Source: Haloplanus salinus
GTDB lineage: Archaea > Halobacteriota > Halobacteria > Halobacteriales > Haloferacaceae
NCBI RefSeq assembly: GCF_003336245.1
Contig: NZ_QPHM01000001.1
Location: 496,001 to 560,000 of the forward strand
Length of the DNA: 64,000 nt
Direction: 5' to 3'
The notes under the pieces were generated by a model. It did no database searches, had not been told where the DNA came from, and was given only the letters and a program-made list of their open reading frames with translations. A program made the translations under genes and the position numbers. Below are positions 1 to 64,000 of this stretch, one piece after another. Every line of letters begins with the position of its first letter. The stretch's first letter is position 1.

Positions 1-534
1 GTCGTGGACGAGACGGAGCGGATCGTGCGCGACGGCATCGCGCTCCTACGGACGCTCGATGCCCGTCCCGGCTTGGTTCCGGGTGGCGGCGCGACGGAGG
101 TAGCGCTCGCGCTGGCGGTCCGAGCGTTCGGACGCTGCGTCGACGACCGCCGGGCGCTCGCCGTCGACGCGTTCGCCGACGCCATCGAGACCATCCCCGT
201 GTCGTTGGCGCGGAACGCGGGCATGGACCCCATCGACAGCCTGCTCGAACTTCGGCGGCGCCACGCCGACGGCGAGCGGTCGGTCGGGATCGACGGCGAC
301 TCCCGGAGCGTCACCGACGTGGCGGCCCGTGGCGTCGTCGAACCCGTCCGTCTCGCGGACCGCGTCGTCGCCAACGCGACGGACGCGGCGACGCTCGTGC
401 TTCGGATCGACGACGTGATCCGGACGCGGGGGACGAGCGATGGGGGCGCACACGACCACGATCACGATCACGATCACGACCACGGCGGCGTCAGCGGCGA
501 CCCGGGGGGGTATCCGTGGGCGATCAGTCACTGA
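1..534 (+). CDS. Thermosome (group II chaperonin) subunit, C-terminal part, 5' end cut by the window
   Basis: Only the last ~178 residues are present, read in frame from the left edge. They match the end of the equatorial domain of TCP-1/Cpn60 group II chaperonins, ATP-driven protein-folding double rings in the cytoplasm. Seen are the VPGGGATE nucleotide-site segment, the LAVDAFADAIETIP helix, the MDPID turn and the terminal LRIDDVI helix. A complete paralog lies at 52072-53640 and shares these blocks. The usual Gly/Met-rich thermosome tail is absent; instead the chain ends with an alternating His-Asp run and a short GVSGDPGG stretch. The family is certain. Which paralog (cct1/2/3 type) cannot be judged without the N-terminus. 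Confidence 0.93.
   Translation, partial: VVDETERIVRDGIALLRTLDARPGLVPGGGATEVALALAVRAFGRCVDDRRALAVDAFADAIETIPVSLARNAGMDPIDSLLELRRRHADGERSVGIDGDSRSVTDVAARGVVEPVRLADRVVANATDAATLVLRIDDVIRTRGTSDGGAHDHDHDHDHDHGGVSGDPGGYPWAISH
451..483 (+). repeat. In-frame (CAY GAY)n repeat encoding a His-Asp tail
   Basis: Eleven codons alternate His and Asp (six His, five Asp) near the C-terminus of the thermosome fragment. Third-base variation (CAC only, GAC/GAT mixed) makes it an imperfect hexanucleotide microsatellite. A metal-binding role is inference. Confidence 0.9.
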
Positions 535-576
535 ACGGCGGCCACGAACCGGCTATCGTCGGCCCTCCGGGGGAGC

Positions 577-933
577 CTACACGAGGAGGGCGGCGATGCC
601 GATGCCGACGAGCGCCCCGAACAGGTTCGCGGCGGCGTACCAGACGGCGAGGCGGCGGTCGCCCGTCTCCCACAGCCGAACGGTGTCGACCGAGAACGAG
701 GAGAACGTCGTGTACGATCCGCACGCACCGGTACCGACGAACAGGAGGACGTCCTCGCCGGCCCCGAGGAAGGTGACGAGCGCGAGGACGAACGACCCGA
801 GGACGTTGACCGTGAACGTTCCGTAGGGAAACCGCCGGTTGCCCGCGACGCCGCCGACGTAACGGCCGGTCGCGAACCGAAGGACCGCGCCGAGGGCGGC
901 GCCGGCGCCGACGAGAGGCGCCGGGTCGATCAT
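577..933 (-). CDS. crcB: CrcB/Fluc fluoride channel subunit, second gene of a pair
   Basis: This 118-residue protein has four predicted membrane helices. It carries the Fluc signatures GAVLRF, FPYGTFTVNVLGS (the pore Asn) and GACGSYTTFSSFS (the Phe-box and central Ser/Thr segment). Fluc proteins are dimeric fluoride-exporting channels in the cytoplasmic membrane. The ATG overlaps the stop of the upstream crcB by 4 bp (ATGA), so the two are probably translated together. Length is normal for the family (~120-130). With its non-identical neighbour it probably forms a heterodimer (inference). Confidence 0.92.
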   Translation of the reverse strand: MIDPAPLVGAGAALGAVLRFATGRYVGGVAGNRRFPYGTFTVNVLGSFVLALVTFLGAGEDVLLFVGTGACGSYTTFSSFSVDTVRLWETGDRRLAVWYAAANLFGALVGIGIAALLV

Positions 934-1322
934 CGGCTGCCACCCCAGAGCGCCCCCGCGGCGCGCCGGCCGGCGAGGACGGCGGTGAAGCCGGCGGCGT
1001 AACTCGCCACGACGTATCCGAGACCGATCGCCGGCGTCGACTGGACGGTTTCCAGCGCGAACGTGCTGTACGTGGTAAACGAGGAGAGAAATCCGGTGCC
1101 GAGGACGACGCTCGTCTCCTCGCTGAGTACGCCGTGGAGGTCGGCCTCGGAGGCCAGAAAGCCGAGCGCGAGACAACCGAGAACGTTCGCCGCGAACGTG
1201 CCGGCGAGGCCGGGCAGCACGAGCGAGAGGACGTACCGGAAGGTCGCCCCGGCGAAACCACCGACTGCGACGAGGGCGGCGAGTTCGAGCAGCCGAAGCC
1301 GCGATGCCGTTGACCGGTCCAT
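930..1322 (-). CDS. crcB: CrcB/Fluc fluoride channel subunit, first gene of a pair
   Basis: This 130-residue membrane protein has GATFRY, GTFAANVLGC and GFLSSFTTYSTFALE, the Fluc pore signatures. It is first in a two-gene operon with the crcB at 577-933. ATG at 1322 is chosen over an adjacent in-frame GTG at 1325. An ATTAATA-type TATA element around 1348-1357 lies ~28 nt upstream, fitting a leaderless transcript. The pore residues are conserved but the two copies differ widely, as in heterodimeric Fluc pairs. Confidence 0.92.
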   Translation of the reverse strand: MDRSTASRLRLLELAALVAVGGFAGATFRYVLSLVLPGLAGTFAANVLGCLALGFLASEADLHGVLSEETSVVLGTGFLSSFTTYSTFALETVQSTPAIGLGYVVASYAAGFTAVLAGRRAAGALWGGSR

Positions 1323-1404
1323 CACAACCGCCGGTTTCGAGGGCGGTCCGTATTAATCGGCACGCCGACCCGCCACCGCAGGGCATGTTCGTTTCAGTGA
1401 ACTT

Positions 1405-1433
1405 CAGTATAATTAACCATAAGTAAATTATAA
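1405..1433 (+). promoter_or_regulatory. AT-rich promoter of the amide/urea channel gene
   Basis: A 29-bp AT-rich island in otherwise GC-rich DNA contains overlapping TATA-like elements (TATAATTAA, TAAATTATAA). It lies ~80 bp before the ATG at 1515, so a leader of roughly 50-60 nt with a GAGGGGTGG ribosome-binding site (1504-1512) is expected. Most genes here look leaderless. Confidence 0.55.
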
Positions 1434-1514
1434 GTCGTGGTTCGCCGTCTGTCCACGTGTCATGTTTCCAACTATCGTGGGCCACGGCAGTCGTCGTACA
1501 CCGAGGGGTGGACC

Positions 1515-2039
1515 ATGACGTTGTACGGCGTTCTCGGCATGGGACTACTGTTCGTCGGGGGCGTCCTCTTCGTCAACGGGATGTGGCTCCTCGGCTACGG
1601 CTCGGACAGGGACGTCGCGGTCTTCAACTTCCTCGTCGGCCTGATCACGTTCCTCATCGTCCTCTGGTGGGCGTTCGGCGGCGACGCCTCGGAGGGAACC
1701 GCGTTCAACGCCGCCGGAACGATGCTGTTCTCGTTCACGTACCTCTGGATCGGGGCGAACGCCATCCGCGGCGTCGACGATCAGCGCTCGTTCGGCTGGT
1801 ACTGCGGGTTCGTCGCCGTCACGGCGGTGCCGACGGCGTATCTCGTCTTCCGCTCCGGTGACGTCGGGTTGACGGGGCTGTGGCTCCTGTGGGCGGTGCT
1901 CTGGGCCGCCTTCTTCATCCTGTTGGCGCTCGAACGCGACGATCTCACCAACCCGGTCGGCTCGTTCACCGCCGTCACCGGCGCCGTCACGGCAGTCGGC
2001 GGCTACCTGATGGCCGCGGGCTTCTGGCCGTGGGCCTGA
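1515..2039 (+). CDS. amiS: AmiS/UreI family membrane transporter (amide or urea channel)
   Basis: This 174-residue protein has about six hydrophobic helices and the AmiS/UreI pattern, beginning with LYGVLGMGLLFVGGVLFVNG and followed by a WWAFGGD turn and a LWIGANAIRG segment. AmiS/UreI proteins are membrane channels for short amides or urea. The next gene, 128 bp downstream on the same strand, encodes a formamidase/acetamidase, so amide uptake is the likely role. ATG 1515 is preceded by a GAGGGGTGG ribosome-binding site; a GTG at 1437 would add a non-family N-terminus. Urea rather than amide as substrate cannot be excluded. Confidence 0.85.
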   Translation: MTLYGVLGMGLLFVGGVLFVNGMWLLGYGSDRDVAVFNFLVGLITFLIVLWWAFGGDASEGTAFNAAGTMLFSFTYLWIGANAIRGVDDQRSFGWYCGFVAVTAVPTAYLVFRSGDVGLTGLWLLWAVLWAAFFILLALERDDLTNPVGSFTAVTGAVTAVGGYLMAAGFWPWA

Positions 2040-2110
2040 AACGAGTCGCCGGCCCGTCCGGGCGTTTCGTTCGCCACGTTGCCGGCTGAGTACAGCGACG
2101 TGTCGGTCCG

Positions 2111-2136
2111 ATTTGTTACAATAGTATTAAGTAAGT
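2111..2136 (+). promoter_or_regulatory. AT-rich promoter of the formamidase gene
   Basis: The segment TTACAATAGTATTAAGTAAG contains a TATA-like core about 40 bp before the ATG at 2168. A second promoter inside the amiS-fmdA pair means the amidase can be made separately from the channel. Confidence 0.5.
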
Positions 2137-2167
2137 CTGAGTAACATTTTCTCGTGGACTGGTATCA

Positions 2168-3439
2168 ATGCCCGAAGTAAAGTTCGAAGTCGACGTCGAC
2201 AGTCCGCCGGACGAACAGCCAGGGGCGAACCCGTTCAATCGATGGCACCCGGACATCCCGGCGGTCGTCGACGTAGAACCAGGCGAGTCCGTCCGCCTCG
2301 AAGCGCTGGACTGGACCGGCGGTCAGATCGCGGACAACGACGATCCGAACGAGGTCCGGGACGTGGACCTGAATCAGGTCCACTACCTCGCGGGACCGGT
2401 CCACGTCGAGGGGGCGGAGCCGGGTGACCTGTTGAAAGTCGAGTTCCTCGACATGGGACCGCTCAACGAGCGTTCCGAGTTCGGGTTTACCGGAACGTTC
2501 TCACAGAAGAACGGCGGCGGGTTCCTCACGGACCACTTCCCACACGCGGCGAAGTCCATCTGGGACCTCGACGGCTACACCGTCTCGTCACGGCACGTTC
2601 CCGACGTGCGCTACGAGGGGAAGATCCACCCCGGACTCGCCGGGTGTGCACCGAGTCAGGAACTCTTAGAGGAGTGGAACGCCCGAGAGCAGGAACTCAT
2701 CGACAAACACGCCGAGGACCCCGAGTCGATCCAGAACCACCCGACCGGTGAGGCGGAACCCCCCGTCGCGGCTCCCCCGTCCAAGGAGGGGGCCCAGATG
2801 GGGGAGATGGATCCCGACGAGGCCGAGGAAGCCGCCGAGGAGGCCGCCCGAACCGTTCCGCCGCGCGAACACGGCGGCAACCACGACATCAAGGACCTCT
2901 CCATCGGTTCGACGGTCTATTTCCCCGTCTACGTCGACGGCGCGAAGTTCGGCGTCGGCGACTTCCACGCCTCACAGGGCGACGGTGAGGTCACTTTCTG
3001 TGGCGCCATCGAGATGGCCGCGTACATCGACCTCAAATTCGAGGTCGTCAAAAACGGCATGGAGGATCACGGCGTCACGCACCCCATCTTCGAACCGGGG
3101 CACCGCGGCCCCAACTTCGAGGACTACGTCACCTTCTGTGGGTACTCCGTCACCGAGGACGGCGAACAGCATTACATCGACTCCCACACCGCGTACCGTC
3201 GGGCGTGCCTCCAGGCCATCGATTACCTCAAGAACTTCGGCTACACCGGCCAACAGGCGCTCCACATCCTGGGGACGGTACCGATCGAGGGCCGCCAGAG
3301 CGGCGTCGTCGACGTTCCCAACGCCTGTTCGACGCTCGCCCTTCCGACGGGTGCCTTCGAGTTCGACATCTCACCCGGGAGCCTGGGCGACGCGAAGGAC
3401 CGCGGTGACCTCGTCGTCACCGACCAACCGCTCGGATAG
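2168..3439 (+). CDS. fmdA: Formamidase/acetamidase (FmdA/AmdA family)
   Basis: The 423-residue protein matches the FmdA_AmdA family, cytoplasmic enzymes hydrolysing formamide or short amides to ammonia and the acid. Visible family blocks are GPVHVEGAEPGDLLKVEFLD, GGGFLTDHFPHAAK, HPGLAGCAPS, VGDFHASQGDGEVTFCGAIE and the C-terminal VDVPNACSTLALP. An acidic Glu/Asp-rich stretch around residues 215-240, before the central catalytic block, is typical halophilic expansion. Length agrees with the family (~400-415) plus that insert. The upstream channel gene suggests an amide-nitrogen scavenging unit. Substrate preference cannot be read from the sequence. Confidence 0.93.
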   Translation: MPEVKFEVDVDSPPDEQPGANPFNRWHPDIPAVVDVEPGESVRLEALDWTGGQIADNDDPNEVRDVDLNQVHYLAGPVHVEGAEPGDLLKVEFLDMGPLNERSEFGFTGTFSQKNGGGFLTDHFPHAAKSIWDLDGYTVSSRHVPDVRYEGKIHPGLAGCAPSQELLEEWNAREQELIDKHAEDPESIQNHPTGEAEPPVAAPPSKEGAQMGEMDPDEAEEAAEEAARTVPPREHGGNHDIKDLSIGSTVYFPVYVDGAKFGVGDFHASQGDGEVTFCGAIEMAAYIDLKFEVVKNGMEDHGVTHPIFEPGHRGPNFEDYVTFCGYSVTEDGEQHYIDSHTAYRRACLQAIDYLKNFGYTGQQALHILGTVPIEGRQSGVVDVPNACSTLALPTGAFEFDISPGSLGDAKDRGDLVVTDQPLG

Positions 3440-3452
3440 CGGCGCAGACACA

Positions 3453-3743
3453 TCACTCTTTTTCGGCCGTCTCGTGTATCACCGCGGTCAACGCCCCGAT
3501 GTCGGCCGGGTCGTCGTCCGTCGTTCCGTGATACGCCGCCGCGCCGCGGAGGGCGAGTCTGACGACGTCGTCCGTGTCGAGCATCCGCTCGTCGAGTCGT
3601 CCGTTCAACTCGTCACGAATCTCGCCGAGACGGTCACGCGTATCGATCGAGAGGGTCGTCGACGTCCGAAATCCGTGCGGCGTCTCGTCGTGGAGTCGAC
3701 GGGCCTGCCGAACGAGGTCGGCCTTCGGTTCGTTGGATGTCAT
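3453..3743 (-). CDS. Small haloarchaeal protein with a ribbon-helix-helix-like core
   Basis: 96 residues, not recognised as a named family. After a polar N-terminus, TSTTLSID could form a beta strand, followed by helices TRDRLGEIRDEL and DTDDVVRLALRGA; this order resembles ribbon-helix-helix DNA-binding proteins (inference only). The C-terminus is acidic. It faces the formamidase gene with 13 bp between stops, and its start is 106 bp from the end of tatA on the same strand. It may be a local regulator but nothing proves it. Confidence 0.6.
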   Translation of the reverse strand: MTSNEPKADLVRQARRLHDETPHGFRTSTTLSIDTRDRLGEIRDELNGRLDERMLDTDDVVRLALRGAAAYHGTTDDDPADIGALTAVIHETAEKE

Positions 3744-3849
3744 GCGACCAACTACTCGGCGGCCAACGTCTAATGTGTTCGTGCTACGGCGTCACCGGGT
3801 GGAATCGAGCGGGGGAGCGGGGGGAGAGAACGGTGATCCGGGCGGGCGC

Positions 3850-4113
3850 TCAGCTGGTTTTCTCGGTTTCGGCGGTGGAAGATTCGGTCGTCTCCGTCGT
3901 CGACGGCTCGGACGCGGGTTCCTCGGCACCCTCTTTCAGCTCCTCCTCGATCTCTTCGCGCCCGCGTTTGAACTCACCCATGGCCTGCCCGGTCGAGCGA
4001 GCCAGTTTCGGGATTTTGTTCGCCCCGAACAGCAAGACGAGGACGAAGAGGACGATGAGCAACTCCGGCCCGCCGGGCAACCCGGGGAACAGTGGAACGA
4101 TTGGGTCGTACAT
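3850..4113 (-). CDS. tatA: Twin-arginine translocase TatA/TatE subunit
   Basis: 87 residues: a short N-terminus, one membrane helix (ELLIVLFVLVLLFGANKIP), then the amphipathic helix KLARSTGQAMGEFKRGREEI and an acidic Ser/Thr/Glu tail. This is the standard TatA layout, with the FGANKIPKLARSTG hinge strongly conserved. TatA multimers form the protein-conducting part of the Tat system, which haloarchaea use for most secreted proteins. ATG 4113 is preferred to the adjacent GTG at 4116 because a CTATAATT element sits ~28 nt upstream. Confidence 0.93.
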   Translation of the reverse strand: MYDPIVPLFPGLPGGPELLIVLFVLVLLFGANKIPKLARSTGQAMGEFKRGREEIEEELKEGAEEPASEPSTTETTESSTAETEKTS

Positions 4114-4136
4114 CACTACTTCCTGCTAGCCTGTTC

Positions 4137-4147
4137 GCAATTATAGG
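4137..4147 (-). promoter_or_regulatory. TATA box of tatA
   Basis: On the minus strand the sequence reads CCTATAATTGC, centred about 28 nt before the tatA ATG. This spacing predicts a leaderless mRNA. Confidence 0.55.
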
Positions 4148-4299
4148 CTTTTTGCTGTTCGCGACGCTGCAGGACGTCGCTGGCCGTACCGGCCGAGGCG
4201 GTGACCGTCGTGGGGCAGCACACGTTCGACTCGAGGGCAAAGGGTGCCAAACACGCCGATATCAACAGGGGTAAGACCGTTCTCCATCGTACGACGCCT

Positions 4300-4773
4300 A
4301 TGATCGACACCGGCGACGACGCTCCGGATTTCACCGTGCCGCTCGCGAACGGCGACGTGGAGTCGTTCACGCTCTCGGACCGCCTCGACGAGGCGCCCAT
4401 CGTGCTCGCCTTCTTTCCGGCGGCGTTCACCAACACCTGTACGACCGAGATGTGTACGTTCCGCGACCGACTGGCGAGCTTCGAGGACGTCGGCGGAACG
4501 GTGTACGGCGTCAGCGTCGACCTGCCGTACACGCTCAACGAGTTCCGCGAGCGGAACGACCTGAACTTCGGCCTCCTCAGCGACGAGCGCCGCGAACTGA
4601 TCGAGGCGTACGGCGTGATCGATCGGTGGGAGCCACGCGATATCCGCGTCGCCAAGCGAGCCGTCTTCGTCGTCGACGCCGACGGCCGGATCACGTACGC
4701 GTGGGTCGGCGACACCCCGAAACAGGAACCGGACTACGAGGCGGTCCACGGGGCGGCGGTCGACGCGGCCTGA
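4300..4773 (+). CDS. Peroxiredoxin (AhpC/TSA, BCP-type)
   Basis: This 157-residue thioredoxin-fold protein has the peroxidatic motif FFPAAFTNTC; Cys47 is the predicted peroxidatic residue and Cys52 a possible resolving residue. It reduces hydroperoxides in the cytoplasm using a thiol donor. The start at ATG 4300 gives the usual family N-terminus (GDDAPDFTVPLANG). Upstream in-frame ATG 4201 would add 33 residues of non-family sequence. It stands alone, with the HD protein gene beginning 94 bp downstream on the same strand. Confidence 0.92.
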   Translation: MIDTGDDAPDFTVPLANGDVESFTLSDRLDEAPIVLAFFPAAFTNTCTTEMCTFRDRLASFEDVGGTVYGVSVDLPYTLNEFRERNDLNFGLLSDERRELIEAYGVIDRWEPRDIRVAKRAVFVVDADGRITYAWVGDTPKQEPDYEAVHGAAVDAA

Positions 4774-4867
4774 GGCGGAGTCCCGTGACCGTCCCGCCGA
4801 GCCACCCCGACGCCCAACGAGCCGCACGAGTCGGCGTGCTTTTTTCATCGGCCGGCGAAGCACCGCT

Positions 4868-5671
4868 ATGGCCAGCGACGACGCCGACGGACGCAAGTAC
4901 GATCCCGACGCCGACCACTCGTTTCCCGACGAGAGGCTGAACGGCGTCCTGTCGGTGCTCCTCGACGACCCCGAAGTGACGACGTATCTGGAGGCCCAGA
5001 ACGTCAACGCCGTCACGCGGAAAGGCTACAACGACCACGGGCCGAAACACATCAGCATCGTCCGGAACCGGGCGCTCCGCCTGTACGAACTCCTGAAACG
5101 CGCCGGCGTGCCGTTCAACGGCGCCGCGGACCAGGGCCTCGACGAGGCCGACGAGCCGGTAATCGTCGCGCTCGCGGCCACCCTCCACGACGTGGGCCAC
5201 GTCGTCCACCGTGATGAACACGCTTACTACTCCATCCCGCTCGCTTCCGACATCCTCGATCGGCTCCTCCCGCAGTGGTACGATACGGGCGACGCGGTGC
5301 GGGTGAAAGCCGAGACGCTCCACGCCATCCTCTGTCACCACACGGAAGAGGACCCGCTGACCCGCGAGGCGGGCGTCATCCGCGTCGCCGACGCCCTCGA
5401 CATGGAGCGGGGACGCTCGCGCATCCCGTACGAGAAGGGCGGCCGCGGGATCAACACGCTGTCGAGTCAGGCGATTCGGGACGTGACGCTGGAGGGCGGC
5501 GACGACGCTCCGGTGCTGGTCGAGATCGAGATGGTGAACGCCGCCGGCGTCTACCAGGTCGACAACCTCCTGAAGTCGAAGCTACGGGACTCGACGCTGG
5601 AGGAGTACGTCCGCATCGTCGCCGTCAACACCAAACAGGAGAGCGGGCTGGTCGAACGGATCGAACTTTAG
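4868..5671 (+). CDS. HD-domain metal-dependent phosphohydrolase
   Basis: The 267-residue protein has an HD domain: HISIVRNR around residue 60, the paired HD of LHDVGHV near residue 109, and the downstream HAILCHH histidines near residue 155 that complete the metal site. A RVADALDMERGRSRIPYEKG segment follows, as in archaeal HD proteins fused to a small C-terminal alpha/beta domain. Substrate unknown; HD enzymes act on nucleotides or other phosphoesters. Its TAG overlaps the TAA of the convergent MscS gene by 4 bp. Confidence 0.85.
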   Translation: MASDDADGRKYDPDADHSFPDERLNGVLSVLLDDPEVTTYLEAQNVNAVTRKGYNDHGPKHISIVRNRALRLYELLKRAGVPFNGAADQGLDEADEPVIVALAATLHDVGHVVHRDEHAYYSIPLASDILDRLLPQWYDTGDAVRVKAETLHAILCHHTEEDPLTREAGVIRVADALDMERGRSRIPYEKGGRGINTLSSQAIRDVTLEGGDDAPVLVEIEMVNAAGVYQVDNLLKSKLRDSTLEEYVRIVAVNTKQESGLVERIEL

Positions 5672-6564
5672 CCGTCGACGGGGTCGGCCGTGACGCCGCT
5701 GACCTCCAGCGACCCTTCGAGCGTCCGGTTCGGGTACGGGATGTCGATGCCCTCCTCGTCGAAGCGCTTCTTGACCGCGGTGACGTACTGACCGCGCGTC
5801 TTGACGAAGTCGGCGCGGCTCGGATCGTCGATCCAGATCCGCGATTTGAGCACGACCGACGAATCGCCGAGGTCGGTGAGGCGAACCGAGGGCGCGGGGT
5901 CGTCGAGGATGTCCGGGTGGGCGTGTGCTTCCTCCAGGATGATCTCGTTTGCCCGCTCGATGTCGTCCTCGTAGCCGATACCGAAGGGAACCTGGAGCCG
6001 GAGCTGCCCCTTCGCGACGGGGTTTTTGATCACGCCGTCGGTGAGCTGTGAGTTCGGTACGGTCAGCAGCTCGTTGTCGAAGGTTCGCACCCGCGTCACG
6101 CGGAAGCTAATGTCCTCGACGACGCCGGAGTTGCCGTCCCACTCGATCCAGTCGCCGATCTTGAACGGCTTGTCGGTGAAGATGAAGACGCCGGCGACGA
6201 AGTTGGCGAGGACGTCCTGCATGGCGAAGCCGATGGCGAGCGTCGCCGCGGCGGCAACCGTCGCCAGCGACTGGAGGAAGTTGCCGTACCCCGCGAAGCC
6301 GAAGGCGATGGCGATGCCGGCGAAGACGACGACGACGGAGGTAAGCTTCCGGAGCGGTCGCTTGGCGTGGACTTCGAGTCCACGGGAGTCCATCACGCGG
6401 TCGACGAGCGGAAGCACGACTGCACGCCCCGCGAGATAGACGGCGACGAGGACGACGACGAAGGCGATGGCGGAGCCGATCGCCGCCGCGTACGGCACGC
6501 CGTTGTTCGCGAGGAACCGTCCGATTGCGCCGCTCCCGCCCGCCTGCAGCGGAAGCGCGCTCAT
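5668..6564 (-). CDS. MscS-family mechanosensitive channel
   Basis: 298 residues with about three N-terminal membrane helices followed by the MscS pore and beta domain (LAIGFAMQDVLANFVAGVFI, DKPFKIGDWIEWDGNSGVVEDI, VPNSQLTDGVIKNP). Channels of this family open under membrane tension and release osmolytes on hypo-osmotic shock, an obvious need for a halophile. Its ATG overlaps the yhbY stop by 4 bp, so it is translationally coupled to an RNA-binding protein gene. Length is normal for small MscS proteins. Confidence 0.93.
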   Translation of the reverse strand: MSALPLQAGGSGAIGRFLANNGVPYAAAIGSAIAFVVVLVAVYLAGRAVVLPLVDRVMDSRGLEVHAKRPLRKLTSVVVVFAGIAIAFGFAGYGNFLQSLATVAAAATLAIGFAMQDVLANFVAGVFIFTDKPFKIGDWIEWDGNSGVVEDISFRVTRVRTFDNELLTVPNSQLTDGVIKNPVAKGQLRLQVPFGIGYEDDIERANEIILEEAHAHPDILDDPAPSVRLTDLGDSSVVLKSRIWIDDPSRADFVKTRGQYVTAVKKRFDEEGIDIPYPNRTLEGSLEVSGVTADPVDG

Positions 6565-6809
6565 CGGTACAGCACTGCGGTGTTGCCGCGCGTCTCGACG
6601 ACGGCGGCGTCGACGCGGTCGGCAAGGTCGGCCGCAAGCGTCTCGACGTCCGTTCCTCCGCGGGCCGCCCGCAGGAACTTCACTTTCACCAGCTCTCTGT
6701 CCCCCAACTGGTCGTCGAGTTCGTCGACGACGGCCCCGACCCCACTCTTGCCGACCCAGACCGTCACGTCGAGGTCGTGGGCCCGCTTACGTAGCGCTTG
6801 CGTATCCAT
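6561..6809 (-). CDS. YhbY/CRM-domain RNA-binding protein
   Basis: 82 residues make up a single CRM (YhbY) domain: alpha-beta start (LRKRAHDLDVTVWVGKSGV), central helix VVDELDDQLGDRELVKVKFL, and the end strand VVETRGNTAVLYR. CRM proteins bind rRNA precursors and act in ribosome maturation. The gene lies between rnp4 and the MscS gene, all on the minus strand, so it sits with RNA-processing genes. A TATA element at 6838-6851 gives it its own promoter. Confidence 0.92.
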   Translation of the reverse strand: MDTQALRKRAHDLDVTVWVGKSGVGAVVDELDDQLGDRELVKVKFLRAARGGTDVETLAADLADRVDAAVVETRGNTAVLYR

Positions 6810-6837
6810 ACCCCGGTACTGTGCCCGAACCGGTTTG

Positions 6838-6851
6838 AAACTTTATAATAA
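6838..6851 (-). promoter_or_regulatory. TATA box of the yhbY-mscS pair
   Basis: The minus strand reads CTTATTATAAAGTTT, the most AT-rich spot between rnp4 and yhbY. It is centred ~36 nt before the yhbY ATG, predicting a leader of about 10 nt. Confidence 0.55.
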
Positions 6852-6885
6852 GGCCGGGACTGCACCGTCGGCTGGCGACGGACGA

Positions 6886-7161
6886 TCAGTCGTACGGATA
6901 CCGCGCCGTCGCGCCGCAGTCACACCGGACGACGACGTGCCCGCGCTGGAGGCGGACACGGGCGTTCCGGCCGGGCACGAGGTACGCGTCGCAGGCGTCG
7001 CAGGTGAACCGCCGAAGCGACCGGGGGAGGGTGAGGCGGTTACGCTCGGCGATGCGACGGGCCAGCCGGACGTACTCCCGGGCGCGTTCCTCGTCCCCTC
7101 CCCTGACGGCGTCGCGGGCGAGGGTTTCCAAGCGGTCGATGCGCTCCGCAGGGATACCCAT
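6886..7161 (-). CDS. rnp4: RNase P protein component 4 (Rpp21 homolog)
   Basis: 91 residues. An N-terminal helical pair (IDRLETLARDAVRGGDEERAREYVRLARRIAERN) is followed by a zinc ribbon with Cys pairs in FTCDAC and VRCDCG. This is the layout of archaeal Rnp4, which binds RNase P RNA with Rnp1 and helps mature tRNA 5' ends. ATG 7161 (MGIPAERIDR) is chosen over an upstream in-frame start at 7230 that would add 23 residues and intrude into the divergent gene region. It precedes yhbY by 76 bp. Confidence 0.92.
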   Translation of the reverse strand: MGIPAERIDRLETLARDAVRGGDEERAREYVRLARRIAERNRLTLPRSLRRFTCDACDAYLVPGRNARVRLQRGHVVVRCDCGATARYPYD

Positions 7162-7255
7162 GGTCGAAGCGGGCCGCCGGGTGGCAAAGGCCTTGCGACA
7201 CCGCGTCGTGGAGACTTTCGATAGCGTCAAGGGAGCGAGGGGTAAATCGCCGCCC

Positions 7256-8308
7256 GTGCGGGTGTTGAACTACCTCGAACTCGAAGGGCGGCTGGAACGG
7301 AGCGGCATCGGGACCGCCGCTGCCCAGCAACGCGCCGCGCTGGCGACGACGGACGCGTCCGTCGTCACGTCGCCGTGGACGGGTGGCTCGCCGGTCGGGG
7401 CGGTCGCCAGCGGCCTTCGGGGCCGTGACGTCTTCCGGGACTACGACGTTGCCCACTGCAACGTGATCGGTCCAGGGTCGGTCGCCGTCGCCCGCCACGC
7501 CAAGCGAACCGGGACACCACTCGTCCTCCACGCCCACGTCACCGCCGAGGACTTCGCCGAGAGCTTCCGCGGCTCAACCCACCTCGCCGGCCCACTCCGC
7601 CGGTACCTCCGCTGGTTCTACTCGCAGGCCGACCTCGTCCTCTGTCCGAGCGCGTACACGAAGCGGACGCTCGAAGCCTATCCGATCGACGCGCCGATCC
7701 GGCCCATCACCAACGGCGTCGACACCGACTCGCTCGCGGGCTTCGCCGACCTGCGCGAGGAGTACCGCGAGCGCTTCGACCTCGACGGGCTGGTCGTCTT
7801 CTCCGTCGGCAACGTCTTCGAGCGCAAGGGTCTGACCACGTTCTGTCGGCTCGGCCAGGACACCGACTACGAGTTCGCGTGGTTCGGCCCCTACGACACC
7901 GGGCCGCAGGCCTCCGCGGCGGTTCGCCGGTGGACGACGAACCCACCCACGAACGTCACCTTCACCGGGTGGGTCGACGACAAGCGCGGTGCCTTCGCCG
8001 CCGGCGACGTCTACTGTTTCCCCACCAAGGCGGAGAATCAGGGCATCGCGGTGCTAGAGGCGATGGCCTGCGGAAAGCCAGTCGTCCTGCGGGACATCCC
8101 CGTCTTCGAGGAGTTCTACACCCACGGCCACGACTGTCTGAAGTGTTCGACCCACGAGGAGTTCCGCGAGGCGCTGGATCGACTGGCAGTCAGCCCCGAC
8201 CTGCGCCGGCGACTCGGCGAGAACGCGCGGGAGACGGCGAGCGAGCACTCGCTGTCGCGGGTGGGAGAGAAACTGGTCGACGCCTACGGCGAAGTCACAA
8301 GCGATTAA
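7256..8308 (+). CDS. Glycosyltransferase, GT4 family (first of a pair)
   Basis: About 350 residues with a GT-B fold. The N-terminus MRVLNYLELEG from GTG 7256 resembles haloarchaeal GT4 proteins, so it is preferred to ATG 7160, which would overlap the rnp4 start. The GT4 signature ENQGIAVLEAMACGKPVVL carries the E-x7-E donor-phosphate motif; ITNGVDTD and FSVGNVFERKG are the usual linker strands. It transfers a sugar from a nucleotide-sugar donor, probably to a lipid or glycan on the inner membrane face. Acceptor unknown. The second GT4 gene begins 24 bp later, so both act in one pathway (inference). Confidence 0.85.
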   Translation: MRVLNYLELEGRLERSGIGTAAAQQRAALATTDASVVTSPWTGGSPVGAVASGLRGRDVFRDYDVAHCNVIGPGSVAVARHAKRTGTPLVLHAHVTAEDFAESFRGSTHLAGPLRRYLRWFYSQADLVLCPSAYTKRTLEAYPIDAPIRPITNGVDTDSLAGFADLREEYRERFDLDGLVVFSVGNVFERKGLTTFCRLGQDTDYEFAWFGPYDTGPQASAAVRRWTTNPPTNVTFTGWVDDKRGAFAAGDVYCFPTKAENQGIAVLEAMACGKPVVLRDIPVFEEFYTHGHDCLKCSTHEEFREALDRLAVSPDLRRRLGENARETASEHSLSRVGEKLVDAYGEVTSD

Positions 8309-8332
8309 CCCCTCCTCGTCGAATCGCCGCCA

Positions 8333-9433
8333 ATGCGTTCGGTCGCCGTCTTCACCGACACCTATCTCCCCACCGTCAACGGCGTCACCTACACGGTCAA
8401 AGCCTGGCGCGACTGTTGGGCCGACCGCGGCGGCCGGATGGACGTCGTCTACCCCCGTACCGACGGCTACGCCGCACGCGTCGGCGAGTATCCCGTCCGA
8501 AGCCTCCCCTTTCCCTTCTACCCGGGCTTCCGACTCGGCACCCCGTGGATTCCGCGGCGCGTGCGGGACGCCGAGGTGGTCCACGCCCACACGCCCTTCG
8601 CCGTCGGCCTCGCGGGGCTCCGACTGGCGCGGCGGACCGACCGCCCCTTCGTCGCCTCGTATCACACGCCCACGGCGGAGTACGCCGACTACGTGGCGCC
8701 GAGCGACCGGATCGAAGCGCTCGTCGAGCGCGTGAGCGAGCGCTACGAGCGGTGGTTTCTCGACCACGCCGACGCGGTGCTCGCGCCGAGCGAGGCGACG
8801 GCCGAGCGTCTCGACGACGTGGGCGTCGAGGCGCCCGTGACCGTCATCCCGAACGGCATCGACACCGACCGGTTTCGGCCCGTCGACGCCACGTCGTTCC
8901 GGTCGCGCCACGGCCTCGGCGACGCCGGGACGCTGATCGGCTACACCGGCCGTCACGGCTACGAGAAACGCCTCGCAGACGTCGTCGACGCCGCGGCGGC
9001 GCTCGACGCGACGGTCGTCTTCGGCGGCGACGGCCCCGCGCGTGAGGACCTCGAAGCACGCGCGGCCGACTGCGACGTCGACGCTCGGTTTCTCGGCTTC
9101 CTCGACCGGGAGGAACTGCCCGCGTTCTACAGCGCACTCGACGCCTTCGTCTTCCCCAGCCCCGTCGAGACGCAAGGGTTGGTCGCGCTGGAGGCCAACG
9201 CCTGCGGGACGCCGGTTGTCGGTGCGAACGACGGCGCCCTCGCCGACACCGTCGAGGACGGCATCACCGGCTATCACTTCGAGACGGGCGACGTCGACTC
9301 CCTTCGGGCGTCGATCCGACGGACGCTCGACGAACGCGACGCGCTCGGAGAGACGTGTCTCGGGGTACGGGAGCGACACGGGGTCGGCCACGCGGTCGAC
9401 CGTCTCGCGGACGTGTACGAACGGGTGGTCTGA
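8333..9433 (+). CDS. Glycosyltransferase, GT4 family (second of a pair)
   Basis: 366 residues. N-terminal FTDTYLPTVNGVTYTVKAW is typical of GT4 enzymes such as SqdX/PimB-like lipid glycosyltransferases. Middle IPNGIDTDRF and GYTGRHGYEKRL are the linker and donor-domain start, and ETQGLVALEANACGTPVVG is the E-x7-E motif. It is probably cotranscribed with the preceding GT4. Synthesis of a glycolipid or cell-surface glycan is a reasonable but untested guess. Length is normal. Confidence 0.88.
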   Translation: MRSVAVFTDTYLPTVNGVTYTVKAWRDCWADRGGRMDVVYPRTDGYAARVGEYPVRSLPFPFYPGFRLGTPWIPRRVRDAEVVHAHTPFAVGLAGLRLARRTDRPFVASYHTPTAEYADYVAPSDRIEALVERVSERYERWFLDHADAVLAPSEATAERLDDVGVEAPVTVIPNGIDTDRFRPVDATSFRSRHGLGDAGTLIGYTGRHGYEKRLADVVDAAAALDATVVFGGDGPAREDLEARAADCDVDARFLGFLDREELPAFYSALDAFVFPSPVETQGLVALEANACGTPVVGANDGALADTVEDGITGYHFETGDVDSLRASIRRTLDERDALGETCLGVRERHGVGHAVDRLADVYERVV

Positions 9434-9452
9434 GGCGGCCCAACTCCGACCG

Positions 9453-9884
9453 TTAGTCGTCTTCGATAGCCTGTGCGATCCGCTGGAGCTGTCGGGTCAC
9501 GTCGCGAACCTCGTCGCGGAGCTGTCGGACCTCACGGACCAGTTCCTCGTTGCCGACGGACTCCTCCTCGCCGCGGCCGCCGGGGGCGCCACCCCCACCC
9601 ATGCCCGGCGGACCGCCGCCGCCCATGCCCGGCGGACCGCCGCCGCCCATGCCGCCCGGGCCACCGCCGCCCATCATGCCGCTCATCATCTGGGCGAAGG
9701 GGTTGCCGCCCTCGCCGCCGCCCATCATCTCCTCGGGGTCGGGGCGCTCGCCTTCCTCGCGCTCCTCGGCGCGTCGCTCGCGGATCTCCTCGACGCGCTC
9801 GCGGAAGGACTTCTCCTCCTCGCCGCCCTCGCTCTCCTCGCTACCCTCTGCCGGGGCGTCGTCGCCGGTGTCGTCGTCTGCCAT
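9453..9884 (-). CDS. Gly/Met-rich haloarchaeal protein with C-terminal coiled coil
   Basis: 143 residues in three parts: an acidic, highly charged N-terminal helix (residues ~10-50), a Gly-Gly-Met/Pro low-complexity middle (~55-105), and a C-terminal heptad-like helix (LVREVRQLRDEVRDVTRQLQRIAQAIE) likely to form a coiled coil. Not a family I can name; similar proteins are common in haloarchaea. ATG 9884 (MADDDTG) is preferred to an upstream in-frame start at 9905. It is convergent with the GT4 gene and divergent from the next small gene. Confidence 0.75.
   Translation of the reverse strand: MADDDTGDDAPAEGSEESEGGEEEKSFRERVEEIRERRAEEREEGERPDPEEMMGGGEGGNPFAQMMSGMMGGGGPGGMGGGGPPGMGGGGPPGMGGGGAPGGRGEEESVGNEELVREVRQLRDEVRDVTRQLQRIAQAIEDD
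9598..9669. repeat. 24-bp tandem repeat inside the Gly/Met-rich gene
   Basis: Two perfect 24-bp copies (9598-9621, 9622-9645) and one degenerate copy (9646-9669) encode GGGGPPGM-type repeats on the minus strand. The unit is a multiple of three, so copy-number change would keep the frame. Confidence 0.85.
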
Positions 9885-10015
9885 AAGCCCAGGTTCGCAA
9901 TCCACGCCGAAAAGGGTTGCCGTCTCCGTGAACTACGCCCGACGGCCGAACGGACCCCGAGTCGTCACGGAGCGAACGGGGACGGTTTTTACCTGTGCAC
10001 CGAGTGCCGTGCGGT

Positions 10016-10330
10016 ATGGCTACACGTGAGCGGCACGCCGTGGGCACGACGCTCCCCGGCGTCGTGCCGTTCGATCCCCCTGCCCTGACCCGGCTGAGCT
10101 GGGAGCTCGGTTCCCGCGTAATCGACGACGAGGCGTCCGCCCGCGTCGGTCGGTGGGAGTGCGTGGGCTCGTCGTGGTCGCTGTCGGTGTTCCGGGTAAC
10201 GAGCGAAACGGTCGTCGTGCGCGTCCGGACGCCGATCGGGCGGCAACGCTTCTACGGAGCGGCGTGGATGGACCTCGAAAGCGACCTCTCGAAACTCGAC
10301 GCGGCGCCGTCCTGGGAGCGGAGCCGCTGA
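10016..10330 (+). CDS. Conserved-looking hypothetical protein, 104 aa
   Basis: Not recognised. The protein is soluble, mixed alpha/beta, with alternating strands WECVGSSWSLSVFRV and TVVVRVRTPIG and no membrane segment or Cys cluster. Codon usage and third-position GC match neighbours, supporting a real gene. ATG 10016 is preferred to an upstream start at 9995. It is convergent with the DUF2797 gene with 18 bp between stops. Confidence 0.6.
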   Translation: MATRERHAVGTTLPGVVPFDPPALTRLSWELGSRVIDDEASARVGRWECVGSSWSLSVFRVTSETVVVRVRTPIGRQRFYGAAWMDLESDLSKLDAAPSWERSR

Positions 10331-10348
10331 CGAACCGCGGCGGCCCCG

Positions 10349-11128
10349 TCAGCCGAACGCGCCGAGGCTCGACTGCAGCCGTCGGTCGGTGCCACCCTCC
10401 TCGACCTCGTAGCCCACCAGGTCGCGCAGATCGACCGCGTAGGTGCTGCCCCCCTGATCGAGCACGAGTAGCCGGCCCTTCGTCCCCCGGACCCGCCCCG
10501 TCGCCAGCGTCTCGGCGACCGGGCGCTCGGAGAGATCGAGTCCGTAGTCGAGGTCGAACGTCTCGACGGGGTCGAAGTCGTCGAGAAGCGCCCGCCACGC
10601 GGCGTCGTCGACGGCGCGGCCGAGCCCCGTGCGCTTCGTCGCCACCCGGACGCGGTCGGTGATCTCCGTCGCCAGTTCGGCCTCGATTTCGCGGGCGATC
10701 CGCCCGTTCTCGACGGTGCGGACGTGCGCGCCGCGGTCCGCCCCCTGCTCGCGGAAGCGGGCCTCCAGCCGGTAGGCCTTCGTGACGCCCACCTTGAACG
10801 TGTTCGGCGCGAAGGCGGCGAGGTAGATGGCGTGGTCGTCGAAACAGTCCATCTCGTCTTTGAGGCAGATGCCCGTACACCGGGCACAGACCCACGTCGA
10901 GGTGTGTTCCGGACAGTGGGGGGTCCCGTCGGCGCCGCAGGGACGGTGGCCGTCGTCGGTGAGGGCGCCGGCGCAGTGGCGATCCTCGAGGCGATAGGAG
11001 AGCTCCGTCCCCGGATCGAGGGGGACGTACTCGACGGCGGCGGTCGGGCGTCGGGGGTCGGCGGCGTCGGCGTCCCCGTCGCTCACGAGGAGGCCGCCGT
11101 CGCCAGCGTCGTAACCGACGATCTGCAC
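10349..11128 (-). CDS. DUF2797 family protein
   Basis: 259 residues starting at GTG. The middle holds a cysteine-rich module (HRPCGADGTPHCPEH, CARCTGICLKDEMDC) that likely binds zinc, then YLAAFAPNTFKVGVTKAYRLEARFREQGA, the DUF2797 core that resembles the start of a GIY-YIG nuclease fold. The C-terminal half has beta-rich segments. Function is unknown; the GIY-YIG resemblance suggests nucleic-acid work (inference). It lies 29 bp upstream of the epimerase gene's stop region and may be transcribed after it. Confidence 0.8.
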   Translation of the reverse strand: MQIVGYDAGDGGLLVSDGDADAADPRRPTAAVEYVPLDPGTELSYRLEDRHCAGALTDDGHRPCGADGTPHCPEHTSTWVCARCTGICLKDEMDCFDDHAIYLAAFAPNTFKVGVTKAYRLEARFREQGADRGAHVRTVENGRIAREIEAELATEITDRVRVATKRTGLGRAVDDAAWRALLDDFDPVETFDLDYGLDLSERPVAETLATGRVRGTKGRLLVLDQGGSTYAVDLRDLVGYEVEEGGTDRRLQSSLGAFG

Positions 11129-11157
11129 GGGCCATCTTGGACGCGCGGCCTAAAGGC

Positions 11158-12087
11158 CTACCCGATTTCGTCGATCAACTGCCGCGCGGCGCGGCGGACG
11201 GCGTCGTCGCTCGACTCCGGCGGCTCCCAGCCCAGCGCGGAGAGTTTCTCGACGGAGAGGCGCATCTTCGGCACGTCACCCGTCCACCCGCGGTCCCCGC
11301 CCGTGTACGCATACGCCGGGTCGAGCCCCATCTCCTCGCTCACGATGTCGGCGATGCGGGTGACGGAAGTGGTCGTCCGCGAACCCAGGTTGTAGGTGTT
11401 GAGCGGCGCGTCCGCGTGTTCGACGACGTGGCAGATGGCGTCGACGCAGTCCTCGACGTGGAGATACGACTTCTCCTGCCGGCCGTCGCCGAGGATCGTC
11501 AGTTGCTCGGGGTCGTCGCGGAGTTTCTCGACGAAGTCCGGAATCACGTTGCCGCGCTGCCCCGGCCCGACGATGTTGGCGAAGCGGAACGTCCACGCCT
11601 GCAGGCCGTGGGCGTGGGCGTACGTCGAGACGAGTCCCTCGTCGGCGAGTTTGCTCGCGCCGTACTCGCTGATGGGTTCGAGGGGGGCGTAGTCCTCGGG
11701 CGTCGGGCGCGGCGCCTCGCCGTAGACGGTCGAGGAGGAGGTGAACGCGACGCCGTCGACGCCCACCTCGTCGGCCCGCTGGAGGACCGTGTAGGTCATC
11801 GCGGTGTTCTCCTCGAACATCCGCCGGGGTTCGGCGTGGTTCGTGTCGGTGTAGGCGGCAAGGTGAAAGACGAGGTCGGTGTCGTCCGTGACGGCGTCGG
11901 CCACGTCGTCGGGGTCCGTCGCGTCCGCGACCACGAGTTCCGCGCCGTCGGGGACGCGATCCGCGCGCCCTTTGGACAGGTCGTCGGCGACGATCACCTC
12001 GTTATCGGGAGCGAGCCGTGTCGCGAGGTGCGACCCGATGAGGCCAGCACCGCCGGTGATCACCACCCGCCGGTCGGTGAGTTGCAT
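11158..12087 (-). CDS. NAD-dependent nucleotide-sugar epimerase/dehydratase (extended SDR)
   Basis: 309 residues. GGAGLIGSH near the N-terminus binds NAD, SSSTVYGEA supplies the catalytic Ser/Thr segment, and YGASK gives the YxxxK pair. FRFANIVGPGQRG and DGRQEKSYLHVEDCVDAI are standard UDP-glucose 4-epimerase-like blocks. ATG 12087 matches the family start; an upstream in-frame start would add nine residues. It probably makes a sugar nucleotide for surface glycans, and glycosyltransferases occur elsewhere in the window. Exact substrate is open. Confidence 0.88.
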   Translation of the reverse strand: MQLTDRRVVITGGAGLIGSHLATRLAPDNEVIVADDLSKGRADRVPDGAELVVADATDPDDVADAVTDDTDLVFHLAAYTDTNHAEPRRMFEENTAMTYTVLQRADEVGVDGVAFTSSSTVYGEAPRPTPEDYAPLEPISEYGASKLADEGLVSTYAHAHGLQAWTFRFANIVGPGQRGNVIPDFVEKLRDDPEQLTILGDGRQEKSYLHVEDCVDAICHVVEHADAPLNTYNLGSRTTTSVTRIADIVSEEMGLDPAYAYTGGDRGWTGDVPKMRLSVEKLSALGWEPPESSDDAVRRAARQLIDEIG

Positions 12088-12169
12088 GCCGAGCCATGCT
12101 ACCGGGTCGCGCAAGTGCCTTCCGATCGGGTCCGAAAACCGTTACCCCCTGCGTCACCTCCGCACGTCC

Positions 12170-12709
12170 ATGCAAGACAGTCCGGCGGTCGTCGTGTTGC
12201 GTCTGGGTCATCGCCCCGGTCGCGACGACCGGATGACGACACACGTCGCCCTGACGGCGCGGGCGCTCGGCGCCGACCGGGCGGTCCTCGTCGGCGACGC
12301 CTCACAGGCGGGCGCGACGGTGACCGACATCACCGACCGCTTCGGCGGTCCGTTCGACGTGACGGTGACCGACGCCTACCGCCCGCTCCTCCGGGACTGG
12401 GAAGGGACCGTCGTCCACCTCACGATGTACGGCGAGCCAGTCGAGAGCGTGACGCCGGCGATCCGGGAACGCCACCGGACGGAGCCGCTCCTCCTGATCG
12501 TCGGCGCCGGGAAGGTCGACTTCGAGGTGTACGACCGCGCCGACTGGAACGTCGGCGTGACGAACCAACCCCACTCCGAGGTGGCGGCGCTCGCCGTCTT
12601 TCTGGACCGACTGTTCGAGGGGCGGGAGCTGGACCGGGAGTGGGCGGACGCGGACCGGCGGGTGATCCCACAGGAGACGGGCAAACGCGTCGAAGAACTC
12701 GACGAGTGA
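12170..12709 (+). CDS. tRNA (cytidine-56 2'-O)-methyltransferase, aTrm56
   Basis: 179 residues of SPOUT fold. The N-terminus VVVLRLGHRPGRDDRMTTHVALTARALGADRA is diagnostic of archaeal Trm56. VHLTMYGEP and LLIVGAGKVDFEVYDRADWNVGVTNQPHSEVAALAVFLDRL form the knotted SAM-binding end. It methylates the 2'-OH of C56 in the tRNA T-loop, an archaeal-specific modification. Start ATG 12170 agrees with family starts. Divergent from the epimerase gene, convergent with the threonine synthase-like gene. Confidence 0.95.
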   Translation: MQDSPAVVVLRLGHRPGRDDRMTTHVALTARALGADRAVLVGDASQAGATVTDITDRFGGPFDVTVTDAYRPLLRDWEGTVVHLTMYGEPVESVTPAIRERHRTEPLLLIVGAGKVDFEVYDRADWNVGVTNQPHSEVAALAVFLDRLFEGRELDREWADADRRVIPQETGKRVEELDE

Positions 12710-12741
12710 TCGAGGGCGGGAGTCGACCACGACGAGGCGGC

Positions 12742-13821
12742 TCAGCCCTTCAGCCCGTGTCCCGTGAGCGGGACGACGACGTCCGCGTCTGGTCCGAGCG
12801 TGCCCCGCTCCCGATACGCCGCGAGCGCCGCGGGCGCGATGGCACACGTCGGCTCCACGTAGAAGCCGTTCGCGTGCAGGCGGTCCAACTCGGTCCGAAC
12901 CGCGTCCTCGCCGACGGCGATGGCGTCCCCGTTGGTCTCGGCGATGGCGTCGAGTAGCTGTCGCTTCCGCGTCGGCGCCCGTATCTGAATCCCGTCGGCG
13001 ACGGTGTTCTCGCCGTCGGCGGCGGGGTGGAGTTCGGACGCAATCGGTGCGTAGCCCGCGGCCTGAGCACCGAGCAGGCGCGGCATCGAGTCGATCCACC
13101 CGGCGTCGACCAGCGATCGGAAGCCGCGGTACGTCCCGAGAAACAGGGTGCCGTGTCCGAGCGGCATCACGACGGCGTCGGGGGGGTTCCAGTCGCGCTG
13201 GAGCGCGAGTTCGTAGGCGAACGTCGCCGTCCCCTCGAAGAAGGCCGGATTCCACGAATGGCTCGCGTACCAGCCCGCGCCGGCCTCGACGGCATCGAGA
13301 CACGCCTCGGTCACGGCCGCCCGATCCCCCTCGATCCGCACCGGCGTCGCGCCGGCGCGCTCGATAGCCCGGAGTTTGGCTGCCTTCACCGACGCCGGCA
13401 CGTAGATGTCGGCGTCGAGTCCAGCCCGGGCGGCGTAGGTGGCGATGGCGGCCCCCGCGTTCCCCGACGAGTCCTCGACGACCCGATCCGCGCCACACGC
13501 GATGGCGCGGCCGAGGGTGGTGGTCGCGCCCCGATCCTTGAAGCTCCCCGTCGGCGAGACGTACTCCAGTTTGAACCCGGCGTCCCACGTCGGCGCCGGG
13601 ACGAGCGGCGTCATTCCCTCGCCGAGGGAGGGCCCCCGTTCGACGGGCAGGAACGGGGCGAACGACCAGAGGCCGTCCCGCGTGTCGAACCCCCCCGGGT
13701 CCGGTCGCTCGCGCTGCGGGAGCGGTCGGTCGGCGAAATCGAGGGGGCCGCCGCACTCACACCGCCACCGATCGGCGTACGTCCGCCCACACGAGGCACA
13801 GACGAGCGTCGCGTCGGTCAT
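12742..13821 (-). CDS. Threonine synthase or related fold-type II PLP enzyme
   Basis: 359 residues. A zinc-ribbon-like N-terminus (CASCGRTYADRWRCECGG) precedes the PLP fold. SPTGSFKDRGA near residue 95 supplies the Schiff-base Lys, EDSSGNAGAAIA binds the PLP ring, and PLGHGTLFLG holds the phosphate. This matches archaeal threonine synthases, which convert O-phosphohomoserine to threonine. Several paralogs with uncertain substrate occur in haloarchaea, so ThrC itself is not certain. ATG 13821 removes a non-homologous 27-residue extension. Confidence 0.85.
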   Translation of the reverse strand: MTDATLVCASCGRTYADRWRCECGGPLDFADRPLPQRERPDPGGFDTRDGLWSFAPFLPVERGPSLGEGMTPLVPAPTWDAGFKLEYVSPTGSFKDRGATTTLGRAIACGADRVVEDSSGNAGAAIATYAARAGLDADIYVPASVKAAKLRAIERAGATPVRIEGDRAAVTEACLDAVEAGAGWYASHSWNPAFFEGTATFAYELALQRDWNPPDAVVMPLGHGTLFLGTYRGFRSLVDAGWIDSMPRLLGAQAAGYAPIASELHPAADGENTVADGIQIRAPTRKRQLLDAIAETNGDAIAVGEDAVRTELDRLHANGFYVEPTCAIAPAALAAYRERGTLGPDADVVVPLTGHGLKG

Positions 13822-13904
13822 ACACCACCTCGGTCGGTCGGTCTCAAATGGGCGTCGGTCCGAGCGGTGCGAACCCTTTTGCCGGCCACAGCCTAAGACC
13901 AATT

Positions 13905-15065
13905 ATGTCCCCCGTCGTACTGCAGTTGATACCGAGCCTCGGACCGCTCCTCGTCGGGCTGCTCGTCCTGCTGCTCGCCATCGTCACGGTGTACCAGATG
14001 GTCGAGATCGTCGACGCCTACGAGAAGAAAGCCCTCACCGTCTTCGGCGAGTACCGCCGCCTACTCGAACCGGGCATCACGTTCATCCCGCCGTTCGTCT
14101 CGCGGACGTACGCCTTCGACATGCGGACACAGACGCTCGACGTGCCGCGCCAGGAGGCGATCACGCGCGACAACTCTCCGGTGACGGCCGACGCCGTCGT
14201 CTACATCAAGGTGATGGACGCCCGCAAGGCGTTCCTCGAAGTGGACAACTACAAGATGGCGGTGTCGAACCTCGCCCAGACGACTCTCAGGGCTGTTCTC
14301 GGCGACATGGAACTCGACGACACGCTGAACAAGCGCCAAGAGATCAACGCCCGCATCCGGAAGGAACTCGACGAGCCGACCGACGAGTGGGGCGTCCGCG
14401 TCGAGTCGGTCGAGGTCCGGGAAGTCAACCCCTCGAAGGACGTCCAGCAGGCGATGGAGCAACAGACCTCCGCGGAGCGTCGCCGCCGGGCGATGATCCT
14501 GGAGGCGCAGGGTGAACGGCGGAGCGCCGTCGAGACGGCCCAAGGGGAGAAGCAGTCCAACATCATCCGCGCCCAGGGTGAGAAACAGAGCCAGATCCTC
14601 GAAGCGCAGGGTGACTCTATTTCGACGGTGCTCCGCGCGAAGTCCGCCGAGTCGATGGGCGAACGCGCGGTCATCGACAAGGGGATGGAGACGTTGGAAC
14701 GCATCGGCCAGGGCGAGTCGACGACGTTCGTCCTCCCACAGGAACTCACGTCGCTCGTCGGCCGGTACGGCAAGCAGTTGACCGGGAGCGACGTGCAGGA
14801 CCAGCAGGGACTCGACTCGCTTGACTTCGACGCGGAGACCCGCGAGTTGATCGGCCTCGACGATATCGAGGAGATCCTCGGTCAGATCGACGAGGCGGCC
14901 GAGATGGACATCGAGGAGCTCGAACAGGAGGCCGAGGCGATCAAGTCGGGGGCGGGGACGGACATCAAAAGCGCCGACGAGGTGGTGCAGGAGGCCGACG
15001 AGGGGGCGGACTTCACGGGCGAGGAACCCGAACCCGAACCCGAACCCGAGCCGGAGACGGAGTAG
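13905..15065 (+). CDS. SPFH (stomatin/prohibitin-like) membrane protein
   Basis: 386 residues: an N-terminal membrane helix (LLVGLLVLLLAIVTVYQMV), an SPFH domain (~30-200; EKKALTVFGEYRRLLEPGITFIPPF, TADAVVYIKVMDARKAF, LRAVLGDMELDD), a long coiled-coil with AQGE repeats (~195-260), and an acidic tail ending in an Glu-Pro run. SPFH proteins assemble into large membrane-associated rings and often partner with membrane proteases. Start ATG 13905 places the helix at the N-terminus. No NfeD or protease gene is adjacent here; LonB lies far away at 48415-50529. Confidence 0.92.
   Translation: MSPVVLQLIPSLGPLLVGLLVLLLAIVTVYQMVEIVDAYEKKALTVFGEYRRLLEPGITFIPPFVSRTYAFDMRTQTLDVPRQEAITRDNSPVTADAVVYIKVMDARKAFLEVDNYKMAVSNLAQTTLRAVLGDMELDDTLNKRQEINARIRKELDEPTDEWGVRVESVEVREVNPSKDVQQAMEQQTSAERRRRAMILEAQGERRSAVETAQGEKQSNIIRAQGEKQSQILEAQGDSISTVLRAKSAESMGERAVIDKGMETLERIGQGESTTFVLPQELTSLVGRYGKQLTGSDVQDQQGLDSLDFDAETRELIGLDDIEEILGQIDEAAEMDIEELEQEAEAIKSGAGTDIKSADEVVQEADEGADFTGEEPEPEPEPEPETE
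15024..15047 (+). repeat. GAACCC x4 hexanucleotide repeat
   Basis: Four perfect GAACCC units encode an (Glu-Pro)n C-terminal tail of the SPFH protein. It is in frame and probably length-variable. Confidence 0.85.
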
Positions 15066-15106
15066 GGGCGACACGTTTTAGTCGGCAGATGCCGACTGTG
15101 CGGTAG

Positions 15107-15781
15107 ATGCCGAGTGGGGACCGGCGGGTCGACGCCGAGAAGCGAGCGACGCTACGACGGTTTGCCGCGCTGGGAGCGGCGACGCCGCTCGCCGGCCTGA
15201 GCGCCGGCGAGGCGGAGGCGAAGACCGACGGCACCGACGCCCGCGACGCCATCCTCGGCTACGTGAACGCGACGCCCGGCGCCCACTTCTCGAAACTCCG
15301 CGACGACCTGAAACTCGGGACCGGCGAAACCCAACACCACCTGCGTCGCCTGCTCGACGAGGGTCACGCGAGCGACGCGAGCGTGAGCCCGTCGGACCAC
15401 CGGTCCGACGGTGGGGCACTCGTCTCGCGACGCGACGGCGACTACCGGCGTTTCTTCGTCGCCGATCGCTTCTCGACGTTCGAGCAGGTGGCGTTGGGCT
15501 ACCTGCGTCGCGAGACGCCGCGGAGAATGTTGATGACGCTCCTTCGTCACCCGGACGCGACGGGCAGCGAGATAGCGGGCGCCCTCGACGTGTCGCGGGC
15601 GACGGTGAGCACGTACGCCTCGCAACTCGACGCTGCGGGGCTACTCGACCGGACGGACGGCTACGCCGTCTCGCGCCCGGAGACGGTGATCACGCTGTTG
15701 GTCCGCTACGCCGACTCCTTCGACGCCGAGACGCGGGCGTTCGCGGCCGACGCCGACTCGCTCGTTCGTTACGACCCCTGA
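15107..15781 (+). CDS. Two-domain winged-helix transcription regulator with a hydrophobic N-terminal leader
   Basis: 224 residues with two winged-helix domains: ~45-110 (ILGYVNATPGAHFSKLRDDLKL, TQHHLRRLLDEG) and ~140-195 (LMTLLRHPDATGSEIAGALDVSRATVSTYASQLDAAGLLDR). This tandem layout is common in haloarchaeal regulators. Residues 12-38 (KRATLRRFAALGAATPLAGLSAGEAEA) look like a signal or membrane leader, odd for a DNA-binding protein. Target genes unknown. The last 13 bp overlap the convergent small gene. Confidence 0.8.
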   Translation: MPSGDRRVDAEKRATLRRFAALGAATPLAGLSAGEAEAKTDGTDARDAILGYVNATPGAHFSKLRDDLKLGTGETQHHLRRLLDEGHASDASVSPSDHRSDGGALVSRRDGDYRRFFVADRFSTFEQVALGYLRRETPRRMLMTLLRHPDATGSEIAGALDVSRATVSTYASQLDAAGLLDRTDGYAVSRPETVITLLVRYADSFDAETRAFAADADSLVRYDP

Positions 15782-16014
15782 ACGTCGACTTTCCAGGTCG
15801 TCCCCGAGGAGTAGCCCCATTTCTCCACGTCAACGTCGAACTCGCCGGTGCGAATCGCGGTCATGTTTGCCCCGACCTCTTTGGCGGTCATGCCGAGTTC
15901 CCCCGCGATGAGTCGGGACTTGAAGTACGTCTTCGTGGCCGCGTGTTCACGGAGGTAGCCGAGGATGCGTCGCTGTTTCTCGTTGAGGTCGGTGCCCGCA
16001 GTGGTCGTGCTCAT
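15769..16014 (-). CDS. Small winged-helix protein, DUF7123-like
   Basis: 81 residues, nearly all one winged-helix domain: LNEKQRRILGYLREHAATKTYFKSRLIAGELGMTAKEVG is the helix-turn-helix, and the end strands are EFDVDVEKWGYSSGTTWKVDV. I recall close relatives across haloarchaea under DUF7123, function unknown. ATG 16014 (MSTTTAG) is preferred to a far upstream in-frame start. Its 3' end overlaps the convergent regulator gene by 13 bp. Confidence 0.82.
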   Translation of the reverse strand: MSTTTAGTDLNEKQRRILGYLREHAATKTYFKSRLIAGELGMTAKEVGANMTAIRTGEFDVDVEKWGYSSGTTWKVDVQGS

Positions 16015-16245
16015 ACCAGTGTGGTGGAACGAGTCGGTAATAGGGGGTTTGGTACGTGTGGTTAACACGCTCCCGTCCCCCGATTGTGGCGCCCAGTCGG
16101 CGCGTGACACCCCCGGAAGGCGCCCCGCGAGGTACGGTCGCCTAACAATCGTCGGCGTCGGGTGCGTGTGCCGTCGCGTGTCGACGGCGACGCGGTTATG
16201 CACCGGAAACGAAGATACTTATTAGCGTCACGGGTATGCGGTGGT
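16015..16245. promoter_or_regulatory. 231-bp divergent promoter region, largest gap in the window
   Basis: It lies between the DUF7123-like gene (minus) and the phosphodiesterase gene (plus). A TATA-like GATACTTATTAG at 16214-16225 sits ~27 nt before the plus-strand ATG, predicting a leaderless mRNA. I find no convincing short gene or RNA in the rest. Confidence 0.5.
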
Positions 16246-17598
16246 ATGGGACTGTTCGATCGACTGCGCGGTGAGGATCACCCGCGCGTCGCGTTCGTCG
16301 GCATCGACGGGGTGCCGTTTAGCCTCCTCGAGAAGCATCCGGCGGAGTTTCCGAACTTCGCGGCGCTCGCCGACGAGGGGAGTGCGGGAGCCATCGACAG
16401 TATCGTGCCACCGGAGTCGAGCGCGTGCTGGCCGGCGCTCACGACGGGCGTCAATCCCGGCGAGACCGGCGTCTACGGCTTTCAAGACCGCGAGGTCGGT
16501 TCGTACGACACCTACGTCCCGATGGGACAGGACGTCCAAGCGCCGCGCATCTGGGACCGACTCGACGAGGCCGGCCGGGAGGCGACGGTGATGAACGTCC
16601 CCGTCACGTTCCCACCGCAACGAAACGTCCAGCGGATGGTGTCGGGCTTTCTCTCGCCCGGCGTCGACAAGGCCGCCCACCCGGACGAACTCCGCGACTA
16701 CCTGCAGTCGATCGAGTACGCCATCGACGTGAACGCCAAGCTCGGCCACAAGGAGGATAAAAGCGACTTCGTCGAGGACGCCCACGAGACGATCGAGACA
16801 CGCTTCGAAGCGTTCTCCCACTACCTCCAGCAGGACGACTGGGACCTGTTTTTCGGCGTCTTCATGACGACCGACCGAGTCAACCACTTCCTGTTCAAGG
16901 ATTACGAGCGCGACGGCGAGAACAAGGAGGCGTTCATGGACTTCTACCGGACGGTCGACGACTACGTCGGCCGTATCCGCGAGATGCTGCCCGACGACGT
17001 GACCCTCGTCGTCGCCAGCGACCACGGCTTCACCTCGCTCGACTACGAGGTCCACTGCAACGCGTGGCTCGAGGAGGAGGGGTGGCTCTCATTCGAGGAC
17101 GACGACCACGACGACCTGACGGACATCGCCGAGGAGTCCCGGGCGTACTCGCTCATCCCCGGTCGGTTCTACATCAACCTTGAGGGCCGCGAACCTCGGG
17201 GTTCGGTTCCCGAGGCGGAGTACGAGGCGGTTCGCGCCGAACTGAAGTCGGCGCTCGAATCGCTGGAGGGACCGGAGGGGGACGAGGTGTGCGAGCGGGT
17301 CGTCGAGAAGGAAGACGCATTCCGGGGCGAACACGACGACATCGCTCCCGACTTAGTCGCCATCCCGAACCACGGCTTCGATCTCAAATCCGGATTCAAG
17401 AGCCACGACGACGTGTTCGACGTGGGGCCACGCAACGGGATGCACAGTTTCGACAACGCGACGCTCTTCGTCGACGACCCGTCCGCCTCCATCGCCGACG
17501 CCGACCTGTTCGATATCGCGCCGACCATCCTCGACCTGATGGACGTCGACTACGGACGCACCGACTTCGACGGCGGGAGTCTCGTCACGTCGAAGTAG
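16246..17598 (+). CDS. Type I phosphodiesterase/nucleotide pyrophosphatase, alkaline-phosphatase superfamily
   Basis: 450 residues. VAFVGIDGVPFSLLEKHPAEFPNFAALADEGSAG supplies the first metal Asp. The nucleophile region is PPESSACWPALTTGVNPGETGVYGF. VVASDHGF is the conserved metal His/Asp motif, and HDDVFDVGPRNGMHS closes the site. Such enzymes hydrolyse phosphodiester or pyrophosphate bonds; several in archaea are of unknown substrate. No signal peptide, so cytoplasmic. ATG 16246 is fixed by the TATA spacing. Confidence 0.88.
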   Translation: MGLFDRLRGEDHPRVAFVGIDGVPFSLLEKHPAEFPNFAALADEGSAGAIDSIVPPESSACWPALTTGVNPGETGVYGFQDREVGSYDTYVPMGQDVQAPRIWDRLDEAGREATVMNVPVTFPPQRNVQRMVSGFLSPGVDKAAHPDELRDYLQSIEYAIDVNAKLGHKEDKSDFVEDAHETIETRFEAFSHYLQQDDWDLFFGVFMTTDRVNHFLFKDYERDGENKEAFMDFYRTVDDYVGRIREMLPDDVTLVVASDHGFTSLDYEVHCNAWLEEEGWLSFEDDDHDDLTDIAEESRAYSLIPGRFYINLEGREPRGSVPEAEYEAVRAELKSALESLEGPEGDEVCERVVEKEDAFRGEHDDIAPDLVAIPNHGFDLKSGFKSHDDVFDVGPRNGMHSFDNATLFVDDPSASIADADLFDIAPTILDLMDVDYGRTDFDGGSLVTSK

Positions 17599-17640
17599 CG
17601 GCGACCGTCGATCCGGCCGGGACCGCCGATCCGTGCTCGA

Positions 17641-18723
17641 TCACAGGAGACCGTCGATCCGGTCGTCGGTGAGTCCCGCGTCGTCGTCTTCCTCTTCCCG
17701 TTGTTTTTCCGCGCGCGCCGCCTGTCGCGCGCGTTCGAGGAAGCCTTCGAGGCGGTCGGAGCGAGCGACGCCGCCGAGGAGAACTATGGCGGCGAGGCGG
17801 TCGTCGCGGGTCGGGAAGTCCCCGCCGCGCACCTCCATGGTATCGACTTCCGTCTCCAGCCACGAGCGGGCGCGTTCGACGCCCTTCCGTGAGATGGCGT
17901 CCGGGCGCCCGGCGACGACCAACAGCCCCCGTTCCGCAGTCGTCGTCTCGGGGAGACTCAACCCCGAGCGCACCGCCCGGCGGGTCGTACTCGTGACCAC
18001 GTTGGCGTTCGCGGCGGCGGCCGACGAAGCGTCGGCCGAGGCGTAGCCGAGCGTCGCGACGCCGCCCCCACGGAGCGTGTTGACCACCTCGGAGCTGTCG
18101 ACGACGGACTCCCCGACGCCCCGTGTCGCCTCGCCGGCGGCAAGTAGGAGGCCGACCCGCCGGGCGATGCGTTCGTTGATCGCCTCGTAGCCGGATTCGA
18201 GGCTCTCGCCCGACGACCGCCAGGCGTCGTTGTCGACGAGGAGGGTGGCGTCGGCCTCGCGGCGCAGCGTCTTCAACGACCGCCCGGCGTTCACCTGGTA
18301 GAGCGACCCCTCGTCGCGGCCGGGCAGGATGCCCAGCCCGTAGACGGGGCGGTCGTATATCTCCTGCAGTTCGCCCACGAGATACGGCGCGCCGCCGCTT
18401 CCAGTGCCGCCGCCGAGGCCGGCGACGACGAATATCGCCTCGGCCTCCGCAGTCGTTCGGCCGTCGATGGCACCCACCACTTCCTGCAGGTCGTTTCGCA
18501 TTACCCGCGTGCCGAGTTCGTTGTCGCCGCCGACGCCGTGGCCGTTCACCTCGGCGCCGCCGATGAGGACGGTGTCGAGAGGGAGGGACTGCAGATCCGA
18601 GCGGGCGCTGTTGACCGCGAGCGACCCGACGACGGCACCGAAGCCGTTGCGCGTGTCGAAATCGGACAGCGCGGCGGTGACCTTGCCGCCGGCCTGCCCG
18701 ACGCCAATCAGGACGGACTTCAT
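17641..18723 (-). CDS. cetZ: CetZ-family tubulin-like GTPase
   Basis: 360 residues. The N-terminus MKSVLIGVGQAGGKVTAAL is the tubulin T1 loop and VVAGLGGGTGSGGAPYLV is the tubulin GGGTGSG signature; the length and C-terminus fit CetZ rather than FtsZ. CetZ proteins are archaeal cytoskeletal GTPases; CetZ1 of Haloferax volcanii controls rod shape and motility. An acidic tail (EEEDDDAGLTDDRIDGLL) ends the chain. The gene is divergent, 85 bp apart, from the first gene of the pilus-like locus. Which CetZ paralog it is cannot be told by eye. The open frame continues far upstream of this ATG but has no coding character. Confidence 0.93.
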   Translation of the reverse strand: MKSVLIGVGQAGGKVTAALSDFDTRNGFGAVVGSLAVNSARSDLQSLPLDTVLIGGAEVNGHGVGGDNELGTRVMRNDLQEVVGAIDGRTTAEAEAIFVVAGLGGGTGSGGAPYLVGELQEIYDRPVYGLGILPGRDEGSLYQVNAGRSLKTLRREADATLLVDNDAWRSSGESLESGYEAINERIARRVGLLLAAGEATRGVGESVVDSSEVVNTLRGGGVATLGYASADASSAAAANANVVTSTTRRAVRSGLSLPETTTAERGLLVVAGRPDAISRKGVERARSWLETEVDTMEVRGGDFPTRDDRLAAIVLLGGVARSDRLEGFLERARQAARAEKQREEEDDDAGLTDDRIDGLL

Positions 18724-18771
18724 GCGTCCGACGTGTGTCTTGTGCCTCTTCAACGCTCCGTTGCGTGCAGC

Positions 18772-18783
18772 CGAGATTTTAGG
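18772..18783. promoter_or_regulatory. AT-rich element between cetZ and the pilus-like locus
   Basis: GAGATTTTAGGT is the only AT-rich stretch of the 85-bp divergent region. It lies ~31 nt before ATG 18809, supporting that start over ATG 18788. It is ~55 nt from the cetZ start, so may serve one or both directions. Confidence 0.4.
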
Positions 18784-18808
18784 TACGATGCCGGGACCAC
18801 CGCGCCGC

Positions 18809-19393
18809 ATGGACGACCGATTGGAAGAACGCGTCGCAGCCCTCGAACGCTCGCTCACCGACGGCCACGCCGACGACGGACTCCCCGACGCCGCACGGAT
18901 GGACGCCCGCCTCGACGAACTCGAGGCGACCGTCGACGGTGTCGAGGATCGGGTGGCCGAACTCGACGCGGCGGTGCAGGCGCTCCGTGGCTTCGCCGGC
19001 GGCGTTCGAGCGGTCGACGAGGCGGTCGAGCGGCGAGCGGACGCCGCCGTCGCCAGGGTCGACCGGCTCGAAGCCGACATAGCGGAGGTGCGCGAGGCGG
19101 TGGCCGAGCGAGCGGCGGGCGGCGCGGACGAACCGGCCGGTCGGGACCGCGACGCGGCCCCGCGTCGTGGCGCACGCACCACCTCACGGCGCGACCGGGA
19201 TCGGTGCGAACGGGGCGTCGCGGGCGACGCTACGGAGGGAGACGACCGCCGTCGCGGCCACGGCGGATCGCTGGCCGGCGAGGTGGCGGCCAACGCCGAC
19301 GCCGCCCTCGCCGAGGCGGCCGCGATGGAAACGGGGTCGGACGACGACGGCGACGACCGGTCGCTCGCCGAGCGGATCCGTCGGCTCCTGTGA
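18809..19393 (+). CDS. Coiled-coil protein opening the pilus-like locus (DUF7310-like)
   Basis: 194 residues, almost wholly helical. Heptad-rich stretches at ~1-15, ~30-62 (LDELEATVDGVEDRVAELDAAVQALRG) and ~70-100 (RVDRLEADIAEVREAVAER) should form coiled coils. A charged, disordered middle follows, then a short C-terminal helix SLAERIRRLL. I recall this as the DUF7310 type found beside secretion ATPases in haloarchaea. Its TGA overlaps the next GTG. It could be a scaffold linking the ATPase to other parts (inference). Confidence 0.78.
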   Translation: MDDRLEERVAALERSLTDGHADDGLPDAARMDARLDELEATVDGVEDRVAELDAAVQALRGFAGGVRAVDEAVERRADAAVARVDRLEADIAEVREAVAERAAGGADEPAGRDRDAAPRRGARTTSRRDRDRCERGVAGDATEGDDRRRGHGGSLAGEVAANADAALAEAAAMETGSDDDGDDRSLAERIRRLL

Positions 19394-19851
19394 TCCGGGT
19401 CGTCCTCGCCGTCCTGTTGACCGTCGCGTTGCTGGCGGCGGTGACCCCAGCCATCGACGAGGGCCGGGAGCGGCGAACGGCGATCCATCTCGACCGCGCC
19501 GTCGACCGGATCGACCGCGCGGCGCGGTCGCTTCGCGCACACGAGGACCCGACGGCGCCAAGCGTGGCGGGCGCGCGCCGGCTCGTCAGCGTCCGCCTCC
19601 CGGAGCGGTCGTGGACGGCCATGAGCGCTCGTCTGTGGATCGACGGCGAACACGACCGGATCGGTTACCGCCTCGACGGCCGGCGCACGCGCCGGATGCG
19701 ACTCCGGGGGATCGACCTTCGAACGCCGGACGGCCGCATCGTCGTCGACGGCGGATCCCGACGGCGTCTCGAACTCTCGCTCGTCCGCGACGACGGGGTC
19801 GGTGTCGTCGTCGGAGGTGGAGGTGGAGGTGGAGGTGGAGGTGGAGGTTGA
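19390..19851 (+). CDS. Single-helix membrane-anchored protein of the pilus-like locus (DUF7311-like)
   Basis: 153 residues from a GTG overlapping the previous stop. One N-terminal membrane helix (IRVVLAVLLTVALLAAVTPA) is followed by helix EGRERRTAIHLDRAVDRIDRAARSL and a beta-rich domain (RRLVSVRLPE, IDGEHDRIGYRLDGRRTRRMRLRGI). That order, helix then beta domain, recalls pseudopilins. The chain ends in twelve glycines coded by six GGAGGT repeats. The next gene begins 26 bp later. Confidence 0.78.
   Translation: MIRVVLAVLLTVALLAAVTPAIDEGRERRTAIHLDRAVDRIDRAARSLRAHEDPTAPSVAGARRLVSVRLPERSWTAMSARLWIDGEHDRIGYRLDGRRTRRMRLRGIDLRTPDGRIVVDGGSRRRLELSLVRDDGVGVVVGGGGGGGGGGGG
19813..19848 (+). repeat. GGAGGT x6 perfect hexanucleotide repeat ending at a stop codon
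   Basis: Six identical GGAGGT units run directly into the TGA at 19849-19851 and encode (Gly)12. Each unit is also a Shine-Dalgarno-like sequence, and the secretion-ATPase ATG lies 29 bp downstream of the last unit. Confidence 0.95.
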
Positions 19852-19877
19852 AAAGCGATGCCGCGGCCACCGACCAC

Positions 19878-21794
19878 ATGCGACTGCTGGAGCGAGCGTG
19901 GACGGACGGGGCGGACACCGACGACGGGTGTCGCTGTGAGCCGACGTTTCGAACGCCGGCCGGGAGAGCGACCGAAGGGAACCCGGCGCTCGTCCTCGAT
20001 GCCGAGGACTGTCCGGGTGGGGGTAACCTCGCCGCCGAACCGCCCTGTCGCGCCACGGCCGTCGGCGCCCTCGCGGAACGTGACGCCGACGCGGTTCGCG
20101 TCCGCCGTGACGGGCGCGAACGCGTCTACGACGACGGCGCCGTTGGACTGCTGGTCGCAGCCGGCCGGTTCGCCGCCCGCGTCGCCGTCCACGACGAGGC
20201 GCTCGCGGAACGAGCACGGCGTGATCCGCTCGGCGCCGCCCGCGCGGCGACCGGCCGCACCGGACCGGTCGCGAAGCTAGCGGCCAGTTCGGGGTTGGCC
20301 GCCGGCGCCGACCGGGCCGGCAGCGAGTACGAGACGGCGCTGTCGTCGACCGTCGGGCTGGCGGTATCGAACTCGCGATTGGTCGAGCGACCGCCAGCGG
20401 GGGCGTCGCTGGTCGAGCGGCGCGAACTCGACACCGGCGCGACGGTGCGTCGCTACCGGACCGAGCGCGGCGGCTACTACCTGCTCGACCCGCTCGGCTC
20501 ACGGCTGGACGACGTCGAGGTGCGTGCCCTGTCGGCCGCTTACGAGCGGTTAGCGTCCGGCGGCGCCGACGGTGGGCGGCCGGTCACCCACGCCGTCCGT
20601 GCCGCCGACGCCGTCGCCGGCGACGCGGCCGTCTCCGTCGAATCGGTCGAACGGGTCCTTCGCAAACACACCCGCGGCCACGGCGTCCTCGACGACCTGT
20701 TCGCCGACCCGGCGGTGTCGGAGGTAGTGGCGTCGGCACCGGTGAGCGACGGCCCGGTCCGGATCGTCGTCGACGGCGAGCGACTGCCGACGAACGTCCA
20801 CCTGACCCGACGAGGGGTGGCGGCGCTCGCGTCCCGCTTCCGCCGGGAGAGCGGGCGGGGATTCTCCCGCGCGAACCCGACGCTCGACGCGACGACGGAG
20901 GGGCCGTTCGGCGAAACGGTTCGCGTCGCTGGCGTCACCGACCCCGCCAGCGACGGCACCGGATTCGTCTTCCGTGCTCACGAGACGGACGCGTGGACGC
21001 TCCCGGCGCTGGTGGCGAACGGGACGCTCCCGGCCGACGCGGCAGCGCTCTGCTCGCTGGCTGTCGAACGCGCCGCCGCAGGGTTGATCGCCGGGCCACG
21101 TGGCGCGGGGAAGACGACGCTCTGTGGGGCGCTCCTGTGGGAGCTCCCGCCGTCGGCCCGGACCGTCGTCGTGGAGGATACGCCCGAACTCCCGGTCGCG
21201 GCGCTCCGCGACGCCGGACGGGACGCCCAAGCCGTCAGAACCGAAGCCGACGACGGCCCGGCGCTCTCGGCGACGGAGGCGTTGCGCACGGCGCTCCGAC
21301 TCGGCGACGGCGCGCTGGTCGTCGGCGAGGTCAGGGGTGAGGAGGCGACGACGCTCTACGAGGCGATGCGGGTCGGCGCGGCGTCGAACGCCGTCCTCGG
21401 GACGATTCACGGCGACGGCGCCCAGTCGGTCCTCGAACGCGTCGTGACTGATCTCGGCGTGCCGGCGTCGTCGTTCGCGGCGACCGACCTGCTCGTCACC
21501 CTCTCGGCGGGCGAGCGGCGACGGGTGGCCGGTATCGAGGAGGTCCGCTGCGCCGACGGCGAGGTGGCGTTCGAGTCGCTGTTCGAACGCAGCCCCGACG
21601 GCACGGAGCCGACGGGTACCGTCGAGCGTGGGAACAGCCACCTCGTGGCGTCGCTCGCTCGCCCCGACGAGTCGTACGCGGACGTGTTGGCTGCGCTCGA
21701 CGACCGCGAGACCGTGCTGTCGGAGCTCGCCGAAAGCGAGCGGACGGCCGCCGCAGAGGTCGACGCGGCACACCGGCGGCGGGTGACGGAATGA
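19878..21794 (+). CDS. Type II/IV secretion (PilB/TadA/GspE-like) ATPase
   Basis: 638 residues. The N-terminal third contains several Cys (CRCEP, AEDCPGGG, EPPCRA) and is poorly conserved. The middle, SVERVLRKHTRGHGVLDDLFADPAVSEVVASAPVSDGPVRIVVDGERLPTN, is the pre-ATPase domain of TadA/VirB11 types. Walker A is GPRGAGKTT near residue 406; the Walker B/Asp-box region GALVVGEVRGEEATTLYEAM is near 480; GTIHGDGAQSVLERV is the His box. Hexameric ATPases like this power pilus assembly, archaella or secretion. ATGA overlap couples it to the next gene. Confidence 0.92.
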   Translation: MRLLERAWTDGADTDDGCRCEPTFRTPAGRATEGNPALVLDAEDCPGGGNLAAEPPCRATAVGALAERDADAVRVRRDGRERVYDDGAVGLLVAAGRFAARVAVHDEALAERARRDPLGAARAATGRTGPVAKLAASSGLAAGADRAGSEYETALSSTVGLAVSNSRLVERPPAGASLVERRELDTGATVRRYRTERGGYYLLDPLGSRLDDVEVRALSAAYERLASGGADGGRPVTHAVRAADAVAGDAAVSVESVERVLRKHTRGHGVLDDLFADPAVSEVVASAPVSDGPVRIVVDGERLPTNVHLTRRGVAALASRFRRESGRGFSRANPTLDATTEGPFGETVRVAGVTDPASDGTGFVFRAHETDAWTLPALVANGTLPADAAALCSLAVERAAAGLIAGPRGAGKTTLCGALLWELPPSARTVVVEDTPELPVAALRDAGRDAQAVRTEADDGPALSATEALRTALRLGDGALVVGEVRGEEATTLYEAMRVGAASNAVLGTIHGDGAQSVLERVVTDLGVPASSFAATDLLVTLSAGERRRVAGIEEVRCADGEVAFESLFERSPDGTEPTGTVERGNSHLVASLARPDESYADVLAALDDRETVLSELAESERTAAAEVDAAHRRRVTE

Positions 21795-23512
21795 GCCGCC
21801 CGATCGTCGAACGGCTCGCCGGCTGGTGGCCGTTGGCCGTCGATCCGGCTCCGGAAACCGATCGGGCGCTGGCGTATCTGGAAGCCAGCGTCGACGCCGA
21901 GACGCTCGACGCGGCGTCGCGGGCCGTCGCGGCCCTCGTCGTCGTCGTCGCGGTCGGTGCCGGCGTGTCGGTGGCTGCGGTCGCGACCACACGACTCGGC
22001 ATCGGCGTCGCGTCCGCCGGCACGGCCACCGGCGTCGCCGTACCGCTCGGCGCGAGTCGGGGGGTGCGATTCCTGTCGACGGTGGCCCGCACCCGAGCGC
22101 TCGGTGCCGCCGCCTCGCTCGTCGGCCGGGCGGCCCTCCGGTTGCGGATCGATCCGACGGTCGAGCGAGCGGCGGCGTTCGCCGCCCGCACCGGGCGCGG
22201 ATCGCTCGCGGCGAGTCTCGGCGAACACGTCGAACGGGCTGCGGGGACACCACGAAACGGGATCGACGCGTTCGCACACGAGTGGAGCGACCGCTTCCCG
22301 GCGCTCGAACGGGCGGTGACGCGACTGGACGCCGCCGCGTCCGCACCCACGGCCGAACGCGACCGGCATCTCGACCGGGCCGTCGAGGCGGCACTCGACG
22401 GCGTTCGGGAGGAGCTGGCCTCGTTCACGGGCGAGATCAGAGGGCCCGTCACGGGACTGTACGCTTTCGGCGTTCTCCTGCCGCTCGCGTTGATCGGCGT
22501 CCTGCCGGCGGCACGGGCGACGGGCGTCAGACTCTCCATACCTATGATCGTCGCGCTGTACGACGTCGTGCTACCCGCGGTGGTAGTCGCGGCGGGGGCG
22601 TGGATTCTCGCTCGTCGCCCCGTCGCCTTTCCGCCGCCGCGGGTCGGTCGCGACCACCCCGAGCTACCGAACCGTCGCCACTACGCCGTGGCGTACGGCG
22701 TCGTCGCGGCAGCGGTCGGTGGCTACGTCGCGACGCAACTGGTCGGCCCGTGGGCGGCGCCGGTCGCCGCAGCCGGCCTCGGAGTCGGCGTCGGCCTCGT
22801 CGCCGACGCCCGCCCGGCGATGCGGGTGCACGAGCGTGTCCGCGCCGTCGAATCCGACCTCGGCGACGCTTGCCATCTCGTAGGGCGACGCGTAGCGGCG
22901 GGGGAGGCCGTCGAGACGGCTATCGCCGACGCGGCGGCGCAACTGACTGGGGCGACCGGTGCGATGCTGGCCGATGCAGCGGATCGACAGCGACGGCTTG
23001 GCGTTACGGTCAGCGAGGCCTTCGACGGCGAGACCGGCGCCCTCGCGACGCTCCCGAGTCGGCGGGCGCGCGAGGTGGCGACGCTTTTCGCACTCGCCGC
23101 GACCGAGGGTCGACCGGCCGGCGAGGCCCTAGTCACGACGGCCGAGCACGTCGCGGAACTCGATCGGGTCGAGCGCGAGGCGCGCCGGGAACTGACACGG
23201 GTGACGGATACGCTGTCGAACACGGCTGCAGCGTTCGGCCCGATCGTCGGCGGGACGACGGTGGCACTGTCGGCTCACGTCACGCGGACGAGTACGACCG
23301 CGCAGTTCGGGGCCGCCCCGCTCCCGACGGCCGAGTTAGGGCTAGCCGTGGGTGCGTACGTCCTCTGGCTCGCCGCAGCGCTTACCGTGCTCTCGACCGG
23401 AGTGACGTACGGGATCGATCGGACGCTCGTCGGCCACCGCGTCGGCGTCGCCCTCTGTCTCGCCACCGCCTGCTATCTCGCGGCGTTCGTGGGCGCCGGC
23501 CTCTTCCTCTGA
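21791..23512 (+). CDS. TadC/GspF-like platform membrane protein
   Basis: 573 residues with about eight to nine hydrophobic helices and two cytoplasmic helical domains, as in archaeal duplicated T2SSF proteins. The domain copies are visible as VERAAAFAARTGRGSLAASL...FPALERAVTRL (~125-190) and LVGRRVAAGEAVETAIADAA...VATLFALAATEGRPAGEALVTTAEHV (~360-450). Such proteins form the membrane platform for the ATPase. It overlaps the ATPase by 4 bp (ATGA). The C-terminal helices end in a final LAAFVGAGLFL segment. Confidence 0.9.
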   Translation: MSRPIVERLAGWWPLAVDPAPETDRALAYLEASVDAETLDAASRAVAALVVVVAVGAGVSVAAVATTRLGIGVASAGTATGVAVPLGASRGVRFLSTVARTRALGAAASLVGRAALRLRIDPTVERAAAFAARTGRGSLAASLGEHVERAAGTPRNGIDAFAHEWSDRFPALERAVTRLDAAASAPTAERDRHLDRAVEAALDGVREELASFTGEIRGPVTGLYAFGVLLPLALIGVLPAARATGVRLSIPMIVALYDVVLPAVVVAAGAWILARRPVAFPPPRVGRDHPELPNRRHYAVAYGVVAAAVGGYVATQLVGPWAAPVAAAGLGVGVGLVADARPAMRVHERVRAVESDLGDACHLVGRRVAAGEAVETAIADAAAQLTGATGAMLADAADRQRRLGVTVSEAFDGETGALATLPSRRAREVATLFALAATEGRPAGEALVTTAEHVAELDRVEREARRELTRVTDTLSNTAAAFGPIVGGTTVALSAHVTRTSTTAQFGAAPLPTAELGLAVGAYVLWLAAALTVLSTGVTYGIDRTLVGHRVGVALCLATACYLAAFVGAGLFL

Positions 23513-23550
23513 CCCGGGCTTCAAGTGCGGTGACGGGTCCACACCCACCC

Positions 23551-24018
23551 ATGATCGGTGTTCCAGTCGACGCGTGGTACGTGTGGCTCGGCCTGTCGCT
23601 CGCGAGCGTCGCGCTCGTGGGCGTCGGGGCGACGCTCCCGACGGCACCGCCGCCGGCGGCGGCGGACGCCGCGGACACGGTCGATCGAACGGCTGCGACG
23701 GCCTATCCGGCGACCGCCGAACATCCACTCGACGCGGAGTCGGTTCGCGTCGGATCGAGACGGCTCGGGCTTCGAAACGACGCCGGGACGACGCACGCGA
23801 CGTTCGCGTTCGGGCCGGTGACGCCCGCGGTGGGGACGCCCGGGCTGCGGGCGATCCTCCATGGTGCCCCGCCGGGGTCCCGGTTCGACTCCGGCGAGGC
23901 GCTCTGTGCAACCGGGCGCGACGCGCGGCAGCGGGCGCCCAGATGGCGACCGATCGACCGCCCGCTGATCGTCCGACACGTCGTGTGGGAGGGGTGTGAT
24001 GTCACGCTCGTCGGCTAA
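23551..24018 (+). CDS. Membrane-anchored protein of the pilus-like locus (DUF7283-like)
   Basis: 155 residues. After a short N-terminus comes one membrane helix (WYVWLGLSLASVALVGVGATL), then an extracytoplasmic domain with two Cys (GEALCATG, VWEGCDVTLVG) that could pair. It follows the platform gene by 38 bp and overlaps the next gene by 20 bp. Resembles the haloarchaeal DUF7283 type found in the same gene order; function unknown. The single N-terminal anchor is compatible with a minor pseudopilin-like role (inference). Confidence 0.78.
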   Translation: MIGVPVDAWYVWLGLSLASVALVGVGATLPTAPPPAAADAADTVDRTAATAYPATAEHPLDAESVRVGSRRLGLRNDAGTTHATFAFGPVTPAVGTPGLRAILHGAPPGSRFDSGEALCATGRDARQRAPRWRPIDRPLIVRHVVWEGCDVTLVG

Positions 24019-24394
24019 GGGGCAGGTCGAGCCGATTGCTGCGCTCGTCTGCCTGCTGGCGGTGTGTGCCGCCGTCTCGACGTACGCGACGGTGCTCGGG
24101 AAAGCCGGATACGAGACGGAACGGGACGTAGCGCCGCCGACGCTCGACCGCGTCGTCGACCGCCTCGCGGTCGGCGGCGTCCTCGTCCCCGACCGGAGGG
24201 AACGAGCCCGGGCTGCCGGGCCGAGGGGGTACCGACTCAACGTCACGGTGGCGGCGGCGGGGAAGCGCTGGCACGCGGGGCCGACGCCGCCGGGGCGGCG
24301 GGCGGACACTGATACCGCGGCGCGAACTATCGGCGTCCGACTGGCGCCGGGGCGGGTTCGCCCCGGCCGGGTCCACGTGGAGGTGTGGACGTGA
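23999..24394 (+). CDS. Pilin-like protein with a KGQVEP signal motif (DUF7285-like)
   Basis: 131 residues. The N-terminus MSRSSAKGQVEPIAALVCLLAVCAAVSTYATVL has a basic leader, a G-Q junction, Glu at +3, and a ~20-residue hydrophobic stretch. This resembles archaeal class III (prepilin) signal peptides cut after Gly by a PibD-type peptidase. A short basic/beta domain follows. ATG 23999 is chosen over GTG 23996. It overlaps both neighbours, so it is cotranslated. Cleavage is a prediction. Confidence 0.78.
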   Translation: MSRSSAKGQVEPIAALVCLLAVCAAVSTYATVLGKAGYETERDVAPPTLDRVVDRLAVGGVLVPDRRERARAAGPRGYRLNVTVAAAGKRWHAGPTPPGRRADTDTAARTIGVRLAPGRVRPGRVHVEVWT

Positions 24395-25248
24395 CGAGCA
24401 CCGTCCTCGACGCCGTCCTCTGTCTCCTGCTGATCAGCGGTGCGGTGGTGACCGTGACGACGGCTGCGCCGCACGAACCGGCCGGGGAGGGACGTGCGGC
24501 CGACGTGGCGGCGACGCTGACGACGACCACCACGTCGGTGACCCACACGCTGACTCCTCGAACCGGAGCGACTGGGGTCGACGTTCCGAATCGGTCGGCT
24601 CGCTTCGAGAGGACGAGCCACGGAACGTTGGCCGAACTCCTCGCGCGCGCCGCCGTCGCCCGCACCGAGGTAGACGGCGAGCGGCTCTGGTACGCGCGGG
24701 ACGGCTTCGTCCGCGTGGTCAACCGGTCGGTGCGAGGGGTCGTGCGACCGAATCACACCCTGATCACCGCGACTTGGCGACCGTACCCCGAGTCGTCGAT
24801 CGAGGGGCAGGTCGTCGTCGGGAGCCGGCCGCCGCCGGGCCGCCCGGTACACGCGGCGACGGTCGAGGTATCGAGCGGGTTTCCGACCACACGGGACGCG
24901 AGCCGCCGCGCCGCGCGGGAGCGCGGAGTCGGCGGCGTCGCCGACGTCGTCGCCGGTGGACTCGTCCGGGGACTCTTCCCGGCGACTCGCACCCGAACCG
25001 CCGCGGGTGGCGCGGCTCCGGCGGCAGCGCTCGTCCACCATCGGTACCGCCGCACCGCCGCACGACTCGGCGTCGAGCCGCCGTCACGACTCGCTGACGG
25101 CGGCGTCGAGGCCGCCAACGATCGCCTCGAGTCGGCGCTTGCGGATCGCGTCGCACGGGATCTGCGATCGGCGGACGCCTCGGCCGCGAGGGCCGCCGAG
25201 GGCGTCCGTCTCGGTCGCGTCCGCATCGTCGTGAGGACGTGGCCGTGA
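24391..25248 (+). CDS. Single-helix protein of the pilus-like locus (DUF7284-like)
   Basis: 285 residues from GTG 24391 overlapping the previous TGA; a GTG at 24385 is an alternative. N-terminal membrane helix TVLDAVLCLLLISGAVVTVTTA, then an exported domain with a Thr-rich segment and three NxS/T sequons, and a helical end (EAANDRLESALADRVARDLRS). Not similar to a characterised protein. The position between two pilin-like genes implies it is part of the same assembly. Confidence 0.78.
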   Translation: MTSTVLDAVLCLLLISGAVVTVTTAAPHEPAGEGRAADVAATLTTTTTSVTHTLTPRTGATGVDVPNRSARFERTSHGTLAELLARAAVARTEVDGERLWYARDGFVRVVNRSVRGVVRPNHTLITATWRPYPESSIEGQVVVGSRPPPGRPVHAATVEVSSGFPTTRDASRRAARERGVGGVADVVAGGLVRGLFPATRTRTAAGGAAPAAALVHHRYRRTAARLGVEPPSRLADGGVEAANDRLESALADRVARDLRSADASAARAAEGVRLGRVRIVVRTWP

Positions 25249-28200
25249 CCCGGTTCATAGAGGACCGGCGTGGGCGCGTCCCCTTCGCGCTCGTCGGCGT
25301 CGTGCTTCTCGTCGGTGCGTCGACGTTCGGGGCGGCCATCTCGACGCAGGGGCCGGATCGGGTCGACCGCGGCGTCGACGCGGCGGTCGAGCGGTCGTCC
25401 GCCGAGGCGACGACCGCCGTTCGGTCGGGGGTCGCGGAGGCGGCGCGTGAGGCGGCCGCGGAGCCGGTGACGGCGCCGGCGGAGACACCGTACGGGCAGT
25501 TAGTGAGTAACGCGACGCCGTTTCGGGACGCGCTCCGGCTTCGGATCTACCTGCGCGTCCGGGAGCGACTGTCGGTGACCCGGTATCGCCGTGGAGACGT
25601 GACCGCCGTCGCCAGGCTTCCGGCCGCGACGACGCCGGCCGAACTCCGGCACGGCATGGATCGGATCGAGGTTCGTGGCGTCGAGAACGGAACCGCCCTC
25701 CGCGTGACGGTGCGGAATCTGACCGTCACTGCACGGGAGTCGGGGCGGGTCGTCGCTAGCGAGCGACGGGATCGAACGGTGACCGTCTCGACGCCGGTGC
25801 TGGCGCTTCACGACCGCGCGATGGCGTTCGAGACGCGGCTGAATCGAGGGCCGCTCGAGGGACCGGGACTGGGCCGTCGGTTGAGCGCGCGGCTCTACCC
25901 CATCGCGTGGGCGCGTGGCTACGCCCAACATTACGGGACGGCACCCATCGCCAACGTCGTCGCGAACCGTCACGTCGAGTTGGCGACCAACGGCGCCGTA
26001 CTCGAAGCACAGCGGGCGGCGTTCGGCCGGAGCGACCCCACGGGCCGGAGGGCGATGCAACGCGCACGGCTCGAGTTCGGAGTGACGGAGTTCGCGGCCG
26101 GGACACCCATCAACGGCACGATGGCCGAGCGTATCCTTCCACGACCGAACGAAATCGGCGCGTCACCGGCACCGCTCCACTCCCGCCACGGGGCGGGCAA
26201 CGCGTCCCCGAACCGGCGGCTGAACGTCGACGTGGGAACGATGTCGGGGCGAGCCTTGGCTAGCCTCCGGACGGAGTCGATTCGGTCGAACCGATCGCTA
26301 CACGATGTCCTCCGGGCGGCCTACCGGGTCGAGACGACGCTCCGAACGACGCGTCGGCGGACGTACGCGGAACCACGTCCGGAGCCCGACGCGCCGGGGG
26401 AGGGGTGGAAACTCGTCGATACCGACGAGAGTGTGAACCCGACGGTCGAGTCGAGTATCGGGTCGACGCCCGACGTTCGTCCGGGTGAGCGTCGATTCGA
26501 CGGGTTCGCCAGACACGTCGAACTCGACCGGCGGGTGACGTGGACCTGGCGGCAGGGAAACGACACGACGACCACGGGCGGCGAGTGGACCGAGCGCTAC
26601 CGGGTGGGCGTGACGCTGGCCGGGCGATACGCCCCGAGCGGGGCGGCGCCGGATCGGCCGACGCGGCCCCGCTTCGAACGCGGCGGTCCGCTCGACGGTC
26701 CGAACCTCGCGAACGTCTCCGCGAAGGCCTCTCGACGGCTGATCGCGGAACAAGGCGGCCGGGATACCGTCGCCGCCGCCGTCGCCGCCGATGGCCTCGA
26801 CGTATCCCGAGCGGTCGTCCACGGTGACCGACCGTCTACCCTCCGCCAGTGGACGAACGAGGACTTGACCGCGCTCCGTGGTCGGCTGACCAACGTCTCC
26901 GTCTCGGTGAGCGCGGGACGGGTTGCGACGTACACGACGAACCCGCCCGAACAGTTGGCGGCCGAACTGCGTCGTCGGCGGGTGACGCTGATCGACGCGC
27001 CGGACGAGTATCACGGCGTGGCGGATCGGGCCCGACACGCCGCCCGGGCCGCGCTGGTCGACGAGGCGATCCGACGGCTGGAGCGGCGGTCGACGAACCA
27101 CAACGAGACGCGGCGGGCGTTCGACGCCGTACTCCATCGGGTCGGCGTCGGGTCCACGGACGAACTGCACGACATCGTCCGTCTCCGGAACACGCCGATA
27201 CCGGCACGGGAGGCGTCGCTCCCGGGGTCCCCACCCGGCGGTCCGGTCGGCGTCGTCCCCGACGGCTCGCCGGCGTATCTCACGGTCGCGTCGGTGACTC
27301 ACGACCGGGCGGCCGGCGTGCCGCCCTCGCGCCCGTACCACCCGCTCTCGGCGAAGAATCGCAACCTGTTCACCGTGCCGTCCGGCGACGCCGCGGACGC
27401 GACGGTCGGGGAGGGTGTCGGCGGCCCGTCGGGGGTACGACTCCGGACGGCGGCACACACCCTGATCGCCTCGGAGTCCGTATCGAACGAGTCGACCTCC
27501 GGGTCACGCCGGGCGGTCCGAGAGTCGGTGGACGATTCGATGGCCGTGATCGAGACACGGGCACGACGCGTCGTCCGGAGCGAAACGCGGCTCTCGCGCT
27601 CGGAAGCGCGGAGGGCAGTGAGTTCGGGCGTCGCACGCTGGGACGGTCCCGGCCGACGGGCGCTCGCGGCCAGTAACGGATCGCTCGCCGCCGCCATCGC
27701 CGTCGCGGCCGACGCGCGGGCGTCCGAACCGAGCGAGAGGCGTCGGGAACGACTGGAGACACGCCTCGACGCCGCGTTCGTTGCCGTCCGTCGAACCGCG
27801 GCGGCGAGGGTCGACGAGACGACGGTCGACGAGACGCTGACGCGGGTTCGAAAGCGCGCCATCGAGCGGGCGGCGTCGGAAGCGGGCGGCCGGGTCCGAT
27901 CGAGGTATCTGAACGGCTCGTTCGGCCGCGTCGCGGCGGGGTTGCCCGTCGCACCCGTGCCCGGTTACTGGTACGCGACGGTGAACGTCTGGAACGTGTC
28001 GGTTCGCGGGGCGTACGCTCGCTTTACATTTCGGACGCGACGCGGCGCGCCGGCGTCGACGCCGGGAGCGGCGGTCAGGTACGTCCGCGACGGGTCGACG
28101 GTGCGACTGGACGTCGACGGGGACGGGACGCCGGAGCGACTCGGCCGTGACGAACGAGTCGACTTCGAGACGGGGACGGTCGTCGCCGTCGCCGTCCCGG

Positions 28201-28313
28201 CGTACCGTGGCGGCGTCGGCGACGTGGACGGGAACGCCGACGAGCGCGCGGGGACGTGGCCGGAGCCGGGATGTACCTCGTGGGCGGCGAGCGCCTGCCG
28301 GGATTCGGAGTGA
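25245..28313 (+). CDS. Very large single-helix exported protein of the pilus-like locus (DUF7286-like)
   Basis: 1022 residues from GTG 25245 (overlapping the previous TGA; GTG 25239 alternative). N-terminal RRGRVPFALVGVVLLVGASTFGAAIS resembles a pilin-type leader and helix; the rest should lie outside the cell. It carries about fourteen NxS/T sequons, long charged helical stretches (e.g. ~590-640, ~740-870), and a C-terminal beta domain with Gly-Trp-Tyr patches (PGYWYATVNVWNVSVRGAYARF). A DVDGDGTPE loop near residue 965 resembles a calcium-binding loop. No known fold recognised. It could be the tip, shaft or adhesive part (inference). Confidence 0.82.
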   Translation: MTRFIEDRRGRVPFALVGVVLLVGASTFGAAISTQGPDRVDRGVDAAVERSSAEATTAVRSGVAEAAREAAAEPVTAPAETPYGQLVSNATPFRDALRLRIYLRVRERLSVTRYRRGDVTAVARLPAATTPAELRHGMDRIEVRGVENGTALRVTVRNLTVTARESGRVVASERRDRTVTVSTPVLALHDRAMAFETRLNRGPLEGPGLGRRLSARLYPIAWARGYAQHYGTAPIANVVANRHVELATNGAVLEAQRAAFGRSDPTGRRAMQRARLEFGVTEFAAGTPINGTMAERILPRPNEIGASPAPLHSRHGAGNASPNRRLNVDVGTMSGRALASLRTESIRSNRSLHDVLRAAYRVETTLRTTRRRTYAEPRPEPDAPGEGWKLVDTDESVNPTVESSIGSTPDVRPGERRFDGFARHVELDRRVTWTWRQGNDTTTTGGEWTERYRVGVTLAGRYAPSGAAPDRPTRPRFERGGPLDGPNLANVSAKASRRLIAEQGGRDTVAAAVAADGLDVSRAVVHGDRPSTLRQWTNEDLTALRGRLTNVSVSVSAGRVATYTTNPPEQLAAELRRRRVTLIDAPDEYHGVADRARHAARAALVDEAIRRLERRSTNHNETRRAFDAVLHRVGVGSTDELHDIVRLRNTPIPAREASLPGSPPGGPVGVVPDGSPAYLTVASVTHDRAAGVPPSRPYHPLSAKNRNLFTVPSGDAADATVGEGVGGPSGVRLRTAAHTLIASESVSNESTSGSRRAVRESVDDSMAVIETRARRVVRSETRLSRSEARRAVSSGVARWDGPGRRALAASNGSLAAAIAVAADARASEPSERRRERLETRLDAAFVAVRRTAAARVDETTVDETLTRVRKRAIERAASEAGGRVRSRYLNGSFGRVAAGLPVAPVPGYWYATVNVWNVSVRGAYARFTFRTRRGAPASTPGAAVRYVRDGSTVRLDVDGDGTPERLGRDERVDFETGTVVAVAVPAYRGGVGDVDGNADERAGTWPEPGCTSWAASACRDSE

Positions 28314-28344
28314 GACTTTTGTCGGCGCGGCGCCCATCCGAAGT

Positions 28345-28773
28345 ATGCTCCACGACGCCGCCGACGAACCGGGGACGCTATCGACGGGACAACTTCGCGA
28401 CGCCTACGAGCGAGAACTGCGCGCGGTGGTCGACGCCCACGGCGTGGACGCCGTGGCCGCCGAAACCGGCGTGGCGGCCGAGACGGTCGACGCCCTCCGC
28501 GACGGCGCGTCGCCGACGCTGACGCTCTCGGAAGCGGCGGCGATCCTCGCCCTAGACGGTGGCCGCGACGCCGGCGCCATCGTACAGGAGGTGCGTGACC
28601 ACCTGTTGATGGGGATGACGACCGGCGTCGTCGACGTCGACACTATCGCCTCGAACGTCGACCTCGATCTCTCGGGACAGGAGGTACAGCAGGCCATCGA
28701 GGGCCGTATCCCGATGACGCTCGCCGAACTGGCCGCGATCCACGGCTACATCGCCGGGCGAAACGCCCGCTGA
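28345..28773 (+). CDS. DUF5791 family protein
   Basis: 142 residues, all helical, acidic. Blocks GTLSTGQLRDAYERELRAVVDAHGVDAVAAETGV, EAAAILAL, IVQEVRDHLLMGMTTGVVDVDTIASNVD and GQEVQQAIEGRIPMTLAELAAIHGYI match the haloarchaeal DUF5791 type as I recall it. The DAVAAETGVAAETVDALRDG part resembles a helix-turn-helix. Function unknown. It lies 31 bp after the pilus-like locus and 6 bp before the SDR gene; it may belong to the SDR transcript. Confidence 0.8.
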   Translation: MLHDAADEPGTLSTGQLRDAYERELRAVVDAHGVDAVAAETGVAAETVDALRDGASPTLTLSEAAAILALDGGRDAGAIVQEVRDHLLMGMTTGVVDVDTIASNVDLDLSGQEVQQAIEGRIPMTLAELAAIHGYIAGRNAR

Positions 28774-28779
28774 TCCGTC

Positions 28780-29649
28780 GTGCGCGTCGCCATTCTGGGC
28801 TGTGGCTACGTCGGCCTCGAACTCGGCCGGCAGCTCACGGCCGCCGGACACGACGTCGTCGGCGTCCGCCGATCGGACGCTGGGCTCGACGCCATCGGCG
28901 CGGCTGGGTTCGAGGCCGTCCGCGCCGACCTGACCGACGCCGACTCACTCGCCGCCGTCCCGGACGCCGACTGGCTGGTGTACGCGGCGAGCGCCGGCGG
29001 TCGCGGCGTCGACGCGGCGCGGGCGGCGTACGTCGACGGCCTGCGGACCGTCGTCACGACGTTCGGCGACCGGGCGTCGCCGCCGGATCGCCTCGTCTAC
29101 ACGTCGAGCACGGGCGTCTACGGCGACCACGACGGCGGTTGGGTCGACGAATCGACGACGCCCGACCCCGCGACGGACCGACAGCGCGTCTTGCTTGAGG
29201 CGGAGCGGATCGCGCTGGAAGCGACCCCGATGGACGGGACGGTCGTTCGCTTCGGCGGCCTCTACGGCCCGGACCGCTACCGGCTAGACTACTACCTCGA
29301 CGGCCCCGTCACCGAGGGGTCTCTCAACTCGACCCACCGCGACGACGCGGCGGGCGTCGTCGCACACCTCCTAGAGACCGACCGGGCGCGTGGCGAAGTG
29401 GTCCTCGCCGTCGACGACGAACCCGTCTCGAAGTGGGACTTCGCCGACTGGCTGGCCGACGAGTGTGGGCGTCCACACCCGCCGAAACGGACCGTCGAGG
29501 AACGAGCGGCCGAGGGCGAGGTCAGCCGGCGGGTCCGCGCGAACAAGCGGTGTGCCAACGACCGACTCCACGAACTCGGCTACGAACTCCGCTACCCGAC
29601 GATACGGGACGGTTACCGGCCGGCCATCGACGCGTTTCGGAGCGACTGA
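28780..29649 (+). CDS. NAD(P)-binding SDR-family epimerase-like protein
   Basis: 289 residues from GTG. The N-terminal GCGYVGLELGRQL is the dinucleotide-binding loop; YTSSTGVYGDHDG and VVRFGGLYGPDRY are atypical extended-SDR blocks. The catalytic YxxxK is not clear (an Arg-Gln-Arg stretch is at that place), so it may be a non-catalytic or differently acting relative, as in the YeeZ-type group. It begins 6 bp after the DUF5791 gene. Substrate unknown. Confidence 0.82.
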   Translation: MRVAILGCGYVGLELGRQLTAAGHDVVGVRRSDAGLDAIGAAGFEAVRADLTDADSLAAVPDADWLVYAASAGGRGVDAARAAYVDGLRTVVTTFGDRASPPDRLVYTSSTGVYGDHDGGWVDESTTPDPATDRQRVLLEAERIALEATPMDGTVVRFGGLYGPDRYRLDYYLDGPVTEGSLNSTHRDDAAGVVAHLLETDRARGEVVLAVDDEPVSKWDFADWLADECGRPHPPKRTVEERAAEGEVSRRVRANKRCANDRLHELGYELRYPTIRDGYRPAIDAFRSD

Positions 29650-29723
29650 CGGGAGCGATTCGGTCGCCAGCGTCCCGACGCAATAGGAGAATACTCTTCT
29701 CCCTCGGCCGAGTCGTGACGAGC

Positions 29724-30881
29724 ATGTCGGTCGCCGCCGAGGAGTTCGTCCAGCGAACGGTGGCGTTCGCACAGTCGCATCCGGAGTTACTGGTCGCGCT
29801 GCTCGTCAGCGTCGTCGTACTGCTCGGTGGCGGGTACGTCCTCCACCGGTTCACGCGGCCGTCCGGAGTCCGATTCGCGTCGATGGTGGCCGAACACGAC
29901 GGAGTGTCGATCCTGACCCACCCCAACCCGGACCCGGACGCCATGGCGGCGGCGATGGGCGTCGCGTCGCTGGCCGAGCAGGTGGGGACGGCAGCGACCA
30001 TCCAGTTCTCGGGGCAGATCCGCCATCAGGAGAACCGGGCGTTCCGGAACGTCCTCGAAGTCGAACTCGATCGGATCGAACGGGCGGAGGACCTGTCGTC
30101 CGGCGCGGTGATTCTGGTCGATCACAACGAGCCCCGGGGCTTCTCCGGCTCCGAGCGCGTCCGACCGCTCGCAGTCGTCGATCACCACCCCAGCGACGGG
30201 CGCGGCGAGGCGTTCACCGACGTGCGCACCGAATACGGTGCCTGTTCGAGCGTCGTCGCCGAGTACTTCGAGGACCTCGACGCCACGCCGGTGCCCCCGG
30301 ACACCCACGAGAGCGAGGTCGACTCGACGTACGCCGTCCCCTCGCGCGTGGCGACGGGGCTGTTCTTCGGCATCCTGACGGACACGAACCGGCTCACGTC
30401 GGGCATCGATCCGGCCGACTTCGCCGCGAGCAGTTATCTCTCCGCGGGCGTCGACGAGAACCTACTCGACCGCATCGCCAACCCGCAGGTGAGCGCGGAG
30501 ACCCTCGAAATCAAGGCGACCGCGATCCGCGAGCGCGAGGTCGAGGGCGCCTTCGCCATCAGCGACGTCGGTGACGTGTCGAACGCGGACGCGATTCCGC
30601 AGGCGGCGGACGAACTCATCCGCCTCGAGGGCGTCACCGCCGCCATCGTCTACGGCGCGCGGAACGGCGTCCTCTACCTCTCGGGGCGCTCCCGCGACGA
30701 CCGGGTCCACATGGGACGGGCGATCGAATCCGCACTGGAGGACGTCCCCAGCGCCAGCGGCGGCGGCCACGCGCGGATGGGCGGCGGACAGATCTCCCTC
30801 GGCGACGGGGGGTTCGTCTGGCCCGCCCGCGAGAACACGCTCACCGACCGACTCTGGCGGGCACTCGAAGGCGACCTGTAG
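29724..30881 (+). CDS. Membrane-anchored DHH/DHHA1 phosphoesterase
   Basis: 385 residues. One N-terminal membrane helix (LLVALLVSVVVLLGGGYVL, ~20-40) anchors a DHH domain: HPNPDPDA (motif I), VDHNEP (motif II), VVDHHPS (the DHH) and TGLFFGILTDTNRL. The DHHA1 end carries SGGGHARMGGGQ. Family members hydrolyse nanoRNA or cyclic dinucleotides using two metal ions. With a membrane anchor and no RecJ extensions, a c-di-AMP or nanoRNA phosphodiesterase is plausible (inference). ATG 29724 puts the helix at the N-terminus. Confidence 0.88.
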   Translation: MSVAAEEFVQRTVAFAQSHPELLVALLVSVVVLLGGGYVLHRFTRPSGVRFASMVAEHDGVSILTHPNPDPDAMAAAMGVASLAEQVGTAATIQFSGQIRHQENRAFRNVLEVELDRIERAEDLSSGAVILVDHNEPRGFSGSERVRPLAVVDHHPSDGRGEAFTDVRTEYGACSSVVAEYFEDLDATPVPPDTHESEVDSTYAVPSRVATGLFFGILTDTNRLTSGIDPADFAASSYLSAGVDENLLDRIANPQVSAETLEIKATAIREREVEGAFAISDVGDVSNADAIPQAADELIRLEGVTAAIVYGARNGVLYLSGRSRDDRVHMGRAIESALEDVPSASGGGHARMGGGQISLGDGGFVWPARENTLTDRLWRALEGDL

Positions 30882-30920
30882 CGTCGCGGGCTTATTGTCC
30901 GTCCCCGACGTAGCCGTCAC

Positions 30921-32009
30921 ATGGCGACCACACGCGCGACGTGGGCGTACCGGGACCGCTTCGGCGACGGCTTCGGGCGGACCTACTTCCGCCGGTTCGG
31001 TCCCGGCGTCGTCTCCAGCGTCGGCCTCGGCACGTATCTCGGCGATCCGACGGACGCCGTCGACGAGGCCTACGAGCGAGCGCTGATCGCCGGGCTGGAC
31101 GGTGGCTGTAACGTGATCGACACCGCCGTCAACTACCGCTGCGGGCGGAGCGAGCGTGTCGTGGGGCAGGCGGTAGAGCGGGCGGACGTGGACCGCGACG
31201 CCGTCGTCGTCGCCACCAAGGGTGGCTTCCTGCCGTTCGACGGCGACCGCCCGGCCGATCCCGCGGCCTACGTTCGCGAGACGTACGTCGAGGACGGCCC
31301 CGTCGACCCCGCGGACCTCGCGGCCGGCTACCACTGCATCGCTCCGGACGCGGTCGACGCGCTCCTCGACCGCTCGCTCGACGCGCTCGGCCTCGAAGTG
31401 GTGGACTGCTACTACGTCCACAACCCCGAGACGCAGCTTCGTGTTCGGTCCAGGGAGGCGGTGTACGACGAACTGGAGGCGACGTTCGAGCGACTGGAGC
31501 GCCGGGTCGCGGCGGGCGACATCGGACGGTACGGCGTGGCGACGTGGCGAGCCCTTCGCGTTCCACCGGACGACGACGCCCACCTGTCGCTCCCGCGGAT
31601 CGTGGAGTGCGCCCGGTCGGCCGCGTCGGCGGTCGGACGTTCGGAGACGGGATTCGAGGCGATCCAACTCCCGTTCAACGTCCACATGGCCGACGCGTTC
31701 ACCGTCCGCGCCCACGAGTTCGAGGGTGAGCGCCGATCGGCGCTGGCGGTCGCCCACGAACTCGATCTGGACGTGTTCACGAGCGCCAGCCTTGGACAGG
31801 GCGACCTCGCCGGTGGTCTCCCGCCGGCGGTGAACGCCGAACTGACGGGGGACACTCCCGCACAGCGCGCGATCAACTTCGCTCGGAGTGCGCCGGGGGT
31901 CACCTGCGCGCTGGCGGGGGCGAGCGACCCCGACCACGTCGCGGAGAACGTCGCCGCGGGAACGTTCGACCCGCTCGGTGCGCGGGCGTTCGACGCCGTC
32001 TTCGAGTGA
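30921..32009 (+). CDS. Aldo/keto reductase
   Basis: 362 residues of (beta/alpha)8 AKR type. Visible: VSSVGLGTYLGDPTD near the N-terminus, VIDTAVNYRCGRSERVVGQA with the active-site Asp/Tyr, VVDCYYVHNPE with the His, and the C-terminal INFARSAPGVTCALAGASDPDHV cofactor-binding end. It reduces carbonyls with NAD(P)H; substrate unknown. It has ~40 residues more than a standard AKR, mainly around the IGRYGVATWRALRVPPDD insert. It is 39 bp after the DHH gene and may be cotranscribed with it. Confidence 0.88.
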   Translation: MATTRATWAYRDRFGDGFGRTYFRRFGPGVVSSVGLGTYLGDPTDAVDEAYERALIAGLDGGCNVIDTAVNYRCGRSERVVGQAVERADVDRDAVVVATKGGFLPFDGDRPADPAAYVRETYVEDGPVDPADLAAGYHCIAPDAVDALLDRSLDALGLEVVDCYYVHNPETQLRVRSREAVYDELEATFERLERRVAAGDIGRYGVATWRALRVPPDDDAHLSLPRIVECARSAASAVGRSETGFEAIQLPFNVHMADAFTVRAHEFEGERRSALAVAHELDLDVFTSASLGQGDLAGGLPPAVNAELTGDTPAQRAINFARSAPGVTCALAGASDPDHVAENVAAGTFDPLGARAFDAVFE

Positions 32010-32053
32010 CGGCGCCGGCTGCAACCGTCTCGGGACCGGCAACCGGTGTGTGA

Positions 32054-32224
32054 CTAGCGCAGGTCCTTCCACTCCCGGCCGCAGTCGGGACAGATGCGAA
32101 CGGCGAACACCTCGTCCGGGTCGTCCCGCTTTTTCAGGACCTTCTCACACTCCGCGCACGTGAGTCGCTCGTAAGTATCCTTGACGAGTTCGCCGTCACG
32201 GAGCCCCTTTCGGGTCGATTTCAT
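32054..32224 (-). CDS. HVO_0758-type small zinc-finger protein
   Basis: 56 residues with two CxxC pairs (CAEC, CPDC) in a compact zinc ribbon: MKSTRKGLRDGELVKDTYER, then VRICPDCGREWKDLR. It matches a haloarchaeal micro-zinc-finger family I know as HVO_0758. These µ-proteins lack a defined reaction; nucleic-acid or protein binding is likely. ATG 32224 is the first Met of a longer open frame whose upstream part is not coding. Confidence 0.85.
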   Translation of the reverse strand: MKSTRKGLRDGELVKDTYERLTCAECEKVLKKRDDPDEVFAVRICPDCGREWKDLR

Positions 32225-32307
32225 GTTCCCACGTTGTGCGCCCCTGTTTAAAAAACGGACCGGCCGATGCGGCGGACTTTTGTCCGCGCCGCCCTCAGAG
32301 TCGCCCG

Positions 32308-33399
32308 ATGGAGTACGTCCAGGAACGCGTGACGACGCTCCACGAGCTGACCGATCCGACGGCGACGGCGCCGACGGACCGCGCGACGGTCGTCGTCCCG
32401 ATGACGGAGCGCGAGTACGCCGGGCTGGCGCCGGATCGCGTCCTCTCGGAACTGGAACGGGTCGATCCCGGACACGTCGTCGTCCCGCTCCGGGCGCCGG
32501 CGGAGCGCATCGGCGACTTCCACGGCTGGCTCGCCGACTTCGACCTGTCGCTGTCGGTCCTCTGGTGCAACGGCCCGCGGCTGGAGGACCTGCTCGACGA
32601 CCACGGCCTCGACGGCGAGTTCGGCAAGGGCCGCGACGTGTGGCTCGGCCTCGGCCAAGCGCTCGACCGGGAGTACGTCGTCGTTCACGACGCCGACACC
32701 AAGAGCTACTCCCGGGCGGACGTCCCGCGGCTACTCTTCCCGCTCGCCCACGGCGACGACTTCTCGAAGGGCTACTACGCGCGCGTCGAGAACGACCGCC
32801 TCTACGGTCGGCTCTTCCGCCTGTTTTACGTCCCGCTGGTTCGCGCACTGAGCGAGGATCGGGACGCGCCAGTCCTCCGCTATCTGGAGTCGTTTCGCTA
32901 CGCGCTCGCCGGCGAGTTCGCGGCGACGACCGACCTCGTCGAGCGCTTCCGCCCCCAGCGGTCGTGGGGGCTCGAGGTCGGCACCCTCGGCGACGCCTTC
33001 GGGTACGCCGGCTTCGAGGGGAGTACACAGGTCGATCTGGGGACGTACGAACACGACCACCGCGCGGTGAGCGGGCCGACCGGGCTCTCCGACATGAGCC
33101 GGCACGTCGGGTCGGCGCTCCTCCGCGTCGCCGAGGAAGGCGGCGTCGACCCGGACTACGACGCGCTCCCCGACCGCTACCGGGACGTGGCGCGGTCGCT
33201 CGTCCGGAGCTACGAACTCGACGCGCGGTTCAACGGGCTGTCGTACGACCGCGGCGACGAACTCCACCAGGTCGAGACGTACGTCGACGCCATCGAGCCG
33301 CCGGGGACGGACCGCCGCCTACCGGCGTGGGCCGACGCCCCGATCACCCCCGAACAGGTCGCCGAGGCCGTGGCGGCCGACTTAGAGTCGGTGCGATGA
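32308..33399 (+). CDS. GpgS-like GT-A glycosyltransferase
   Basis: 363 residues. The fold is GT-A: VVVPMTEREYAG opens the nucleotide-binding part, EYVVVHDADTKSYSRADVPRLLFPL carries the DxD-like metal motif near residue 130, and FSKGYYARVENDRLYGRLFRLFYVPLVRAL resembles glucosyl-3-phosphoglycerate synthase. That enzyme makes the precursor of the compatible solute glucosylglycerate. The same family contains mannosyl versions, so the exact sugar is open. ATG 32308 is chosen over an earlier start giving a Pro/Arg-rich leader. It overlaps the next gene by 4 bp. Confidence 0.75.
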   Translation: MEYVQERVTTLHELTDPTATAPTDRATVVVPMTEREYAGLAPDRVLSELERVDPGHVVVPLRAPAERIGDFHGWLADFDLSLSVLWCNGPRLEDLLDDHGLDGEFGKGRDVWLGLGQALDREYVVVHDADTKSYSRADVPRLLFPLAHGDDFSKGYYARVENDRLYGRLFRLFYVPLVRALSEDRDAPVLRYLESFRYALAGEFAATTDLVERFRPQRSWGLEVGTLGDAFGYAGFEGSTQVDLGTYEHDHRAVSGPTGLSDMSRHVGSALLRVAEEGGVDPDYDALPDRYRDVARSLVRSYELDARFNGLSYDRGDELHQVETYVDAIEPPGTDRRLPAWADAPITPEQVAEAVAADLESVR

Positions 33400-33878
33400 C
33401 CCTCGCGGACGCGACGGGCGACGAACTCGCTGGCGTCGTCGACCTCTTCGGCGCCGTGACCCGTACGGAGCTCGAAGACGCGCTCGCCGAACTCGCGTTC
33501 AAGCGGGGCGAGACCGTCGACGACGAGGCCATCACGGCGGCCGTCGACGACGCGGTGGCGGGGTACTACCTCGTCTCCGTCGACGGCGACGGGACGACGC
33601 TGTTGGCGCCCGGACCCGCTGCGTTTCCCGCCCTCCCCGACGGCGCCGAGGACCTTCCGCACATCCTCGACGTGCCCGATCGGCAGCCGGAGCGCGCCGA
33701 ACTGGTCGAGGCGGCGGAGCGTCGGCTCCGGGCCGACGCGGCCCGGGCCGTCGACGCGGACGACGACGACCGTATCGAGCGGCTGCGCGACGTGAGCTAC
33801 GACCTCGAAACGTGGGGGTCGACGGACGTGAGCGGCGTTCGGCGCCACCTCGACGACGCGCTGGAGAACCGCAACTGA
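33396..33878 (+). CDS. Small acidic haloarchaeal protein (DUF7109-like), coupled to the GpgS-like gene
   Basis: 160 residues, acidic. The first half (LAGVVDLFGAVTRTELEDALAELAFKRG, AITAAVDDAVAGYYLV) resembles a winged-helix-like fold, and the second half is helical with a conserved-looking RLRDVSYDLETWG. I recall a haloarchaeal DUF7109 family of this form, function unknown. The ATG overlaps the preceding stop (ATGA), so it is translated with the glycosyltransferase and may regulate or bind it (inference). Confidence 0.75.
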   Translation: MTLADATGDELAGVVDLFGAVTRTELEDALAELAFKRGETVDDEAITAAVDDAVAGYYLVSVDGDGTTLLAPGPAAFPALPDGAEDLPHILDVPDRQPERAELVEAAERRLRADAARAVDADDDDRIERLRDVSYDLETWGSTDVSGVRRHLDDALENRN

Positions 33879-33950
33879 AAGGTCCCCGTAGGCCGTAGCC
33901 GCCGCAACGGGCGGGCCGACCGAAACCGACACCAGGCTCCCCGACGCACC

Positions 33951-34556
33951 ATGCGCATGGACCTGTCCGCACTCGCCCGGCACACGCCACGGACCGTCGA
34001 GGACGCCGAGCGCGAGGCGGCGGTCGTGGCGCCCGTCGTCGCCCGTGGCGGCGGCGACGCGCTCCTCTTTACGAAGCGTGCGGACCACCTCGGGCAGCAT
34101 CCCGGACAGATGAGCTTTCCCGGCGGCGGACGCGAGCCCAGCGACGCGGGCCTGGAAGCGACGGCGCGCCGCGAGGCCGACGAGGAAATCGGGCTCCGGT
34201 CGGAGGAAATCGAGGTCGTCGGCCGACTCGACGACATCCCGACGATCAGCGACTACAGCGTCCGCCCGTTCGTCTCGCGCGTCCCCGACCGCGAGTACGT
34301 TCCCGACGAGCGTGAGGTGGCCGAAATCGCCGTCCTGCCGGTCGCGGCGCTGACCGACCTCGACAACTACGAGTCGGAGCGCCGTGATCACCCCTACTAC
34401 GGCGACGTGCGGCTCCACTTCTTCCACGTCGACGGCTACACCGTCTGGGGGGCGACCGGACGGATGCTCGTTCAACTGCTCGAACTGACGACGGACTGGC
34501 GGATGCCGTCGAAGGTGGACCGCGTGGTCGGGCCGGACGCGGAGTATCCGATCTGA
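33951..34556 (+). CDS. NUDIX hydrolase, CoA pyrophosphatase type
   Basis: 201 residues. LLFTKRADHLGQHPGQMSFPGG is the UPF0035/CoA-pyrophosphatase signature just before the NUDIX box (GGREPSDAGLEATARREADEEIGL). Such enzymes split CoA or its oxidised forms into 3',5'-ADP and phosphopantetheine. ATG 33951 and ATG 33957 are both possible; the second fits the family start slightly better. It ends exactly one base before the convergent hsp20 stop. Confidence 0.9.
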   Translation: MRMDLSALARHTPRTVEDAEREAAVVAPVVARGGGDALLFTKRADHLGQHPGQMSFPGGGREPSDAGLEATARREADEEIGLRSEEIEVVGRLDDIPTISDYSVRPFVSRVPDREYVPDEREVAEIAVLPVAALTDLDNYESERRDHPYYGDVRLHFFHVDGYTVWGATGRMLVQLLELTTDWRMPSKVDRVVGPDAEYPI

Positions 34557-35027
34557 TTACGACTCGGCGCCCGCGCCTTCGTGTTCGTCCTCGTCTTCGT
34601 CCACCGCCGCCTCGTCCGGCTCTTCGACGACCGCCACCTCGGTCCCGTCGGCGTGTTTCGGGACTTCGATGCGGAGGGTTCCGTTCTTGTTCAGCGTCGC
34701 CGACGCCTCGTCGGCCGCCACGTCGGCGTCCGGCGGGAGACGGGCGCGGCCGTCGAGCGAGAGGCCGCGGCCCGGGAACCGCATCTCGAAGCCCTCGTGG
34801 AAGTCGCGAAAGCGGTCGAGCCGAACCTGCACCTCGCCCTCGACGTAGCGAACCTGCACGTCGCTGCGGGTGATCCCCGGTGCGTCGAAGACGACGAGAT
34901 ACGCGTCTTGCGACTCCAACACGTCGTACGAGAGCGGCTTTCGTTCCTGCACCTTCCCGACGCCGCGGCCGACCCGTTCTAGAACGGCGTTGGCCGCCGA
35001 CTTGCCGAACTCCTTGAAGCCGGTCAT
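34557..35027 (-). CDS. hsp20: Small heat-shock protein, Hsp20/alpha-crystallin family
   Basis: 156 residues. A short amphipathic N-terminus precedes the alpha-crystallin domain (~35-125): SYDVLESQDAYLVVFDAPGI, VQVRYVEGEVQVRLDRF, GRARLPPDADV and NGTLRIEVPKH. A Glu/Asp-rich tail ends it. Hsp20 oligomers hold unfolding proteins for refolding, for example with the thermosome. ATG 35027 overlaps the stop of the small zinc-finger gene by 4 bp. An upstream in-frame start would give an Arg-rich non-homologous leader. Confidence 0.92.
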   Translation of the reverse strand: MTGFKEFGKSAANAVLERVGRGVGKVQERKPLSYDVLESQDAYLVVFDAPGITRSDVQVRYVEGEVQVRLDRFRDFHEGFEMRFPGRGLSLDGRARLPPDADVAADEASATLNKNGTLRIEVPKHADGTEVAVVEEPDEAAVDEDEDEHEGAGAES

Positions 35028-35182
35028 AGTTCGATCTCTTCGAGGCAGTCGGTGCCGCCACAGAGCGGGCAGGAGAGGTCGGCGACGGTGTGATCGTCGG
35101 CGATGTCGTAGGTGTAGTGGTTCTCGAACATGTCGAGCTCGCAGTCGCCGCTCGTACACTTGATCTCCTTCGTTGCAGGCAT
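35024..35182 (-). CDS. Very small zinc-finger protein (DUF7559-like), upstream of hsp20
   Basis: 52 residues, read on the minus strand from ATG 35182. The sequence begins MPATKEIKCTSGDCELDMFE and ends LSCPLCGGTDCLEEIEL. Four Cys in two pairs (KCTSGDC, CPLC) make a likely zinc site. It matches a haloarchaeal micro-protein I know as DUF7559. Its TGA overlaps the hsp20 ATG (ATGA), giving a two-gene coupled unit. Function unknown; a zinc or redox role next to a chaperone is inference. Confidence 0.82.
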   Translation of the reverse strand: MPATKEIKCTSGDCELDMFENHYTYDIADDHTVADLSCPLCGGTDCLEEIEL

Positions 35183-35234
35183 AGCGATAGATTAGGGTGC
35201 GCGACTAATCAACATTAGCCTTCGTGGGAGGGCG

Positions 35235-35980
35235 TCACTCGTCCCCGACGGATCGGCCGGCGTGAATGGTGACCTCGGCGTCGGCGGCGAAACGCAGGAG
35301 TGCCCGGTCGCCGGCGTCGAGTCGCCGAAGCCGGTCCGCACGGGGGTGGTCGCCGAGGGTCATCGAGAACGCGCGGCTCGCCGGCCACGCGCCGACGTGA
35401 CCGTCGACGGTCAGCCGTTCGCGAAGCAGGCGGCCGTCCATCGTGGTGTAGCTGGTCGCCGACAGACGGGTGTCGACCGTCGGCGGCCGGTCGACGGAGA
35501 GGTCGACGAACCGCTCGCCGTCGACGGTGACCGTCGTGTGTCGCGTCGCCCTCCGGTCGCGGTGGGTCACGTTGGCGACGGTCTTCGGATATCCCCAGAT
35601 GTCGACACCAAGCGCCCGCGCGGGATCGGTGGTGACCGGGAGGAAGTCGACGTAGCCGCCGCGTGCCCCACCGCCGAACACCCCGAGGCGTCGGCAGGGA
35701 CGGCCGGAAGGACGACGCCGAACTCGTCGTACGGCTCGATGTCGCACCCGCCGATGCGGTCGTAGGCGACCGAGAGGAGAGCCACGGCGGCGTGGGTGGG
35801 TGTCGCCCGGACCGGCCGCAGGCTCTCGGGGAGGAGCGAGCGAACCCCGGACCGCGATGCGGGGAGGACGACGCCCAGAACGCGTGCCGTCGTCGAGAGC
35901 GGAAGTTCGACCCGATGGCCGGTCGAGAGCGTCGCCGCGGCGCCGTCGGTGCCGCCCGGGCGCGACACGTCGGCAGTCAT
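35235..35980 (-). pseudogene. Acetoacetate decarboxylase-like protein, disrupted by a frameshift
   Basis: Read from ATG 35980 the first ~100 residues (MTADVSRPGG..., VALLSVAYDRIGGCDIEPYDEFGVVLPAVPADA) are in one frame. The continuation (LGVFGGGARGGYVDFLPVTTDPARALGVDIWGYPKTVANV...) is in a different frame down to the stop at 35235. IWGYPK recalls the Schiff-base Lys motif of acetoacetate decarboxylases. Aligning the two frames, a single base seems to be missing near 35680. It could be a real mutation or an assembly error. Its start overlaps the upstream P450 stop (ATGA). Confidence 0.75.
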
Positions 35981-37311
35981 CCGGCGGGCCGTATCTCGGC
36001 GGGGACGCCGTCGCCCGGGCGGAGCGTCGGCGTCACCCGCAGATCGTCGAGGGCGTCCTGTGGCACGTCGACGTCGAAGTCGCGGATCAGGCGCGCGAGC
36101 GTCAGCGTCGCCCCGGAGAGGGCGAACTGCTTGCCGACGCAGGCGTGCGGGCCGGACGAGAACGCGAAGTACGCCGGCGTGTCGTTCGGGCTGCGACGCT
36201 CCCAGCGGTCCGGATCGAAGGTAGCCGGATCGTCGAAGTAGCGGTCCGAGCGGTGGATCGACCACTGGGGCATGATGACTGCCGCCCCCTCGTCGACGCG
36301 GTAGTCGCCGAGGCGGGCCTTCCGGTTGGCCCGACGGAACACCGCCCACGCCGGGGGGTAGAGCCGGAGCGCTTCGTGGTAGACCTGCATCGTGTACGAG
36401 AGGTCGCGCACGTCGCCGTGGCTCGGCGGGCCGTCGCCCAAGACCGCCTCGGCCTCCTCGCGGACCCGTTCGCGGACGTCGGGATACCACGAGAGGAGCG
36501 CAGTCGTGTAGGTGAGGCTCAGCGCCGTCGTCTCGTGGCCGGCGATGAGGAACGTCGACACCTCGTCGCGGATCTGGTTCTCGGGGTAGTCGACGTCGGG
36601 GTCGTCCTCGGCTTGGAGGAGCATCGTCACCATGTTTCGTCCGGGGGTGCCCTCCTCGATGAGCCGGCGACGGCGCTCGATGATGTCCTCGCTCAGGTCG
36701 CGAATGCCCGCCGCGGCCTCGCGAAACTCGGGCGAGATGCGACTCGGGAGCCAGTCCGGGCCGACGCTCGCGAGGTCGAACTCGAACTCCGTGCCCGCGG
36801 CTTGCATCCACTCGTGGAACCGCTCGGCGCGGTCGGGGCCGATGTCCTCACCGAGCAACACCTCCGAGGCGACGCGGACGGTCATCCGGGTCATCTCGCG
36901 GTGGAGGTTGGTCTCGAACCGGCCGCGGTCGGCCCAGTCGTCCGCGATGGTCGCGACGCGCTCGCCGACGCTGTTGGCGTATGCTCGCACCTGGCGACTA
37001 TCGAACGCGGGGTTCATGATCGACCGTTGCTGTCGCCAGAGCGGGCCGTCGCTCTGGACGAGGCCGTGTTCCGCGATGAGCGCGGCCGACTCCTGTGCGG
37101 GGACGCGCCCGAACGTGTCGGGGCGAGAGAGGGCGTCCCGAACGAGTTCGGGGTTCGTCAGCACGACGAGGGGGGCGCGGCCGGGGATGGGGACGGCAAC
37201 GCCGTCCGGGTAGCGGGACTGCATTACCTCCAGAAAGCGGAAGGTGTCTTGGCCGAATCGCATGGCGTTCAGAAGACCGGCCTGTGGCGGGGTCGGGAGA
37301 GCCTGTGGCAT
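35977..37311 (-). CDS. Cytochrome P450
   Basis: 444 residues. Standard motifs: I-helix AGHETTALS, K-helix EALR, the meander PDRW, and the heme loop FSSGPHACVG with the axial Cys near residue 390. It uses O2 and two electrons, usually from ferredoxin, to hydroxylate or otherwise oxidise a substrate that cannot be guessed. ATG 37311 (MPQALPTPPQAG) is preferred to an upstream start that would cross the promoter. It is coupled by ATGA to the frameshifted decarboxylase-like gene, and divergent from the radical SAM gene. No ferredoxin gene is adjacent. Confidence 0.93.
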   Translation of the reverse strand: MPQALPTPPQAGLLNAMRFGQDTFRFLEVMQSRYPDGVAVPIPGRAPLVVLTNPELVRDALSRPDTFGRVPAQESAALIAEHGLVQSDGPLWRQQRSIMNPAFDSRQVRAYANSVGERVATIADDWADRGRFETNLHREMTRMTVRVASEVLLGEDIGPDRAERFHEWMQAAGTEFEFDLASVGPDWLPSRISPEFREAAAGIRDLSEDIIERRRRLIEEGTPGRNMVTMLLQAEDDPDVDYPENQIRDEVSTFLIAGHETTALSLTYTTALLSWYPDVRERVREEAEAVLGDGPPSHGDVRDLSYTMQVYHEALRLYPPAWAVFRRANRKARLGDYRVDEGAAVIMPQWSIHRSDRYFDDPATFDPDRWERRSPNDTPAYFAFSSGPHACVGKQFALSGATLTLARLIRDFDVDVPQDALDDLRVTPTLRPGDGVPAEIRPAG

Positions 37312-37396
37312 ATCGTGGGGTAGGAACGGGTCGACTTGTGCCTTTGGGCGAGGCCGCACGAACACGGTTTTACGCGTCGACCGCGAACCCGCTCCT

Positions 37397-39118
37397 ATGA
37401 CCGACCCCGCGGACCTCGCCGTCACCATCGTCGACGGCTACGTCGACGAACCCGCACACTTCGGGGTCCCCCCGTACGTCTCGACGTACCCCCGCTTCAC
37501 CGCGGGCGCGCTGGTCGACGCCGGCGTGCCCGAGGCGGCCATCACGTACCACACCATCGACGAACTCCGCGACGACCGGTCGAAGTGGCGCGACGTTGCC
37601 GACGCCGACCTCCTGATCTATCTCGGCGGCATGACCGTCCCCGGCAAGTACGTCGGGGGGACCCCCGCCGAACCCGACGAGGTGCGGGAGCTCGCCTGGG
37701 CCGCCGACGGCACGACGCTGATGGGTGGTCCCGTCCGCTTCGGCGTCGGCGAGGAGAACGCCGGCGCCCAGGAGATGGAGCGCAAGGACCTCGACTACGA
37801 CTTCGTCGCCAAGGGGGACGTGGAGGCGGCGGCTCACGACCTCGTGGCGAGCGGGCTGGAGGGCTTCGGTGACCGCATGCGCGACACCGCCGACCTCGAC
37901 CGCTGGGCGGCGAAGGGTGCGTTCGTCGTCGACGACCACCCCAACCATCCGGACTACCTGATCGCCGAACTCGAAACCTCGCGGGGCTGTGCCTACCGGT
38001 GTTCGTTCTGTACCGAACCGCTGTACGGCGACCCGAGCTTCCGCTCGGCCGCGTCGGTCGTCCGCGAAGTCGAGGCACTGTACGACCGGGGCGTCCGACA
38101 CTTCCGGCTGGGTCGACAGGCCGACATCCTCGCGTTCGGCGGCGACGGCGAGGCACCCAATCCCGACGCGCTCCGACGCCTCTACGGCGGTATCCGGGAG
38201 GTGGCGCCCGACCTCGGGACGCTGCACCTCGACAACATGAACCCGGTCACCATCGTCGACTACCCCGAGAAGTCCCGCGAAGCCATCCGCATCATCGCCG
38301 ACCACAACACGGCCGGCGACACCGCGGCGTTCGGTCTCGAATCCGCCGACCCGGTCGTACAGGCGGAGAACAACCTCCTCGTCACGGCCGAGGAGTGTCT
38401 CGACGCGGTGCGGGTCGTCAACGAGGAGGCCGGGTGGCGTCCCGGCGACGACCCCACGGACGCGCCGACGACGGGCGACGGCGCCGCGAACCGCCTCCCC
38501 AAGCTCCTCCCCGGCATCAACCTCGTCCACGGCCTCGCGGGCGAGCGCGAGGAGACGTTCGAACACAACAAGCGCTTCCTCCAGCGCGTCTACGACGAGG
38601 GACTGATGCTTCGGCGTATCAACATCCGGCAGGTGATGGCCTTCGCGGGCACGGAGATGAGCGACACCGGCGCCGAGGTCGCCCACGACCACAAAACGCA
38701 GTTCAAGCGGTACAAACGCGAGGTACGCGAGGAGATCGATCGGCCGATGCTCCGCCGGGTCGCGCCGCCGGGGACCGTCCTCCCCGACGTACATCTGGAG
38801 TACCACGAGGGCGGGAAGACGTTCGGCCGTCAGCTCGGAACCTACCCCCTACTGGTCGCGGTGCCCGGCGAGCGCGAACTGGGGACGACGATGGACGTGG
38901 CGCTCGTCGACTACGGCTACCGGTCGGTGACCGGCGTTCCGCACCCGCTCGACCCCAACACGGCGTCGATGGACGAACTCACCGCCCTCCCGGGCGTCGG
39001 CCGCTCCACCGCGGGCGACATCGTGGTGAACCGGCCGTACGCCTCGCTGGGCGAGGTCGGGGTCGATGCCGACCTCTCGCGGTTCGTGGCGGTCGACTCG
39101 ATGGAGTCGGCGGACTAG
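37397..39118 (+). CDS. Radical SAM protein with C-terminal helix-hairpin-helix
   Basis: 573 residues. An N-terminal Rossmann-like part (~1-180) resembles a B12-binding fold. The radical SAM cluster motif CAYRCSFC has Cys198, Cys202 and Cys205, followed by RLGRQADILAFGGDGE and LHLDNMNPVTI blocks. Residues ~430-520 form a TRAM-like or auxiliary domain, and ~525-570 (LDPNTASMDELTALPGVGRSTAGDIVVNRPYASLGEVG) is a helix-hairpin-helix. Similar archaeal proteins are unassigned; HhH suggests nucleic-acid contact. The stop overlaps the convergent lipoprotein stop. Confidence 0.88.
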   Translation: MTDPADLAVTIVDGYVDEPAHFGVPPYVSTYPRFTAGALVDAGVPEAAITYHTIDELRDDRSKWRDVADADLLIYLGGMTVPGKYVGGTPAEPDEVRELAWAADGTTLMGGPVRFGVGEENAGAQEMERKDLDYDFVAKGDVEAAAHDLVASGLEGFGDRMRDTADLDRWAAKGAFVVDDHPNHPDYLIAELETSRGCAYRCSFCTEPLYGDPSFRSAASVVREVEALYDRGVRHFRLGRQADILAFGGDGEAPNPDALRRLYGGIREVAPDLGTLHLDNMNPVTIVDYPEKSREAIRIIADHNTAGDTAAFGLESADPVVQAENNLLVTAEECLDAVRVVNEEAGWRPGDDPTDAPTTGDGAANRLPKLLPGINLVHGLAGEREETFEHNKRFLQRVYDEGLMLRRINIRQVMAFAGTEMSDTGAEVAHDHKTQFKRYKREVREEIDRPMLRRVAPPGTVLPDVHLEYHEGGKTFGRQLGTYPLLVAVPGERELGTTMDVALVDYGYRSVTGVPHPLDPNTASMDELTALPGVGRSTAGDIVVNRPYASLGEVGVDADLSRFVAVDSMESAD

Positions 39119-40077
39119 GCGACGTACGCCGAGAGCTGGACGGCGTACCACTCGTTCTCGTAGTTGGCGTAGTCGACCCGTTCGGGAGCGTCGGCCGCGG
39201 GCGTGGTGGCGACGCCGTTGCCGCCTTCCGTCACCCGCGTCACCTGCCGTCCCAGCGTTCGCTGGAGGCCCGCGTACGCCTCGGAGTAGGGCGTACACTC
39301 GTCGTAGCCGTCGTCGATGGCCGTCTCGACGATGTCGCGTTGCTCGGTCGAGAGGTCGCGCTCGTCGAGGTCGACCCCGTACCGGTCGAGGATCGTCGCC
39401 GCGAACGACCCGGCCGACTCGGCGACGGCGGTTAGCTCGACCCGGTAGGTCGTGACCGTCGTCGGGCTCCGCTCGCCGAGGCGGAGACGGAAGTCGCGGC
39501 CGCCGATGGTGAGCACGTCGTAGCGTGGGGTCGGGACGAGCGCCGACCGCGACTGCCGCTCGTCGTCGGGATAGGCGAGGGTGCCGCCGATGGAGACGGC
39601 GTGTGCGCGGTCGAACCGCTCGATTCCTCGGGGACCCGGGAAGCCGAGCGCCGAGAACAGCGCCGTGCGGTCGATTGCCGGCAGGTCGTCGAACGCGACA
39701 CGGCGGCCGGCCGGGACGCCCTCCGTGCCCTCGGTGTCGAGATTCAGTTCGTAGCCGGGGCGTTCGACCCGCGACTCGGCGGTCGTCGCGACGGCGTAGT
39801 AGGTCCCGTCGGCGACGAGATACTCGACGTCGGAGAAGGGCTTGGAGACGCCCCAGACCGTCACTCCGACGCCGCCGGTCACGGCGTCGCGCTCGGGGGG
39901 CGACAGCGAATCGAGTGGGTCGCCGGCGGCATCGGCGACCTGTCGGTCGGCCGTCGGCCGGAGACGCAGATCGACCCCGCGCGAGCAGTCGGTGCCGAAG
40001 CCGAGCGCGGGACCGAAACAGCCGGCCGTCGCGGTCAGGCCGGTCACGCTGGCCGAGAGGAGGGCACGGCGTCGCAT
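39115..40077 (-). CDS. Tat-exported lipoprotein of unknown function
   Basis: 320 residues. MRRRALLSASVTGLTATAGC has twin arginines, a hydrophobic stretch and a lipobox ending in Cys, the usual haloarchaeal Tat-lipoprotein signal. The mature part is beta-rich, with TVWGVSKPFSDVEYLVADGTYYAV and RYDVLTIGGRDFRLRLGE blocks, and a helical end. No catalytic motif recognised. The 4-bp overlap with the radical SAM stop is on the opposite strand. Likely anchored to the outer face of the membrane (from the signal). Confidence 0.8.
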   Translation of the reverse strand: MRRRALLSASVTGLTATAGCFGPALGFGTDCSRGVDLRLRPTADRQVADAAGDPLDSLSPPERDAVTGGVGVTVWGVSKPFSDVEYLVADGTYYAVATTAESRVERPGYELNLDTEGTEGVPAGRRVAFDDLPAIDRTALFSALGFPGPRGIERFDRAHAVSIGGTLAYPDDERQSRSALVPTPRYDVLTIGGRDFRLRLGERSPTTVTTYRVELTAVAESAGSFAATILDRYGVDLDERDLSTEQRDIVETAIDDGYDECTPYSEAYAGLQRTLGRQVTRVTEGGNGVATTPAADAPERVDYANYENEWYAVQLSAYVA

Positions 40078-40179
40078 GTGGACCCCTCGTTACAGCCGGG
40101 AAATATGTCTTGTGTCGGTCGTCGCCGTCCAGTCGTCTCGGCGCCGTTGTGCGTCGGAGCGCGGGGACGGCGGCGACGC

Positions 40180-40593
40180 TCAGAAGTCCTCGTCGATGAT
40201 CTCGCCGACCGCGAAGTTGGATTTGACCTCGGTGATCTCGATTTTGACGCGCTCGCCGATTTCGGCGCCGGGAACGATGATGACGTAGCCGCGTTCGACG
40301 CGGGCGATGCCGTCGCCCTGCTTGCCGATGTCTTCGATTTCGACGTAGCGAATCTCACCGACCTCGACTGGCGGCTGTGGCTCCGAGGTGGGCGTTTCGG
40401 ATTCGGTCGACTCCTCCGATTCGGCCCGCTCCCGAGAGATGAGTGCCACGCGGTACGTCTCGTCCGAATCGACCGACCCCGTCTCGATTTCGCGCTGTGG
40501 CACCTCGATCACGTACGATCCGTCCTCCGACTCCACGCGCGCGCTGAACAGACACAACAGGTTATCTGAGATCTCCACAGTGTAAACCTCCAT
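40180..40593 (-). CDS. TRAM-domain protein
   Basis: 137 residues. The N-terminal half (VYTVEISDNLLCLFSARVE, SYVIEVPQREIETGS) is a small beta domain and a Ser/Glu linker follows. The C-terminal ~60 residues are a TRAM domain: VEVGEIRYVEIEDIGKQGDGIARVERGYVIIVPGAEIGERVKIEITEVKSNFAVGEI. TRAM proteins bind RNA; in halophiles and methanogens they have been proposed as RNA chaperones. ATG 40593 gives the usual start MEVYTVEI. Confidence 0.9.
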   Translation of the reverse strand: MEVYTVEISDNLLCLFSARVESEDGSYVIEVPQREIETGSVDSDETYRVALISRERAESEESTESETPTSEPQPPVEVGEIRYVEIEDIGKQGDGIARVERGYVIIVPGAEIGERVKIEITEVKSNFAVGEIIDEDF

Positions 40594-40658
40594 GCCAACC
40601 TGTGGCGGGATCGTTAAAGGTGTATCGCCGGCGTTCGGCTCGCCGCGGGCGGGCCGTC

Positions 40659-41351
40659 TCAACGGGGCGTCCCGTCGGGGGCTTTCGGCCCCTCGGAGTC
40701 GTACACCACCACCTCACCGGTCCCCGTCTCGACCGGGTCGTAGTTGTCGCGGACGCCGATGGCTTCCTCCAGTTCACGGATCGCTCGCTTCTTGAGCGCC
40801 CGCGCTAAGTCCTCGGCGTCGGCGCGCGAGATGTCGCGGCCGAGACCCTCGCACTCGTGGGCGCGGACCAGTCCCGCCTCGTCCACCGCCTCCCCCATGG
40901 GCTGGCTCGTCCCGCCGAGGGCGACGCTGAACGGATACGTCTCACAGATCAGCGGCCGGTCGTCGTGGACGGTACACCGCCCCTCACCGTCCGATTCCTC
41001 GTAGAACGTGCAGTCGCCGCAGGCATCGGTTTGGAGCGCCCACTCGAACGTCTCGCCCTCCGGACCGTCCGGCCCCTCGGCGAGGCCGTAGGGCATCGGC
41101 CGCGCCACGTCCCGCCAGTCGGAGCCGGTCGCCGCCTGCAACTCACGCACCTCGTCGGGGAAGGCCGTGGCGGTGTGGGGGTCCTCGTCGTCGTCGGCCC
41201 GCGGCCGACTGTCCGAAGGATCGTGTCCCTCGCTGGCCGTACAGCAGGCCCCACACCGCGTACACTCGAAGCCGATGGACTCGATGGCGTCTGCCAACTC
41301 GCCGACATCGAGATCCTGCGCTCGGTCGAGTTCGACTTCGAGCGACTCCAT
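40659..41351 (-). CDS. YkgJ-family cysteine cluster protein
   Basis: 230 residues. ECTRCGACC near residue 30 and DACGDCTFYEESDGEGRCTVHDDRPLICETYPF (~110-145) supply the Cys cluster typical of YkgJ/CxxCxxCC proteins, possibly binding zinc or iron-sulfur. Function is unknown for the family. A charged insert around residue 45 is halophile-typical. ATG 41351 is used. Its stop lies 65 bp before the TRAM gene start; the pair may be cotranscribed. Confidence 0.85.
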   Translation of the reverse strand: MESLEVELDRAQDLDVGELADAIESIGFECTRCGACCTASEGHDPSDSRPRADDDEDPHTATAFPDEVRELQAATGSDWRDVARPMPYGLAEGPDGPEGETFEWALQTDACGDCTFYEESDGEGRCTVHDDRPLICETYPFSVALGGTSQPMGEAVDEAGLVRAHECEGLGRDISRADAEDLARALKKRAIRELEEAIGVRDNYDPVETGTGEVVVYDSEGPKAPDGTPR

Positions 41352-41393
41352 ATCTGACGTGGGGGGAGGAGGCAAAAAAGACCGTCGCCCCGG

Positions 41394-42164
41394 TTACGCC
41401 GGTCCCACCCGTCCCGTCTCGGGGTCGATCCACACCCGTCCCTCGACGGCGAGCTTGTCGAGGTGGGCACGGACCGTCCCGGCGGCGAGGTCCCGAACCC
41501 CCGAGAGGTCCCGGTCGTACGCGGCGTCGAGGACGGCGTCGATCGACTCGGCGCCTGCCCGGACCGCCGCCTCGATCCGTCGTTCCCGGTCGAGCCGGTG
41601 GGCGTAGAGCCGACGAACCGTCGCCTCGGGGCCGTCGACGACTGGGCCGTGGCCCGGATACAACCGCGACGGATCGCGGGCGAGGAGGCGTCGGAGCGCC
41701 ACGAGGTAGGCGCGCATGTCCCCCTCGGGACTGGAGACGGCGACGCTCCCGGACGCGCGAACGACGTCACCGGCGAGAATACCCTCGGGGGTCTCGAAGG
41801 CGACGTGATCCGGTGCGTGTCCGGGGGTGTCGAGGACGGTCAGCGCGCCGACTCGCTCGCCCTCCACGAACGTGCGGTCGGGGGCGACGCCGGTCGCGGC
41901 TTCGAACCGCACCTCGCGACCGCGGCGCGCCCACACCGTCGCCCCCGTCTCGGCGGCGTAGTCCGCGACGGCGCCGACGTGGTCCGGATGCGTGTGGGTC
42001 ACGACGACGTGATCGACCCCCCGGTCCGCGACGGCGGCGTCGAGGGCGTCTGTGCGGGCGGCGGGGTCGACGAGGAACGAACTCGCCGGCCCGTCGACGA
42101 GGTAGGCGTTCGTCTCGCCGCCGGCGGTCGTGTCGGTCGGGAGCGGGAGGCGTCGGATCGTCAT
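41394..42164 (-). CDS. Metallo-beta-lactamase-fold hydrolase
   Basis: 256 residues. VVVTHTHPDHVGAVADYA is the MBL metal motif; DTPGHAPDHVAFETPEGILAGDVV carries the next His and bridging Asp; LYPGHGPVV the last His. After the MBL part a C-terminal helical segment (LYAHRLDRERRIEAAVRAG...TVRAHLDKLAVEGRVW) resembles a winged-helix cap, as in LACTB2-type proteins. Typically a thioester or phosphoester hydrolase. Substrate unknown. Confidence 0.9.
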   Translation of the reverse strand: MTIRRLPLPTDTTAGGETNAYLVDGPASSFLVDPAARTDALDAAVADRGVDHVVVTHTHPDHVGAVADYAAETGATVWARRGREVRFEAATGVAPDRTFVEGERVGALTVLDTPGHAPDHVAFETPEGILAGDVVRASGSVAVSSPEGDMRAYLVALRRLLARDPSRLYPGHGPVVDGPEATVRRLYAHRLDRERRIEAAVRAGAESIDAVLDAAYDRDLSGVRDLAAGTVRAHLDKLAVEGRVWIDPETGRVGPA

Positions 42165-42213
42165 GCGGTCCGTCGTGGGTCGGCGCGTCGAAACGGGTCG
42201 ACGACCCCACCCG

Positions 42214-43389
42214 TCACTTCTCGATGATGCTCTCTTCGACCGCCTCGCCGAAGTGCCGGGCCACGTCCTCGTAGTAGACGAGCATCTCGTCGCCGGTTTC
42301 GAGGTCCGTAACGGCGGTCCGGCCCTCGCGGGTGTGGACTTTGATCGTTTCGGCGTTCTGGAGGAGCGTCTCGATGCGGTCGACGCCCTCGTCGGTCTCG
42401 ACTTCGGCCTGGACGCGGAACATGGGTCGTTTCTCGATTTTGACGCGACCGACCACGGTTTCGCGGGTGTTGCCCTCGGTGTCGACGACCTGCACCTCGT
42501 CGCCGCTTCGGAGTTCGGCGAGGTACTTCGTCCCGCCGCCGGGCGAGCGAACGTAGGCGTGGACGGCGCCGGCGTTCACCCGGAAGGGCCGGGAGGCGAC
42601 GTAGGGCGACTCCGCCGTCTCCGCGTGGACGAAAAAGAGGCCGCGCGACATCGACCCGACGAGCATCCCCTCGTCGTGTTCCATGAGCGACCCGGTGTCG
42701 ACACAGACCCGGTCGGCCATGCCCGTCCGCTCGACCGTCGTCACCTCGGCGAACTGGAGGTCGAGATGTTCGCGTTCCGCGGCGTCACGGACCTCGCAGG
42801 TGCGGCGAATCTCGTCCGGGTCGCCGGAGTCGAGGAGGACGCCGTCGGCACCGAGTTCGAGCGTCTCGAACGCGGTTTGGGCCTCCTCGGCGGTCGTGAC
42901 GCCGGCGATCAGGTCCGTCTCCTCGCCGATGCGGGCGATGAGATTTTCGAGGGGAATGATCGTCCAGTCCTCGCCGACGACGATGGTGTAGTCGGCGTCT
43001 CTCGCCGCCTCCTCGGCGAAGGCCTCGTAGTCCTCGCTGAAGATGCGGACGTACGCACCCTGTGCCCGGTCGTCCGCGTGGCGGAGCGTCGAGAGATCGG
43101 CGGAGCCCGAGAAGTCGGGCGGAAGGTCGACCGTGCCGTCACCCTCCCCGTTCTTGCCGACGACGTACGCGTCGGCCGTGCTCCCCTCGGGTTCGGCGTC
43201 CTCGACCAGATCGGCGTCGGTCCGGAACGCCGCCACGTCCACCTCGCCCAGTTTACGCACCTGTGCCACGTCGGCCTCGTCGACCAGCACCCAGTCGACG
43301 CCGGCTTCGAGGCCGGCCGTGATGCGCTTCTTCCGCGTCTCCCAGTCGCCGACCGTCCCGTCGGCTTTCAGCCACACGCTCCGTGTCAT
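42214..43389 (-). CDS. aroB': 3-dehydroquinate synthase II (AroB')
   Basis: 391 residues. MTRSVWLKADGTVGDWETRKKRITAGLEAGVDWVLVDE is the family start; MADRVCVDTGSLMEHDEGMLVGSMSRGLFFVHAET and YLAELRSGDEVQVVDTEGNTRETVVGRVKIEKRPM are highly conserved blocks. The enzyme oxidises and cyclises ADTH (the AroA' product) to 3-dehydroquinate with NAD, replacing the bacterial DAHP route. It lies 49 bp after aroA' and ends the aromatic block. Confidence 0.95.
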   Translation of the reverse strand: MTRSVWLKADGTVGDWETRKKRITAGLEAGVDWVLVDEADVAQVRKLGEVDVAAFRTDADLVEDAEPEGSTADAYVVGKNGEGDGTVDLPPDFSGSADLSTLRHADDRAQGAYVRIFSEDYEAFAEEAARDADYTIVVGEDWTIIPLENLIARIGEETDLIAGVTTAEEAQTAFETLELGADGVLLDSGDPDEIRRTCEVRDAAEREHLDLQFAEVTTVERTGMADRVCVDTGSLMEHDEGMLVGSMSRGLFFVHAETAESPYVASRPFRVNAGAVHAYVRSPGGGTKYLAELRSGDEVQVVDTEGNTRETVVGRVKIEKRPMFRVQAEVETDEGVDRIETLLQNAETIKVHTREGRTAVTDLETGDEMLVYYEDVARHFGEAVEESIIEK

Positions 43390-43438
43390 TGTCGGCAACT
43401 CGTGATGCCGTGGCTTGAACGTGGCGGACGGCGTCGGA

Positions 43439-44230
43439 TTAGGCTTCGAGCAGGCCGCCGCGTCGAAGCGCCTCGTCGACGCCGGCGCCGTCGTGGATGA
43501 TGGCCGAGATGGCGCGCGTGATGGCGCCGGGGTCGTCGTGCTGGAAGATGGAGCGACCCATGGAGACGCCGGCGGCGCCGCCGTCCATCGCACCGCGGAC
43601 CATCCGCACCGTCTGTCGGTCGGTGCCGCGGCTCCCGCCGGCGATGACGACGGGGAGTCGGGTGCCCGCACAGACGGGAGCGAAGCTGTCGCCGTCGCCG
43701 CTGTACCCCGTCTTCACTACGTCGGCGCCGAGTTCCTCCGCGAGGCGGACGGCGTGAGCGAGGGCCTCCGGGTCGTCCTCGGCGATGTCCGGACCGCGGG
43801 CGTAGGCCATCGCGAGGACCGGAACGCCGAGTTCGTCGGCGCGTTCGGTCACGTCGGCGAGAGCCCGCATCTGCTCGGGTTCGTACTCGGAGCCGACGTT
43901 GATGTGAAAGGAGACGGCGTCGGCGCCGGCCCGGAGGGCGGCCTCGACGGTTCCCGTCCGGCGCTTGTCGTCCTCGTCCGGGCCGATGTTCGTCGAGCCG
44001 TTGAGGTGGGCGATGTAGCCCGCGCCGTTCTTGTTGTCGTGGACGCGCGGTGCGACGCCCTTCTGTGTGAGGACGGCGTCCGCGCCGCCGTCGGTCACCG
44101 CGTCGATGGTGGCTTCGATGTCGACCAACCCCTTCAGCGGCCCCATGGTGACGCCGTGGTCCATGGGGACGATCAGGTAGTGGCCGTCGGTGGAGATGCG
44201 TCGGAGGCGCGCCCGTGTTCCCGTATCCAT
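43439..44230 (-). CDS. aroA': 2-amino-3,7-dideoxy-D-threo-hept-6-ulosonate synthase (AroA')
   Basis: 263 residues, class I aldolase-like (beta/alpha)8. VPMDHGVTMGPLKGLVDI near the N-terminus and VVKTGYSGDGDSFAPVCAGTRLPVVIAGGSRG with the Schiff-base Lys are diagnostic, as is the C-terminal AMDGGAAGVSMGRSIFQHDDP. It condenses an aspartate semialdehyde unit with a ketose-derived unit to feed the archaeal shikimate route. It sits between trpA and aroB' on the same strand. Confidence 0.93.
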   Translation of the reverse strand: MDTGTRARLRRISTDGHYLIVPMDHGVTMGPLKGLVDIEATIDAVTDGGADAVLTQKGVAPRVHDNKNGAGYIAHLNGSTNIGPDEDDKRRTGTVEAALRAGADAVSFHINVGSEYEPEQMRALADVTERADELGVPVLAMAYARGPDIAEDDPEALAHAVRLAEELGADVVKTGYSGDGDSFAPVCAGTRLPVVIAGGSRGTDRQTVRMVRGAMDGGAAGVSMGRSIFQHDDPGAITRAISAIIHDGAGVDEALRRGGLLEA

Positions 44231-44253
44231 ATGTTACCCTGTACCAGTGGCGC

Positions 44254-45102
44254 TTATGTACGTTCCGGATGCGGCCGTTCGTTCGGCGGCGCGGCACCCC
44301 GGCGCGCTCCCGTCTTGAGTTCGCGCGCTTTCGATTCCAGCCGGCTCGCCACGGTCACCGGCGGGTCGCCGCGTTCGGCGCCCTTGGCGACGATGTCGAC
44401 CAGGGCGGAGCCGACGATGACGCCGTCGGCGCCGGCCTCGATCACCCGCTGTGCGTGGTCACCCGACGAGATGCCGAACCCGACCGCCTTGGGGACGTCC
44501 CAGTCGGCGATCCGTGCGAGGCTCTCCTCGGTCTGATCGGAGAGGTCCGTGCGCGCACCGGTCGTGCCGAGACGGGCCTGCACGTAGACGTAGCCCGACA
44601 CCTGCGACATGATGCGCTCCAAGCGCTCGCCTTTCGTCGTCGGCGCGACGATGAAGACGAGTTCACAGTCGTGGGCGTCACACGCCTCACGTAAGGGCGC
44701 GGCCTCCTCGGCGGGCAGGTCGGGAACGACGAACCCCTCGATTCCCACCTCCGCGGCGCGGCGAACGAACGCCCCCGGACCCCGCTTCTCGCCCTCGCCG
44801 AACTGGTAGATGAGGTTGTAGTAGGTCATACACACCAGCGGCACGTCCACGTCGAGGTCCTCGACGAACTCGAAAAAGCGCGTGGGGGTCATTCCCCCTT
44901 CCAGCGCGCGGACGATGGCGCTCTGGATGGTCGGCCCCTCCGCGATGGGTTCGGAGAAGGGGAGGCCGAGTTCGATCACGTCGGCGCCGCCGCGTTCCAG
45001 CGCCTCGACGTACGACAGCGACGCCTCGTAGCTCGGGTCGCCCGCGGCGAGGTAGGGAACGAAGGCGGGACCGTCGGTGAACGCCTCGGAGATCCGACTC
45101 AC
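44254..45102 (-). CDS. trpA: Tryptophan synthase alpha subunit
   Basis: 282 residues starting at [50 protein letters not shown] carries the catalytic Glu; [15 protein letters not shown] and [15 protein letters not shown] are further family blocks. It cleaves indole-3-glycerol phosphate to indole for TrpB. The GTG shares one base with the trpB TAG stop, so the two are closely coupled. The tail is slightly extended and basic. Confidence 0.96.
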
Positions 45103-46349
45103 TAAAATCCCCCCGTCTCGGCGAACGTCTCTATCTCCGGCGCGTTCTCGATGTCACGGCCGTGAGTCTCCTCCAGAACGGTTTCGAGGTCCTTGTCGCC
45201 GCGACCCGACATGTTGAGCAGGATGACGTCGCCGAGCTCCTCGTGGTTTGCCTCGACGTAGGCGGCGGCGTGGGCGGATTCGAGCGCCGGAATGATTCCT
45301 TCGAGCTGTGAGAACCGATGGAACCCCTCCAGGGCGCGGTCGTCGTCGACGTTGACCGCCGTGACGCGCCCGCGGTCCACGAGGGCCGCGAGTTCGGGGC
45401 CGACGCCGGCGTAGTCGAGGCCGGCCGAAACGCTGTGAGACTCCATGATCTGTCCGTCGCGGTCCTGCAGGATCCGCGTCCGGGAGCCGTGAAGGACGCC
45501 CTCGGTGCCGGTCGAGAGCGTCGCGGAGTTGGGCGCGACGCCCTCCTGTTCGTCGACGTCCAGACTGCTGCCGCCGGCCTCGACGGCGTAGAGGTCCACG
45601 TCGTCGTCGGGAATGAACTCCGCGAAGACGCCCATCGTGTTCGACCCGCCGCCGGCACAAGTGAGGACGGAGTCCGGGAGGCGGCCGGCCTGCTCACGAA
45701 TCTGCTCGCGGGCCTCCTCCGAGATGACGCGCTGGAAGTCCCGCACCATCGCCGGGAACGGGTGGGGACCGACGACGCTCCCGATGACGTAGTGGCTGTC
45801 CTCGACGTTCGTCGCCCAGTCGCGCATCGTCTCGCTGATGGCCTCCTTCAGCGTGCCGCGACCGACGGTCACCGGGTTCACCTCGGCGCCGTTGAGGCGC
45901 ATCCGGAACACGTTGGGTCGCTGGCGGTTGATGTCCCGCCGACCCATATACACCTCACAGGGCATGCCCAGGTGGGCACACGCCATCGCCGTGGCGGTGC
46001 CGTGCTGACCGGCGCCCGTCTCCGCGATGATGCGATCCTTACCCATGTACTTCGCCAAGAGGACCTGCCCGAGCGCGTTGTTCAACTTGTGCGCGCCGCC
46101 GTGGAGGAGGTCCTCTCGTTTGAGATACACGTCGCGGTCGTACCGGTCCGAGAGCCGCCTGGCCTTCTGGAGGGGCGTCGGCCGGCCGCCGAAGTCGGCC
46201 AACCGCTCCCGGAAGTCGTCCATGAAGCCGTCCTCGTTCTCCAGTACGTACCGCTGGTACGCGTCTTCCAGTTCCTCGATGGCCGGCATCAACGCCTCGG
46301 GAACGTACTGTCCGCCGTACTCGCCGAACTTGCCTGTGTCAGAACTCAT
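45102..46349 (-). CDS. trpB: Tryptophan synthase beta subunit
   Basis: 415 residues. [18 protein letters not shown] opens it; [21 protein letters not shown] holds the PLP Lys; [12 protein letters not shown] and [15 protein letters not shown] bind PLP and phosphate. TrpB joins indole and serine. It is the canonical TrpB1 type (associates with TrpA). Translation is coupled both to trpC (ATGA overlap) and trpA (one-base overlap). Confidence 0.97.
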
Positions 46350-47104
46350 GCTGTGGTAAATCGCCGCACGTTGTCGGTCACGTCGCCGTCCATGATCGCA
46401 CTGCCGATCAGCAGGGCGTCGGCGCCCGCCGACCGCATCCGCTGCACGTCGTCGATCGATCCGATCCCGCTCTCCGCGATTAGCGTCACGTCGTCCGGAA
46501 CGTGGGGGGCGATCGACTCGAAGGTGTCGAGGTCGACCTCCAGCGCCCCCAGGTCGCGGTTGTTGACGCCGATCAGGTCCGCGCCCGCGTCGAGCGCCCG
46601 GTCGAGTTCCACACGGGTGTGGACCTCGACCAGCGGCTGGAAGCCCCGCTCCTCGGCCGCCCGCAGGAGGCCGGGGAGGTCGTCCACGAAGCGCGCGATC
46701 AACAGGATCAGATCCGACGCCACGATATCGAGTTGGGACTCCTTGAGGATAAAGTCCTTGCGCAGGACGGGCACGTCGACCGCCGCCCTGATGCGTTCGA
46801 GCGCGTCGGTCGACCCCCCGAAATGGTCGGGCTCGGTCAACACCGACAGCGCCGTCGCCCCGCCCGCGACCATCCCTCGCGCGAGGTCGGTCGGATCGTC
46901 GTCGCGTCGGCCGTCCGTCGTCGGACTCGTGGGTTTTATCTCCGCGATCACCGGGACCCGTCCGTCCGCCTCGGCGGCCGCGCGGGCGTCCGAGAAGGAC
47001 TGCGCGTCGACCGAGACGCGCTCCTCGCTCCCCGCCCGTTCGTGGGCGGCGTCGAGGATCGAACGCACCGCCGGCGCCAGTTCTTCACCATTAGCGTCCA
47101 TCAT
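46346..47104 (-). CDS. trpC: Indole-3-glycerol phosphate synthase
   Basis: 252 residues. Blocks: [13 protein letters not shown] with the catalytic Lys, [25 protein letters not shown] with the next Lys, [16 protein letters not shown] and [15 protein letters not shown]. It makes indole-3-glycerol phosphate for TrpA. Two ATG codons (47104, 47101) are adjacent; the first is ~28 nt from a TATA-like element. It begins the five-gene aromatic block. Confidence 0.96.
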
Positions 47105-47127
47105 TGTACACTAACGGACTGATTTGC

Positions 47128-47137
47128 ACATAAGCCT
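47128..47137 (-). promoter_or_regulatory. TATA-like element of the trpCBA-aroA'B' block
   Basis: The minus strand reads GCTTATGTGC ~28 nt before the trpC ATG, predicting a leaderless transcript for the five-gene unit. No leader peptide or attenuator is visible. Confidence 0.4.
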
Positions 47138-47176
47138 TGCGTCCCATTTTTGCGTCGACCCGCCCACCGGGAACGC

Positions 47177-47620
47177 ATGGAAGGTATCTACGCACGCGAA
47201 TCGCCGCGGTTGGGGCGTGCGGTCCAGGTGGGCGTCGTCGGCGACCGGGTCATCAGCGTCTCCTTCCCCGAGGCCATCCCCGACGACGCCGAGCCCGACC
47301 ACCCGCTTCTTGATCGCGTCTTCGACTACCTCGACGGCGCCGCGGACCACTTCGACGACGTGACCGTCGCGCTCACCGTGCCGACCGACCAGCGGACGGT
47401 ACTCGACGCCGTCCGGAACGTCCCCTACGGCGAGACGGTGACCGTGGCGCGTGTGGCGCGACTGGCCGGCCTCGACGACGAGGACGAGGCGGACTTGGAG
47501 GCCGTCCGCGAGGCGCTTCGGGCCAATCCAGTCCCGCTGTTCATCCCCGACCACCGCGTCTCGGGGGCAGGCGCGACGCCCCCCGAGGTGGCCGAGCGAC
47601 TGCGTGACCTCGAAGCCTAA
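47177..47620 (+). CDS. Alkyltransferase-like (MGMT-fold) protein lacking the acceptor cysteine
   Basis: 147 residues. The C-terminal half is an MGMT DNA-binding domain: LDAVRNVPYGETVTVARVARLAG (helix-turn-helix), then ALRANPVPLFIPDHRVSGAG. In true MGMT the motif is PCHRV; here position 125 is Asp (PDHRV), so it cannot accept an alkyl group. Atl1-type proteins lack the Cys, bind alkylated guanine, and flag it for nucleotide excision repair. The N-terminal part is a short variable domain. ATG 47177 is family-like (MEGIYARES). Its TAA overlaps the convergent CPBP stop. Confidence 0.85.
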   Translation: MEGIYARESPRLGRAVQVGVVGDRVISVSFPEAIPDDAEPDHPLLDRVFDYLDGAADHFDDVTVALTVPTDQRTVLDAVRNVPYGETVTVARVARLAGLDDEDEADLEAVREALRANPVPLFIPDHRVSGAGATPPEVAERLRDLEA

Positions 47621-48381
47621 CTACCCCACCGCTCGCTGACGACGAACTCCAGGGCGTTCACGAGGTAGTGGGCGACGACGACGGCCACGAGGCTCCCGGT
47701 GAGGACGAACGCCGCCGCGAGGACGAACCCGAGCACCCCGGTGACGACGATGCCGACCCGCCCCTGTGCGCCGTGGCCGAGGGCGAAGGCGACGGAGGAA
47801 AGCGCCGCGAGAAGCCATGGCGAGACGTCGAAACCGGTCGCGAACGCGCCGATCAGAACCCCGCGAAAGAGCAGTTCCTCGAAGCCGGCGACGAGCGGCA
47901 GGACGACGAGCAACAGGACCGCCCACCCCGCCGCCGAGTCGGGCGCCATCGCCTCCCGGAGCGCCGTCGCGTCGCCGAAGCCGAACCGGTCGCTCAGGCG
48001 CGAGCCGGCGGCGTTGACGGCGTAAAGCGAAACGCCGAGGCCGACGCCGGCGGCGAGGGCGGGCGGCGCGAGCGGGTCGGCGGCGAGGCCGAGCGACGAC
48101 GGCGGGACGGCGGCGACCCACAGCCCGACGACGAGGAGGGAGGCGAACAGGCCCTGCGAGACGACGACGTTGACTAGAAGCGTCGTCGTCGAAAAGGGCG
48201 GGGGACCGGACCGGTGGGTCCCGACGACGCGGTCGCCGAGCGAGGCGGGGTACTCCACCGCCGTCGGCTCGGGAAGCGGTGGCTCGGCGGGAGCGAGGAC
48301 GTCCGCCGACGCACGCGCGAGAAAGAGCAACCCCACGAGGACGACGCCGACGAACCCAGCGAAGGCCGTCCACTCGGGCAT
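47617..48381 (-). CDS. CPBP-family intramembrane metalloprotease
   Basis: 254 residues with about seven membrane helices. The three CPBP motifs are EELLFRG (~150), FALGH (~185) and HYLVN (~235), the zinc-binding Glu/His set of Rce1-like proteases. Such enzymes cleave within or near membranes; substrates are unknown, some act on prenylated peptides or bacteriocins. Start ATG 48381. It is 33 bp downstream of the lonB stop on the same strand as lonB ends. Confidence 0.88.
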   Translation of the reverse strand: MPEWTAFAGFVGVVLVGLLFLARASADVLAPAEPPLPEPTAVEYPASLGDRVVGTHRSGPPPFSTTTLLVNVVVSQGLFASLLVVGLWVAAVPPSSLGLAADPLAPPALAAGVGLGVSLYAVNAAGSRLSDRFGFGDATALREAMAPDSAAGWAVLLLVVLPLVAGFEELLFRGVLIGAFATGFDVSPWLLAALSSVAFALGHGAQGRVGIVVTGVLGFVLAAAFVLTGSLVAVVVAHYLVNALEFVVSERWGS

Positions 48382-48414
48382 CAGGATGGAGAGACGGTGG
48401 GCACCGCAGTCGTC

Positions 48415-50529
48415 CTACTGCGGGCTGGGACTGCTCGGACCCTGGTTGACGCTCTGCTTGTCGAGTGCCGAGCCGGTGATCGTCTTGAGCCGGTCGACCA
48501 GCGAATCCTTCTCGGGCTCGCCTTCGAGCGCCACGTCGAGGACTTCGCTGATGTGGCTGACGGGGATGATCTCGATCATCTCCTCGTACTCGTCCTCGAT
48601 CATCACGTCCTGAAGGTTGGCCTCGGGGATGATGACCCGATCACAGCCGGTCTTGGCGGCGGCCTCGATCTTGTGGGTGACGCCGCCGACGGGGAGCACG
48701 TCCCCGCGGACCGAGAGCGAACCGGTCATCGCGAGCGACTGGTCGACGCCGACGCCCTCCAGCGCGCTGATGACCGCGGTGGCGACGGTGATGGAGGCGG
48801 AGTCGCCGTCGACCCCGCCCTCACCCGCCTGCACGAACTGGATGTGGATGTCCTTCTGAGTGATGTCCTCGTCCGAGAACTTCTTGATGATCGCGGAGAC
48901 GTTGGAGACGGCCTCCTGTGCCATCTCCTTCAGCTGGCCCGTGGCGATGACCTCGCCGGGCCCCTGCGAGGGCGTCACCTCGGCCATGACGGGGAGGACG
49001 ATACCGGAGTCCTCGCCCATCACGGCCAGGCCGTTGACGCGGCCGGTGACGTAGCCGTCGGAGACCTGGAGTTCGTAGTCCTTGCGGCGCTGGATGAAGT
49101 CGTCCGCGAGCTGCTGTTCGATGCTGCGGGACCGACCTTTCGCCTGCAGGACGTGATCGCGGGTAGTGCTGTCGGCGTCGTCGGCGCGGGCGATGTCGCC
49201 GGCGACCCGCACCAGCCCGCCGAGGTTCCGGAGTTCGAGGGTGAGGTGACCCTTCCGACCCGCGCGGCGGCGTGCTTCGAGGATGACCTCCTCGATGGCG
49301 TTGGCGGTGAAGTGGGGCAGACGACCGTCTTTCTCGACTTCCTGCGCGATGAAGCGGGCGTACTTCCGGCGCATATCGGGGGTGTCCTCGATGGTGTCGT
49401 CCATGTACACCTCGTAGCCGTACCCCTTGATCCGCGAGCGGAGCGCAGGGTGCATGTTCTCCATCGCGTCGAGGTTCCCCGCCGCGATCATGACGAAGTC
49501 ACAGGGGACGGGTTCGGTCTGGACCATCGCGCCCGAGGAGCGCTCGGACTGGCCGGTGATGCCGAACTCGCCTTCCTGGATCGCCGTCATCAGGTGCTGC
49601 TGGGAGCGCACGTCGAGCGTGTTGATCTCGTCGATGAACAGCACGCCCTTGTTGGCCTTGTGGATGGCACCCGGCTCGACCCGGTCGTGGCTGGGCGTCT
49701 CCATGCCGCCGGACTGGAACGGGTCGTGGCGGACGTCGCCCAGCAGAGCGCCGGCGTGGGCGCCGGTGGCGTCCTCGAACGGCGCCGTCTGCTGCTCCGC
49801 GTTGTTCACGATCAGGTTCGGGATCATCGCGTCCGAGCCACGGGAGCCGTAGCGGAACGCGAGGTAGATGATCCCCGCCGCGAGGATGCCGAGCAGAATG
49901 TTCCCCGCGATGATGAGCGAGTAGCCCAGCACGATGGCGATGATGATCCACATCAGGAAGGAGCGCATCTGGTTGCGCTTGCGGGCCTCCTCCTTGTGGG
50001 CCTCGACGATCTGGTCGCCCTTCCCCGAGGGAACGGTCCGGACCTTCGGCTCGTTGCCGTCGTCGGGGTTGTGGTAGACGAGAACGTCCTGCAGTTCCTC
50101 CTTGGGGAGGAGTTCGCTCATCGCCTTCGCCAGCATCGACTTGCCCGTCCCGGGCGAGCCGATCATCATGACGTGGCGGCGCTGTTTGGCCGCCTTCATG
50201 ACGACGTCGCGGGCGTGTTCCTGTCCAATCACCTGGTCGACGAGGCGGTCGGGGACCTGAATCTCGGCGGTCGACTCGATCTGGAGCCCACCGAGGAGGC
50301 CGTCCTCAGCGTCTTCGTCGATTTCGGCGTCGATCCGGACGTCACTGCCGAGATCCTCGATGGACCCGTTGTCCGCGCCGTCCCCCGGATCGTCACCGGG
50401 TTCCGGGCCGGACGGGACAGGGACGTCGTCCTCCCATTCGTCGGCCCCGCCGGACTCGTCGCGGGGCGGATCGTCGATCCGCTCCGCACCGTCGGCCGGG
50501 CGCTCGTCCGTGTTCGTGTCGTCGTTCAT
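48415..50529 (-). CDS. lonB: Membrane-anchored ATP-dependent protease, archaeal LonB
   Basis: 704 residues. An acidic N-terminus (~1-75) is followed by the AAA domain with Walker A GSPGTGKS (~122). Two membrane helices (~190-225; MWIIIAIVLGYSLIIAG, ILLGILAAGIIYLAF) are inserted in that domain, which distinguishes LonB from bacterial Lon. Walker B is GVLFIDEIN. The protease end holds the Ser in GDSAS (~575) and Lys in THKIEAA (~623). In haloarchaea LonB is essential and controls carotenoid and lipid levels. ATG 50529 removes a spurious 56-residue extension. Confidence 0.95.
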   Translation of the reverse strand: MNDDTNTDERPADGAERIDDPPRDESGGADEWEDDVPVPSGPEPGDDPGDGADNGSIEDLGSDVRIDAEIDEDAEDGLLGGLQIESTAEIQVPDRLVDQVIGQEHARDVVMKAAKQRRHVMMIGSPGTGKSMLAKAMSELLPKEELQDVLVYHNPDDGNEPKVRTVPSGKGDQIVEAHKEEARKRNQMRSFLMWIIIAIVLGYSLIIAGNILLGILAAGIIYLAFRYGSRGSDAMIPNLIVNNAEQQTAPFEDATGAHAGALLGDVRHDPFQSGGMETPSHDRVEPGAIHKANKGVLFIDEINTLDVRSQQHLMTAIQEGEFGITGQSERSSGAMVQTEPVPCDFVMIAAGNLDAMENMHPALRSRIKGYGYEVYMDDTIEDTPDMRRKYARFIAQEVEKDGRLPHFTANAIEEVILEARRRAGRKGHLTLELRNLGGLVRVAGDIARADDADSTTRDHVLQAKGRSRSIEQQLADDFIQRRKDYELQVSDGYVTGRVNGLAVMGEDSGIVLPVMAEVTPSQGPGEVIATGQLKEMAQEAVSNVSAIIKKFSDEDITQKDIHIQFVQAGEGGVDGDSASITVATAVISALEGVGVDQSLAMTGSLSVRGDVLPVGGVTHKIEAAAKTGCDRVIIPEANLQDVMIEDEYEEMIEIIPVSHISEVLDVALEGEPEKDSLVDRLKTITGSALDKQSVNQGPSSPSPQ

Positions 50530-50695
50530 AGAACGGTGTCGTTGGTCAAACTGAAGGGTTAGCGCCTGATATACTTTCTCCCCATGGTTATCATTGACGA
50601 AGCCCAGGTCCGCGGAGTAGAGCCGATCTACCACCACAATTCGACGAGCGCGTCGACTCGTCGATTTTATAAATGCGGGCGCGTACGTCGTCACC
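50530..50695. promoter_or_regulatory. Divergent promoter region of lonB and nadM
   Basis: 166 bp. Toward lonB, AGTATATCAGG (50567-50577, minus) lies ~43 nt from the ATG. Toward nadM, TTTTATAAAT (50665-50674) is ~27 nt from ATG 50696, predicting a leaderless nadM transcript. No short gene found between. Confidence 0.55.
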
Positions 50696-51211
50696 ATGCG
50701 GGGGTTCTACATCGGCCGGTTTCAGCCGTACCACGACGGCCACCATCGGATGGTCGCCGAAATCGTCTCCGAGGTGGACGAACTCGTCCTCGGCGTCGGC
50801 AGCGCCGGTCACTCCCACACGACGCGTGATCCGTTCACCGCGGGCGAGCGAGTGATGATGGTTACCAAGTCCGTCGCGGAGTTCGACTGCACGACGTACG
50901 TCGTCCCCATCGAGGACCTCGATCGAAACTCCGTCTGGGTGAGTCACGTCCAGAGCATGTCGCCCTCGTTCGACGTGGGCTACTCCAACAACCCGCTCGT
51001 CATCCAACTGTTCGAGGAGGCGGGCGTCGAGGTGCGCCAGTCGCCGATGTTCAACCGCGACGTACTGGAAGGGACAGAGCTTCGCGACCGGATGATCGAG
51101 GGCGGCGAGTGGCAACATCTCGTCCCCGACCCGGTCGTCGAGGTGATCGACGAAGTCGACGGCATTCGGCGCATCCAGCGGGTCAGCGAGACCGACACCA
51201 ACGGCCAATGA
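50696..51211 (+). CDS. nadM: Nicotinamide-nucleotide adenylyltransferase
   Basis: 171 residues. GFYIGRFQPYHDGHHRMV carries the nucleotidyltransferase HxGH motif near the N-terminus, VGSAGHSHTTRDPFTAGERVMM is the binding loop, and LEGTELRDRMIEG near the end is the phosphate-binding motif (ISxTxxR-like). It forms NAD from NMN and ATP. Length and start fit archaeal NadM. The stop overlaps the SAM hydrolase ATG (ATGA), a coupled pair. Confidence 0.95.
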   Translation: MRGFYIGRFQPYHDGHHRMVAEIVSEVDELVLGVGSAGHSHTTRDPFTAGERVMMVTKSVAEFDCTTYVVPIEDLDRNSVWVSHVQSMSPSFDVGYSNNPLVIQLFEEAGVEVRQSPMFNRDVLEGTELRDRMIEGGEWQHLVPDPVVEVIDEVDGIRRIQRVSETDTNGQ

Positions 51212-51984
51212 TCACGCTCGCCTCGGACTTCGGCTCCCCGTATCCGGCTGCGATGAAAGGTGCCATTCTCCGGCGAAGCGACGCGCGCCTCGTCGACGTG
51301 AGCCACGACCTCCCTCGGGGGTCGATCCGTGCCTCGGCGTTCTGGCTCCGCGAGACCCTCCCGACCTTTCCGCCAGCGACCCACCTCGCCGTCGTCGACC
51401 CCGGCGTCGGCACCGACCGCGCCGTCCTCGTCGCGCGGGCGGGCGGACACACGCTCGTCGGCCCGGACAACGGTCTGTTGGTGCCCGTGGCTAGACGGCT
51501 CGCCACCGGGACTGACGCCGGCGTGGACTGGTTCCACGCCGACCCCGGCGACCCCGCCTCCGCGACGTTCCACGGCCGCGACGTGTTCGCGCCGCTCGCG
51601 GCGACGATCCACGAGGTCGTCACGGCTCGCGGCGTCGGCGCCCTCGACGATCACGACCGGCTGACGCCGGCCGAACCGGTCGACTGTCGACTGCCGGAGG
51701 CGACCGTCGACGACGACCGTGCCGAGGGGTTCGTCCTCGCCGTCGACGACTTCGGGAACGTGATCACGAACGTCCCGGGCGACGTCCTCGACGGGCGGAC
51801 GGCCGTCCGTGTGAACGGCCGGGAAGTGCCCGTGGGCGAGACGTTCGGCGCGGTCGAGCCCGGGAGTCCACTGGCCGTCGTCGGGAGCCACGGCTACGTC
51901 GAGTGTGACGTGAACGACGGCCGTGGCGACGAGTGGTTCGGGCTTTCGCCGGGGGATGCGGTCGAACTCGGCGGCGTGGAGTGA
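51208..51984 (+). CDS. SAM hydroxide adenosyltransferase (DUF62 family)
   Basis: 258 residues. ITLASDFGSPYPAAMKGAI, VDVSHDLPRGSI, VVDPGVGTDRAVL and VGPDNGLLVPVA are the four conserved blocks of the SAM-hydroxide adenosyltransferase/halogenase superfamily. The non-halogenating archaeal enzymes split SAM with hydroxide into adenosine and methionine. Translation is coupled to NadM by a 4-bp overlap. Role in the cell is not settled; control of SAM or provision of adenosine is inference. Confidence 0.92.
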   Translation: MITLASDFGSPYPAAMKGAILRRSDARLVDVSHDLPRGSIRASAFWLRETLPTFPPATHLAVVDPGVGTDRAVLVARAGGHTLVGPDNGLLVPVARRLATGTDAGVDWFHADPGDPASATFHGRDVFAPLAATIHEVVTARGVGALDDHDRLTPAEPVDCRLPEATVDDDRAEGFVLAVDDFGNVITNVPGDVLDGRTAVRVNGREVPVGETFGAVEPGSPLAVVGSHGYVECDVNDGRGDEWFGLSPGDAVELGGVE

Positions 51985-52005
51985 TACGGATTATTCTAAC
52001 TGTTC

Positions 52006-52043
52006 ACCGGTGGATCGCCGAGATGAGCTGGCGATCCACCGGT
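52006..52043. terminator. Perfect 14-bp inverted repeat between convergent genes, likely bidirectional terminator
   Basis: ACCGGTGGATCGCC (52006-52019) is matched by its exact reverse complement (52030-52043) across a 10-nt loop. It lies between the stops of the SAM hydrolase (51984) and the thermosome gene (52072). A TTATTCTAA stretch precedes and a TTACAATAAA stretch follows, so both strands have an AT tract beyond the stem. A mobile-element end cannot be excluded, but no partner copy is seen in the window. Confidence 0.6.
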
Positions 52044-52071
52044 AATGACTTACAATAAACCGTATGAGCGC

Positions 52072-53640
52072 TCAGCGCGCCGCGATCACGTCGTCGATGC
52101 GGAGGATCATCGTCGCGGCTTCGGCGGCGGAGCCGACGGCCGCCCGCTTCACCGCCGCGGGGTCGAGGATGCCGTACTCGACGGGGTCGTCGACGGTCCC
52201 GGAGCGGCCGCCGGCGATGACTCCCGCACGACCCTCGCGTTCGTGGTGGGTGCGGAGGTCGATCATCGCGTCGATGGGGTCTAAGCCGGTGTTCTCGGCG
52301 AGCGTGCGCGGCAGCGCCTCGATGGCGTCGGCGAAGGCTTCGACGGCGAGTTGCTTCCGTCCGGCGATGCGCGACGCGGCGTCGCGGACGCGGCTCGCGA
52401 CCGCGATTTCGGTCGCGCCGGCGCCGGGGACGACGCCACCGGATTCGACCGCGGCCACGACGCCGTCGACGGCGTCGGTGACCGCGCGTTCGAGTTCGTC
52501 GACGACGTGTTCGGTGCCGCCGCGGAGCAGGAGCGTCACGGCCGCCGCGGCCGCACCACCCTCGACGACGACGAGGTCGTCGCCGCCGAAGCGCTCGATG
52601 TCGACGGCGTCGGCGTGGCCGAGGGCGTCGGGATCGATGTCGGCGACCGTGCCGAGGCGGCGGGTGCCGACGGCACGGGCGATGGCCGTGGCGTCGCTCC
52701 CGTTCACGTTGCCGAAAGCGAGGATGCCGGCGCGGGCGAGGTGGCTGGCGACGCGGTCGTCGATCTGTTTCGTGCAGAAACAGACGTCGACGCCGGCGTC
52801 GGCGAGCGCCGAAGCGTAGCCGCGAAGCTCGGTCTCCTCGGCGTCGAGCGCGGCGTCGAGTTGGTCGACGCTGGTGATCGAATACTCGGTGTCGACCGCG
52901 CTCTTCCGAACGTCGAGTGCCACGTCGACGACCGCGACGGTCGCGTCGGGGACGGAGCGGGGCATGGCGTCGACGACCGGGTCCGTGTCGACGACGACGC
53001 CTTCGATCAGGCGGGTGGCGCTCGAACTCGCACCCGTGTGGGTGGCGATGTGGATGCTGTCGCGGTCGATGTCGCCGTCCGCCGTGACGTGTCGGACCGC
53101 GGCGACGACGCGCTCTGCGAGCGTCGCGGCGGATACGTCGCCCGTTCCCTTCCCGGTCATGCTCGACTCCGCGACGCGGCCCAACTGGTCGTCGTCGAGG
53201 GTCTCGGCGAGGACCAGTCGATCGATCGTGGCCAGCGCGATCCCGGCGGCCTCGTCGTACCCCTCGACGACGACCGTGGGGTGGAGGTCGTCGTCGAGAA
53301 GGTCCTCGGCGCGGACGAGGAGTTCGCCCGCCAGGACGGCCGCCGTCGTGGTGCCGTCGCCGACCGAATCCTCCTGGGACTCGGCCACCTCGACGATCAT
53401 CTGCGCGGCGGGGTGTTCGATGTCCATCTCGCCGAGGATGGTCGCGCCGTCGTTGGTTACGACGACGGTGCCCGAGGCGTCGACGAGCATCTTGTCCATG
53501 CCGCGCGGCCCGAGGGTCGTGCGGACGGCGTTCGCGACGGCTTTCCCCGCGCGGATGTTCGACTCCTGAGCCGATCGGCCCTGTGTCCGCTGCGTGTCGT
53601 CGGTCAAGATGTACAGCGGTTGCTGCATACGGGTACTCAT
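52072..53640 (-). CDS. Thermosome (group II chaperonin) subunit, complete
   Basis: 522 residues. Blocks: [46 protein letters not shown] (ATP hydrolysis Asp), [12 protein letters not shown], and a final [10 protein letters not shown] helix. It assembles into 8- or 9-fold chaperonin rings. The usual Gly/Met-rich disordered C-tail is missing. A TATATATA-type box with a very short leader fits heat-controlled expression. The window's left edge has a second subunit (1-534). Confidence 0.95.
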
Positions 53641-53663
53641 GGTCAGAGAGAAGAACGCTTGCA

Positions 53664-53678
53664 GTTCTATATATACGT
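53664..53678 (-). promoter_or_regulatory. Strong TATA box of the thermosome gene
   Basis: The minus strand reads ACGTATATATAGAAC, centred ~31 nt before ATG 53640. It is the most perfect TATA box in the window, in keeping with a highly expressed, heat-responsive gene (inference). Confidence 0.65.
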
Positions 53679-53710
53679 TGTCGGAGCTGGGATAACACGC
53701 GGCACAGCGA

Positions 53711-54613
53711 TCAGCGCCAGTCGTACCGGGCGACCGCGCGGTCCGAGCGGTCGGAGACGCCGTGGGGGTTGCGCGTGGGCGTTCGATCCTCGACGCGGGC
53801 GGCGAGACCGTCCGCGACGCCGCGGGCGACGCCGGTCACGACGGCTCGCCCCGTGCCAAACCACTCGGTCGGCGCCAAGTCCCCGCGGACGACGTCCCGC
53901 CCGGCGTCGAGGGCGTCCCGCAGGGCGCGTCGGATCGTCCCGGTGGCCGCGGCCGGCTGGACGCCGTAGTTCTTCACGAGACGGTAGGCGAGCGATCGGA
54001 ACTCGACGCCACGGTCGCCCGTGGTGACGCCGCCGTCGGCGGAGTACTCCTGTCGGACGCACATCTCCGGTCGCCACGCCACCGCGTAGTCGAGGGCGGC
54101 GAGGCGGTGGGCGGCGTCCCGGTCGCCACCGGTTTCGAGGTATTCGTCGAAGCCGTCGAGGGCGTCGAGAACGGATCGCCGGAAGGCGACGTTCCCGCCG
54201 TTGAAGTAGGTCACCTCGCGGGAGCCGACTCGCCGGCGCTCGGACTCCTCGGTCGTCATGCCGCCGTCGAGGGTGCGGTGGGTCGGGCCGGTGACGACCG
54301 GCGCCTCCGGGAGTCCACCTTCGAGCCCCGCGAGCCACGACGGTTCGACCACGAGGTCGTACCGGAGGAGCGCCACCACGTCGCCGGTCACGACTTCGAG
54401 GCCGGCGTTGCGGGAGACGTTCGCGGTACGGGTGGACACCTCGACCAGTACGTCGACGTCGTCGCGGTCGCGGATCATCCCGGTAGTGCCGTCGGTCGAC
54501 GGCCCGTTGACGACGATCACCTCCGCGTCCGGGGCGTGCGCGTCGAGGGCATCGAGACACGCTGCGAGCCGATCCCGGCCGTTGAGGGTCGGTACTACTA
54601 CCGAGAGGTCCAT
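53711..54613 (-). CDS. Glycosyltransferase family 2
   Basis: 300 residues, GT-A fold. MDLSVVVPTLNGRDRLAACLDAL, VIVVNGPSTDGT, and TANVSRNAGLEVVTGDVVALL are the nucleotide-sugar half; YFNGGNVAFRRSVLDALDGFDE is the acceptor-side motif. Similar haloarchaeal proteins act in N-glycan or surface-glycan synthesis. Family motifs are clear; the DxD is replaced by a RYD-like segment. It lies 60 bp downstream of the methyltransferase gene on the same strand. Confidence 0.88.
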   Translation of the reverse strand: MDLSVVVPTLNGRDRLAACLDALDAHAPDAEVIVVNGPSTDGTTGMIRDRDDVDVLVEVSTRTANVSRNAGLEVVTGDVVALLRYDLVVEPSWLAGLEGGLPEAPVVTGPTHRTLDGGMTTEESERRRVGSREVTYFNGGNVAFRRSVLDALDGFDEYLETGGDRDAAHRLAALDYAVAWRPEMCVRQEYSADGGVTTGDRGVEFRSLAYRLVKNYGVQPAAATGTIRRALRDALDAGRDVVRGDLAPTEWFGTGRAVVTGVARGVADGLAARVEDRTPTRNPHGVSDRSDRAVARYDWR

Positions 54614-54673
54614 ATCCGATCACACCGACTCAGCGACCATAACGGTTCCCACTGAGGCGGTCGGGCCCACGGG

Positions 54674-55378
54674 CTACACGTGTGCGTTCCAATAGGACAC
54701 CGACGCGACGTAATCGCCGAGTGACGTGTCGCCGATTGCGGTGTCGGCGCTCCGGAACGCGCCGGCGAGGCGGTTGGGTATCTTCCGGTAGAAGCCGTAG
54801 GGAAGGACGAAGTCGTGACTCGCGTCGGTGAGCGTCAGTCCCGCCCCGTCGATGAGGCGTTGCACCTCCTCGTGGCCGTAGAGGTGTGACCCCATCGGAA
54901 GCAGCGAGTTGTAGAGGACGCGCGTGCTTCGGTCGTTGAACGTATCGAAGAAGACCTGCTCCTTGGAGACCCGACACATCTCCGCGAGGAACTTCGCCGG
55001 CGTGTCGGCGAGGTGAAAAAATCGCATCGCGAAGACGGTGTCGAAGTGGTCGTCCGGGAAGGGGAGTCGGGCGGCGTCGCCGCGGATGAACTCGATGCGG
55101 TCGGCGACGCCCGCCGCGCGGGCTTTCTTCCGACCCTCCGACATCATCGCCGAGGAGATGTCGAGGCCGACGATGTCCGCCCCGCGTTCGGCCAGCATGA
55201 CCGTGAACCGTCCCGTCCCGCAGGCAATTTCCAGCACCGTCCGGTCGTCGAGGGGGTTCAACGCGTCGAGAACGGCCCGCTTTTCCCGGCGGTCGATCAG
55301 CCGCCCACCGCGTGAAAACCGCTTGACGTCGTACTCCTGGGCGACTTCGTCCGCCTGGTACCACTCCTCTCCTTTCAC
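54674..55378 (-). CDS. Class I SAM-dependent methyltransferase
   Basis: 234 residues from GTG. VLEIACGTGRFTVML is motif I, VGLDISSAMM is motif II with the acidic residue, and GDAARLPFPDDHFDTVFAMRFFHL gives motifs III/IV, as in UbiE/type-11 methyltransferases. The substrate is unknown; similarity to sterol/quinone or sugar methyltransferases is not decisive. It precedes a glycosyltransferase gene, suggesting a glycan modification (inference). Confidence 0.88.
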   Translation of the reverse strand: MKGEEWYQADEVAQEYDVKRFSRGGRLIDRREKRAVLDALNPLDDRTVLEIACGTGRFTVMLAERGADIVGLDISSAMMSEGRKKARAAGVADRIEFIRGDAARLPFPDDHFDTVFAMRFFHLADTPAKFLAEMCRVSKEQVFFDTFNDRSTRVLYNSLLPMGSHLYGHEEVQRLIDGAGLTLTDASHDFVLPYGFYRKIPNRLAGAFRSADTAIGDTSLGDYVASVSYWNAHV

Positions 55379-55469
55379 GCTACGCGTCTCTTTGCCCGAA
55401 GATTAAAACCGTACTGGATATGCCGCCGGCCGCAACCGCCAGCCCGACCGGCGACGATCACGCCCCTAT

Positions 55470-55520
55470 TTGCGTATAATGTCATATAATGTGTCTCGTG
55501 TGTTTCCACGTATATGGAGA
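55470..55520 (+). promoter_or_regulatory. AT-rich divergent promoter of the small wHTH gene
   Basis: Three TATA-like stretches occur, GTATAATG (55474), CATATAATG (55483) and GTATATGG (55510), within a 176-bp gap. The last is ~40 nt before ATG 55555. The repeated TATAATG at ~9-bp spacing may mark a regulated promoter. Confidence 0.5.
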
Positions 55521-55554
55521 CAACCTTTACCACTACTGAGCCGGACTTCCGAGT

Positions 55555-55827
55555 ATGAGCACCACAGCGGCCGACTCCGTTGGTGACGACCGACTCACGA
55601 CCACCGAATACCGAGAACGACTGCGCGAACTCCCGCCGAGTGCGAAGCTCGTCGCGAAGGTGCTCGAAAGCGACTCGCCGCTCTCGCAGGGGCAACTCGC
55701 CGAGGAGTCGCTACTCCCCGACCGGACGGTTCGATACGCGCTGAACCGGCTGGAGGAGTCCGACATCGTCGACTCCCGGTACAGCTTCAAGGACGCCCGA
55801 AAGCAGGTCTACTTCCTCCGAACCTGA
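55555..55827 (+). CDS. Small winged-helix transcription regulator
   Basis: 90 residues, one MarR-like winged helix: ELPPSAKLVAKVLESDSPLSQGQLAEESLLPDRTVRYALNRLEESDIVD, then wing strands SRYSFKDARKQVYFL. Common in haloarchaea, function unknown. Its own upstream region has three TATA-like boxes, unusual here and suggestive of autoregulation (inference). Convergent with the zinc-ribbon gene. Confidence 0.88.
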   Translation: MSTTAADSVGDDRLTTTEYRERLRELPPSAKLVAKVLESDSPLSQGQLAEESLLPDRTVRYALNRLEESDIVDSRYSFKDARKQVYFLRT

Positions 55828-55899
55828 GACGGGGGAGCGTCCGTTCCGAGGGGGCGACGAAATCGACGGCGACCCCCCGGAGTACAGTTACGACAAGGC

Positions 55900-56328
55900 T
55901 CAGCGATCCCCGATCCGTTCGTCGTCGCGCGTGCCCGCACACCACGGACAGAAGGAAAGCTCCGGATCGAACTCCCGGCCGCAGGACGGGCACGAAGCGG
56001 ACGGCTCCGCGTCGCCTCGGACCGGCGTTCGGCGACCGACACCCCCGCGCCCCGACCGACGAGCGACGCGGTACGCATCGAACGTGTTCAGCGTAAACAA
56101 CAGGAGGAGCGGCCCGCTCACGCGGAGCGGGAGCGTCGAGAGCGTCACCGCCTCGGCGTCGACGAAGGTTGCGATCAGCATGAGTCCGGCCCCGAGTACG
56201 AGCGAGAACCACGCGAACGCGCGGCCCCACTCGCGGAGGTAGGCGTGGCCCGCGCCGGCGACGCCGATCACCGCACCGAGCACGCTCACGACGACGGCAA
56301 CGACCGCCCGACGATCCCGCTCACCCAT
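55900..56328 (-). CDS. Membrane protein with C-terminal zinc ribbon (DUF7575-like)
   Basis: 142 residues. Three to four membrane helices (AVVAVVVSVLGAVIGVAGAGHAY, WFSLVLGAGLMLIATFV, LPLRVSGPLLLLFTLNTF) are followed by a zinc ribbon SCPSCGREFDPELSFCPWC (four Cys in two pairs). Similar haloarchaeal proteins are annotated as zinc-ribbon membrane proteins of unknown function. Confidence 0.8.
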   Translation of the reverse strand: MGERDRRAVVAVVVSVLGAVIGVAGAGHAYLREWGRAFAWFSLVLGAGLMLIATFVDAEAVTLSTLPLRVSGPLLLLFTLNTFDAYRVARRSGRGGVGRRTPVRGDAEPSASCPSCGREFDPELSFCPWCAGTRDDERIGDR

Positions 56329-56354
56329 CGTGGGTGGATGGACACGCCACGCGC

Positions 56355-57044
56355 TTATAGCCTCTGCCGGTCGCCGAGACGGTCGATCAGGTCCGCGAGC
56401 GTCGCCAGATCGTACTGTCCTGGCGCGGTCGCCTCGGCGGGATCGACCGGCGCGTAACCGATCTTCGAGCCGTAGAGCGGGGCGACCGCCCGGGTGTGCC
56501 GGCCGGCCTCGCCCATCGCCATCGTCGCCACCCGGTCGCCGCGTTCGGTCGCCGCGTGCGTCGCCGACAACACCCGCAACGCGTCGCCGGGCGTCGTCGC
56601 GGTCACTGCAGCCTTCCCCACGTCGCCACGGTCGGCCGCCCTCGCGAGCGTCTCGTCGAGTCGGGCGGTCGAGGGCGTCGACTCGAAGTCGTGGACCGAC
56701 GCGATGACGCGCGCACCGTTGGAACGGGCCGTCGCTGCCGCCTGCCGTCCCGGATCGTCGCGCAGGCTCGCGAGTTCGATGTCGACCGCGCCGACGGCGT
56801 CGTGTTCGCTCGCCGCCTCCAGCGCCGCCAGTCGCTCCCGCTCCGGGGCGTCGGCCTCGCCGCCCTCCGACGGATCGCGGTTCGTGGCGATCACCGGCAG
56901 CGTCCCGCCGTAGTCGTCGAGTGCCGCGAGCGGGGTGGCCGCGAGATCCATCCGGAACTCGACGGCGTCGGCGTGGTCGCGAGCCGCCGGTTCGTCGTCG
57001 AGGTCGGCCGTCGCCGCCGCGATCACCAACGAGTCGAACTCCAT
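56355..57044 (-). CDS. aroD: Type I 3-dehydroquinate dehydratase
   Basis: 229 residues. AVEFRMDL (substrate Glu/Arg), IASVHDFEST (catalytic His) and GDVGKAAVTA (Schiff-base Lys) are the type I signatures; MAMGEAGRHTRAVAPLYGSKIGYAPV closes the barrel. It makes 3-dehydroshikimate from the AroB' product. ATG 57044 is family-like; a GTG at 57050 overlaps the upstream methyltransferase stop (GTGA) and is an alternative coupled start. Confidence 0.93.
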   Translation of the reverse strand: MEFDSLVIAAATADLDDEPAARDHADAVEFRMDLAATPLAALDDYGGTLPVIATNRDPSEGGEADAPERERLAALEAASEHDAVGAVDIELASLRDDPGRQAAATARSNGARVIASVHDFESTPSTARLDETLARAADRGDVGKAAVTATTPGDALRVLSATHAATERGDRVATMAMGEAGRHTRAVAPLYGSKIGYAPVDPAEATAPGQYDLATLADLIDRLGDRQRL

Positions 57045-57046
57045 GC

Positions 57047-58105
57047 TCACCCCTCGGACGGGTCTCGGTTAACCCCGTCGGCCGGATGGTGATCGAGGAC
57101 GTACCGCCGGCCCGTTCCGTCGGACCGCTCCGCCACCGAGCCGACGACGTAGGGGCGTATCCGTCGCTCGCGTTTCGTCACCACTCGAAAGTCGAAGTGG
57201 TCGGCCTCGTAGCCGCCGTCGCGGTCGACCATCGCCGCGCGGTGGCGGTCGAGTCGGTCGGCCACCCGACGCTCGGAGCACGCGGGCAGGTCGTCCAGTC
57301 GGTCGTCGAGGGCCGCGAACAGGTCGCCGTCCAGCTCGTAGCCGACCGAGTTTCGCGCGGCGTGCATGGCGGCGAGCGCCGTCGTCCCCGTCCCCGCGAA
57401 CGGATCGAGCACCCGGTCGCCGCGGACGGAGAACATCCGGATCAGCCGCAGCGGCACCTCCAGCGGGAACGCTGCGGATCGGTCGCGTCGGTCGCCGGTC
57501 TCGAGCGCCTGTTCCTCGCCGCGAAACTCCCAGAGGTCGGAGAACCAGCGATTGCGCTCCTCCCAGAAGTACGCGCTCTCGTACCGGCGGTCGTCGCCCG
57601 GCGGGAGGGACCGCGGCCCGCCCTTCCGGAAGAGGAGGACGTACTCGTGTTCGAGCGTGACGTAGGCGTTCGGCGGGAGCGTCCCCGACCCCATGAACTT
57701 GGTGTGGCTGTTGGTCGGCTTCCGCCAGAGCACGTCCGGAAGTGGCGTCAACCCACGGGAGCGGAGGGCGTCGACGATCCGGGCGTGGTTGGGGTACTGC
57801 TGGAACTCGTCCCCGACCGAGCGGGTGGCGTCGCCGACGTTGACACAGGCGACGCCGCCGGGCGCGAGGACGCGGGTCACTTCGTCCCACACGGCGTCGA
57901 GTTGGGCGTGCATCAGGTCGAACGCGGCGTCGCCGTCGCCGGCGTCCAGGGCTGCGCGCACGTCCGGGTCGCGCGCCGCGAAGAGGTCGTCCCAGAGGTC
58001 GATCATCGGGTACGGCGGCGACGTGACGACGAGGTGGGTCGACTCGTCGGCGACGGCGCTCATGTCACCCGCGTCGCCGACGTGGAGGACGTGTTCCGTC
58101 CGCAT
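57047..58105 (-). CDS. DNA methyltransferase, probable N4-cytosine type
   Basis: 352 residues. TSPPYPMIDLWDDLF (motif IV, residues 28-42) comes before VLDPFAGTGTTALAAMHA (motif I, ~230-245), a beta-class order; SPPY favours N4-methylcytosine. MRTEHVLHVGDAGDM is a normal start (ATG 58105). It methylates a DNA sequence that cannot be read off. No restriction enzyme gene is next to it. It sits upstream of aroD on the same strand with a few-base gap or GTGA overlap. Confidence 0.9.
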   Translation of the reverse strand: MRTEHVLHVGDAGDMSAVADESTHLVVTSPPYPMIDLWDDLFAARDPDVRAALDAGDGDAAFDLMHAQLDAVWDEVTRVLAPGGVACVNVGDATRSVGDEFQQYPNHARIVDALRSRGLTPLPDVLWRKPTNSHTKFMGSGTLPPNAYVTLEHEYVLLFRKGGPRSLPPGDDRRYESAYFWEERNRWFSDLWEFRGEEQALETGDRRDRSAAFPLEVPLRLIRMFSVRGDRVLDPFAGTGTTALAAMHAARNSVGYELDGDLFAALDDRLDDLPACSERRVADRLDRHRAAMVDRDGGYEADHFDFRVVTKRERRIRPYVVGSVAERSDGTGRRYVLDHHPADGVNRDPSEG

Positions 58106-58193
58106 CGACTCATCCTCCAGACCGCCGACGGGTATCGGTGTCGGTTCCGGCGGTGGCCGTCGCGTTCTTGCCCTTCCGCCGCCCATACCCGCC

Positions 58194-58925
58194 ATGGCCC
58201 CACCGAACCGCATCGTCTCCCTCGCGCCGGCGGCCACCGCGACCCTTCGCGAACTCGGCGTCGCGGACCGCCTGGTCGGGATCACGACCCACTGCCGCGC
58301 CGAACTCGACGCCGATCCAACGGTCCTCGGCGGGTGGTTGAACCCGGATCTGGACGAACTGGCGGCGCTCGACCCCGATATCGTCTGTACGAGCGATGCC
58401 CTCCAGGCGGAGGTTCGGGACGCGCTCCGTGACCGCGGCGTCCGCGTCTACCACATGGACGCCCGGACGCTCCCCGAGGTGATCGACGGCTTCGCCGCCC
58501 TCGGCGGCGCCGTGGGTCGGGAGGGTGCTGGCGAGCGGTTGGCCGCCCGGAGCCGCGAACGGCTCGACCGGATCCGTGACCGGGCGACGGACGCGCGGCC
58601 GACCGTCTACTGCGAGGAGTGGGCCGACCCGCCGATGGCCGCCGGCAACTGGGTGCCCGGAATCGTCGCCGCCGCGGGCGGACGCCACCCCTTCGTCGAC
58701 CCGGGCGATCGGTCACGGGCCGTCGCGCGCGAAGCCGTCGAGGCAGCCGACCCGGACCACGTCGTCCTCCACCACTGTGGGCACGGGTCACGCGCCGACC
58801 CCGCGACGTTCGCCGACCGCGGGTGGGCCGTGGACGCCGAGGTCCACGTCGTCGACGACGCCCTCCTGAACCAACCGAGTCCGAACCTGATCGACGGCGC
58901 CGAACGGCTGGCTGGACTGTTCTGA
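58194..58925 (+). CDS. Helical-backbone metal-receptor-like (BtuF-like) protein without signal peptide
   Basis: 243 residues. APPNRIVSLAPAATATLRELGVADRLVGITTHCRAELDADPTVLGGWLNPDLDELAALDPDIVCTSD is typical of the BtuF/FhuD fold that binds B12 or siderophores for ABC importers. There is no leader or lipobox, so it would stay in the cytoplasm. EEWADPPMAAGNWVPGIVAAAGG and VLHHCGHG follow. Such cytoplasmic versions exist in haloarchaea with unknown function. Divergent from the methyltransferase gene. Confidence 0.85.
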   Translation: MAPPNRIVSLAPAATATLRELGVADRLVGITTHCRAELDADPTVLGGWLNPDLDELAALDPDIVCTSDALQAEVRDALRDRGVRVYHMDARTLPEVIDGFAALGGAVGREGAGERLAARSRERLDRIRDRATDARPTVYCEEWADPPMAAGNWVPGIVAAAGGRHPFVDPGDRSRAVAREAVEAADPDHVVLHHCGHGSRADPATFADRGWAVDAEVHVVDDALLNQPSPNLIDGAERLAGLF

Positions 58926-58953
58926 CGCCCCGACTGTCGCACGTCCGACGGCG

Positions 58954-59265
58954 CTATCTCGGCCAACGGCCGGCCCGGGCGTCGATACCGACCGCGCTCC
59001 GTCCGAACAGGATAGCCAGCGCAACCGTGGCGCCCCGAAGCGTGGCCGCCCACGCCGAAGCGACCCATATCAACGGGTGGTAGTTGATCCGGAGCGCGAA
59101 CCGGGAGGCGAGGCCATTCGCGAGCATGAGCCACCGAACGGTCCGTTCGACCCCCGAACCGGTGAACGCGAACGCGGCGAACGGGGTGGCGAGGCTCGGG
59201 AAACTGTCGCCGAGGAGGGTGAGCGACACGACGAGGCCGAACGACGCGCACGCGGTCCGGGCCAC
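58954..59265 (-). CDS. Small membrane protein, uncertain start
   Basis: 103 residues from GTG 59265 (no ATG in the frame upstream before a stop near 59330). Two to three hydrophobic stretches: FGLVVSLTLLGDSFPSL, ATPFAAFAFTGSGVERTVRWLMLANGLASRF and WVASAWAATLRGATVALAILFG. Not recognised. The transmembrane pattern supports coding. An overlapping ATG frame (from 59320) is Arg/Pro-rich and rejected. Confidence 0.5.
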   Translation of the reverse strand: MARTACASFGLVVSLTLLGDSFPSLATPFAAFAFTGSGVERTVRWLMLANGLASRFALRINYHPLIWVASAWAATLRGATVALAILFGRSAVGIDARAGRWPR

Positions 59266-59408
59266 CCGCCGAGCCCAGCAGCCCGAGCCGACTGACCGCC
59301 GGTGGAGTTGGATTCGACATAGCGCCGACTACATCGGAACGGTCGATAAGCGTGCTCGTGGAGTCGGTCCGAGCACCCGGAACGATCCGGGGACGCCGAC
59401 GGGAGCGC
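59266..59408. other. 143-bp gap, nothing recognised
   Basis: The sequence between the small membrane gene and the AglD-like stop is GC-rich with no clear promoter, RNA or open frame of coding character. Confidence 0.5.
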
Positions 59409-61241
59409 CTACTCCACGTCGGGATCGGGGTCCGGTTTCGCGTCCGTCCCCGCCCCCGTCGTCTCGTCCACCGCGCTCGTGAGGGAGACGTTGAGCGAGA
59501 GCATGGAGACGACGCCGCCGGCGACGGTGACGAGATTCTTCACCGCGTGGTCGAGGACCGCGGCGCCGAAGGCCGTCGCGCCCGTGGCGGGCGTCAGGCC
59601 CGCGACCAGTAGCGTGAACGCCGCCTCGTAGAGGCCGATCCCCCCGGGCGAGAGGGGAAGCACCTTCGCGAGGTTGCCGACGCTCACCGCGAAGAAGCCG
59701 ACCGCGACGAGCGTCGCCGGCGCGAGGGCGACGTCGAACGCCGCGAGGACGATGATCGCAGTCACCACGTCGAGCCCCCAGATGGCGAGGCTGTTGACGC
59801 CCACGCGGGCGAACGCGCCACGGTCGGCGGCGATCATCTGCACGTCGGCGACGAAACGCTCTAGGACCCCCGCCACGTAGTCGGCGTAGGAGTCCGAACT
59901 CACGCCGGTGACGACCCGCCGCACCAAGTTGTCGTCGCGGCGCGCGCTGACTACGATAGCGGCGACGGCGAGGAGGGCCGCGGCCGCGACGCCGGCGGCG
60001 ACGGCGAGCGCGACCCGTGCGCTCCGGGGGTCGACCCCCGGCACCCCGTCGGAGACGGCGGTGACGATCTGTCCCGTCGCGCCCGTGAGGACGTAGCCAA
60101 CGAGGACGGTCCCGCCGAGGGCGGTGATCGTCAGCAGGTCGAAGACGCGCTCGACGGCCAGCGACGCGAAGCCGGTGGGGTACGGGATGCCGCGACGCGC
60201 CTTCACGACGTACGCGCGGACGGCGTCGCCCGCTCGCGCGGGAAAGACGAGGTTACCCGTCTGACTGATGAAGACGGCGCCGGTGAGGAAGCCGAGACGC
60301 TCGCGATAGCCGAGTTCGTTCAGGATATCCCGGTAGCGGGCGCCCCGGAGCGGCCAGGAGAGCAGGTAGACGACGGCGGCGAGCGCGACGAGGCGGAGGT
60401 TCGCGCCTTCCAGCTCCGCGAGGACCGCCCGCGGGTCGAGATACAGCGTCATCAACGCGAGGGCGACGACGGTGAGGAGCGCGCCCGCGCCGACGCTCAC
60501 CCGGCGGGTGATCCGGGGGCTGACCGACAGCTGCCACCACAGCCGAAGGATCTGACTCCCCATCCCGAACACGTCCCGCACGAGGTCGACTTTCGTGTCG
60601 CCTTTGGGCTCCCACTCGACGGGGAACTCCGCCACCTCGAAGCCGGCGCGCTGGGCGCGGACGAGGAGTTCCGTGTCCCAGAACCAGTGCTCGTCCGCCA
60701 CGTCCGCGTGCAGGTGCTCGAACGCCTCGCGGCTCAGGGACTTGAACCCACACTGGTGATCGCGGAGCGGCGAACGGAGGAACAGGCGGACGAGACCGTT
60801 GTAGGCGCGGGAGGGCACGCCCCGTTTGGCCGGCCGATCCGCGACGTTACCGGGGAGCCAGCGTGATCCGGTCGCCACGTCGGCCTCGCCGGAGCGGACC
60901 CGTTCGACGAGTTCCTCCAGATGGTCCATGTCCGTCGCGAGGTCGGTGTCGAAGTAGACGAGCGTGTCGCCGTCGGCGGCGGCGAAGGCGCGTTCGAGCG
61001 CGCCGCCGCGACCGAGTCGCTCGTCGCTGTGAACGTGGCGCACGCGCTCGTCCGCGGCGGCCAACCGGTCCGCGATCGCCGGCGTCCGGTCGTCGCAGCC
61101 GTCCTCCGCGACGAGCACCTCGAAGGAGCCGGACGGGAGGAAGGCAGCGAGCGTCGAGAGCGTCGTCCGCACCGTCCCCTCGATGGTGTCCGCCTCGTTG
61201 TACGCGGGGAGGACGACGCTCACTTCCACGCCGGAGTCCAT
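59409..61241 (-). CDS. AglD-like glycosyltransferase fused to a flippase-like membrane domain
   Basis: 610 residues. Residues ~1-230 are a GT2 dolichyl-phosphate mannose synthase-type domain: VSVVLPAYNEADTIEGTVR, the metal motif YFDTDLATDMD (Asp98, Asp100) and DHQCGFKSLSREAFEHLHAD. Then ~245-600 is a UPF0104 (LPG synthase/flippase-like) domain with about eight helices. This fusion is AglD of Haloferax volcanii, which adds the last mannose in N-glycan assembly through dolichyl phosphate. Its start is 9 bp from the divergent CNNM-like start. Confidence 0.9.
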   Translation of the reverse strand: MDSGVEVSVVLPAYNEADTIEGTVRTTLSTLAAFLPSGSFEVLVAEDGCDDRTPAIADRLAAADERVRHVHSDERLGRGGALERAFAAADGDTLVYFDTDLATDMDHLEELVERVRSGEADVATGSRWLPGNVADRPAKRGVPSRAYNGLVRLFLRSPLRDHQCGFKSLSREAFEHLHADVADEHWFWDTELLVRAQRAGFEVAEFPVEWEPKGDTKVDLVRDVFGMGSQILRLWWQLSVSPRITRRVSVGAGALLTVVALALMTLYLDPRAVLAELEGANLRLVALAAVVYLLSWPLRGARYRDILNELGYRERLGFLTGAVFISQTGNLVFPARAGDAVRAYVVKARRGIPYPTGFASLAVERVFDLLTITALGGTVLVGYVLTGATGQIVTAVSDGVPGVDPRSARVALAVAAGVAAAALLAVAAIVVSARRDDNLVRRVVTGVSSDSYADYVAGVLERFVADVQMIAADRGAFARVGVNSLAIWGLDVVTAIIVLAAFDVALAPATLVAVGFFAVSVGNLAKVLPLSPGGIGLYEAAFTLLVAGLTPATGATAFGAAVLDHAVKNLVTVAGGVVSMLSLNVSLTSAVDETTGAGTDAKPDPDPDVE

Positions 61242-61250
61242 TTGGCGGGG

Positions 61251-61874
61251 ATGGTCGGGCCGCGTTCAAGAACTTTCTGTCTCCGGCCCCGCCGTTTTTC
61301 ACCTCTCGACACGACGACACGCACGACCGCGTTCGATTCGACGACCCTGAGCGTCGCCGCGTCGAGCGGCCTACTGGCGGCGAGTGCCTTCGTCTCCAGT
61401 ACCGCAATCGCCGTCTTCTCGCTCTCGCGGGGGTGGCTCGACGAACGCGTCGCCGCACAGGACCGGCGAGCGGCGGTCCTCGTCGGCCTCCGTGACGACC
61501 CGCATCGCCTGCTCGTGACGCTGCTCGTCGGCAACAACCTCGTCAAGGTCGCCATCTCGGGCGTCCTCGCGGTCCTCCTCGCGGAACGGTTCCCCGGTGG
61601 GATGGCCGTCGCGCCGACGACCGTCGTCGCGGGGAGTGTCGTCCTCGTCTCCGGCGAGATCCTGCCGAAGGCGTACGGACCGGGTCGCGCCGAGTCGTGG
61701 CGGCTGACTGCGGCGCGACCCGTACGGGTCGTCGAGCGCCTCCTCCTGCCTATCGTGATCGTCTTCGACGTCGTGACGCGACGGGCGGGAAGGATGATGG
61801 GCGGCGGTCCGGACATCGAGGAGCCGTACACCGACATCGATCCGAAGCACGCGGGGGGCGAAGGAGCGAAGTGA
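61251..61874 (+). CDS. CNNM (DUF21) transmembrane protein without CBS domains
   Basis: 207 residues from ATG 61251. The CNNM domain (~40-180) is clear: LLAASAFVSSTAIAVFSLSRGWLDERV, LLVTLLVGNNLVKVAISGVLAVLL and VVLVSGEILPKAYGPGRAESW. In CorC/CNNM magnesium exporters it is followed by a CBS pair, which is missing. The N-terminus is unusual (VGPRSRTFCLRPRR). An alternative start inside the sequence cannot be identified. It is divergent from the AglD-like gene. Confidence 0.75.
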   Translation: MVGPRSRTFCLRPRRFSPLDTTTRTTAFDSTTLSVAASSGLLAASAFVSSTAIAVFSLSRGWLDERVAAQDRRAAVLVGLRDDPHRLLVTLLVGNNLVKVAISGVLAVLLAERFPGGMAVAPTTVVAGSVVLVSGEILPKAYGPGRAESWRLTAARPVRVVERLLLPIVIVFDVVTRRAGRMMGGGPDIEEPYTDIDPKHAGGEGAK

Positions 61875-61895
61875 GCGGCCCGCCAACGGTCGGCC

Positions 61896-62339
61896 GTGAA
61901 AGAGTTCGAGCGCAAGCAGCTCCTCGAACGCGTCAACCGCGAGGGGGCGACGGTGGGCGCGGACATCCCCGAGCGCATCACCGTGCAGGGCGAGGAGGTG
62001 AACCTCCAGCAGTTCGTCTTCGAGATCAAGCGCCGAGAGACGGTGCCCGCGGGGGAGCGCGAACGGGTCGACCGCGCGAAGAAGAACCTCCGGCGCGAGC
62101 GCCTCCAGCGCCTCCAGCGCATCGAGGACGACGAGGTGAGCTACGAGGAGGGCGAGCGGCTGGTCGAGAGCATCATCGGCATCGATCGGGCGCTCAACGC
62201 CCTCGAACAGCTCGGCCCCGCGAACCTCGAAACCGAGGCGCAAGCACAGGAGGCGGCCGACCGCAAGCGCTGGATGTCCTTCCTGAAGAAGGCGTTGGGC
62301 CACGAGGACACCAGCCACAACACGCGGGGGCGCCCGTGA
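61896..62339 (+). CDS. DUF5788 family protein
   Basis: 147 residues from GTG, highly charged and helical: MKEFERKQLLERVNREGATVGADIPERITVQGEEVNLQQFVFEIKRRETVP, then EGERLVESIIGIDRALNALEQL. It agrees with the haloarchaeal DUF5788 type. Function unknown. Its TGA overlaps the polX GTG (GTGA), implying cotranslation. Confidence 0.82.
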   Translation: MKEFERKQLLERVNREGATVGADIPERITVQGEEVNLQQFVFEIKRRETVPAGERERVDRAKKNLRRERLQRLQRIEDDEVSYEEGERLVESIIGIDRALNALEQLGPANLETEAQAQEAADRKRWMSFLKKALGHEDTSHNTRGRP

Positions 62340-64000
62340 GCCGGAACGCCGACGTCGCCGCCCGGTTCGAGGAGATGGCCGACCTCCTCGAGGCACGAGA
62401 CGTGGAGTTCAAACCCCGGAGCTACCGTCGCGCCGCCGAGAACGTCCGCGACTGTCCCGTGGCGGTCGCGGAACTGGTCGACGAGGGGAAAGACGCGGTG
62501 ATGGACGTCGACGGCGTCGGCGACGCCCTCGCGGACAAGATCATCGAGTACGTCGAGACCGGAACGATCGAGGAGCTCGAGGAACTTCGCGAGCAGCTGC
62601 CCGTCGACATGGCGGCGCTCACGAGCGTCGAAGGGGTCGGGCCGAAGACGGTCGGAACGCTCTACGAGGCGCTCGGGATCACGACGCTCGACGAGCTCGA
62701 AGCCGCGGCACGCGACGGCGAGATCCGTGCGGTCTCGGGCTTCGGCGAGAAGACCGAGGGGAACATCTTAGAGAACATCCCCTTCGCCCGACAGGCCCAG
62801 AAGCGGGAACTACTCGGGGACGCCCGCCCCATCGCGGAGGAGCTACTCGACGCCCTCCGCGACGCCGACCCCATCGACCGTGCCGAGGTCGCAGGGTCGC
62901 TCCGACGGTGGCGCGAGACGATCGGTGACGTGGACCTTCTCGCCGCGAGCGCGGACGGCGAGGCGGCGGTCGAGGCTTTCCTCGGCTGGGACCCGGACGC
63001 CGAGGTGATCGAATCCGGGACCACCAAGGCGAGCGTCCGTGCCCGAGGCGTGCGGATCGACTTGCGGGTCGTCGTTCCCGCGGAGTTCGGGTCGGCGCTC
63101 CAGTATTTCACCGGGAGCAAGGATCACAACGTCCACCTGCGCAACCTCGCCATCGGCCGCGACCTGAAGATGAACGAGTACGGAATCTTCGACGTGAGCG
63201 AGGCGTCGGGGACGCCTCGGGAAGCCGGCGACGACCAACGCGCCGGGGAGCGCCTCGGCGGCGAGACGGAAGCGGAGATGTACGGCGCCCTCGATCTACC
63301 CGTGATCCCACCGGAGCTCCGCGAGGATCGGGGCGAGATCGAGGCCGCGCAAGCGGGCGAGCTACCCGACCTGGTGACCGACGCCGAGATTCGGGGTGAC
63401 CTCCACACCCACACCGACTGGTCGGACGGGTCGGAGTCGGTCGAAACGATGATCGCGGCGGCCGCGGAGCGTGGCGACGACTACCTCGCGATCACCGACC
63501 ACGCGACCGGGCCGGGCATGGTCGGGGGTGTCGGCCTCGATGACGACGAACTACGCGAGCAACGCGAGACCGTCGCCGCGGCCGCCGCGGACGCCGAGGT
63601 CGAGGTCCTCCACGGCGTCGAGGCCAACGTCGACGCCGACGGCGGCCTCTCGGTGGGCGAGGACGTCCTCGCCGACCTCGACATCGTGATCGCCTCACCC
63701 CACAGCGACCTCGGGATGGATCGGGCGGCGGCGACCGAGCGCCTCGTCCGCGCGGTCGAACACCCGGAGACGGACGTGCTCGGCCACCCGACCGGCCGCC
63801 TCATCAACGACCGATCGGGGCTCACGCTCGACGTGGAGCGCCTCGCGACGGCCGCGGCCGACGCCGGAACGGCGCTGGAAGTGAACGCCAACCCCCACCG
63901 CCTCGACCTGAACGACGCGGCGATCCGGACCGCCGTCGAGACGGGGGCGACGGTCGTCGTCGACACCGACGCCCACGGAACCGGCGAACTCGACTTTCGA
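62336..64000 (+). CDS. polX: DNA polymerase/3'-5' exonuclease PolX, 3' end cut by the window
   Basis: The first 555 residues are present from GTG 62336, running off the right edge. N-terminal HhH motifs (~50-110; DVDGVGDALADKIIEYVE, SVEGVGPKTVGTLYEALG) precede the nucleotidyltransferase motif AGSLRRWRETIGDVDLL (~185-200) with the metal Asp pair. A PHP exonuclease domain starts near 355: GDLHTHTDWSDGSE, ITDHATG and GVEANVDADG. Family X polymerases with PHP act in base-excision or strand-break repair. Only a few dozen residues should be missing. Translation is coupled to DUF5788. Confidence 0.95.
   Translation, partial: MSRNADVAARFEEMADLLEARDVEFKPRSYRRAAENVRDCPVAVAELVDEGKDAVMDVDGVGDALADKIIEYVETGTIEELEELREQLPVDMAALTSVEGVGPKTVGTLYEALGITTLDELEAAARDGEIRAVSGFGEKTEGNILENIPFARQAQKRELLGDARPIAEELLDALRDADPIDRAEVAGSLRRWRETIGDVDLLAASADGEAAVEAFLGWDPDAEVIESGTTKASVRARGVRIDLRVVVPAEFGSALQYFTGSKDHNVHLRNLAIGRDLKMNEYGIFDVSEASGTPREAGDDQRAGERLGGETEAEMYGALDLPVIPPELREDRGEIEAAQAGELPDLVTDAEIRGDLHTHTDWSDGSESVETMIAAAAERGDDYLAITDHATGPGMVGGVGLDDDELREQRETVAAAAADAEVEVLHGVEANVDADGGLSVGEDVLADLDIVIASPHSDLGMDRAAATERLVRAVEHPETDVLGHPTGRLINDRSGLTLDVERLATAAADAGTALEVNANPHRLDLNDAAIRTAVETGATVVVDTDAHGTGELDFR

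Follow-up and report, generated by a model that had tools for sequence, protein, structure and literature searches.

A probable PilB2/PilC2 (CetZ2-linked) type IV pilus-like system in Haloplanus salinus

What does the eight-gene locus at positions 18809-28313 of the analysed Haloplanus salinus DNA build, and is the machine that it encodes a new one? The window, by which we mean the whole stretch of 64,000 nucleotides studied here (contig NZ_QPHM01000001.1, positions 496,001 to 560,000), had been given a first-pass annotation from the sequence alone. This described eight overlapping genes for a coiled-coil protein, an ATPase, a platform protein and five single-anchor proteins, and proposed them as an undescribed system. 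Eight co-directional ORFs are indeed present. They overlap at five of their seven junctions, and the remaining two junctions are gaps of 26 and 38 bases. The proposal of an undescribed system did not hold, as a PilB2/PilC2 regulon beside cetZ2 has been published (PMC9856176) and the proteins belong to curated Pfam families. The system is thus already known, and the pairing of its motor with a specific cargo is a useful addition. In our reading, the locus probably encodes a haloarchaeal PilB2/PilC2 (CetZ2-linked) type IV pilus-like system, in which an ATPase and a platform protein would raise PibD-processed subunits into a filament or a short pseudopilus.

A Pfam search matched seven of the eight products to curated families well above the cut-off, and an NCBIfam search gave a closer name for none of the eight. 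The genes all lie on the forward strand. The first encodes a cytoplasmic coiled-coil protein of family DUF7310 (18809-19393; PF23991, 4.8e-26) whose position is conserved; an alternative in-frame ATG lies at 18788. It is followed by a DUF7311 protein with a single N-terminal anchor at residues 4-22 (19390-19851; PF23993, 5e-42), the PilB2-type T2SSE assembly ATPase (19878-21794; PF00437, 5e-17), the PilC2/TadC-type platform membrane protein (21791-23512) and a DUF7283 protein anchored at residues 11-29 (23551-24018; PF23954, 4e-55). The last three genes encode a small pilin-like DUF7285 protein with the class III-type signal AKGQVEPIAAL (23999-24394; PF23956, 7e-37), a pilin-like DUF7284 protein (24385-25248; PF23955, 5e-86) and a single-anchor DUF7286 protein of 1024 aa with the class III-type signal RGRVPFALVGVVLLV (25239-28313; PF23957, E=0). 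By hydropathy, five proteins each have a single anchor at the N-terminus, the platform protein has several spans, and the coiled coil and the ATPase have no membrane span. Pfam matches and hydropathy therefore agree with the composition described earlier.

The Walker A/B and catalytic residues of the ATPase are invariant among eight haloarchaeal orthologues, as are the N-terminal cysteines C18, C20, C45 and C57. C20, C45 and C57 are also retained in five methanogen ATPases, which have further cysteines. In a tree of 45 rows that included these five sequences, the window ATPase grouped together with ten orthologues from haloarchaea (100/100 support). This PilB2-type group joined the five Cys-rich methanogen ATPases with 100/99 support, the deeper order being uncertain among long branches, and stood apart from the FlaI (archaellum), GspE2-like and PilB4-like ATPases.

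The platform protein of the window had no Pfam match, and comparing its profile with those of two single paralogues using hhalign found nothing. Its orthologues matched T2SSF in 13 of 22 cases, all weakly (best 9e-5), and a platform gene lies beside pilB in 69/69 named haloarchaeal loci and in all five methanogens. We identify this multi-span protein as the platform component from these matches and from its position beside the ATPase. Together with the T2SSE match and the invariant catalytic residues, the T2SSF-matching orthologues uphold the earlier assignment of the pair to a type IV pilus/Tad-type engine.

The same annotation had noted the absence of an archaellin, and we rejected the archaellum as the identity of the locus. 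The ATPase and platform proteins of the archaellum (arl/fla) are distantly homologous to those of the locus, but the window ATPase falls in a different clade from FlaI, and the archaellum genes of the same genome lie at a separate locus, with a KaiC-type ATPase (FlaH-like), FlaC/D/E and CheF. A second type IV pilus-type motor, comprising a 1025-aa PilB4-like ATPase and a T2SSF platform protein, is encoded just upstream of the window (L105, G000:C1:488000-500000).

Upstream of the coiled-coil gene, and divergent from it across a gap of 85 bp, lies a tubulin-like gene on the reverse strand (17641-18723; Pfam CetZ_C, 9e-63). Among solved structures the highest-scoring match of its product was H. 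volcanii CetZ2 (4b45, 482 bits), far ahead of CetZ1 (4b46, 315 bits). The Haloplanus genome (G000) has five CetZ_C genes, one of them this cetZ2. Downstream lies a gene for a DUF5791 protein (28345-28773, forward strand; PF19104, 3e-50). Its position is conserved and it probably corresponds to arCOG04674 in the cetZ2 region as published, though it is not clearly part of the machine. Pfam matches placed phosphodiesterase, epimerase and DHH genes among the remaining flanks.

A PilB2/PilC2 type IV pilus regulon beside cetZ2 has been described in Haloferacales and Halobacteriales (Brown & Duggin 2023, PMC9856176). The ATPase-platform pair, the predicted pilins and the divergent CetZ2 are common to the Haloferax volcanii regulon and the window locus, and the phosphodiesterase, epimerase, DHH and small hypothetical neighbours agree as well; this agreement of the flanks is by Pfam type and not by arCOG number, and on that basis we see no essential difference between the two. 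With the divergent CetZ2 and the phosphodiesterase, DUF5791, epimerase and DHH flanks, the identity of the window locus with the published haloarchaeal PilB2/PilC2 locus is well supported.

The ATPase of the locus has features of a published pilus clade. In the halobacterial variant of type IV pilus subclade 4F (Makarova 2016, PMC4858521), the ATPase has a Cys-bearing N-terminal part shared with methanogens, as in the window, and pilin-like families shared with methanogens also occur in both systems. Subclade 4F further includes a cytoplasmic coiled-coil component (arCOG07564), whose counterpart in the window is DUF7310 by its coiled coil, not by arCOG assignment, and a dedicated PilA-type major pilin (arCOG02981 or arCOG10216), which was not found in the window locus. 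The shared Cys pattern and the coiled coil suggest that the window ATPase fits subclade 4F, although H. volcanii PilB2 is assigned to subclade 4C in a later paper. The locus is probably also the counterpart of pil-2 in Halobacterium salinarum R1 (Losensky 2015, PMC4292770), a 6.9 kb locus likened here by its description. There, a haloarchaeal-type pilB-pilC pair, in which pilC2 has an in-frame stop, is followed by three predicted prepilins and co-transcribed with them. In Hbt. salinarum, adherent cells showed a rise of pilB2, at a low level, and losing only pilB1 (together with flaI) was enough to abolish visible pili (PMC4292770). For H. volcanii, three of the five pil operons, given without names, are reported as not detectably transcribed. 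The in-frame stop, the dependence of visible pili on pilB1 and the lack of transcripts from these operons speak against our reading, as does the listing under 4C.

Conservation of the neighbourhood, on which the first-pass annotation had made its reading depend, is extensive. In a set of 292 haloarchaeal genomes, DUF7286 was found in 224, covering 58 of 77 genera, with a few remnants among them. The same gene set in the same order was found in 20/20 sampled loci from seven families (DUF7284 being below threshold in three of them), with a divergent cetZ in 17. Several named Haloferax genomes share the gene order of the window. In another 69 named loci whose flanks were long enough, all eight genes were present in 53, and pilB and pilC were adjacent in 69/69; cetZ was a close divergent neighbour in 28/66 named loci. 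That gene order is kept in distant relatives rules out chance. Some other haloarchaea have cassettes of the DUF7283-7286 type with no adjacent pilB/pilC (L068, L070, L071, L072, L074 and L075), and the ATPase was elsewhere in the genome where we looked for it. Three genomes (G012, G056 and G125) have DUF7286 remnants and also lack the PilB2-type ATPase, which suggests joint loss of the system.

The distribution of the motor follows that of the largest protein. We surveyed 147 genomes of the phylum. Of the 42 that have the PilB2-type ATPase or DUF7286, 40 have both, one has a DUF7286 remnant alone and one the ATPase alone; the other 105 have neither (Fisher p about 1e-33, shared ancestry being ignored). 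Outside haloarchaea, 18 genomes had both, one had the ATPase only and 100 lacked both. In another sample of haloarchaea, the ATPase was present in 7/7 genomes with an intact DUF7286 cassette and absent from 15/15 genomes with remnants or no cassette. The pairing also holds where the motor and DUF7286 genes are unlinked, as in G116, G180, G069, G033 and the methanogens, so that linkage alone is insufficient to explain it. The PilB2-type ATPase and DUF7286 thus look like an obligate motor-cargo pair, judging from gene distribution; we found no published statement of this pairing. Co-occurrence singles out DUF7286, along with its two small partners, as the specific PilB2/C2 cargo. The product can therefore be sought by direct tests in Haloferax volcanii, and the pairing now also covers methanogens. 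In a Methanocella-like genome, the gene right beside pilC, after the motor pair, encodes a small Ig-like protein of class III type, and an A24 peptidase gene lies nearby, overlapping a relative of DUF7311. This neighbourhood supports a pilus-type machine.

The first-pass annotation had noted that no ordinary pilin is present. This stands in that the locus has no Pilin_N gene, six of which lie elsewhere in the genome. It needs amending in that three of the single-anchor proteins, DUF7285, DUF7284 and DUF7286, have prepilin signals of class III type, and the locus thus does contain pilin-like cargo. These motifs are kept across orthologues (as judged by motif), with the form RAVSTVLDVxLxLLLV in DUF7284. 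N-glycosylation sequons in the three proteins are about three times as frequent as in shuffled copies (1.09 versus 0.38 per 100 aa for DUF7286) and are not raised in cytosolic neighbours. Given the signals and the sequon enrichment, all three are probably exported subunits, with DUF7286 the probable main cargo or tip subunit. Co-occurrence with a PibD-type peptidase had been suggested as a check, and the genome has one A24 prepilin peptidase (Peptidase_A24 match).

The structure predicted for DUF7284 had a good pLDDT of 89.8 and that for DUF7286 a moderate 81. No significant counterpart emerged for either among solved structures (best Z 3.9 for DUF7284 and 5.5 for DUF7286), which is not evidence of a new fold, and phmmer found no match for DUF7286 among the sequences of solved structures. 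A literature search returned no mention of the DUF names of the locus. The window DUF7285, DUF7284 and DUF7286 proteins (23999-28313) are near-neutral to net positive, which is unusual for exposed halophile proteins.

In the mechanism that we propose, the cytoplasmic ATPase would dock under the platform protein. Powered by ATP, it would raise subunits that are held in the membrane and processed by PibD, so that a short pseudopilus or a helical filament forms. The likely exported subunits are DUF7285, DUF7284 and DUF7286 (1024 aa), of which DUF7286 would form a large functional head that is probably distal. For DUF7283 and DUF7311 we consider a role in assembly or as minor components probable; DUF7310 is probably a cytoplasmic regulator or scaffold, and CetZ2 may position the machine. 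The product is most likely a surface pilus or pseudopilus, and it may function in surface contact. We found no published report of a filament from the locus, in line with the earlier statement that its product is not known; widespread as it is in haloarchaea, it is still without a demonstrated product.

As the locus encodes no PilA-type major pilin, the subunits of a long filament would have to come from elsewhere, a point against our reading. This absence is one argument for a possible alternative, a short pseudopilus or bindosome-like device for secretion or for binding to surfaces, in which DUF7286 and its partners are extruded or seated in the S-layer, with no long filament. The subunit genes are few and one is very large, the DUF7283-7286 cassettes can stand apart from any motor, and motor and cargo are paired even in trans, all of which would suit such a device. 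Major pilins, however, often work in trans (Makarova 2016, PMC4858521), and the small Ig-like protein beside pilC in the methanogen relative is what would be expected of a pilin. A broader and rather doubtful proposal combines PilB2/C2 and DUF7285-DUF7284-DUF7286 as an obligate two-module machine ranging from Methanosarcina-like methanogens to haloarchaea. It would build a pilus or pseudopilus from large proteins of unseen fold instead of PilA-type pilins, and would be positioned by CetZ2 in many haloarchaea.

Type IV pili of other organisms serve DNA uptake or transfer, and the charge of the window DUF7284, DUF7285 and DUF7286 proteins, unusual in a halophile, could point in the same direction. 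A pilus for DNA uptake or cell-contact DNA transfer is nevertheless very improbable, as Pfam matches revealed no competence or transfer genes in the locus and the charge of these proteins differs greatly from one orthologue to another, reaching -0.116 per residue at the lowest. Very improbable, too, is a genuinely undescribed kind of machine. The DUF families without function and the absence of significant structure matches for DUF7284 and DUF7286 would speak for it, but the locus and its CetZ2 link are already published and both ATPase and platform are of standard type IV pilus types. We therefore retain the PilB2/PilC2 pilus-like system as the preferred reading.

A promoter scan, using a bacterial-type model only, found nothing. 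A perfect (GGAGGT)6 repeat is present at 19813-19848, in the 3' end of the DUF7311 gene and some 30 nt ahead of the start of pilB. Its repeated unit is like a Shine-Dalgarno motif, and the C-terminal tail that the repeat encodes is Gly-rich.
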